Source of the DNA: Frankiales bacterium
GTDB taxonomy: Bacteria > Actinomycetota > Actinomycetes > Mycobacteriales > SCTD01
Direction of reading: 5' to 3'
Length of the DNA: 33,304 nucleotides
Assembly (NCBI GenBank): GCA_025465135.1
Contig: JAODNA010000041.1
Location: 1 to 33,304, forward strand
This document shows, one piece after another, positions 1-33,304 of the stretch (the stretch's first letter is position 1; every line of letters begins with the position of its first letter). The notes below the pieces were generated by a model that made no database searches, was not told the DNA's origin, and saw only the letters and a program-made list of their open reading frames with translations. The position numbers were made by a program, and so were the translations under genes.

Positions 1-139
1 GGTGATCGGTGTGCGCGTCCCACGCGTGCGACGTGAGCGTGCGCCGCGCACACCCACCGGCAGTCGCCTGACGTGTGCGCGCCCCACGCTCGCGACGTGA
101 GCGTGCGCCGCGCACACGTCGTGGGCAGCGGCGAAGGCC
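1..139 (-). repeat. Interspersed hairpin repeat, locus A (two 45-bp units)
   Basis: Two 45-bp units lie at 9-53 and 73-117, separated by a 19-bp linker (54-72). Each unit has perfect 9-bp outer arms, GTGTGCGCG and CGCGCACAC. Inside are 3-nt internal loops, a 5-bp inner stem (CACGC/GCGTG) and an 11-nt loop. The right flank GTGGGCAGCGGCGAAGG (121-137) recurs at the other two loci. Orientation is called minus relative to the array at 25869-26082. The left edge of the element may lie outside the window. No protein is proposed; the ORFs that cross it are artefacts of the repeat. Confidence 0.85.
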
Positions 140-518
140 GGCGTCTCGACGGCAGCGCATGCAGGGCAGCGGTAGACGCCATACATCGGGGCGCCGCAGC
201 GCGCGCAGTGCTGGAGATCCATGCTGCATCAGGCTGCGAATCACGTGGAAGCCGCCCGAGAGAAGGAAGCTCGCGAAGGTGACCGCCGGTGGCTGCGCCG
301 TGGAGATTCGACAGGCTCGGACTCTATCTGCGCTATCGCGAGTACAGCCGACAGGTCGACAACGGCGAACGGTAGGCGCCGGTACACGGCCGGCCTTACA
401 CATGCGCGGGCTGCGGCATTTGTTAGCGGCGTGCCGGACGCAGACGGCGAGACTGATGTTCTGCGTTGAATTGTTCAGAATCCGTCCGGCCGGGCGACTT
501 GTCGTACATGATTTCTAG
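140..518. other. Gene-poor stretch upstream of the M48 protease
   Basis: I see no credible gene here. The track ORFs at 75-518 and 221-469 have no recognisable domain, begin inside or beside the repeat, and are rich in Arg and Ala as expected of random frames in GC-rich DNA. The stretch becomes AT-richer towards the protease; the line at 421-480 is about 55% GC by hand count. It presumably holds the protease promoter, and a TTGAAT hexamer at 466-471 could be a -35 element, but no convincing paired -10 was found. Confidence 0.5.
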
Positions 519-1805
519 GTGGTCGCGAGCGGGGTGCGGGCGGACTCAACGCTGTGCCCGGCGTGCGGCGCCTCGGTGGAGGTCGAGGTCGGCTGGCCTG
601 TCTGGTGCTCCGCGTGCGAGTGGGGGCTGACGGCGAGGCGGAGCAAGCCGACGGGACGTTGGGCTTCGTGGCGGGTACGTCGCATGCACGCCCGGGTGCT
701 GGCCAATCATGATCGTCTTCGGTCCTCGGACCTGCGTGCTGATGGCGCCACTGGGTGGATAGCCGGGGTGCTCGCCGTGGCTGTGCATCTGACAACGCTG
801 ATGTCAGCAGCAATCGCGGTGTGGGTCTGGACGACGGGAACATTCCTTGGCGTGAAGCTCCTCGTGTCGCTCTTGCTGGCGGGTATCGCCTGGGAGGTGC
901 GCCCTCGGTTGTGGAGGCCTCAGTTGGACGACGCGTTGACGCCGACGACAGCGCCCGCAGCATTCGCGCTGGTTGACGAGGTGGCCGCCGTAACCGGATC
1001 GCACCCACCGGACAGGATCGTGATCTCGGACGAGTTCAACGCCTCATACGGTCGGGCCAGGGTTCTTGGAAAGCGGATTCTCGTCATCGGGCTGCCCTTG
1101 TGGAACGCGTTGGAGGATCAGCAACGCCTTGCCCTGCTGGCACATGAGTGCGCCCATGACGTCAACCGAGATCTCCGCTCGGGACTCGTGGTCGGTACAG
1201 CAATCGACACCCTTCGACGTTGGGCGTGGCTGTTGTACCCCGACCTGCGACTCAGTCGCCAGCGCACATGGGCTGCGTCCGGCGGCCCTTCGTCCGCCTT
1301 GGTCATGGTGGCGGAGTTTCTGGCCCCGCTCATCCTGTTGCCGTTGTCGGGGACCGTCGGCTTCCTCGCAGTCGGCTTGCACCGAGTCGCGGCCAGATCC
1401 GGCCAACGCGCGGAATATCGCGCTGATGAGTTAGCTGCCACGGTCGCAGGTACCGACGCGGCGATCGACCTCCTCGAGCAGTTCCTGGCTGGCGACGCCA
1501 GCGTGAGAGCGATGCAGACGGCGCTTCGCGCGAACCCCAATGCCGACATCTGGGCAAGACAGCGCGCATTCCTTGCCGGCATTCCGGCCAGCCAGCGAGA
1601 GCGTTGGCGTCGCATCGCGGGTCGAGAACAGCACCGCACAGACGCGAGCCACCCCCCAACGTTGCTACGTCAGAACATGCTCACCTCGCGAGAGCACAAG
1701 CCGTCCCGACTGACAGCGAATCCTGAGACCTTCCAATCAGTCACCGCCGAGCTCTTCAGCCGCAGTGCAGTGATTACCCGCGAGATTCGTGACGCCGGCT
1801 TGTAA
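519..1805 (+). CDS. Zinc-ribbon M48-family membrane metalloprotease
   Basis: This 428-aa protein is a predicted integral-membrane zinc protease of the M48 (HtpX/Ste24-like) group. The N-terminus carries a zinc ribbon with two CxxC pairs (CPAC and CSAC). Two hydrophobic segments follow, at about residues 85-130. The active-site motif HECAH fits HExxH (H209, E210, H213), and RAEYRADE supplies the expected third ligand, E299, downstream. A further hydrophobic stretch (LAPLILLPLSGTVGFLAVGL) lies between them. M48 proteases act at the cytoplasmic membrane on membrane or misfolded proteins; the substrate here is unknown. The GTG start is the first one that keeps the zinc ribbon and has no strong ribosome-binding site. 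Base composition is uneven and lower than in the neighbours, and codon 305 is TTA, a rare codon in this kind of genome. The gene stands alone, beyond the 3' end of selC. Confidence 0.85.
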   Translation: MVASGVRADSTLCPACGASVEVEVGWPVWCSACEWGLTARRSKPTGRWASWRVRRMHARVLANHDRLRSSDLRADGATGWIAGVLAVAVHLTTLMSAAIAVWVWTTGTFLGVKLLVSLLLAGIAWEVRPRLWRPQLDDALTPTTAPAAFALVDEVAAVTGSHPPDRIVISDEFNASYGRARVLGKRILVIGLPLWNALEDQQRLALLAHECAHDVNRDLRSGLVVGTAIDTLRRWAWLLYPDLRLSRQRTWAASGGPSSALVMVAEFLAPLILLPLSGTVGFLAVGLHRVAARSGQRAEYRADELAATVAGTDAAIDLLEQFLAGDASVRAMQTALRANPNADIWARQRAFLAGIPASQRERWRRIAGREQHRTDASHPPTLLRQNMLTSREHKPSRLTANPETFQSVTAELFSRSAVITREIRDAGL

Positions 1806-1874
1806 GCCCAACCACTGCCGAGGTCGCGGCGCGCATGTCAGAACTCGGATCGCGAAATCGCAGGCCAGAGCGCG

Positions 1875-1970
1875 TGGCGGAGGCGGACGGGAATCGAACC
1901 CGCCAGGACGAGATGCTCGCCCTCACCGGTTTTGAAGACCGGGGCGCCCACCAGGAACGCAGACGCCTCC
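1875..1970 (-). tRNA. selC: tRNA-Sec (anticodon UCA)
   Basis: The minus strand folds as a selenocysteine tRNA of 96 nt including an encoded CCA. The acceptor begins GGAGGCG and pairs with CGCCTCC near the 3' end. The anticodon arm reads CCGGTCTTCAAAACCGG, with TCA flanked by T and A. There is a long variable arm, and a T-arm with GGTTCGATTCC. Length and layout match the long bacterial tRNA-Sec. The eighth acceptor position reads as a T/C mismatch, so the stem has seven clean pairs by eye. It decodes the in-frame UGA of the nearby formate dehydrogenase after seryl-charging and conversion by SelA, which is not in this window. Confidence 0.95.
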
Positions 1971-2022
1971 GTCGCCGAGCCTAGGTGAGCCGCGTCGCGC
2001 GGATCGACGTAACGTCGGTGAC
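1971..2022. promoter_or_regulatory. Divergent selC / selD promoter region
   Basis: These 52 bp separate two divergent transcription units. Reading towards selC, TAGGCT (1978-1983 on the minus strand) ends 7 nt before the mature tRNA 5' end. Reading towards selD, TAACGT (2010-2015) ends 7 nt before the GTG start. Both fit the actinobacterial TAnnnT -10 box. The spacing suggests selD mRNA is leaderless and the tRNA transcript starts at or very near the mature 5' end. No clear -35 hexamer was found for either. Confidence 0.6.
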
Positions 2023-3009
2023 GTGACCACGCTCGACGTCCGGCTGACGCAGTTCGCGCACGGCGGCGGCTGCGCCTGCAAGATCCCGCCCGGGGAGCTC
2101 GAGGACGTCGTACGCGACCTCGTCGACCACGCCGGCCCCGACCTGCTCGTCGGGCTCGACAGCGGCGATGATGCAGCCGTCGTGCGCATCGACGAGCGCA
2201 CCGCCGTCGTCGTGACCGCAGACTTCTTCACGCCGGTGGTCGACGACGCCTACGACTGGGGCCGCATCGCCGCGGCCAACGCGCTGTCCGACGTCTACGC
2301 GATGGGCGGGCGGCCGATCGTCGCCGTCAACCTCGTCGGCTGGCCTCGGGACGTCCTGCCCAAGGAGCTGCTGCGGGAGGTTCTCCGCGGCGGGTACGAC
2401 GTCGCACGGCTGGCCGGCTGTCATGTCGGCGGCGGGCACAGCATCGACGACCCGGAGCCGAAGTACGGCATGGCCGTCACGGGCATCGCCGACCCGAACC
2501 GCCTGCTGCGCAACGACTCTGCCGAGCCCGGCACTCCCCTGTCCCTCACCAAGCCGCTCGGCGTCGGCATGCTCAACAACCGCCACAAGGCGACCGGGGA
2601 GGTCTTCCCGCACGCGGTCGCCAGCATGGTCGCCCTCAACCGCGAGGCGAGTGAGGCCGCACTCGCGGCAGGCTGCACAGCGGCGACCGACGTCACCGGC
2701 TTCGGCCTGCTGGGGCACGTCTACAAGATGGCCCGGGCCAGTGGCGTCACCGCCGTCATCGACGCAGCCGCCGTGCCCTACCTCGACGGGGCGCGCGAGG
2801 CGCTCCGCGACGGCTACGTCAGCGGCGGCACCCGCCGCAACCTCGAGTGGGTGGAGCCGCACCTGCTGAGCGCTGTGGGCGACGACGAGCTGCTGCTGCT
2901 GGCCGACGCGCAGACGAGCGGCGGCCTCCTCATCGCCGGCGAGATCCCGGGCGCCCCCGTGATCGGCGAGATCGTCGCGCGCCGCAACGCGGTGGTCGAG
3001 GTCCGCTAG
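2023..3009 (+). CDS. selD: Selenide, water dikinase (selenophosphate synthetase)
   Basis: SelD makes selenophosphate from selenide and ATP, the selenium donor for Sec-tRNA synthesis. The 328-aa length is normal for the family. The N-terminal GGGCACK motif places Cys17 and Lys20 exactly at the catalytic positions known from E. coli SelD, so this is the cysteine form rather than a selenoprotein form. Further family motifs are visible: GLDSGDDAAVV, TADFFTPVVDD, ANALSDVYAMGG and the later TDVTGFGLLGH. The GTG start has no leader Shine-Dalgarno but sits 7 nt after a TAACGT -10 box, consistent with leaderless translation. It is adjacent to selC and to a Sec-containing formate dehydrogenase, which explains its role. 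Its stop codon overlaps the stop of the convergent nrfD gene within one CTAG. Confidence 0.96.
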   Translation: MTTLDVRLTQFAHGGGCACKIPPGELEDVVRDLVDHAGPDLLVGLDSGDDAAVVRIDERTAVVVTADFFTPVVDDAYDWGRIAAANALSDVYAMGGRPIVAVNLVGWPRDVLPKELLREVLRGGYDVARLAGCHVGGGHSIDDPEPKYGMAVTGIADPNRLLRNDSAEPGTPLSLTKPLGVGMLNNRHKATGEVFPHAVASMVALNREASEAALAAGCTAATDVTGFGLLGHVYKMARASGVTAVIDAAAVPYLDGAREALRDGYVSGGTRRNLEWVEPHLLSAVGDDELLLLADAQTSGGLLIAGEIPGAPVIGEIVARRNAVVEVR

Positions 3010-3980
3010 GAGCCGAGGCGCGCGTTCAACCGCTCGCGCTGGGGCACGACGGTGTACTTCGGGTCGCGGGCGGACTCCTGACCCGCTTCGAAGACGCCGA
3101 AGCGGGTGCACGCGGAGCCCGCCATGAGGGCCGCCCCAGCGAGGCCCGCCGCAACGCGGCTCCGGCCGCCCAACACAGCGGCCGTCACAGCGCCGAACGC
3201 CGTCAGCGCCTTGCTGGCCCTCATGAACCGCCCCGGCGTACCGGCACGCAGCGGCTCCGCGGCCAGCCCCATGGACTGCTCCATCCGGTGCTCTGCCGCG
3301 AGCTCCAGCAGCGCGCCCCCGACCGCGAGGCGACGAGCCGGGCCCGCGTCGTGCAGCGAGGCACCGAGCAGGCCGAGGCCACCAGCGGCAGCCGCCGCCG
3401 AGCCGACGAAAACGAACGGCAGCTCCCGATGCGCCTCGTGCCACGACGGGGTGGCGGTGTCGGACAGGAGCACAGCGGTGTACGACGCAACCGCGGGTGC
3501 CGCCAGCGCCGCCAACGCACCGGCCGGGGTGCCGGCCGCACCGAGCAGCCGTCCCACCGCCCCGTCACGCAGCGAGCGAGGGAGGAAGGGCCGCAGCTCC
3601 GCCACGCCGGCCAGTCCGGCCATCGGTCCGTACGCCGTCAAGACCCAGGTGCCGACGGACATCGGCGAGGTCGGCTTCGCCACCCGCAACATGTTCGCGA
3701 ACCGCGCCGGCTTGCCGAGGTCGTGCACGAGCGCAGCCATGCTCAGCGAGATGCCCACGAGGGCTCCGAGTCGCGACGTCCGGCGCAGCGAGTCGCGCCC
3801 CGTCGCCTGCGCGCCCGCAGCCAACAGGGACGAGCCCCCGGCCAGCCCACCGAGGAACAGGTACGCCGGGATGTCGGCGGTCCATGGCGCCGCCTTCACC
3901 ACGGGCCGGCCGTAGTACGACGTGAAGTGGGCGTCGGGCACCATCTGGAACTCGTCGCGGCGCCTGCCCCGGGGGCTCAC
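3006..3980 (-). CDS. nrfD: NrfD/PsrC-type membrane anchor subunit of formate dehydrogenase
   Basis: This is a 324-aa polytopic membrane protein of the NrfD/PsrC family. Such proteins anchor molybdoenzyme complexes and pass electrons between the ferredoxin-like subunit and the quinone pool. The start of the mature family region, DAHFTSYYGRPVVKAAPW, is followed by the first membrane helix (IPAYLFLGGLAGGSSLLAAGA) and several more, including SPMSVGTWVLTAYGPMAGLAG. The track start at 4052 would give a long overlap with the upstream gene. The GTG at 3980 overlaps the upstream TGA by 4 nt (GTGA) and is preferred. It is the third gene of the operon, replacing the cytochrome b subunit found in E. coli FdnGHI. 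Confidence 0.88.
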   Translation of the reverse strand: MSPRGRRRDEFQMVPDAHFTSYYGRPVVKAAPWTADIPAYLFLGGLAGGSSLLAAGAQATGRDSLRRTSRLGALVGISLSMAALVHDLGKPARFANMLRVAKPTSPMSVGTWVLTAYGPMAGLAGVAELRPFLPRSLRDGAVGRLLGAAGTPAGALAALAAPAVASYTAVLLSDTATPSWHEAHRELPFVFVGSAAAAAGGLGLLGASLHDAGPARRLAVGGALLELAAEHRMEQSMGLAAEPLRAGTPGRFMRASKALTAFGAVTAAVLGGRSRVAAGLAGAALMAGSACTRFGVFEAGQESARDPKYTVVPQRERLNARLGS

Positions 3981-4849
3981 GAGCCGCTTCCCGCGAAGGC
4001 CGCGACGGCACCTGCCAGCAGGGTCAGCGCGGCGAGCCCGGCCTTCTTCCACATCGCCGGCAGGTCCTTCGTCGTGACGACCGGATCAGGCGGCAGGCCG
4101 TAGACCTCGGGCTCGTCGAGCAGCAGGAAGAACGCACCCATCCCACCGACGCCGTCGCCTTCGCTCTCGCCGTACAGCTTCGCGTCGTGGACACCGGCGG
4201 CGTGCAGGACGTCGACTCGTGACTGGGCACGCTCCCGCAGCTCGTCGAGGTCGCCGAACTGGATCGACTTCGTCGGGCACGCCTTCGCGCACGCCGGCTC
4301 CAGCCCTTCGCCGATGCGGTCGTAGCAGAGCGTGCACTTCTGCGCGACGCCGACCTTCGGGGTGTCCTTCTCGCCGATCCGCCGGTCGATCACGCCGAAC
4401 GGGCAGGCCGGCACGCAGTAGCCGCAGCCGTTGCAGATCTCGTCCTGCACGACAACGGTGCCGAACTCCGTGCGGAAGAGGGAGCCGGTGGGGCAGACGT
4501 CGAGGCACGCGGCGTGCGTGCAGTGCTTGCAGACGTCGCTCTCCATCAGCCAGCGGAAGTCGGCGCGGCCGTCACCGTCAGCACCGGGACGAGCCGTCGA
4601 CGGCATGCCCAGGTCGACGGGCTTCTTCTGCTCGATGAACGCGACGTGCCGCCAGGTGCTCGCGCCGAGCGCTCCCGTGTTGTCGTACGACGAGCCGAGG
4701 AAGCTCATGCCGTCGTCAGGCACGGCGTTCCACTCCTTGCAGGCGACCTCGCAGGCCTTGCAGCCGATGCAGACCGACGTGTCGGTGAAGAAGCCCTTGC
4801 GGGCCGGCGCGTCGACCCAACCGGAGGCGGTCGCGGGGTCGTACGTCAT
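3977..4849 (-). CDS. Formate dehydrogenase iron-sulfur (FdxH/FdhB-like) subunit
   Basis: This 290-aa subunit carries electrons from the catalytic subunit to the membrane anchor through four predicted [4Fe-4S] clusters. All four cysteine groups are visible: CIGCKACEVAC (C27-C37), CKHCTHAACLDVC (C107-C119), CNGCGYCVPAC (C139-C149) and CTLCYDR...CAKAC (C172-C191). A single hydrophobic C-terminal segment (about residues 268-288, GLAALTLLAGAVAAFAG) probably tethers it to the membrane, as in E. coli FdnH. There is no N-terminal signal peptide. Its ATG overlaps the stop of the catalytic subunit (ATGA), and its stop overlaps the nrfD start (GTGA), so the three genes are likely translationally coupled. 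Confidence 0.93.
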   Translation of the reverse strand: MTYDPATASGWVDAPARKGFFTDTSVCIGCKACEVACKEWNAVPDDGMSFLGSSYDNTGALGASTWRHVAFIEQKKPVDLGMPSTARPGADGDGRADFRWLMESDVCKHCTHAACLDVCPTGSLFRTEFGTVVVQDEICNGCGYCVPACPFGVIDRRIGEKDTPKVGVAQKCTLCYDRIGEGLEPACAKACPTKSIQFGDLDELRERAQSRVDVLHAAGVHDAKLYGESEGDGVGGMGAFFLLLDEPEVYGLPPDPVVTTKDLPAMWKKAGLAALTLLAGAVAAFAGSGS

Positions 4850-7800
4850 GGCTTCACCGTCTTCAGCGTGTTGCCCGTCTCCACCGTGATGCCCGCGCGA
4901 CTGCGGTACTCCTCCACGAGCCGGAGCAGCGCCGGACCGGTCGGTCGCCGGCCGGGCTGGATGTCGCAGCTGGCGGCCTTGGACTCCTGGATGTGCACGT
5001 TGGGGTCGAGAGTCAGGCCGAACAGGTCGTTGGCCGAGTCGCCCGAGACCACGGCGTCGGCGCCGACGCCCCAGTGGTAGGGCAGTCCGACCTGGTGGAT
5101 CGTCCGGCCGCCCATCGTCAGCGGTACGACGCGCTCGGTGACGAGCACGCGCGCCTCGATCGCCGAGCGGGCCGTGATGATGGTGGCCCAGCCCAGGTGC
5201 TCGAGCCCCCGCTCGCGCGCGTGCTCGGGTGAGACCTCGCAGAAGAACTCCGGCTGCAGCTCGGACAGGTACGGCAGCCAGCGGCTCATGCCGCCGGCAG
5301 TGTGGTGCTCGGTGAGCCGGTACGTCGTGAAGACGTACGGGAACACGTCACTGCCCGGGTCGTCGCCGGACGGGTTCGACAGGTTGTCCTGGCGCTTGTA
5401 GACCTCGCGCGTCGGGCTGGCCTGCTGCGGGTGCAGGGCGTTGCGCACCGGCGACTCGTGCGGCTCGTAGTGCACCGGCATCGGCCCGTCGAGCAGCCCG
5501 CTCGGTGCGTAGAGCCAGCCCTTGCCGTCCGCCTGCATGATGAACGGGTCGTCACCGGCCAGTCCGTCCGCGCCGGCTGCCCCCTTCGGTGGCCGGTACG
5601 ACGGCGGCTTGTCGACCACGAAGTCGGGCACGTCCGGCCCGACCCACTTGCCCTGGTCCGCATCCCAGCTGAGGTAGGCCTTGCGCTCGCTCCACGGCTT
5701 GCCGTCGGGGTCGGCGGACGCCCGGTTGTAGAGCTGGCGACGGTTGGCCGGCCAGGCCCAGCCCCACTCCGTCGCGACCCAGTCCTGCTCCTGCCCGGGC
5801 TTGCGACGAGCCGCCTGGTTGACGTCGTCGGCGTAGACCCCGGTGTAGATCCAGCAGCCACCGGCTGTGGAGCCGTCGGGCTTCATCTCCGTATAGGCGG
5901 ACAGCGGCTGCCCGGACTTGTCACCGCTGAGATGCCGCCCGTTGATCTCGCGGAGCACGTCCGCGGCCGACGGCTCGCCCTTCTCGTCGACGGAGTAGTC
6001 CCACGTCAGGCGCTGCAGCGGGAGGTCCCGCTCCAGCACGGAGTCCGCGAGTCGTTCCTTCAGCTTCTTGCCCAGCAGGAAGAAGAACTCCAGCTCGCTC
6101 GTGCAGTCACCGGGCGGGTCGACGGCCTTGTGGTGCCACTGCAGCATCCGCTGGGTCTGCGTGAAGGAGCCGGACTTCTCGGTGTGCGCCGCGGCCGGGA
6201 GGAAGAAGACCTCCGTCCCGATCTCCTCGGTCTTCAGCTCGCCGGTCGCGATCTCGGGTCCGTCCTTCCAGAAGGTGGCGGACTCGATCATGTTGAGGTC
6301 GCGCACGACGAGCCACTTCAGGTGCGACATGCCGAGCCGTTGCAGCTTGCCGTGCGCCGAGCCGACCGCGGGGTTCTGCCCGAGCAGGAAGTAGCCCTCG
6401 ACCTTGTCGTCGTTCATGTCGATCGCGGTCTGGTAGGTGCCGTGGTCGCCGGTGATGCGCGGCAGGTAGTCGAAGCACCAGTCGTTGCCCTTCGTGGCAG
6501 CGTCGCCCCACCACGCCTTGAGCAGGCTGACGACGTAGCTCTCCGCCTCGGCCCAGAACCCCTTCTGCTCAGGCGTGCGGATCGTGTCGAGGTAGTCGTC
6601 GAAGGTGTCCGGGTCGCCGGCCTTCGGCATCGGCAGGTAGCCGGGCAGGATGTTGAACAGGGTCGGGATGTCGGTCGAGCCCTGGATGCTCGCGTGTCCG
6701 CGCAGCGCCAGGATGCCGCCGCCGGGGCGGCCCATGTTGCCGAGCAGGAGCTGGATGATCGCGGACCCGCGGATGTACTGCACGCCGACTGAGTGGTGCG
6801 TCCAGCCGACGGAGTAGACCCAGCAGGTGGTGCGCTCGCGCCCGCTGTTGGCGGTGACCGCCTCGCAGACCTCGTGGAACAGCTCCGGCGGCACGCCGCA
6901 GATCTCCTCCACCATCTCCGGGGTGTAGCGGGCGTAGTGCCGCTTGAGCACCTGGAAGACCGTCCGCGGGTGCTGGAGCGTCTCGTCGCGCTTGATGTTG
7001 CTCGGGTCGAGCGACGGCCCGCCCGAACCGAGGTGGTGGCCCGCACCGCCGGCGGGTTCCTCGTCGACGCCGTCGTACGCCCACGACGACATGTCGTAGG
7101 AGCCCTTCTCCTCGTCGTAACCCGAGAACAGGCCGCCGAGATCCTCGCTGTCGACGAACCCCTCACCCACGAGGAACGACGCGTTCGTGTAGGCGACGAC
7201 GTAGTCCTTGAAGTACTTGTCGTTGTCGAGGATGTACTTCACGATCCCGCCGAGGAACGCGATGTCGCTGCCTGCGCGGATCGGCACGTACGAGTCAGCG
7301 ACCGCCGACGTGCGGGTGAACCGCGGGTCGATGTGGATGACCTTCGCGCCGCGCGCCTTGGCCTCCATCACCCACTGGAACCCGACCGGGTGGCACTCGG
7401 CCATGTTGGAGCCCTGGATGACGATGCAGTCAGAGTGCTGCAGGTCCTGCAGGAAGGTCGTGGCGCCGCCGCGGCCGAACGAGGCCCCCAGACTGGGGAC
7501 GGTGGCGCTGTGTCATATGCGCGCCTGGTTCTCGACCTGGATCGCGCCCAGCGCCGTGAACAGCTTCTTGATGAGGTAGTTCTCCTCGTTGTCGAGGGTC
7601 GCTCCCCCGAGGCTGGCGATCCCGAGGGTTCGGCGGGTCTTGTGGCCGTTGGCGTCGATGTCCTGCCAGGTGCGTTTGCGGGTGTCGACGATCCGCTCGA
7701 CGATCATGTCGACGGCGGTCTCGAGGTCGAGGTCCTGCCAGTCGGTCGCGAACGGCTTGCGGTAGCGCACCCTGGTCGCGCGGCCCGGTGAGTTGACGAG

Positions 7801-8082
7801 CTGCTCGCTCGCCGACCCCTTCGGGCACAGCCGCCCGCGCGACACCGGGGAGCTCGGGTCGCCCTCGATCTGGATGACGCGCTCGTCCTTGACGTAGACC
7901 TTCTGGCCGCAGCCCACCGCGCAGTAGGGGCAGACGCTGTCCACGACGCGGTCCGCGGTGCTCGTGCGCGGCACGAGAGCAGCGGTGTGCGCGGACTGCG
8001 CTGCGCGGCCGCGACCGAGGGGGTCGTCGCCGGTCAGCTGACGCACGACGGGCCACGACAGGAACGTCGTGCGCAGGTCCAT
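4846..8082 (-). CDS. fdh: Selenocysteine-containing formate dehydrogenase catalytic subunit (UGA read through)
   Basis: This single gene appears in the ORF track as two pieces, ending at 7513 and starting at 7404. Reading the in-frame TGA at 7513-7515 as selenocysteine gives a continuous 1078-aa molybdopterin oxidoreductase that oxidises formate to CO2. An N-terminal [4Fe-4S] site is formed by C51, C54, C58 and C86 (CPYCAVGC...CPKG). Sec190 sits in NQARI-U-HSAT, matching the Sec-His active site of E. coli FdnG (Sec196). Downstream, FGRGGATT and GSNMAECHPVGFQW align with the same family. The ATG at 8082 has a good ribosome-binding site (AAGGTGAG). The track extension to 8322 runs into divergent fdhD and is rejected. 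The N-terminus shows no twin-arginine signal, unlike E. coli FdnG, which suggests the active site faces the cytoplasm. Confidence 0.95.
7470..7515 (-). promoter_or_regulatory. Bacterial SECIS-like hairpin with its UGA codon
   Basis: On the minus strand the UGA (7515-7513) is followed, 14 nt later, by CCCCAGTCTGGGG (7498-7486). This is a clean 4-bp GC stem closing an AGUCU loop. As I recall the E. coli fdnG and fdhF elements, their apical loops contain the same GUCU that contacts SelB. The distance from the codon, 18 nt to the loop, is in the usual range. Lower-stem pairing was not resolved with certainty by eye, so the outer limits are approximate. Confidence 0.75.
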
Positions 8083-8115
8083 GTGCTCACCTTGCCACGT
8101 GGCACGCTGGGCGAC
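8083..8115. promoter_or_regulatory. Divergent fdh / fdhD intergenic region with a perfect palindrome
   Basis: Only 33 bp separate the two start codons. They contain a perfect 12-bp palindrome, TGCCACGTGGCA (8093-8104), placed between the fdh ribosome-binding site and the fdhD start. Its position would allow one regulator to control both directions. No regulator gene is adjacent, so the operator role is inference. If fdhD used the in-frame GTG at 8083, the palindrome would fall inside its coding region. Confidence 0.45.
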
Positions 8116-8934
8116 GTGGGCAGGCTGACCGCGCGACGCCGGGTGCTGAGGCTCGGCGGTCCGGAGCCGGTGGAGCGGCCCGACACCCTGGTCGTCGAGG
8201 AGCCGCTGGAGATCCGGGTCGGCGGACGCGCTCTCGTCGTGACGATGCGCACGCCGGGCGACGACATGGACCTCGCGGCGGGCTTCCTCGTCAGTGAGGG
8301 CGTCGTCAGCGAGGCCGGCCACGTCCGAGGCATCCGCTACTGCGCGGGAGCGGTCGACGGCGAGAACACCTACAACGTGCTGGACATCGACCTCGACCCC
8401 GGCGTACCGGCTCCGGATCCGTCGCTGGAGCGGTCGTTCTACACCACGAGCTCGTGCGGACTGTGCGGGAAGGCGAGCCTCGACGCGGTCCGTACGGCGG
8501 CGCGCTGGCCCGTCGCGGACGACCCGCTCACCATCTCCCCGAAGGTCCTGTCATCGCTGCCCGACACCCTCCGAGACGCGCAGCGGGTGTTCGACAAGAC
8601 CGGTGGGCTGCACGCCGCGGGCCTGTTCACGGCAACCGGGGACCTGCTGGTGATGAGGGAGGACGTCGGCCGCCACAACGCGGTCGACAAGGTCGTCGGG
8701 TGGGCGCTGCGCGACGGTCTTCTGCCGCTGCGCGGCTGCGTGCTGCTCGTCAGCGGCCGCGCGTCGTTCGAGCTGACGCAGAAGGCCTGGATGGCCGGGA
8801 TCCCCCTGCTCGCGGCGGTGAGCGCACCCTCCAGCCTGGCCGTCGACCTCGCCGCGGAGGCGGGCATGACCCTGGTCGGCTTCCTGCGCGGCGAGACGAT
8901 GAACGTGTACGCCGGCGCGCATCGGCTGAGCTAG
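8116..8934 (+). CDS. fdhD: Formate dehydrogenase accessory sulfurtransferase FdhD
   Basis: FdhD takes sulfur from a cysteine desulfurase and delivers it to the molybdenum cofactor of formate dehydrogenase; without it the enzyme is inactive. The 272-aa protein has the conserved RPDTLVVEEPLEIRVGG opening, MRTPGDDMDLAAGFLVSEG, and the reactive-loop motif SSCGLCGK with C114 and C117 (CxxC). The C-terminal half contains MREDVGRHNAVDKVVG and LLVSGRASFEL, also typical. The track start (7987) lies inside divergent fdh. The GTG at 8116 gives GRLTARRRV, the N-terminal pattern I recall from other actinobacterial FdhD proteins. It is divergent from the fdh operon with a 33-bp gap. Its TAG shares a CTAG with the stop of the next, convergent gene. 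Confidence 0.94.
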   Translation: MGRLTARRRVLRLGGPEPVERPDTLVVEEPLEIRVGGRALVVTMRTPGDDMDLAAGFLVSEGVVSEAGHVRGIRYCAGAVDGENTYNVLDIDLDPGVPAPDPSLERSFYTTSSCGLCGKASLDAVRTAARWPVADDPLTISPKVLSSLPDTLRDAQRVFDKTGGLHAAGLFTATGDLLVMREDVGRHNAVDKVVGWALRDGLLPLRGCVLLVSGRASFELTQKAWMAGIPLLAAVSAPSSLAVDLAAEAGMTLVGFLRGETMNVYAGAHRLS

Positions 8935-9299
8935 CGGTCGCCCTCGGTCAGCAAGCCGCGGACGAGCGAGCGGTGCCTGTCGATGCACGTCTCCAGCGCC
9001 GCCTCCTCGCGCGGGGTGGCCCCTCCGATCTTGAAGCGCACCGGGAACCGGCCCTGGATCACCGGGTCCGGGTTGCCCTCGTCGGCGACGACACTCACGC
9101 CGGGCAGCGATCCGCAGTCGCGCTTGAGCAGGTCGCGGGCCTCCTGGCCGACACCCTGCTTCATCGTCACGACGAGCACGCGCGGGTCACCCGCGAGCAG
9201 GTGGTCGAAGACACCGGTCACCACGATGCTGCCGGCCGCCAGCACCCCGAACAGCGTGATGAGGACGGTGTTCGTCCGACGGGAGGCCATGGTCCCCAT
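8931..9299 (-). CDS. Small membrane-anchored protein of unknown function
   Basis: I do not recognise this 122-aa protein. It has one hydrophobic segment near the N-terminus (NTVLITLFGVLAAGSIVVTGVF, about residues 10-31). The remaining 90 residues are predicted to be soluble and contain two cysteines (in KRDCGS and ETCIDRH). Start choice: ATG at 9299 follows GGAAGGGAGA, a good ribosome-binding site; the next ATG three codons on is possible. The track extension to 9692 runs into the divergent PH-domain gene. It is convergent to fdhD with a shared CTAG stop. There is no evidence linking it to formate metabolism. Confidence 0.7.
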   Translation of the reverse strand: MGTMASRRTNTVLITLFGVLAAGSIVVTGVFDHLLAGDPRVLVVTMKQGVGQEARDLLKRDCGSLPGVSVVADEGNPDPVIQGRFPVRFKIGGATPREEAALETCIDRHRSLVRGLLTEGDR

Positions 9300-9323
9300 T
9301 CTCCCTTCCGCGACACTGTGGGC

Positions 9324-9803
9324 GTGACCGACCTCCTCGACGGCGAGTGGCGCCGACCGGCGCGCGCCCTGCTCACGATCCGGCGGGTCGAGTGCGGCCT
9401 GTTCCTCGCGCTGCCGTTCCTCGTCGTCGCGGTCGTCGTCGGGGTCCTCACTGGTCCGGCGCAGGGGACGGCGGTCGCCGCGCTGGGCGCGGTGGTCACC
9501 GGTCTCGCGCTCGTGTCGATCCGGCGCCGCTGGCACGCCTGGGGCTACGCCGAGCGGGACGACGACCTGCTCGTACGACGTGGGGTCCTCATCCGGCGTA
9601 CCTCCGTCGTGCCCTACGGGCGCATGCAGTACGTCGACGTCACCGCCGGTCCGCTCGACCGCCGGCTGGGACTGGCCAGGGTCACGCTGCACACGGCGGC
9701 AGCGGCGAGCGACGCCTCGATCCCCGGCCTGCCGGAGGCGGAGGCGACCCGGCTCCGCGACCGGCTCGCCGCCCTGGGCGAGGCGCGCGCGGCCGGGCTG
9801 TGA
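9324..9803 (+). CDS. PH-domain membrane protein (YdbS-like)
   Basis: This 159-aa protein has two transmembrane helices (about residues 25-62) followed by a bacterial PH-like domain (bPH2, formerly DUF304). The pattern RRGVLIRRTSVVPYGRMQYVDVTAGPLDRRLGLARVTLHTA is the family hallmark. The GTG at 9324 is chosen because the longer frames run through the start of the divergent gene; a GACACT hexamer 6 nt upstream may be a -10 box for leaderless translation. It overlaps the next gene by GTGA. Homologous YdbS/YdbT pairs are known in Bacillus, but no biochemical function is assigned here. Confidence 0.85.
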   Translation: MTDLLDGEWRRPARALLTIRRVECGLFLALPFLVVAVVVGVLTGPAQGTAVAALGAVVTGLALVSIRRRWHAWGYAERDDDLLVRRGVLIRRTSVVPYGRMQYVDVTAGPLDRRLGLARVTLHTAAAASDASIPGLPEAEATRLRDRLAALGEARAAGL

Positions 9804-11092
9804 GCGACGAGGGCTGGCGGCGGCTGCACCCGCTGACGCCGCTCCTGCGGGGGTGGCGCTTCCTGCTGCTCGTCGCCGCCGGCCTCGGCCAGCAGAGCCT
9901 GCGCGGCGACGGCCTCGATCGCACGTACCTCGGCCTGGCCATCCTCGGCGCCACTGCCATCGCCCTGCTCGTCGCGTCCGTGGCCTGGCGGCGGACGCGC
10001 TACCGGCTGACCGACACCGAGCTGCAGGTCGACAGCGGTGTGCTGCAGCGGCGCAGCCGCCGGGTGCCGCTCGCGCGGCTCCAGGCGGTCGACGTGGTCC
10101 GTCCTCTCGTCGCCCGCGTGCTGGGCCTGGCCGAGCTCCGGCTCGAGGTCGTCGGTGGCGGCAGCAGCTCGGAGGCCCCGCTGTCCTACCTGACGGAGGA
10201 GGACGCGCAAGCCCTGCGGCACCGGATGCTCGCGTCCACCACCGGGCCCACCGCGGGACCCGCCCAGGCGCCCGCCGACGCCGTCCTCGTGTCGGTGCCG
10301 ACGGGAACCCTGGTCGCTTCGGTCCTGCTCGGGGGCCCGCTGCTGGCGACGATCGTGCTGCTCCTGCTGCTCGTCGGCGCGGCCGCCGTGCAGGCCACGG
10401 CGGCGGTCGGCTTCCTCGTCGCGGCGCTGCCCGTCTATGCCGGCGTGGTGACCGTCGCCGGCAAGCGGGTCCTCGAGGAGTACGGCTTCACGGTCGAGGA
10501 GTCGCCGCAGGGGCTCCGGTTGCGGCACGGGCTGCTGGACACGCGCAGCCAGACCATCCCGCAAGGACGGGTGCAGGCGATCCGGATCCTGGAGCCGCTG
10601 CTCTGGCGGCCCTTCGGCTGGGTCCGCGTGGAGGTCGACGTCGCGGGCTACTCCGGCGGCCACGGCGAGCAGCAGGCGGCCACCAAGGCGCTGCTTCCCG
10701 TGGCACCCCGGGCGCTGGCTCAGGCCCTGGTCGGTCGCGTGCTCGGTGGCCCGCTGCCGGCGGCGGTGGCCCCGGTGCCTGCCCGGGCGGCGTGGCGCGC
10801 GCCCCTGTCGCGGCGCCGGCTGCGCGCCGGACTCGACCACCGGCACCTGGTGACGACCCGCGGCGTGCTGACGACGACCACCGACGTGGTGCCGCTGGCG
10901 AAGGTGCAGAGCCTGCGCCTCACGAGCGGTCCGTGGCAGCAACGGCTCCGGCTCGCAACAGTCCATGCCGACACTGCCGGTCGGCGGTTGCGGGGCGCGC
11001 AGGCTCACCATCGCGACGCCGCGGAGGCCGGTGGACTGCTCGCCGAGCTGACGGCGCGGACCCGCGTGGCGCGGCGAGACAGCGGGAGATAG
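9800..11092 (+). CDS. PH-domain membrane protein (YdbT-like)
   Basis: This 430-aa partner of the preceding gene is a membrane protein with repeated bPH2 (DUF304) modules. The first module shows DSGVLQRRSRRVPLARLQAVDVVRPLVARVLGLAEL. A second follows (RHGLLDTRSQTIPQGRVQAIRILEPLLWRPFGW), and a third, shorter one is near the C-terminus (TTRGVLTTTTDVVPLAKVQSLRL). Membrane segments lie at about 10-60 and 175-235. The start GTG at 9800 overlaps the previous TGA (GTGA), giving a two-gene translationally coupled unit. The track frame begins far upstream, inside the other gene, and is not the true start. The cellular role is unknown. Confidence 0.87.
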   Translation: MSDEGWRRLHPLTPLLRGWRFLLLVAAGLGQQSLRGDGLDRTYLGLAILGATAIALLVASVAWRRTRYRLTDTELQVDSGVLQRRSRRVPLARLQAVDVVRPLVARVLGLAELRLEVVGGGSSSEAPLSYLTEEDAQALRHRMLASTTGPTAGPAQAPADAVLVSVPTGTLVASVLLGGPLLATIVLLLLLVGAAAVQATAAVGFLVAALPVYAGVVTVAGKRVLEEYGFTVEESPQGLRLRHGLLDTRSQTIPQGRVQAIRILEPLLWRPFGWVRVEVDVAGYSGGHGEQQAATKALLPVAPRALAQALVGRVLGGPLPAAVAPVPARAAWRAPLSRRRLRAGLDHRHLVTTRGVLTTTTDVVPLAKVQSLRLTSGPWQQRLRLATVHADTAGRRLRGAQAHHRDAAEAGGLLAELTARTRVARRDSGR

Positions 11093-11137
11093 CCCCGCGG
11101 TAAGGGCGGCCCACCCGCCGAACGGGTGACGGCGGCG

Positions 11138-11152
11138 TAGCCTCGACGGGTG
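11138..11152 (+). promoter_or_regulatory. Leaderless promoter -10 box of the secreted BNR protein
   Basis: TAGCCT (11138-11143) lies 6 nt before the GTG start codon at 11150, with no Shine-Dalgarno. This matches the actinobacterial TAnnnT box placed so that transcription begins at or next to the start codon. Confidence 0.5.
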
Positions 11153-13246
11153 CCTCTGACTCGTCGCCGCCCCGCCGTACTCGCCCTCGTGATGGCCGGA
11201 CTGGCCCTGGCCGCGAGCAGCCAGCTGCCCGCCGGTGCCACGGTCACGGGGTCGAAGACCGCCCCCGAGAAGACCGTGACGCTGCCGGCCACGCCGGGCA
11301 AGAGCGTCGTGACCTACAAGGGACACGCACCCTTCAACAACGACTCCGCGGGCATCGCAGCGGACAACCCGCTGAGTCCCTGCGACCCGACCAAGGGCGA
11401 CACCTTCAACGACCAGCACTTCATCAAGATCAACGTGCCGGCCGGCATGGACGACCGCTACGACACCCTGATCCGCTTCCAGATCGACTGGACGTTCACG
11501 GGCAACGAGGCTGCAGCCGACATGGCGCTGCACCTGTACGGCCCCGACGGCAAGCAGGTCGCCGAGAGCGACGGCAGCCAGGCCTCTGAGGGCATCAACC
11601 TGACCGACAAGGCGCCCGGCGTCTACGACGTCCTGGTGTGCGCCTTCCAGACCGGGCCGACCGGGCAGGACTACACCGGGACCGTGACCGCGCAGACGCT
11701 CGCGCCAGGGACCTTCCCGGCGGCGAAGGGCGTGACGCCGCCGAAGTTCCAGCAGTACGAAGCCCCCAAGGGCCTCGCGACGGGCGCGGGCGAGCCATCC
11801 ATCGGCAACAACTGGAAGTCCGGCAACACGCTGTTCACGGCGTACACCGATGAGTACGTCGTGAAGTTCGGCGCCGGCACGAGCTCGACCTGGACTCTCG
11901 TCAACGACGACGTCGTCGACGCGTCCAACAAGATCAGCCTCGACCCGATCGGCTACACGGACTCCGAGACCGGCCGGACGTTCGTCAGCCAGCTGTTGTT
12001 CGCGTGCAGCGGCTCGGCCTACAGCGACGACGACTTCAGCACCCAGGCCGTGCCCTCACAGGGCTGCGGCTCGGTCGTCAACGGCTTCGACCATCAGACG
12101 TTCGGCGGCGGCCCGTTCCCGGAGGGTGCGATCCCGGGTGCGACCGTCTACCCGCACGCCGTCTACTACTGCTCGCAGGCGCCCGGCCTCGTCACCCCGG
12201 GGGCGACGTGCTCCCGCAGCGACGACGGGGGCTTGACCTTCGGGCCGTCGATCATCATCTACGACGGCACGCAGTGCAGCGGCATCCACGGTCACGTCCG
12301 CGTCGGTCCCAAGGGCACTGTCTACGTGCCCAACGTGAAGTGCGGCGGCAACCAGGGTCTGGCCGTGTCGAAGGACGGCGGCCTGACCTGGAACGTCTAC
12401 CACGTGCCCGACAGCATCGAGGGCACGAGCGATCCGTCCGTCTCGGCCGGCAAGGACGGCACCGTCTACTTCGGCTACGGCGACGGCACCGGCAAGCCGC
12501 GCATCGCCATGAGCACCGACGAGGGCAAGACCTGGACAAAGTCCGTCGACGTCGGCATCCCGTTCGGCATCAAGAACACCGAGTTCTCCGAGGTCATCGC
12601 CGGCGACGGCAACCGGGCGGCCTTCGCCTTCCTCGGTACGCCGACGCGCGGCTCGACCCAGGCGGCGTCGTTCGGCAAGAGCGCCGACGGCAAGACCTTC
12701 ACCGGCGCGGAGTGGCACATGTACGTCGCGACCACCTATGACCGGGGCAAGACCTGGACCACGGTCGACGCGACCCCGAAGGACCCGGTGCAGCGCGGCT
12801 GCATCTGGAACTCCGGTGGCAGCAACCCGTGCCGCAACCTGCTCGACTTCAACGACATCACCCTCGACAAGACGGGCCACCTGTTGATCGGCTTCGCCGA
12901 CGGATGCGTGCCGGCATCCGTGGAGCCGAAGGGCGACGCGCCCGGCGCCGCGGCCAACGACTGCGTGGCGTCCAAGGCCGTGAGCAGCAACGGGCTCGTC
13001 CAGCACGGCGCGATCCTCCGCCAGATCTCCGGCAAGGGGCTCTTCGCGGCCTACGACTCGACCGCTGCCGTCCCGGTTGCCGCTCCCCCGGCATCCGGTG
13101 GCGGCACGCCGAGCTCGTCCGGATCCGGGTCCGGAGCGCCGTCGTCCGGCGGCAACCTGGCCGCGACCGGTGGCCTGCCGGCCGCGGGGGCCGGTCTGCT
13201 CCTGCTGCTCCTCGGCCTCGCAGCGCACCGCCGTCGTACCGCCTAG
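11150..13246 (+). CDS. Secreted BNR/sialidase-fold protein with LAxTG sorting signal
   Basis: This is a 698-aa exported protein. An N-terminal signal peptide (RRRPAVLALVMAGLALAASSQLPAGA) is followed by a domain of about 180 residues. A beta-propeller region then carries Asp-box repeats: SDDGGLTF, SKDGGLTW, STDEGKTW, SADGKTF and YDRGKTW. A Ser/Gly/Pro-rich linker leads to a C-terminal signal of LAATG (residues 670-674), a hydrophobic helix and HRRRTA. LAxTG is the motif used by class E sortases of actinobacteria, so wall anchoring is inferred. Asp boxes are shared by sialidases and many non-enzymatic propellers, so sialidase activity should not be assumed. The GTG start sits 6 nt after a TAGCCT box. 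Confidence 0.85.
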   Translation: MPLTRRRPAVLALVMAGLALAASSQLPAGATVTGSKTAPEKTVTLPATPGKSVVTYKGHAPFNNDSAGIAADNPLSPCDPTKGDTFNDQHFIKINVPAGMDDRYDTLIRFQIDWTFTGNEAAADMALHLYGPDGKQVAESDGSQASEGINLTDKAPGVYDVLVCAFQTGPTGQDYTGTVTAQTLAPGTFPAAKGVTPPKFQQYEAPKGLATGAGEPSIGNNWKSGNTLFTAYTDEYVVKFGAGTSSTWTLVNDDVVDASNKISLDPIGYTDSETGRTFVSQLLFACSGSAYSDDDFSTQAVPSQGCGSVVNGFDHQTFGGGPFPEGAIPGATVYPHAVYYCSQAPGLVTPGATCSRSDDGGLTFGPSIIIYDGTQCSGIHGHVRVGPKGTVYVPNVKCGGNQGLAVSKDGGLTWNVYHVPDSIEGTSDPSVSAGKDGTVYFGYGDGTGKPRIAMSTDEGKTWTKSVDVGIPFGIKNTEFSEVIAGDGNRAAFAFLGTPTRGSTQAASFGKSADGKTFTGAEWHMYVATTYDRGKTWTTVDATPKDPVQRGCIWNSGGSNPCRNLLDFNDITLDKTGHLLIGFADGCVPASVEPKGDAPGAAANDCVASKAVSSNGLVQHGAILRQISGKGLFAAYDSTAAVPVAAPPASGGGTPSSSGSGSGAPSSGGNLAATGGLPAAGAGLLLLLLGLAAHRRRTA

Positions 13247-13258
13247 CTCGACGTCGCG

Positions 13259-14092
13259 GTGCCTGCGACTGAGACCGCCTTCGTCCTGGGCGGCGGCGGT
13301 GTCCTCGGCGCGTGCGAGGTCGGCATGCTCAAAGCCCTGCTCGAGCACGGCATCCGCCCCGACCTGGTGGTCGGGACATCGATCGGCGCGCTGAACGGCG
13401 CGTTCGTCGCGGCCGACCCGCGGCCCGAGACGGCAACGCGGCTCGCGTCGCTGTGGCGCGACATGGTTGCGGGCGACGTCTTCAGCGGGTCGCTGCTGCG
13501 CCGGGCCGGCACGCTGGCGAAGACCCGCACCCATCTGCATCCGTTCGGCCCGCTGCGCAGCCTGCTGCGCGAGAGCCTGCCGGTAGAGCGGATCGAGGAC
13601 CTGGAGGTGCCGTTCCAGTGCGTGGCCGCGAGCATCGAGCGGGCCGCAGAGCACTGGTTCACCGAGGGACCGCTGGCCGATGCGGTGCTGGCCTCCTGCG
13701 CCGTCCCGGGGCTGCTTGCTCCGGTGCGGATCGGCGACGAGCACTTCATGGACGGCGGTCTGGTGCACAGCATCCCGGTCGGGCGCGCCGTCGCCCTCGG
13801 TGCGACGACGGTCTACGTGCTGCAGGTCGGTCGCGTCGAGCAGCCGCTGGTCGCCCCGCGGCGTCCCTGGGAGGTCGGGCTCGTGGCCTTCGAGATCGCG
13901 CGAAGGCATCGCTTCGCGACCGACATGGCGTCGATCCCGGACGGCGTCACCGTGCATGTGCTGCCCGTCGGTGAGGAGCCGCCGCGCTACGACTCGCGGG
14001 CCGCGCTGCGCTACCGCGACCTCAGCAGCGTGGGATCGCGGGTCGACAGGGCGTACGACGCGACGGCGGCCTACCTGGCCGACATCGCGTGA
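13259..14092 (+). CDS. Patatin-like phospholipase (RssA-type)
   Basis: This 277-aa predicted serine lipid hydrolase uses a Ser-Asp dyad. The oxyanion loop GGGGVLGACEVG, the nucleophile elbow GTSIGA (Ser41) and the catalytic DGG (Asp165) are all present and correctly spaced for the patatin family. No signal peptide is seen, so it probably acts on lipids at the inner face of the membrane. It starts 12 nt after the preceding stop, and its TGA overlaps the start of the acyltransferase gene (GTGA). That coupling points to a deacylation/reacylation pair in phospholipid remodelling, which is inference from context. Confidence 0.9.
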   Translation: MPATETAFVLGGGGVLGACEVGMLKALLEHGIRPDLVVGTSIGALNGAFVAADPRPETATRLASLWRDMVAGDVFSGSLLRRAGTLAKTRTHLHPFGPLRSLLRESLPVERIEDLEVPFQCVAASIERAAEHWFTEGPLADAVLASCAVPGLLAPVRIGDEHFMDGGLVHSIPVGRAVALGATTVYVLQVGRVEQPLVAPRRPWEVGLVAFEIARRHRFATDMASIPDGVTVHVLPVGEEPPRYDSRAALRYRDLSSVGSRVDRAYDATAAYLADIA

Positions 14093-15105
14093 GGCTGCCG
14101 CCCCGGCCGGTGCGGCGGTTGCTCGACCCGCTGCTCCTGGTGGTGCTGCTCGCCGTCGTCGTACTGCTCCCGGTCCTCGTCGTCATCGCCGCGGTCCTGT
14201 CCGTGCGGATGCCGGGACGCTGGCGCGGCCTACGGATCCTGACGCTGGCCGTCGTCTGGGTCACGGTCGAGTGGGTCGGGATCCTGCTCGCGTTCCTGCT
14301 CTGGGTCGCGAGCGGGTTCGGCTGGCGGCTCCGCGCGAGGCGGTTCCAGCTCGCGCACTACGCGCTGCTCCGGCTGGGGCTGTCGGTCATCGCGCGAACC
14401 GCGACGTGGGTGATGCGCCTGCGCCTGGAGGACGACGAGGGCTCGTGGTCGCCGCTGGACGACGGTGTCCCCGGCTCGACCAACGCGATGGTGGTGCTCT
14501 CGCGTCATGCCGGTCCGGGTGACTCCGTGCTGCTCGTGCACACCCTGATGAACGCCGACCACCTGCGCGAGCCGCGCATCGTGCTCAAGGCCGACCTGCA
14601 AGCCGATCCGCTCGTCGACGTCTACCTCAACCGGCTGCCGGCACGCTTCATCACGCCCAACCCCGCGCCGCACGAGCACCCCGAGGACGCGATCGCCGAG
14701 CTCGCCACCGGGATGGGCGCGGAGGACGCGCTCCTCATCTTCCCGGAGGGCGGAAACTTCACGGCCCGCCGTCGCTCGCGCGCCATCGCGACGCTGCGGC
14801 GCAAGGCGATGCACCGGGAGGCCGATCGGGCCGAGCGGATGCGCAACCTGCTGCCGCCGCGCCCCGGCGGCGTCCGGGCGGCGCTCGCCGCCGCGCCGCA
14901 CGCCGATGTCGTCTTCGTGGCGCACACCGGCCTCGACCACCTCGTCACGGTGCGGGACGTCTGGCGCGAGCTCCCCCAGGACAAGGTGCTGAAGCTGCGG
15001 TGGAGCTTCGTCCCGGCCGCCGCCGTGCCCCGGGAGGAGCAGGCACAGGTCGACTGGCTCTACTCCTGGTGGGCCGACATGGACACCTGGATCGCCGACG
15101 CCTGA
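14089..15105 (+). CDS. PlsC-type 1-acylglycerol-phosphate acyltransferase family protein
   Basis: This 338-aa membrane-bound acyltransferase has two N-terminal hydrophobic segments (about residues 14-40 and 52-75). The catalytic HX4D motif is HAGPGD (His140, Asp145). A block corresponding to the substrate-binding FPEGT appears as FPEGGNF (from Phe218). The family transfers acyl groups to lysophospholipids or glycerol phosphate; the exact acceptor cannot be read from sequence. The G-G-N variant of the usual FPEGT suggests a divergent subgroup. It is translationally coupled to the patatin-like lipase upstream by a GTGA overlap. Confidence 0.85.
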   Translation: MRLPPRPVRRLLDPLLLVVLLAVVVLLPVLVVIAAVLSVRMPGRWRGLRILTLAVVWVTVEWVGILLAFLLWVASGFGWRLRARRFQLAHYALLRLGLSVIARTATWVMRLRLEDDEGSWSPLDDGVPGSTNAMVVLSRHAGPGDSVLLVHTLMNADHLREPRIVLKADLQADPLVDVYLNRLPARFITPNPAPHEHPEDAIAELATGMGAEDALLIFPEGGNFTARRRSRAIATLRRKAMHREADRAERMRNLLPPRPGGVRAALAAAPHADVVFVAHTGLDHLVTVRDVWRELPQDKVLKLRWSFVPAAAVPREEQAQVDWLYSWWADMDTWIADA

Positions 15106-15143
15106 CCCGGCGTAGCCGCGCGCCGGGTGGGCAGGAGGCAGGC

Positions 15144-15995
15144 ATGTTCCCCTTCGACCAGCTCGACCGCCTCGAGGAGCTGTCCGTCCTCGACCCCGTC
15201 GTGAAGCCGCTGCGCGCCGCCGTCAACGCCGCGATCCGGCCACAGGCCGTCGCCGACACGCTCCACGGCACCTGGCTCGGCCATCCCCTGCACCCGGTGC
15301 TCGTGCAGGTGCCGCTCGGTGCCTTCGCGAGCGCCTCGATCCTCGACGTCGTCGGCGGCAAGGACGCCCGCGACGGTGCAGACCTGCTGGCCCTGACCGG
15401 CCTGATCTCGGCGGTGCCGGCGGCCCTCGCGGGGGCCAACGACTGGTCGTCGTCCAACCCCCAGGAGCAGCGCAGCGGCCTCGTGCACGCCCTCGCCAAC
15501 GCGATCGGGCTCGGCTGCTGGGTCGCGTCGCTGCTCGCGCGGCGCCGCGGCGACCGGACCCGCGCAACGACGCTCGGCCTGGCCGGCATGACCGCGATGG
15601 GCGTCGGCGGCACCATCGGCGGGCACCTGTCCTACCGTCGCGCCCTCGGTGCCGACTCCAACGCCGACATCGAGGACACCGGCCCGGCCGACTGGACCGA
15701 CGCCGGTCCGGCCGAGGTCGCCGAGGGCAAGCCGGTGCTCCGCCAGGCCGGCGGTACGCCGGTGCTGCTGGTGCGGACCGGTCAGCGGATCGACGCCCTC
15801 GTCGACCGCTGCAGTCACCAGTCCGGGCCGCTGCACGAGGGCGAGCTCGCCGACGGCTGCGTCACCTGCCCGTGGCACGGCAGCCGGTTCCGGCTCGCCG
15901 ACGGCGCCGTCGTGCACGGTCCCTCGACCCACCCGCAGCCCTCGCTGCTCACGCGCGTCGAGGGGAACAGGCTCCAGGTCAAGCTCCGCGACTAA
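15144..15995 (+). CDS. DUF2231 membrane domain fused to a Rieske [2Fe-2S] domain
   Basis: This 283-aa protein has a DUF2231-like N-terminal membrane region containing GTWLGHPLHPVLVQVPLGAF and hydrophobic helices at about 45-165. The C-terminal Rieske domain has both ligand boxes: C223-x-H225 (CSHQSGPLHEG) and C242-x-x-H245 (CPWHGSRF), spaced CxH-x16-CxxH. It is probably a membrane-associated electron carrier; its partner is unknown. The ATG at 15144 has a clear ribosome-binding site (AGGAGGC). The gap to the preceding gene is 38 nt and contains a possible -10 (TAGCCG), so it may have its own promoter. Confidence 0.9.
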   Translation: MFPFDQLDRLEELSVLDPVVKPLRAAVNAAIRPQAVADTLHGTWLGHPLHPVLVQVPLGAFASASILDVVGGKDARDGADLLALTGLISAVPAALAGANDWSSSNPQEQRSGLVHALANAIGLGCWVASLLARRRGDRTRATTLGLAGMTAMGVGGTIGGHLSYRRALGADSNADIEDTGPADWTDAGPAEVAEGKPVLRQAGGTPVLLVRTGQRIDALVDRCSHQSGPLHEGELADGCVTCPWHGSRFRLADGAVVHGPSTHPQPSLLTRVEGNRLQVKLRD

Positions 15996-16007
15996 GAGAC
16001 CAAGAGG

Positions 16008-16042
16008 CGACCGGCCGGTCCCTCGCGGGGCCCGGCCGGTCG
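16008..16042. terminator. Bidirectional terminator hairpin between convergent genes
   Basis: A perfect 11-bp inverted repeat, CGACCGGCCGG (16008-16018) and CCGGCCGGTCG (16032-16042), encloses a 13-nt loop. It lies between the stop of the Rieske gene (15995) and the stop of the convergent ScyD-like gene (16055). There is no T-run, as is common in high-GC actinobacteria. Confidence 0.75.
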
Positions 16043-16054
16043 ACCAAGGTGCTT

Positions 16055-17197
16055 CTAGAGCTGGATGCGCACGATCTGACCGGTGGGCTGGCCCGACTTG
16101 GCCGCCTTGCCCGGCATGAGCGACCAGTTCGACACGTACAGCCCGCCGTCGCGGACGGCGAAGCCCTGCGGGTAGAAGAGCTTCCCGTAGCCGAGCCTGG
16201 TCCTGGTGCCGTTCGCCGCGACCTTGATGACTGCCCCGCGGGGGTCGCCCTGGGGGCCGGGGTTGAACGCCGTCGTCTGGAGCTCCACCGCGTAGAAGTT
16301 GCCGTTGGTGTCGAACCCGCAGCCCGTCATGTTCGTGAAGCCGCTACGCCACAAGATCGGGCTGTGGTTGGGGACGACCCGCCAGACGCGCGCCGAGCCC
16401 GGCTTGTTGCCTCCGCCGGTGAGCTCGCCGACGTACAGCGCCTTGTCGGGGCCCCTCGCAATGCAGGTCGGCACGGAGTCACCCACCGCGGGGTTGTGGA
16501 AGAACGCGCGCTGGGTGACCGCCGAGCCGTCGACGTAGGACAGCACGTTGGTTCCGCTGTCGATCACGTCGGTACGTGAACCCTCGATGAGCATCGCGAA
16601 GGGATTGGCGTCGGGGAACTGCTGCGGCACATAGCTCTGGTGGCTCGCCGACCAGTCGTAGTCGGCATCGCCGACATCGGCACGAATGGTCGCAGTGCCT
16701 GTGTCGGAGAGTGAGAGCAACCGTCCGAGCTGGTTGTTGCTCGTCTGCGTATCGGCAGCCGTCAGGCCCGGGATCGTCGCGTGCGTGGACAGGCCCATGA
16801 GCAGCTGCCACAGGCCCCCAGCCCCTTGGCCCATCGCCGAGAGGCCCTCGGCGCCGGATCCGTCGGGGCCTGCGATGGAAGCCAGGCCGCGCACGAGCCG
16901 GATGGCCAAGCCGCCCGTCACCCGGGTGAAGGCACCGGTCGTCCCGAAGCACACCGGCTGGCCTTCGGGACCCTTCGCTCCTGCGGGGCAGTCAGAGCCG
17001 CCGTGCCCCGCCTCGGCGACGTAGAGGCGCCCGTCGGAACCGATCGCGAGTCCCCGCGGGTTGTCCAGACCGCTCATCACGGTCGTCACCGCGCCGGGCG
17101 CCGCGGCGCCGGCCGGGGCCGCCAGCAGGGGCGTAGCGGTTACCGCCGCTGCGAGAACGGCAAGCAAGACCTGCCGTCCATGTCGTCGTAAAGCCAT
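16055..17197 (-). CDS. Secreted ScyD/ScyE-like beta-propeller protein
   Basis: This 380-aa exported protein has a signal peptide (RQVLLAVLAAAVTATPLLAAPAGAAA). The region after it resembles the ScyD/ScyE family of NHL-type propellers, with GLDNPRGLAIGSDGRLYVAEAG near the N-terminus and ARGPDKALYVGELTGG and YPQGFAVRDGGLYVSNW later. ScyD/ScyE were named in cyanobacterial scytonemin clusters, but the actinobacterial members have no established reaction, so only extracellular localisation is inferred. The ATG at 17197 has AAGGGTG at suitable spacing; the GTG at 17206 would sit on top of that site. It is convergent to the Rieske gene, across a strong hairpin. Confidence 0.85.
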   Translation of the reverse strand: MALRRHGRQVLLAVLAAAVTATPLLAAPAGAAAPGAVTTVMSGLDNPRGLAIGSDGRLYVAEAGHGGSDCPAGAKGPEGQPVCFGTTGAFTRVTGGLAIRLVRGLASIAGPDGSGAEGLSAMGQGAGGLWQLLMGLSTHATIPGLTAADTQTSNNQLGRLLSLSDTGTATIRADVGDADYDWSASHQSYVPQQFPDANPFAMLIEGSRTDVIDSGTNVLSYVDGSAVTQRAFFHNPAVGDSVPTCIARGPDKALYVGELTGGGNKPGSARVWRVVPNHSPILWRSGFTNMTGCGFDTNGNFYAVELQTTAFNPGPQGDPRGAVIKVAANGTRTRLGYGKLFYPQGFAVRDGGLYVSNWSLMPGKAAKSGQPTGQIVRIQL

Positions 17198-17296
17198 CAA
17201 TGGCACCCTTCAGTTGGTGCATCGGCTGCACCTGCCCGATGTCTGCACTCGCCCTATCACGGAACTCAGCCGCGAACCTGAACGCCCGAGGATTTC

Positions 17297-18055
17297 CTAG
17301 AAGGGCACCGCAGTGCCGAGGGCAGCGGATCCCCGTGCTGACAGACCGCGGCAGAAGTCGACGGCGTCCTCGGTGATCTCCGGTCCGCCGGCGCCGAACG
17401 ACCAGATCCCGCCGGCCGGCCCGGTGAGGTGGAGCCGGCAGGGCTGCCCGTGGCGGGCGGCCCACTCCGCCACGACGTCGGCGACGATGACGCCGTCGTG
17501 CTCCGGTGTCAGCTCGAGGTCCTTGCCGGTCGCGCGGGCGAGGTCGATGCGGTGCATCCACGTGTCGCGGGTCAGGATCACGTCGACGAGGTAGCCCAGG
17601 GTCCAGGACTCGTCTACGCCCCCGACCGCTTGCGGCACCGGCATCGTGCGCCGGCGGATGAACCCAGGGGTACGACGGCGTCCCTTCGCCGCCTTGGGTC
17701 CGACGGTCGCGAGCCGCGCCACCAGCTGCTCGGGTGTCGCGTCCTTGTGCTTCGCCACCTGCAGCGCCGTCAGCGCGTCGATGAACACGCCATCAGCCTT
17801 GCCGGCCGCCCGCATCTGACGCATCTGCTCCGGCAGCGACGCCGACATCTCCGTCATGCCGACGACGTGACCGACGAGCGCCCGGACGTCCCACGCGGGG
17901 CAGTCCGTCGCGGCCTTCCAGTCGGCCGGAGCCAGGCGCTGCAGCTGGCCGAGGAAGCGCTGGTACTCGTCAGCGGCGAGGCGCATCGCGACGTCGCGCT
18001 GCAGAACGGGCTTGCGGGGCCCGGTGACCGCCGGAGCCGTGCCTGCGGCGGTCAC
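17297..18055 (-). CDS. Maleylpyruvate isomerase-family mycothiol-dependent protein (DinB-like fold)
   Basis: This 252-aa protein belongs to the actinobacterial family that joins a DinB-like metal-binding four-helix bundle to a C-terminal domain shared with mycothiol-dependent maleylpyruvate isomerase. Supporting features are DCPAWDVRALVGHVVGMTEMS (the conserved W-x-V-x-x-x-x-x-H helix), a central TRDTWMHRIDLARATG, and a C-terminal beta-rich part ending near GGPEITEDAVDFCRG. The GTG start at 18055 overlaps the stop of the MBL gene (GTGA), making it third in the TetR-MBL operon. A role in thiol-dependent conversion or detoxification is plausible but not shown. Confidence 0.8.
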   Translation of the reverse strand: MTAAGTAPAVTGPRKPVLQRDVAMRLAADEYQRFLGQLQRLAPADWKAATDCPAWDVRALVGHVVGMTEMSASLPEQMRQMRAAGKADGVFIDALTALQVAKHKDATPEQLVARLATVGPKAAKGRRRTPGFIRRRTMPVPQAVGGVDESWTLGYLVDVILTRDTWMHRIDLARATGKDLELTPEHDGVIVADVVAEWAARHGQPCRLHLTGPAGGIWSFGAGGPEITEDAVDFCRGLSARGSAALGTAVPF

Positions 18056-18852
18056 TGCGTCGCCCCCGCACCGACGGGCGCGGCGTGCCCGGGCAGTGCC
18101 TGCGCCGGGACGTCGGGCGGCCGGCAGCCGAACCTCGTCTCGTAGACGTCGGCCAGACCGCGCAGCAGCGTCGCGCAGTCGCCGTTGTAGGACGAGCCGT
18201 GCATGACAGCGAGCGTCTTCGGCGCGAGGTCGGCGAGCCGCCGGTAGGCCGCGGGGATGGCCGGCCCCATGGACGTCTGCCAGAAGGTCTCCTCGGCCGC
18301 GATCGCCGCGTCGAGAAGGTCCTGGTCGGTCACGGCGGGGCCGTCACCGAGCTGCGTCGCGAGGTCGCCGCAGAACAGCGTGCCGGTCTCCTGCTCGAAG
18401 AACACGTGCGACTCCCAGTTGTGCGGGACGTGCGGCGTCGCGACCTCGAGCACGCGCCGGCGCAAGCCCGCGCCACCGATGTCGAGGACCTCACCGTCGG
18501 CGAGAGCCCGCGGCGGGCGGTTGAGCATGTCGTTCAGCGAGAGCATGACGCCCATCGCCCCGTGCGCGACCTGTGCGTGCGGGGCCGCCTCGAGGAAGTC
18601 GTTGACGGCACCGCACTCGTCGGCCTCGACATGCGCGAACGCGATCCAGCGGAGCCGGTCCACCGGCATGACGCGGGCGACCGCCTCGCTGACCAGGGGG
18701 AACAGCTGACGCATGCCCGTGTGGTAGAGCAGCGGCTCCTCGGCGTCGACGAGGAACTGGTTGAACGTGAACCCGGTCGGCCCGATCTCCGGAACGTACG
18801 TGGAGATGCGGTAGATCCGGTCGGCGATCTGGTCGACCTTGGTGTCGCTCAT
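18052..18852 (-). CDS. Diiron (ODP-type) metallo-beta-lactamase-fold protein
   Basis: This 266-aa MBL-fold protein shows the flavodiiron-type metal signature rather than the usual HxHxDH. The first box is H74-x-E76-x-D78 (AFAHVEADECG), followed by PHNWESH (H144/H149), CGD (D163) and a late VMHGSS histidine. This pattern suggests a non-heme diiron site that binds O2 or NO, as in the ODP domain. Unlike true flavodiiron proteins it has no flavodoxin domain, so it would need a separate reductase or act as a sensor. The ATG has a strong ribosome-binding site (GGGGAAGAAG) and overlaps the TetR stop (ATGA). The track start at 19548 is a read-through of a different frame across the TetR gene. Confidence 0.85.
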   Translation of the reverse strand: MSDTKVDQIADRIYRISTYVPEIGPTGFTFNQFLVDAEEPLLYHTGMRQLFPLVSEAVARVMPVDRLRWIAFAHVEADECGAVNDFLEAAPHAQVAHGAMGVMLSLNDMLNRPPRALADGEVLDIGGAGLRRRVLEVATPHVPHNWESHVFFEQETGTLFCGDLATQLGDGPAVTDQDLLDAAIAAEETFWQTSMGPAIPAAYRRLADLAPKTLAVMHGSSYNGDCATLLRGLADVYETRFGCRPPDVPAQALPGHAAPVGAGATQ

Positions 18853-19508
18853 TTCTTCTTCCCCTTGGTTGTGGCGGGCGTGCCGTAGTGGGTCACGAAC
18901 ATGGCGACGAGAGCCGGCAGCGTCGCGGTGACGCGGCCTTCGTCGAAGGACTCGTGTGGGGCATTGGCGAGCTGGCGGGTCATGACACCGCTGGTCAGGA
19001 CGGTCCAGATCTGTAAGAGGTCGTCCACCGGGACGTCGGCGCGGATGAGCCCGCGGGCGGACAGCCGCGTGAACATCGCGCGGGCCGACTCCAGCACGTC
19101 GACGGCCGCGGCGAAGGCGTCGGCCGACGGCTCGTAGCCCGGCACGGGGCGCCACATCATGAGCTGCGCATACGACGGGTGCTCGATCGTCCAGCGGACG
19201 AACCTGCTCGCGACGGCAAGCAGGAACGGCTCGAGGTCCTGGACGTCGGTCTCCTGGAGGTGAAGCGGCTCCATCTCCTCGTAGATCGCCCGCCAGCCGC
19301 GCGTGAAGACCGCGTCGTAGACACCGTTCTTCGCGTCGAAGTAGACGTAGAGGGACGGCGTCCGCATGCCCATCCGGCGGGCCACCTCGCCGAGCGAGAG
19401 GCCGCCGACGCCGTACTCCGTCATGACCTCGACCGAGACGTCGACGATCTCCTCGATCGTCTCGAGCCGCCGGCGCGCCCGGCGGTCGATGCGCACGGGT
19501 GCGGTCAT
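18849..19508 (-). CDS. TetR-family transcriptional regulator
   Basis: This 219-aa regulator has an N-terminal TetR helix-turn-helix at about residues 15-62. The recognition region reads GGLSLGEVARRMGMRTPSLYVYFDAKNGVYDAVF, very close to the family consensus. The C-terminal ligand domain is divergent. It is first in a tightly overlapping operon with the diiron MBL protein and the mycothiol-family protein. A perfect CCTAATG/CATTAGG palindrome sits in its own promoter, so it very probably represses itself and the two downstream genes until an unknown ligand is present. Confidence 0.92.
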   Translation of the reverse strand: MTAPVRIDRRARRRLETIEEIVDVSVEVMTEYGVGGLSLGEVARRMGMRTPSLYVYFDAKNGVYDAVFTRGWRAIYEEMEPLHLQETDVQDLEPFLLAVASRFVRWTIEHPSYAQLMMWRPVPGYEPSADAFAAAVDVLESARAMFTRLSARGLIRADVPVDDLLQIWTVLTSGVMTRQLANAPHESFDEGRVTATLPALVAMFVTHYGTPATTKGKKK

Positions 19509-19516
19509 GGCGGCAC

Positions 19517-19544
19517 TCTCTACCTAATGCCATTAGGAAGTCAA
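19517..19544 (-). promoter_or_regulatory. TetR operon promoter with embedded palindromic operator
   Basis: On the minus strand a TTGACT -35 (19544-19539) and a TAGAGA -10 (19522-19517) are 16 bp apart. The spacer is filled by a perfect palindrome, CCTAATG-C-CATTAGG (19523-19537). The start codon at 19508 lies 8 nt after the -10, so the transcript is nearly leaderless. A repressor bound here would block polymerase directly. Confidence 0.8.
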
Positions 19545-19563
19545 GCATCCGCTAGGAAACGCG

Positions 19564-20595
19564 TCAGAAAGAGGTGATCACCGTGATCCCCGGCGTGGAA
19601 CCGACGCGCGCGAGCGCCTCGGCAGCCGCGTCGAGCCCGATCTCGTGGGTGACGAGCAGGTCGGGGCGCAGCCGTCCGTCCGCCACCATGGCCAGCAGCT
19701 CGGGATAGGCGTGTGCCGCCATCCCGTGGCTGCCGTAGAGCTCCAGCTCGCGGGCCACGACCCGATCCATGGGAACGACCGTGGACGCCGGCAGCAGCCC
19801 GACCTGGACGTGCCGGCCGCGCGGACGCAGCGACAGGACGGAGCCGGCGCAGTTCGGGCCGCTCCCGAGCGCGTCGATCGAGACATGAGCCCCGCCGTCG
19901 GTGACCTGGCCGACCGCTGCCGCGACCTCCGCGGCGGTCAGTCCGGTCGCATCGATCCCGGTCTCCGCACCGAGCCCGGCGGCGAGCTCGAGCGCGCCCA
20001 CCGACACGTCGACGGCGACCACCCTCGCGCCGAGCGCCGAGGCGATCTGCACTGCCGACAGACCGACTCCGCCGCAACCGTGGACCGCGACCCACTCCCC
20101 CGGCTGGACCCGACCCTGGTGGGCGACCGCACGGAAGGAGGTGCTGTAGCGGCAGCCGAGTGCGGCAGCCGTCGCGAACGGCAGGTCCGCCGGCAGCGCG
20201 ACGAGGTTGACGTCGGCGTTGTCGAGGGCGACGAGCTCGGCGAACGACCCCCAGTGCGTGAAGCCGGGCTGGCTCTGGTGCGCGCACACCTGATGGTCGC
20301 CTGCAGCGCACTGCGCGCAGGACCCGCACGCGCAGACGAACGGCACCGTGACGCGGGCGCCATTCGACCAGTTCCGCACATCCGGACCGACCGCCTCGAT
20401 CGTCCCGGCGAGCTCGTGGCCGGGCACGTGCGGCAGCGCGATGTCCGGGTCGTTGCCCTGCCAGCCGTGCCAGTCGCTGCGGCAGACGCCGGTCGCGCCG
20501 ACGCGTACGACGACACCGGCCCGAGCCGGCTCGGGGGCGGGCACCTCGACGACGCGCAGCGGACCCCGGAACTCGTCGTACAGCAGCGCTCTCAT
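19564..20595 (-). CDS. Zinc-dependent medium-chain alcohol dehydrogenase
   Basis: This 343-aa MDR-superfamily enzyme is complete. The catalytic zinc ligands are C38 (GVCRSDWHG), H60/E61 (GHELAGT) and C148 (ALGCRYST). The structural zinc site is C90, C93, C96 and C104 (CGSCAQCAAGDHQVC). The cofactor fold has HGCGGVGLSAVQIA. Substrates are unknown alcohols or aldehydes. It starts 2 nt after the stop of the zinc-ribbon SDR; an in-frame GTG at 20601 would overlap that stop instead. The two genes are probably co-transcribed. The track ORF beginning at 21018 is this frame extended backwards through the SDR. Confidence 0.93.
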   Translation of the reverse strand: MRALLYDEFRGPLRVVEVPAPEPARAGVVVRVGATGVCRSDWHGWQGNDPDIALPHVPGHELAGTIEAVGPDVRNWSNGARVTVPFVCACGSCAQCAAGDHQVCAHQSQPGFTHWGSFAELVALDNADVNLVALPADLPFATAAALGCRYSTSFRAVAHQGRVQPGEWVAVHGCGGVGLSAVQIASALGARVVAVDVSVGALELAAGLGAETGIDATGLTAAEVAAAVGQVTDGGAHVSIDALGSGPNCAGSVLSLRPRGRHVQVGLLPASTVVPMDRVVARELELYGSHGMAAHAYPELLAMVADGRLRPDLLVTHEIGLDAAAEALARVGSTPGITVITSF

Positions 20596-20597
20596 CG

Positions 20598-22022
20598 TCA
20601 CCAGGCCGACGGCGCGTAGTCCTTGAGGAAGCAGCCGTAGACGTCCTCGCCGGCCTCGCCGCGAACGACAGGGTCGTAGACCCGGGCCGCGCCGTCGATG
20701 AGGTCGAGCGGCGCATGGAAGCCCTCGTCCGCGAGCCGCGCCTTCGTCGGGTGCGGGCGCTCGTCGGTGATCCAGCCGGTGTCGACACTCGTCATGAGGA
20801 TGCCGTCGGTCTCGAGCATCTCCTTGGCGCTGGTGCGGGTCAGCATGTTCAGCGCGGCCTTGGCCATGTTGGTGTGCGGGTGGCCGGGGCCCTTGTAGCC
20901 GCGGGAGAACTGGCCCTCCATCGCGGAGACGTTGACGACGTACTTGCGCCGCGCGGTCGACGCGCGCATCGACGATCGGAGTCGGCTGACGAGCACGAAG
21001 GGCGCCGTGACGTTGCACAGCTGCACCTCGAGCAGCTCGAGCGGGTCGACCTCGTCGACGCCACGGGTCCAGCTGTTGACCGCATCGAGGTCCGGAACCA
21101 GCCCGCCGGCGTCGATGGCCGTGCCGGCCGCGACGCGGTCGAGCGAGGCCGAGCCGCTCGTGAGGGCGAGCGCCGTGAGGTTGTGCGCGTCGAAGGAGTG
21201 CTGCTCGACCTGCCCCCCGGTGAGCTGCAAGGGTCCGTGGCCGAGGTCGACGACGTCCGGGCGCGGACCGGGCGGCAGCTCCGCGGTCTCCGCCGCGATC
21301 AGCTGCGCGTAGGAGCCCGCCGTGCGGCGCACGGTCTGCGCCGCGTTGTTGATGAGGATGTCGAGCGGCCCCTGGGCCGCGACCTCGTCGGCGAGGGCGA
21401 CGACCTGCGCGGGGTCGCGCAGGTCGATGCCGACGATGCGCAGCCGGTCGATCCAGTCGACGCTGTCGGGCATCGCGGTGAACCGGCGTACGGCGTCGGT
21501 CGGGAAGCGCGTCGTGATCGTCGTGTGCGCGCCGTCGCGCAGCAGCCGCAGCGCGATGTACATCCCGATCTTCGCCCGACCACCCGTGAGCAGCGCCCGT
21601 CGCCCGCTGAGGTCGGTGCGGGCATCACGACGGGCGTGGTTGAGAGCCGCGCAGGTCGGACACAGCTGGTGGTAGAACGCGTCGACGGTCCGGTAGCGCT
21701 CCTTGCAGATGTAGCAGGAGCGCGCCCGCTGCAGCCTGCCGGCGACCGGCGCGGTCGTGCCCGAGGACAGCGGGATGCCGCGGGTCTCGTCGTCGATCCG
21801 GTCCGGCGCACCTGTCGCCGTCGCTGCGGTGACGGCGGCGTCGGCTGCGGTCACGGCGGCCTGCCGCTCCCGCCGGCGGCGGATCTTCACGTCCTTGTAC
21901 AGACCCGCGGTCGCCCGCCGTACCCGGACCGTGTCGGGGTGCTCGGGCGGAAGCACCGACAGCTCCGCGATCACCCGGAGGCACTCCTCCAGGCGCGTCG
22001 GGTCGATTCCGGGCTCCTGCAC
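20598..22022 (-). CDS. Zinc-ribbon / atypical short-chain dehydrogenase fusion
   Basis: This protein has 474 aa from the GTG at 22022. The N-terminal helical part contains PDTVRVRRATAGLYKDVKIRRR. A zinc ribbon follows (C103, C106, C121, C124: CYIC and CPTC), then a Rossmann SDR domain beginning LLTGGRAKIGMYIALRLL with NNAAQT. An insertion of about 100 residues (231-330) follows the NNA motif. Ser366 and Lys388 of the SDR triad are kept, but the Tyr position is Thr384 (THR-x-x-x-Lys, within PHTNMAK). The start is uncertain: GTG 22022 follows a TAGCCT box by 7 nt, a leaderless layout, while the track start at 22523 overlaps the hemerythrin gene. It is first in an operon with the alcohol dehydrogenase. 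The family is recognisable, but I know of no assigned reaction. Confidence 0.82.
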   Translation of the reverse strand: MQEPGIDPTRLEECLRVIAELSVLPPEHPDTVRVRRATAGLYKDVKIRRRRERQAAVTAADAAVTAATATGAPDRIDDETRGIPLSSGTTAPVAGRLQRARSCYICKERYRTVDAFYHQLCPTCAALNHARRDARTDLSGRRALLTGGRAKIGMYIALRLLRDGAHTTITTRFPTDAVRRFTAMPDSVDWIDRLRIVGIDLRDPAQVVALADEVAAQGPLDILINNAAQTVRRTAGSYAQLIAAETAELPPGPRPDVVDLGHGPLQLTGGQVEQHSFDAHNLTALALTSGSASLDRVAAGTAIDAGGLVPDLDAVNSWTRGVDEVDPLELLEVQLCNVTAPFVLVSRLRSSMRASTARRKYVVNVSAMEGQFSRGYKGPGHPHTNMAKAALNMLTRTSAKEMLETDGILMTSVDTGWITDERPHPTKARLADEGFHAPLDLIDGAARVYDPVVRGEAGEDVYGCFLKDYAPSAW

Positions 22023-22119
22023 CTCGTCGAGGCTACCGGCGCGGATGCGTGCGATCGGCTGACGCAGGCAGCGGGCGGCTGGCACTCTCCCGTCAACATC
22101 CACGCAGGACGGGAGTGCT

Positions 22120-22803
22120 GTGAGCAGCTCGGCGAGTGAGGCCATCAGCGGCAAGGGCATCGGCATGCTGATGGCCATCCATGGCGCGGTACGACGGGAC
22201 CTGGCTCGGCTGGCGGGCGCCGTCGGGGCGCTCGCCGATCCTGGCATCCGGGACCACGACCGCGCCGTCGGCGCGGCCGGGCTGGCGGCGTACTGGGACT
22301 GCCTCGCCCACCAGCTGCACCACCACCACACGATCGAGGACACCGAGGTGTTCCCGTATGTCCGGAAGGCGCTCGGCGACCGGTCCGGCGCCGTCATGGA
22401 CAAGATGGGCACCGAGCACGACGCGATCGACGAGGCGCAGGCCCTGGGTGAGGCGGCCGTGCGCGCCCTCGCCGCGGAGCCCACGGCCGCCCGGGCATCG
22501 CAGGCCGCCGAGCGGCTGCTCACGTTCCAGCAGGTCGTCCTCGCGCACCTCTCCCACGAGGAGGCCGAGGCGATCCCGCTGATCCTCGAGGGCTTCGACG
22601 AGGGCTACTGGCAGGCGTTCATGGGCCGACGGCAGCAGGACCCTGGGGGCGACACGTTCCTGCCGTGGGTGCTCGACGGCGCTCCGGCGCCGGCCGTCGC
22701 CGCCGTGACCGGAGCACTGCCGCCGCCGGTGCGGGAGCTGCTCGTCACGGAGTGGCAGCCGGCGCACGCCGCCCGGGTGGACGCGCTCCCGAGCGCGCGA
22801 TGA
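22120..22803 (+). CDS. Hemerythrin HHE domain protein
   Basis: This 227-aa soluble protein has a hemerythrin four-helix diiron site. Candidate ligands are H21 (AIHGAV), H69/H70 with E73/E76 (HHHHTIEDTEVFP), H100 (TEHDAID) and H143/H146 with E150 (HLSHEEAEAIP). Such proteins bind or sense O2, NO or iron; the role here is not known. The GTG start at 22120 is preceded by GGGAG at suitable distance. It is divergent from the zinc-ribbon SDR gene with about 97 bp between the starts, and is followed 21 bp later by an alcohol dehydrogenase with its own promoter signal. Confidence 0.9.
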   Translation: MSSSASEAISGKGIGMLMAIHGAVRRDLARLAGAVGALADPGIRDHDRAVGAAGLAAYWDCLAHQLHHHHTIEDTEVFPYVRKALGDRSGAVMDKMGTEHDAIDEAQALGEAAVRALAAEPTAARASQAAERLLTFQQVVLAHLSHEEAEAIPLILEGFDEGYWQAFMGRRQQDPGGDTFLPWVLDGAPAPAVAAVTGALPPPVRELLVTEWQPAHAARVDALPSAR

Positions 22804-22811
22804 GCGGCGGT

Positions 22812-22827
22812 TAGTGTCGCGAGCATG
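22812..22827 (+). promoter_or_regulatory. Leaderless promoter -10 box of alcohol dehydrogenase
   Basis: TAGTGT (22812-22817) ends 7 nt before the ATG at 22825, and no Shine-Dalgarno is present. This is the same TAnnnT-to-start spacing seen at selD, the BNR protein and the acyl-CoA dehydrogenase. Confidence 0.5.
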
Positions 22828-23904
22828 GTGCGTGCTGCTGTCCTGACCGAGTCCGGCGCGCCGCTGCGCGTCGCCGACATCGAGCTGCCCGAGGCCGGCC
22901 CGGGCCAGGTGCGCGTCCGCATCGCGGCGACCGGCGTCTGCCACAGCGACCTGTCCCTCGCGCGCGGCACGCTGCGCCAGCCGGTGCCGGCCGTCCTCGG
23001 CCATGAGTCGGCGGGCACGGTCGTCAGCGTCGGCGCCGGGGTCACCTCGACCGCGCCGGGCGACCGGGTGGTGCTCTGCTGGGCCCCGCCCTGTGGCGCG
23101 TGCTGGTTCTGCGGCGAGGGCGAGCCCTGGCTGTGCGAGCGGTCCTCCGATGCCGCAGCCGCGCCCTACGCGAAGTACGACGGCCAGGAGCTCTACCCGG
23201 GCCTGTCGACGGCTGGGTTCGCAGAGGAGACGGTCGTCTCCGAGCGGGCCGTCCTTGCGGTCCCCGACGGCGTGCCGCTCGAGCAGGCGGCACTCGTCGG
23301 GTGCGCCGTCATGACGGGCGTCGGCGCGGTGCTCAACACCGCCAGGGTCCGCGCCGGCCAGAGCGTCCTCGTCGTGGGCCTCGGCGGGGTCGGGCTGTCC
23401 GTCGTGCAGGGCGCACGGCTCGCGGGGGCCCGCACGATCGTCGCGGTCGACCGCTCCCCCGACAAGCTCGCACTCGCTCAGTCGATGGGAGCGACCGACG
23501 TGCTCGAGGCGGGCGACGACCTAGCCAAGCAGGTGCGCGGTCTGACCGGTCGACGCGGCGCCGACCACGCGTTCGACTGCGTCGGCCTGGCCGACACGAT
23601 CCGCACGTCCTGGAGCGCGACCCGGCGAGGCGGCACTACCACCATCGTCGGCATCGGCGGCAAGGAGCAGCAGGTCACCTTCACCGCGCTGGAGCTCTTC
23701 CACTTCGCGCGGACGCTGCAAGGATGCGTCTACGGCTCGACCGACCCGTTCACCGACATCCCGAAGATCCTCGGCTATGCCGCAGAGGGCCGCCTCGACC
23801 TCGGCGCTCTGATCAGCGCAACCATCGGCCTCGACGGGATCGACGGCGCGTTCGCCGACATGGAAAAGGGCGTCGGGGCTCGGGCCGTCGTCGTACCGGC
23901 CTGA
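22825..23904 (+). CDS. Zinc-dependent medium-chain alcohol dehydrogenase (second copy)
   Basis: This 359-aa MDR enzyme is only distantly like the one at 19564. Catalytic zinc ligands are C39 (GVCHSDLS), H60/E61 (GHESAGT) and C160 (LVGCAVMTG). The structural zinc site is C90, C93, C96 and C104. The Rossmann motif is GLGGVGLSVVQGARLAGA. The sequence style, with an insertion after the structural zinc (SSDAAAAPYAKYDGQELYPG) and the CAVMTGVGAV block, resembles class III/NDMA-dependent-type dehydrogenases; the specific substrate cannot be read. It is followed 17 nt downstream by an SDR gene, so the two probably form one transcript. Confidence 0.92.
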   Translation: MVRAAVLTESGAPLRVADIELPEAGPGQVRVRIAATGVCHSDLSLARGTLRQPVPAVLGHESAGTVVSVGAGVTSTAPGDRVVLCWAPPCGACWFCGEGEPWLCERSSDAAAAPYAKYDGQELYPGLSTAGFAEETVVSERAVLAVPDGVPLEQAALVGCAVMTGVGAVLNTARVRAGQSVLVVGLGGVGLSVVQGARLAGARTIVAVDRSPDKLALAQSMGATDVLEAGDDLAKQVRGLTGRRGADHAFDCVGLADTIRTSWSATRRGGTTTIVGIGGKEQQVTFTALELFHFARTLQGCVYGSTDPFTDIPKILGYAAEGRLDLGALISATIGLDGIDGAFADMEKGVGARAVVVPA

Positions 23905-23921
23905 TCTCGTGGAGCCCTGAC

Positions 23922-24665
23922 ATGGACCTCGGCCTGACCGACAAGGTCTTCCTCGTCACCGGAGGCTCGCGCGGGCTCGGTCGGGCCTGCGCCGACGTGC
24001 TCGTTGCTGAAGGCGCCCGGCTCGTCGTCGCAGCGCGGACTGCGGAGGCCGTCGCGCGCGTCGCCGACGAGCTCGGCTGCGTCGGTGTCGCTGCCGACCT
24101 CGCCGATCCCGGGTCGCCCGCGCGGCTCGTCGACGCGGCCGTGTCGTCGTACGGCCGTCTCGACGGCGCTCTCATCTCGGTCGGGGGTCCCCCGCCCGGT
24201 GCCGCGCTGTCGCTGTCCGACGAGCAGTGGCGCTCGGCGTTCGACAGCGTGTTCCTGGGCGCCGTGCGGCTGACCCGCGCGGTCGTCGACGCCCTGCCGC
24301 CCGAGGGCGGGTCGCTGGTCTTCGTGCTGTCGACCTCCGTGAAGGCGCCGATCGCCGGGCTCGCCGCGAGCAACGGCCTGCGCCCCGGCCTGGCCATGCT
24401 GGCGAAGACGATGGCCGACGAGCTCGGACCTCAGGGCGTGCGCGTCAACGGCCTGATGCCCGGCCGGGTCCACACCGACCGCATCCGCGAGCTGGACGGC
24501 GACGACCCGGCCGTGGCCGAGCGGATGGCCGCGGGGATACCGCTGCGGCGCTACGGCGATCCCGCCGAGTTCGGTCGGGTCGCCGCCTTCCTGCTGTCCC
24601 CGGCCGCGTCGTACGTGACCGGGGCGATGGTGCCGGTGGACGGCGGCGCGGTGCGTTCGCTGTGA
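23922..24665 (+). CDS. Atypical short-chain dehydrogenase/reductase lacking the Tyr-Lys pair
   Basis: This 247-aa SDR-fold protein has a good nucleotide-binding motif, TGGSRGLG (residues 13-20), and the usual C-terminal PVDGG. The active site is abnormal. The expected YxxxK is S150-N-G-L-R154 (AASNGLRPG), and the NNAG loop reads SVGGP. STS at 137-139 is near the usual catalytic Ser. Related SDRs with SNxLR are known from other genomes, but I know of no confirmed catalysis. It may bind NAD(P) without normal dehydrogenase chemistry. It lies just downstream of an alcohol dehydrogenase. Confidence 0.85.
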   Translation: MDLGLTDKVFLVTGGSRGLGRACADVLVAEGARLVVAARTAEAVARVADELGCVGVAADLADPGSPARLVDAAVSSYGRLDGALISVGGPPPGAALSLSDEQWRSAFDSVFLGAVRLTRAVVDALPPEGGSLVFVLSTSVKAPIAGLAASNGLRPGLAMLAKTMADELGPQGVRVNGLMPGRVHTDRIRELDGDDPAVAERMAAGIPLRRYGDPAEFGRVAAFLLSPAASYVTGAMVPVDGGAVRSL

Positions 24666-24684
24666 TGCGGGGTACGACGGCAGC

Positions 24685-24852
24685 ATGAGCGAGCAGACAC
24701 CCGACATCGGTCCGGGCACGGACATCGACGCAGCCGAGCTCGACGTCGAGGCGCCGGTGGAGCCCACCGCGACGTCGGACGCGGAGGAGTACGTCGAGGA
24801 CGGCGAGACCCTCGGTGGCACGGGCGGGCTCAACGCGGGCGGGGCCGGCTGA
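24685..24852 (+). CDS. Small acidic protein of unknown function (not in the ORF track)
   Basis: This 55-aa ORF, from ATG 24685 to TGA 24852, fills the gap between the SDR and GNAT genes. It is very acidic, with repeated Asp/Glu (ELDVEAPVEP, DAEEYVEDGE), and ends in a Gly-rich tail, TLGGTGGLNAGGAG. A TACGAC hexamer 6 nt before the ATG resembles the local leaderless promoters. It has no basic residues at all, no cysteine, and no membrane segment. It could be a disordered regulator or partner protein; I recognise no family. Confidence 0.6.
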   Translation: MSEQTPDIGPGTDIDAAELDVEAPVEPTATSDAEEYVEDGETLGGTGGLNAGGAG

Positions 24853-24888
24853 GAGAAACCCGCTCGCCAGCGGTGGTACGACGGAGAC

Positions 24889-25869
24889 GTGAAGGTCGAG
24901 GCGGTCCAGGACATCGCCGGGCTGACCGCGTGGCATGCCGTCGAGTCGGCGTCGATGGCCCACGACCACGTCGCCCTGCCCGCGGACCCCCTGGCGGAGC
25001 GGGTGCCCACCCTCGATCCGGCCTCCCCGATGGCCGGCGAGAAGAGCGAGTACCGCGTCGGGTGGCTCGACGGCAGCCCTGCCGGTGCGATCGAGCTGAA
25101 CCTGCCGACCGTCGACAACCTGATCGCCGTGTCCGTGACCGTCCATGTGCTGCCGGAGCTGCGGCGTCGTGGTCTGGGCCGTGAGCTGCTCCAGCACGCG
25201 CTGGACGAGACGGCGACCCGGGGGCGGCCGCGGGTGTTCTTCGAGGTCCCGTCTCCGTACCCGGCCGGCCCCGCGCCCGCGGCGCCGCTGCTCCGGTCGG
25301 TCGGTGCGCGCCCGGTGCTCAAGGAGGTACGCCGGCTGCTCGACCTCAGCGACCTGCCTGACCTCGAGGCGCCGATCGCCGACGGCTACCGCTTCGAGCA
25401 GTGGGTCGACGTCGCACCGGAGGAGCTGGTCGAGGGGCTGGCCCACCTGTGCGCACGGATGTCGACCGACGCGCCGCTCGAGGACATGGACTGGGAGCCC
25501 GAGATCTGGGACGCCGCCCGCTACCGGCGGAAGGAGGCGTCAGCCCAGGCCCGGGGACGCGTCCGCTACGCAGGCGCGGCGGTGCACGTGGCCTCCGGGC
25601 AGGTCGTGGCCATGACCGACATCGGCGTCAGCAGGCACCACAGCGAGGTCGCCTACCAGTGGGACACGATCGTGCTGCACGAGCACCGGGGCCACGGCCT
25701 CGGCCTTGCCCTGAAAGCGCGCAACCACGAGCTGCTCGTGAAGTCCGAGCCCGCGACCCGCTGGGTCAACACGTGGAACGCCGAGAGCAACACGCACATG
25801 GTCGGCATCAACGAGCGGCTCGGCTTCCGGCCGGTCGACTACTGGACCGAGTGGCAGCTCGACCGGTAG
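24889..25869 (+). CDS. Double-GNAT-domain N-acetyltransferase
   Basis: This 326-aa protein carries two GCN5-related acetyltransferase folds, the arrangement also seen in mycothiol synthase MshD. The first has the acetyl-CoA motif VHVLPELRRRGLGRELLQHAL (about residues 84-104). The second has VLHEHRGHGLGLALKARNHELL near residue 263, followed by NAESNTHMVGINERLGFRPV, typical of the GNAT C-terminal half. The substrate is unknown. The GTG start follows TACGAC by 6 nt, again a leaderless layout. The TAG stop directly abuts the flank of the hairpin repeat array. Confidence 0.88.
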   Translation: MKVEAVQDIAGLTAWHAVESASMAHDHVALPADPLAERVPTLDPASPMAGEKSEYRVGWLDGSPAGAIELNLPTVDNLIAVSVTVHVLPELRRRGLGRELLQHALDETATRGRPRVFFEVPSPYPAGPAPAAPLLRSVGARPVLKEVRRLLDLSDLPDLEAPIADGYRFEQWVDVAPEELVEGLAHLCARMSTDAPLEDMDWEPEIWDAARYRRKEASAQARGRVRYAGAAVHVASGQVVAMTDIGVSRHHSEVAYQWDTIVLHEHRGHGLGLALKARNHELLVKSEPATRWVNTWNAESNTHMVGINERLGFRPVDYWTEWQLDR

Positions 25870-26082
25870 CCGCCCTTCGCCGCTGCCCACGTCAGTCGAC
25901 TGCCGGTGGGTGTGCGCGGCGCACGCTCACGTCGCACGCGTGGGACGCGCACACGTCAGCCGACTGCCGGTGGGTGTGCGCGGCGCGCGCTCACGTCGCA
26001 CGCGTGGCACGCGCACACGTCAGTCGACTGCCGGTGGGTGTGCGCGGCGCACGCTCACGTCGCACGCGTGGCACGCGCACAC
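25869..26082 (+). repeat. Interspersed hairpin repeat, locus B (three 64-bp tandem units)
   Basis: Three tandem 64-bp units start at 25891, 25955 and 26019. Each is a 19-bp linker (containing the palindrome CAGTCGACTG in units 1 and 3) followed by the 45-bp hairpin at 25910-25954, 25974-26018 or 26038-26082. The hairpin arms are identical to those at loci A and C but in opposite orientation. In unit 2 a base change in the inner stem still allows a G-U pair. The conserved flank (reverse complement of GCGGCGAAGGGCGG) runs from the GNAT stop codon. The array lies between convergent genes. Confidence 0.95.
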
Positions 26083-26107
26083 GTGCACGGAGATGGATCC
26101 ATCGACG

Positions 26108-26626
26108 TCACGTGCCGGGCTCGAGTGGCTCGAGCGCGAACAGCCGGATGTCACGCTGGGTCCGGCTGCGGTAGACGTCGTACGTCCCGGCCAGGTCGAC
26201 GAACCGCGCCCAGACGAGCTCCCGCTGCGGCCCGTCGAGCAGAGTGGCACGGACCCCCACGTCCTGGCCGCCGATCGTCACCGTCGCGCGTGGATCGGCC
26301 AGCAGGTTGCTGCTCCAGGCGGGGTGCTGCTGCTGCCCGAAGTTGCTGCCCACCACGTAGAGACGTCCGGGATCGCGCACGTAGAGCAGCGGCGAGGTGC
26401 GCGGTTGCCCGGTCCTCGCTCCGGTGGTGGTGAGAAGCAGCATCGGTGCGCCGATCGGACCGAACAGGGTGCGGCGACCGCGGCTGCGCACGAGCAGCCG
26501 ACGGTCGAGCGGCATCGAGACCCGGATGAGCCAGGAGCCGAGCCGCGTCGACCCGACCTTGCTCGCGGGCTTCTGCAGGCGGCTGCCTGCCCTGCCCCAG
26601 CGGACGTCGGGGAACGGGTCGGTCAT
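26108..26626 (-). CDS. Deazaflavin (F420)-dependent nitroreductase-family protein
   Basis: This 172-aa protein belongs to the Ddn-like flavin/deazaflavin oxidoreductase group (DUF385, split beta-barrel). Diagnostic parts are LLLTTTGARTGQPRTSPLLYV, followed by LYVVGSNFGQQQHPAWSSNLLADPRATV. Members in mycobacteria use reduced F420 to reduce quinones or nitroimidazoles; the cofactor here is inferred from the family. The ATG at 26626 is 2 nt downstream of the stop of the DinB-like gene, so the two are likely co-transcribed. The longer track frame to 27046 overlaps that gene and is not real. Confidence 0.9.
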   Translation of the reverse strand: MTDPFPDVRWGRAGSRLQKPASKVGSTRLGSWLIRVSMPLDRRLLVRSRGRRTLFGPIGAPMLLLTTTGARTGQPRTSPLLYVRDPGRLYVVGSNFGQQQHPAWSSNLLADPRATVTIGGQDVGVRATLLDGPQRELVWARFVDLAGTYDVYRSRTQRDIRLFALEPLEPGT

Positions 26627-26628
26627 CC

Positions 26629-27183
26629 CTACTGCCCGGCGCGGCCGTCGATGCGCTCGCGCAGGAAGTCTGCGTGCCCGTTGTGCCGGGCGTACTCCTC
26701 GACCATGTGCACCAGCACCTCGCGGACCGACACCTGGTTCCCATGGCGATCGGTCACGACTGCGGCCATGTCCGTCGCATGGCTCAGGTACTGCTCGGCG
26801 AACGCCACCTCGTCGCGCCACGCCGCCCACGCCTCGGTCACGACTGCCGGGTCCGCGACGGCGCCGTCGAAGTCGTGGTCGAACTCCCCCTCCGGGCTGT
26901 AGCGGCGCGGTGCGTCCTGCCCGGACAGCACGCGCCGGAACCAGGCGCGCTCCACCTCCGCCATGTGCCGCACGAGGCCCAGCAGCGACATGCTCGACGG
27001 CTCGACGGAGCGCCGCGCGAGCTGCTCGGCGTCCAGGCCGGCGCACTTCAGCTCGAGGGTCAGCCGCTGGCAGCGGAGGTACTCCACGTAGGTCGCGCGC
27101 TCGTCGCCGAGGCTCGGGCCGCCCTCGCGCGGGTCCTGCTCTTCCGGCAGGAACATGTCGATCTTCTTCTTCGGCGTGGTCAC
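26629..27183 (-). CDS. DinB-fold DUF664 protein
   Basis: This 184-aa protein has the DinB/DUF664 four-helix bundle. The metal-ligand pattern is visible as SLLGLVRHMAEVERAWFRR, with a late VREVLVHMVEEYARHNGHADFLRE containing the His-x3-His pair. Such proteins are predicted thiol- or metal-dependent enzymes without known substrate. The GTG start at 27183 has an excellent ribosome-binding site (GGGAGGA, 7 nt away); the track extension to 27390 would cross a divergent gene. It heads a two-gene unit with the Ddn-like reductase. Confidence 0.87.
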   Translation of the reverse strand: MTTPKKKIDMFLPEEQDPREGGPSLGDERATYVEYLRCQRLTLELKCAGLDAEQLARRSVEPSSMSLLGLVRHMAEVERAWFRRVLSGQDAPRRYSPEGEFDHDFDGAVADPAVVTEAWAAWRDEVAFAEQYLSHATDMAAVVTDRHGNQVSVREVLVHMVEEYARHNGHADFLRERIDGRAGQ

Positions 27184-27214
27184 CCGTTCATCCTCCCGCA
27201 GGGATACTCGGGCG

Positions 27215-27640
27215 GTGCCGACAGCCGTCCACGCTCCTCGCGCGCGGGTCGAGGCCGCGTGCGCCGCCCACGGCCAGGCTGCCGTCGCGGATGCCTGCAT
27301 GCGGCTGATGGCCGGTGCCGACATCGACCCCGTGATGCGCGCGGTCTTCGGCGACCAGCACAGCCCGGCCTGGCTGAAGAGCGAGGTCAACCGCTACTGG
27401 CTGCGCGTCTGGGGCGCCCGCGGTCTGCTGTGGAGCTGGGACCCGCGCGCCGTCCCCTCCGTGCGGACCGCGCTCGGCGACGAGGCCTGGCGGGTGCGGG
27501 AGATGGCGGCGAAGGTCGTCGCCCGTCACCGCGTCGACGACCTGCAGCCCGTGGTGGCCGGGCTCGTCCACGATCCCGTTCCACGGGTCCGCGCGGCCGC
27601 ATCCCGCGCCCTTGCCCTCCTCGCCGTTGCCGACCGCTGA
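27215..27640 (+). CDS. HEAT-repeat protein
   Basis: This 141-aa helical protein has a HEAT-type repeat in the C-terminal half: AVPSVRTALGDEAWRVREMAAKVVARH, then LQPVVAGLVHDPVPRVRAAASRALALL. The N-terminal half (RVEAACAAHGQAAVADACMRLMAG) is helical without a known motif. It presumably mediates protein-protein contact. The GTG start is chosen because the track start at 27155 overlaps the divergent DUF664 gene and its ribosome-binding site. It is convergent with the ABC exporter, and a hairpin repeat lies between the two stops. Confidence 0.78.
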   Translation: MPTAVHAPRARVEAACAAHGQAAVADACMRLMAGADIDPVMRAVFGDQHSPAWLKSEVNRYWLRVWGARGLLWSWDPRAVPSVRTALGDEAWRVREMAAKVVARHRVDDLQPVVAGLVHDPVPRVRAAASRALALLAVADR

Positions 27641-27683
27641 TCGCTCATCCGGCCACATGCGCTAAGGCCACTTCTCCTACGCC

Positions 27684-27764
27684 GGGTGATCGGTGTGCGC
27701 GCCCCACGCTTGCGACGTGAGCGTGCGCCGCGCACACGTCGTGGGTCGCGGCGAAGGGCGGCTG
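27684..27764 (-). repeat. Interspersed hairpin repeat, locus C (single unit)
   Basis: One 45-bp unit (27693-27737) has the same orientation and arms as locus A. It shares with A the left flank GGTGATCG and the right flank GTCGTGGG...GCGGCGAAGG. It lies between the stop of the HEAT protein gene (27640) and the stop of the convergent ABC exporter (27769). The position fits a bidirectional terminator or REP-like element. Confidence 0.9.
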
Positions 27765-27768
27765 GGTC

Positions 27769-29676
27769 TCAGTCGACGACGGGGATGGCCTGCCGGGAGA
27801 ACTGCGTCCGGTAGAGCTCGGCGTAGAGCCCGTCCCGCTCCAGCAGCTCGTCGTGGCGGCCGCTCTCCACGATGCGCCCGTCGTCGACGACGAGGATCTG
27901 GTCCGCCTCGCGGATGGTGGACAGCCGATGCGCGATGACGAGCGAGGTCCGGCCGGCGAGAGCCGTCGACAGCGCCCGTTGCACCGCGACCTCGCTCTCG
28001 CTGTCGAGGTGGGCCGTGGCCTCGTCCAGGACCACGAGGCCGGGCGCCTTCAGCAGCAGGCGGGCGATGGCCATGCGCTGCTTCTCGCCACCCGACAGCC
28101 GGTAGCCGCGGTCGCCGACGACGGTGTCGAGACCGTCGGGCAGCGACCGGACCAGCGGGCCGACCTGGGCGCTCTCGAGCGCGCCCCACAGCTCGTCGTC
28201 CGTGGCCTCGGGCCGGGCGTAGGCGAGGTTGGCCCGGATCGTGTCGTGGAACATGTGCGCGTCCTGCGTCACCACCCCGATCACGTCACGCAGCGACTGC
28301 AGCGTCACGTCGCGGACGTCGAGCCCACCGACCCGCACACTTCCCCGCTGGACGTCGTACATCCTGGTGACGAGCTGGCTGATGGTCGTCTTGCCGGCGC
28401 CAGACGGTCCCACCAGTGCGATGAGCTCCCCCGGTTTGGCCGAGAAGGACACGCCCTTGAGCACCGGCGCAGAGACGGTCTGCTCGAGCACGGCGACGGA
28501 CTCCAGCGAGGCGAGCGAGACCTCCTCTGCCTGCGGGTAGCGGAAGTGCACGTCATCGAACTCGAGCGAAGGCACACCCGACGGCAGTACGACGGCGTCG
28601 GGCTTCTCCGCGACCATCGGCTCGAGGTCGAGCACCTCGAAGACGCGCTCGAAGGACACGAGGGCGGTCATGATGTCGACCCGCACGTTGGAGAGCGCCG
28701 TGAGAGGCCCGTACAGGCGGGTCAGCAGGCTGGCGAGTGCGACGACGGTCCCGATCTTCAGCGTGCCGTGCGCGGCATAGGTCCCGCCGACGCCGTACAC
28801 CAGCGCCGTCGCCAGCGCAGCCACCGTGGTCAGGGCGACGAAGAACACCCGCCCGTACATCGCCGAGATGATCCCGATGTCGCGGACCCGGCCGGCCCGA
28901 CCGCGGAACTCCCGCTCCTCGTGCTCGGGACGGCCGAACAGCTTGACGAGCAAGGCACCCGAGACGTTGAACCGCTCCGTCATCGAGTTGTTCATCTCGG
29001 CGTTGAGGCTGTAGCTCTCGCGCGTGAGCTCCTGCAGCTTCTGACCGAACAGCTTCGCCGGGATGATGAACACCGGCAGGAGCACGAGCGACAGGAGCGT
29101 GATCTGCCACGACAGGAAGAACATCACCGACAGCGCCACGGCGACGCCGATGACGTTGCTGACGACGTTGGACAGCGTCCCCGTGAAGGCCTGCTGCGCA
29201 CCGAGCACGTCGTTGTTGAGACGGCTGATCAGGGCGCCGGTCTGCGTGCGGGTGAAGAATGCGATCGGCATCCGCTGCACGTGCCCGTAGACCTGCGCGC
29301 GCAGGTCGTAGATCAGCCCCTCACCGATGCGCGCGGAGTACCACCGGTTGATGAGGGCCAGCACCGCGTCGAAGAGCGACAGCCCGGCCACGAACAGCGC
29401 CAGTCCGAGCACGAGGCCGGGACGGCCGGTGGCAGGCGGGTTGTTGCCGATGCCGTCGTCGATGATCCTCGCGAGCACCAGCGGCGGCGCAACCGCGATG
29501 ACGGCGTCGATCACGATGACGACGAGGAACGCGATCAGCTGGCGCTTGTAGGGCGCCGCGAACTGCGCGATGCGCCGGATCGTGCCCGGGGCGAGCTTCT
29601 TGCCGACGACGGCGGGGTCGCGCGAGAACGACCGCATCATCTGCATGGGGCCGGAGTGGCCGGGTCCCATCGTCAC
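27769..29676 (-). CDS. ABC transporter, fused permease and ATPase (exporter type)
   Basis: This 635-aa half-transporter would work as a dimer. The N-terminal six-helix exporter domain starts after about 45 residues (APYKRQLIAFLVVIVIDAVIAVAPPLVLARIIDDG). The ATPase domain has Walker A GPSGAGKTT (about 418-426), signature LSGGEKQRMAIARLL (about 527) and Walker B GLVVLDEATAHLD. The substrate is unknown. The Met-rich N-terminal tail (MTMGPGHSGPMQMM) is common in actinobacterial relatives. The GTG at 29676 is preceded by GGAAGGGGG; the ATG two codons later is an alternative. It follows the acyl-CoA dehydrogenase by 34 bp on the same strand, so co-transcription is likely. Confidence 0.93.
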   Translation of the reverse strand: MTMGPGHSGPMQMMRSFSRDPAVVGKKLAPGTIRRIAQFAAPYKRQLIAFLVVIVIDAVIAVAPPLVLARIIDDGIGNNPPATGRPGLVLGLALFVAGLSLFDAVLALINRWYSARIGEGLIYDLRAQVYGHVQRMPIAFFTRTQTGALISRLNNDVLGAQQAFTGTLSNVVSNVIGVAVALSVMFFLSWQITLLSLVLLPVFIIPAKLFGQKLQELTRESYSLNAEMNNSMTERFNVSGALLVKLFGRPEHEEREFRGRAGRVRDIGIISAMYGRVFFVALTTVAALATALVYGVGGTYAAHGTLKIGTVVALASLLTRLYGPLTALSNVRVDIMTALVSFERVFEVLDLEPMVAEKPDAVVLPSGVPSLEFDDVHFRYPQAEEVSLASLESVAVLEQTVSAPVLKGVSFSAKPGELIALVGPSGAGKTTISQLVTRMYDVQRGSVRVGGLDVRDVTLQSLRDVIGVVTQDAHMFHDTIRANLAYARPEATDDELWGALESAQVGPLVRSLPDGLDTVVGDRGYRLSGGEKQRMAIARLLLKAPGLVVLDEATAHLDSESEVAVQRALSTALAGRTSLVIAHRLSTIREADQILVVDDGRIVESGRHDELLERDGLYAELYRTQFSRQAIPVVD

Positions 29677-29710
29677 GCCGCACCCCCTTCCGCTTCGGGA
29701 GGGCGCCGCG

Positions 29711-30865
29711 TCAAAAGGCGGAGATCCCGGTCAGGGCGCGACCGATGATCAGCTTCTGGATCTGACTGGTTCCCTCGTACAACGTCGTAACCCTCGCGTC
29801 GCGCAGGTACTTCCCGGCGGGGTACTCGTCGATGTAGCCGTAGCCGCCATGCGCCTGGACGCAGTTGTTGGCGGCCCGCACCGAGGCCTCGCTCGCGTAG
29901 TACTTGGCCTTGCTGGCCGCGAGGGAGTAGTCCTCACCCCGCGTCTTGAGATCAGCGACCCGCCACGTGAGCAGCCGCGCGCAGTCGACCTCCACGGCGG
30001 TGTCGGCGATGAGCTCCTGGACGAGCTGGTGGCCGGCGATCGGCTTGCCGAACTGGTGCCTGTCCTTCGTGTAGCTGACCATGCTGTCGAGCGCCGCCTG
30101 AGCAAGCCCCGTGCAGGAGGCGCCCAGCGACATCCGGCCGTCGTTGAGCGCTGTCAGCGCGACGCGGATGCCCTTGCCCTCCTCGCCGCCGAGCAGTGCC
30201 TCGGGACCGACCTTCACGTCACGCAGGATGAGCTCGGCGGTGTCGCAGGAGCGCAGCCCGAGCTTGCCCTTGATCTTGCGGGACTCGAAGCCCGGGGAGT
30301 CGTTCGGCACCAGGAACGCGGACACACCGCGGGCGCCGGAGCCACCGGTGCGCGCCATGAAGAGCGTGACGCCCGCGATGTTGCCGTTGGTGATGAAGAT
30401 CTTGGTGCCGTTGAGGACGTAGCCGCCGTCGGCCTGCTTCACGGCGGTGGACTGGAGGTCGGCGGGGTTGGACCCGAAGTCGGGCTCGGTCAGGCCGAAG
30501 CACCCGAGCACCTCACCCGTGGCCATCTGCGGCAGCCACTGCTGCTTCTGCTCCGGCGTGCCCCAGCGGTCGATCGACCCGGCGCACAAGCCGAGGTGCA
30601 CGCTGACGATCGAGCGGACGTTGGCGTCGCCGCGACCGAGCTCCTCGATGAGCAGGACGTAGGAGAGCGGATCGGCCCCGCCGCCGCCGTACTCCTCGGA
30701 GATCGTCATGCCGATGAACCCGGTCTCCCGGAGACCGTCGAGCGCCTCCTGCGGGAAGCGCTCCTCGCGGTCGTTCTGGAGCGACGGCGGCACGACGACG
30801 TCGTCCACCCACTCCTTGACCGCCTTGCGGACGGCGTCCTGCTCCGGGCTGAGCGTGAGGTCCAT
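29711..30865 (-). CDS. Acyl-CoA dehydrogenase
   Basis: This 384-aa FAD enzyme catalyses the alpha,beta-oxidation of an acyl-CoA. All family landmarks are present: CFGLTEPDFGSNPADLQSTA (FAD/substrate loop), GTKIFITNGNIAGVTLFMART, RHQFGKPIAGHQLVQ, and the C-terminal AHGGYGYIDEYPAGKYLRDARVTTLYEGTSQIQ with catalytic Glu364. Chain-length preference cannot be told. The ATG lies 6 nt after TAGGCT (minus strand, 30877-30872), a clear leaderless promoter. So it may be expressed independently of the HTH gene 37 bp upstream, and probably together with the ABC exporter downstream. Confidence 0.95.
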   Translation of the reverse strand: MDLTLSPEQDAVRKAVKEWVDDVVVPPSLQNDREERFPQEALDGLRETGFIGMTISEEYGGGGADPLSYVLLIEELGRGDANVRSIVSVHLGLCAGSIDRWGTPEQKQQWLPQMATGEVLGCFGLTEPDFGSNPADLQSTAVKQADGGYVLNGTKIFITNGNIAGVTLFMARTGGSGARGVSAFLVPNDSPGFESRKIKGKLGLRSCDTAELILRDVKVGPEALLGGEEGKGIRVALTALNDGRMSLGASCTGLAQAALDSMVSYTKDRHQFGKPIAGHQLVQELIADTAVEVDCARLLTWRVADLKTRGEDYSLAASKAKYYASEASVRAANNCVQAHGGYGYIDEYPAGKYLRDARVTTLYEGTSQIQKLIIGRALTGISAF

Positions 30866-30877
30866 CCCGTCAGCCTA
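30866..30877 (-). promoter_or_regulatory. Leaderless promoter -10 box of acyl-CoA dehydrogenase
   Basis: TAGGCT on the minus strand (30877-30872) is 6 nt from the ATG at 30865, with no Shine-Dalgarno. It is identical to the -10 box proposed for selC. Confidence 0.55.
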
Positions 30878-30902
30878 TGTATGCGCGCGAGTGCCCGGCG
30901 AG

Positions 30903-31118
30903 CTAGGAGGCCTTGCGGCGGGTGGCCCCGCCGCGACCACGCAGGCTCGCGCCCGACTCGCTGAGCATCCGGTGCACGAAGCCGTACGACCGCCCCGAGG
31001 ACGCCGCGAGCAGGCGGATGCTCTGCCCCGCCTCGTACTTCCTCTTCAGGTCGGCCGCCAGCTTGTCGCGGTCGCCACCGGTGACCCGGGTGCCCTTCTT
31101 GAGCTCAGCCACGTGCAT
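30903..31118 (-). CDS. Small helix-turn-helix DNA-binding protein
   Basis: This basic 71-aa protein has a helix-turn-helix (GQSIRLLAASSGRSYGFVHRMLSESGASLRGRGG) covering most of its length, preceded by KKGTRVTGGDRDKLAADLKRKYEA. Very similar small proteins are widespread in Streptomyces and other actinobacteria, so it is a real conserved gene; its target is not known to me. The ATG at 31118 has GGAGGGC just upstream. The long track frame to 31535 runs backwards through the neighbouring gene and is rejected. Confidence 0.87.
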   Translation of the reverse strand: MHVAELKKGTRVTGGDRDKLAADLKRKYEAGQSIRLLAASSGRSYGFVHRMLSESGASLRGRGGATRRKAS

Positions 31119-31169
31119 GCCCTCCGCGTCGGATTCGTCCTGTTTGGGGTGTCCCCAGGATGATCTGCG

Positions 31170-31198
31170 GCAATCCCCTGTTTCGCTACGGGGGTTGC
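31170..31198 (-). terminator. Hairpin just after the 31202-31495 gene
   Basis: GCAATCCCC (31170-31178) pairs with GGGGGTTGC (31190-31198) with one G-U pair and an 11-nt loop. It begins 3 nt beyond the stop codon of the minus-strand gene ending at 31202. There is no T-run. It could be a terminator, or an attenuating element ahead of the HTH gene. Confidence 0.55.
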
Positions 31199-31201
31199 GG
31201 C

Positions 31202-31495
31202 TCAGGACGCGACGAGGACGTGCGGGTGCAGGAGGGCCTCGTCCAGGCGCAGTCGCTCGAGCACGACTTCGGGGGCCTTCCAGCCGTCTGCGAGCAGGAC
31301 GCGGGTCAGGGAGACGCGGGCCTGCACCATCTCCAGGCTCGCCACCAGGTCGGGAGCCAGGCCGCCGGAGACGGCGCGGTAGCGGTCGTACGCCGCCTGG
31401 ATGTCCTGGTCCCCGCAGGCGGCGATGCGGAAGCGCACGACCGCCTCGGGGCGCGGCGAAGGCACTCCCGGGTTGCGCGGTGCGCTGCGAACCAT
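31202..31495 (-). CDS. Small protein of unknown function
   Basis: I do not recognise this 97-aa soluble protein. The N-terminal 18 residues are Pro/Arg-rich (RSAPRNPGVPSPRPEAVV). The rest is predicted to be mainly helical (DIQAAYDRYRAVSGGL, LVASLEMVQARVSLTRVLLADG, APEVVLERLRLDEALL), with one cysteine. The ATG at 31495 follows GGGGGGAC closely; upstream in-frame starts to 31567 lack such a site. It precedes the HTH gene on the same strand, separated by a hairpin, with 83 bp between stop and next start. Confidence 0.6.
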   Translation of the reverse strand: MVRSAPRNPGVPSPRPEAVVRFRIAACGDQDIQAAYDRYRAVSGGLAPDLVASLEMVQARVSLTRVLLADGWKAPEVVLERLRLDEALLHPHVLVAS

Positions 31496-31640
31496 GACGT
31501 CCCCCCGGACGCTCGCTGATCGCGGTCTGTGACAATCACGATGAGGCTGACTGCGGAGAGTGACCATCCTCCGTCGACATGGTCCTGTACCGGTCGCTGG
31601 TACTGGCCGGGACGGGCAGATGGCCTAGTCCACGCTCAGG

Positions 31641-33233
<1,593 letters not shown>

Positions 33234-33304
33234 CGTGTGGCTCCTGGGGGATGGCGACGGACGGGCGGGCGGCGCGCGCCAGGTCAGTCGGTCGTGGGAG
33301 GCAC

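Follow-up and report, generated by a model that had tools for sequence, protein, structure and literature searches.

Hairpin repeats at gene ends in a little-known actinobacterium, found among 24 family genomes only where a nuclease gene is present

We describe a family of hairpin repeats that has spread to gene ends in a little-known actinobacterium and that, among 24 genomes of its family, was found only where one nuclease gene is present. This association with a single gene hints at, but does not prove, an unexpected enzyme at work in spreading the repeats. We consider it somewhat probable, by analogy with RAYT/REP systems (REPtrons), that the repeats are REP-like elements spread by this 307-aa Vsr-like nuclease, in the manner of a REPtron with a non-RAYT enzyme.

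The repeat element in the window and in related genomes

The window, meaning the whole 33,304-nt stretch of DNA analysed (Frankiales bacterium, contig JAODNA010000041.1), contains six 45-bp units with perfect 9-bp outer arms, where none were expected from 100 dinucleotide-preserving shuffles. The first-pass annotation had described these units, their copy numbers of 2, 3 and 1 at three loci, a 64-bp period and common flanks, all of which we confirmed. It had also placed two loci between convergent genes, which holds for 25910-26082 and 27693, the third (9-117) being at the contig start. Two loci, 9-117 and 27693, are oriented opposite to 25910-26082. The features are as follows.

1-8, minus strand: start of the right flank of the first element (CGATCACC on the minus strand), the remainder past the contig edge
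9-53, minus strand: 45-bp palindromic unit, first element
54-72, minus strand: 19-bp linker, first element
73-117, minus strand: 45-bp palindromic unit, first element
121-143, minus strand: left flank, first element, with 2 mismatches to AGCCGCCCTTCGCCGCTGCCCAC
24889-25869, plus strand: GNAT acetyltransferase gene, its stop TAG overlapping the start of the left flank of the second element
25868-25890, plus strand: left flank, second element, exactly AGCCGCCCTTCGCCGCTGCCCAC
25910-25954, plus strand: 45-bp palindromic unit, second element, identical to the genome consensus
25955-25973, plus strand: 19-bp linker GTCAGCCGACTGCCGGTGG, second element
25974-26018, plus strand: 45-bp palindromic unit, second element
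26019-26037, plus strand: 19-bp linker, second element
26038-26082, plus strand: 45-bp palindromic unit, second element, the usual right flank being absent beyond it
26108-26626, minus strand: F420H2-dependent quinone reductase-like gene, convergent neighbour of the second element
27299-27640, plus strand: HEAT-repeat gene, left neighbour of the third element
27666-27685, minus strand: right flank, third element, exactly CCGGCGTAGGAGAAGTGGCC
27693-27737, minus strand: 45-bp palindromic unit, third element
27741-27763, minus strand: left flank, third element, with 2 mismatches
27769-29676, minus strand: ABC transporter gene (membrane and ATPase), convergent neighbour of the third element

No Rfam family matched the repeat units in a search of the window, the sole match being a tRNA-Sec at 1879-1970. 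Between the first element and this tRNA (120-1870) no gene passes our codon-usage caller, though ORFs are present, and the stretch is possibly degraded or foreign sequence. The tRNA-Sec (minus strand) adjoins an AIR-synthase-like gene, probably a selenophosphate synthetase, and the same stretch also holds NrfD, 4Fe-4S, molybdopterin-oxidoreductase and FdhD-like genes (2023-3009, plus; 3006-7404, minus; 8143-8934, plus). Positions 1879-8934 have the look of a selenocysteine formate dehydrogenase cluster, whose molybdopterin-oxidoreductase ORF begins at profile position 120, as would fit a putative Sec UGA upstream.

Using a covariance model (R1) built from exact-arm copies, we detected 38 units, distributed over 18 loci, in the genome that the window comes from (G000; 3.66 Mb in 235 contigs, 86% complete). 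The congener G003 has about 26 units at 21 loci. The exact-arm pattern occurs 24 times in G000, against 0 for a reversed control. The family is therefore not restricted to the six copies in the window, an outcome that would have spoken against the first-pass annotation; other loci of G000 and relatives carry it. In GTDB r220, a set that G000 possibly lies outside, the sole match to the exact pattern was the G003 record JAENVS010000026.1 (Frankiaceae bacterium), and no match indicating viral carriage was found in IMG/VR. Searches in depth covered one GTDB family (24 genomes, mostly drafts) of one order. Among individual matches, one in G060 was dropped, its surroundings looking coding and showing no repeat features; one at G003:C37:15759 lies inside a called gene, and one at G000:C167:41887 is doubtful. 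In the literature searched, where coverage of subscription papers was thin, we found no account of this repeat family or of nuclease-linked repeats.

An element consists of a left flank AGCCGCCCTTCGCCGCTGCCCACGAC, 1–5 hairpin units, usually with a 64-bp period, and a right flank ending CCGGCGTAGGAGAAGTGGCC, and array sizes differ by 64-bp steps. The linker between units is 19 bp (GTCAGCCGACTGCCGGTGG) and near-identical at all loci; since the linkers are for this reason not spacers, we rejected a CRISPR array. In G000 the left flank is confined to hairpin loci, as is the right flank at up to 1 mismatch; at three mismatches the right-flank pattern occurs at the background level of control searches. 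Because the flanks occur at hairpin loci only and are common to most of them, the recent element is one composite unit with defined ends. Older arrays on contig C149 of G000 are without left and right flanks. Several contigs begin at or near repeats (window 1-117, G016:C157:44, G012:C164:78, G003:C26:184), so further copies have probably been lost from view at assembly breaks, and all counts should be read as minima.

Hairpin structure, position and insertion at gene ends

The recent G000 copies show no covariation because they have almost no variation. We therefore read structure from an alignment (A3) of 25 family members comprising recent and older G000 copies and G003 copies. The outer stem of 9 pairs, with about 27 nt between its arms, is kept through two-sided changes at two pairs, U-A to C-G in 6 sequences and G-C to A-U in 6. 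Two-sided changed cells numbered 15, compared with 6.9 ± 1.9 in shuffles, none of 500 of which reached 15, in a test where kinship alone can lift sequences above such shuffles without structure. Judged from this alignment, the outer stem appears to covary across relatives. In the inner 5-bp stem pairing is kept in 74% of cells, and one of the five pairs is open in 10 of the 25 sequences and another in 14; the inner region is conserved as sequence, not as pairing (CACGCTCACG followed by CGCACGC). Of the two-stem hairpin proposed in the first-pass annotation, then, the outer stem stands and the inner stem does not, the two-stem form being a feature of young copies only. The G-U change in the unit at 25974, which had been taken as a sign of selection on structure, says little, since the inner stem belongs to recent copies only; in the transcript of the other strand the same change is an A-C mismatch. 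A one-unit element folds end to end into a single imperfect hairpin on either strand, its flanks being imperfect inverted repeats. The bases adjoining units are GAC/GTC, GTGG or CGATC, and the GTAG tag is absent.

The repeats are extragenic, their loci falling in gaps between called genes. Gene neighbours come from our own codon-usage gene calls, on which the following counts depend. Mapping relative to gene 3′ ends, as the first-pass annotation had proposed, places the elements mostly between the stop codons of convergent genes: 14 of the 17 G000 loci whose neighbours are both known lie there, and over four genomes 31 of 57 loci are convergent, 23 tandem and 3 divergent. Among element-free junctions 54 of 404 are convergent, giving P of about 3e-11 for the convergent bias of elements. 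This baseline is fairer than one restricted to gaps of at least 40 bp, which overstates the bias because insertion itself lengthens gaps. Older elements are also present, one convergent pair holding a diverged copy in both species (L016 in G000, L021 in G003).

Congeners have empty sites between orthologous gene pairs at five loci (L012, L005, L010, L009 and L018). At L012 the two genes are 101 bp apart in G000, which carries the element, 11 bp apart in G003 and 29 bp apart in G002; in G001 the distance is 0 bp and the stop codons overlap in a shared CTAG. The L005 genes are separated by 169 bp where the element is present and by 9 and 23 bp in congeners. These clean empty sites show that the elements were inserted in the G000 lineage, in slots adjoining stop codons. 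With near-identical dispersed copies, constant flanks and such empty sites, the earlier description of the repeat as REP-like and mobile in evolutionary time is upheld. No consistent target-site duplication was seen by eye in alignments of occupied and empty pairs. At two loci, L005 and L014, one end of the element runs into a GTCA/TGAC that was already there at the gene end; from these two cases only, this suggests insertion via microhomology.

Some neighbouring sequences deserve mention in their own right. At the empty sites L040 (G003) and L039 (G002), TAGCCGCCC, equal to the element's left end, already follows the stop codon, a possible insertion-site preference or a chance result of base composition. 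In G001, which lacks this repeat family, the gap orthologous to the L018 site is filled by some 100 bp of unrelated sequence that contains an inverted repeat of its own (L035, G001:C143:3000-4200, about 513-612). At L011 the end of an HNH-nuclease-like gene (DNGQCLCRHHHRAK) adjoins the array at 3951-4123 as its left neighbour, and relatives of this gene occur at several places in G003.

The position of the elements bears on the first-pass suggestion of a bidirectional terminator. One could suppose that they are primarily terminators or stabilisers of mRNA 3′ ends, selected between convergent genes and spread by recombination or an unrelated transposase, with the nuclease a bystander. The strong bias toward convergent gene ends (only 3 divergent loci), an RNA hairpin stable on both strands and an outer stem conserved with two-sided changes all agree with this. 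Yet the elements show no U-tract or T-run, as an intrinsic terminator should, though the hairpin is G+C-rich; the same gene pairs occur without an element in congeners, with gaps of 0–30 bp, so a terminator role is not needed there; the inner sequence and the outside flanks are conserved beyond the needs of termination; and the joint presence with the nuclease gene is left unexplained. We consider this explanation unlikely, and any terminator activity secondary or incidental.

The defined ends and empty sites, together with two flanks that pair imperfectly, would also suit a MITE-like non-autonomous derivative of a DDE-type insertion sequence, its ends being imperfect terminal inverted repeats and its parent lost or hidden in the missing part of an assembly only 86% complete. 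We regard such an origin as distinctly unlikely: the pairs inspected by eye gave no consistent target-site duplication, the left flank and exact right flank occur at hairpin loci only, so that no longer element with the same ends is seen, MITEs do not usually contain arrays of repeated inner units, and the nuclease association again goes unexplained.

A nuclease gene that accompanies the repeats

In G000 a 307-aa gene (G000:C149:37958-38881) lies between two diverged repeat arrays (C149:37837-37945 and 38955-39256). Its G003 orthologue is at the same place, between the same MalK-like and asparaginase genes, and is again bracketed (L057). The two units downstream of it (52276-52384, G003:C36) are oppositely oriented; elsewhere arrays run head to tail. 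The C-terminal domain of the protein gives matches to MTES_1575 and DUF559 that fall short of the Pfam cut-offs, and its N-terminal half resembles AbiEi antitoxins. MTES_1575/DUF559-type domains have the Vsr-type restriction endonuclease fold (PMC3710099), and these sub-threshold matches point to a Vsr-like fold for the nuclease. The best solved relative, the catalytic domain of a mobile-intron endonuclease (3r3p), matched at E 0.41, too weak to count alone. A motif, FEADG..(F/Y)HSTD.QIAADQ.RDR, is nearly invariant across five genomes, and dN/dS between the G000 and G003 genes is 0.13. The protein matched nothing in NCBIfam, no match to the gene was found among 72,556 plasmid records, and the loci examined held no further paralogues whose flanks could be compared. 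A RAYT-type transposase, which the first-pass annotation had in mind, did not appear, G000 (86% complete) having no Y1_Tnp (PF01797) match at E<=1; the Vsr-like nuclease is linked instead.

Detection of the repeats in G000, G003 and, weakly, G016 came first and made no use of the gene, which was sought afterwards. It is present in 5 of the 24 family genomes (G000, G003, G016, G012 and G020), in three genomic contexts, and a profile run over 399 genomes of the order recovered no genomes but these five at E<=1e-40. Gene presence then predicted repeats in G012 and G020. The congeners G001 and G002 have no nuclease gene, and repeats were not detected in them. Altogether, no repeat copy was detected in the 19 family genomes without the gene by models from gene-bearing genomes, which would miss unrelated palindromes. 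The chance of 5/5 versus 0/19 is 2.4e-5 if genomes are independent, a figure to be read with the relatedness of the genomes and the three contexts in mind.

Palindromes stand on both sides of the gene in all five gene-bearing genomes: two upstream and one downstream in G012, two and two in G016, with a 63-bp period where repeated, and one and one in G020. In these three genomes units measure 42 nt between TGTGC and GCACA, nearly the same as the 43 nt in G000, and flanking copies share one orientation, those of G000 being inverted. Because the model used for the family search (R3) was seeded with the flanking copies of G012, G016 and G020, independent evidence comes from the dispersed copies and the absences, not from the flanking matches in those genomes. 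Dispersed copies occur in four of the five genomes, those of G012 and G016 often lying right behind stop codons. G020 has its two flanking copies only, and a further 427 kb of it, read directly, yielded no additional ones; a gene without dispersal speaks against the nuclease as the spreading enzyme.

The binding sites of AbiEi antitoxins are inverted repeats in their own promoter (PMC3985639, PMC7319586), and with copies just upstream of the nuclease gene in 5/5 genomes the palindromes might be operators through which the AbiEi-like half autoregulates the gene, other copies forming a regulon or decoys, but this is improbable as a full account given equal copies downstream in 5/5 and dispersed copies that follow the 3′ ends of genes and are almost never found between divergent genes, the place expected of operators. 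An additional operator role for the upstream copies may be partly true, leaving the downstream and dispersed copies unexplained.

A possible mechanism and comparison with known systems

Returning to the nuclease as the enzyme that spreads the repeats, the AbiEi-like half would recognise the palindrome and the Vsr-like domain would cleave there, after which the element would be copied into a new site by repair or replication. New copies would enter gene-free slots, chiefly between convergent stop codons, leaving reading frames and promoters undisturbed. RAYTs are thought to propagate classical REPs similarly. We know of no Vsr-type nuclease that transposes DNA, and the catalytic role given to this one draws on analogy and association. 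More tentatively, the system may belong to a new class of REP propagation, in which a Vsr/EDxHD-type nuclease with an AbiEi-like half spreads its own palindromes into gene 3′ ends, independently of RAYTs.

To our knowledge, no enzyme is known for most short bacterial palindromic repeats, the GTAG REPs alone having one, RAYT. A repeat family bound to one nuclease gene other than a RAYT would mean that REP-like systems had more than one origin, and would offer orphan AbiEi/Vsr-like nuclease genes a possible role. The repeat and the nuclease form a compact, testable two-part system.

Short extragenic imperfect palindromes in many near-identical copies and regularly spaced clusters recall GTAG-REPs and REPINs with their RAYTs, and as short, imperfect, dispersed and extragenic palindromes the repeats are REPs in the broad sense. 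The hallmarks of REPtrons are a repeat-gene-repeat arrangement, dispersed repeat copies and joint presence or absence (PMC2817692, PMC3116915, PMC3733652); here too one gene is bracketed by repeats and gene and repeats are correlated in presence. Unlike GTAG-REP/RAYT systems, this one has neither a Y1/HUH transposase nor a GTAG tag, and its linked gene is a Vsr-like nuclease. Its 42–45 bp units stand head to tail, whereas REPs mostly form inverted pairs, and in contrast to RAYT/REP loci the gene-flanking copies are not always inverted.

Other families share single features. CGTC-type and untagged REPs, the latter reported for M. tuberculosis and D. radiodurans, are likewise dispersed palindromes without a RAYT, but have 4–5 bp loops, 8–9 bp stems and apparently no dedicated enzyme (PMC3733652), whereas the present loop of about 27 nt has conserved sequence and a nuclease gene is linked. 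Bacterial MITEs are similarly short and non-coding, with defined ends and empty sites, and their inverted repeats have a possible counterpart in flanks that pair imperfectly; the present elements differ in their arrays of internal units, and neither a parent insertion sequence nor a consistent target duplication was found. By weak profile matches, the domain relatives of the linked protein are AbiEi antitoxins, DUF559, MTES_1575 and Vsr-type nucleases, among them the EDxHD homing endonuclease I-Bth0305I (3r3p; PMC3943268). It differs from these AbiEi and Vsr relatives in joining an AbiEi-like half to a Vsr-like domain, in not being intron-encoded and in being bracketed by palindromes that recur genome-wide. 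Because the Y1 enzyme and the GTAG tag are missing, we do not file the repeat as a GTAG REP; by analogy, it would work like a REPtron with another enzyme.
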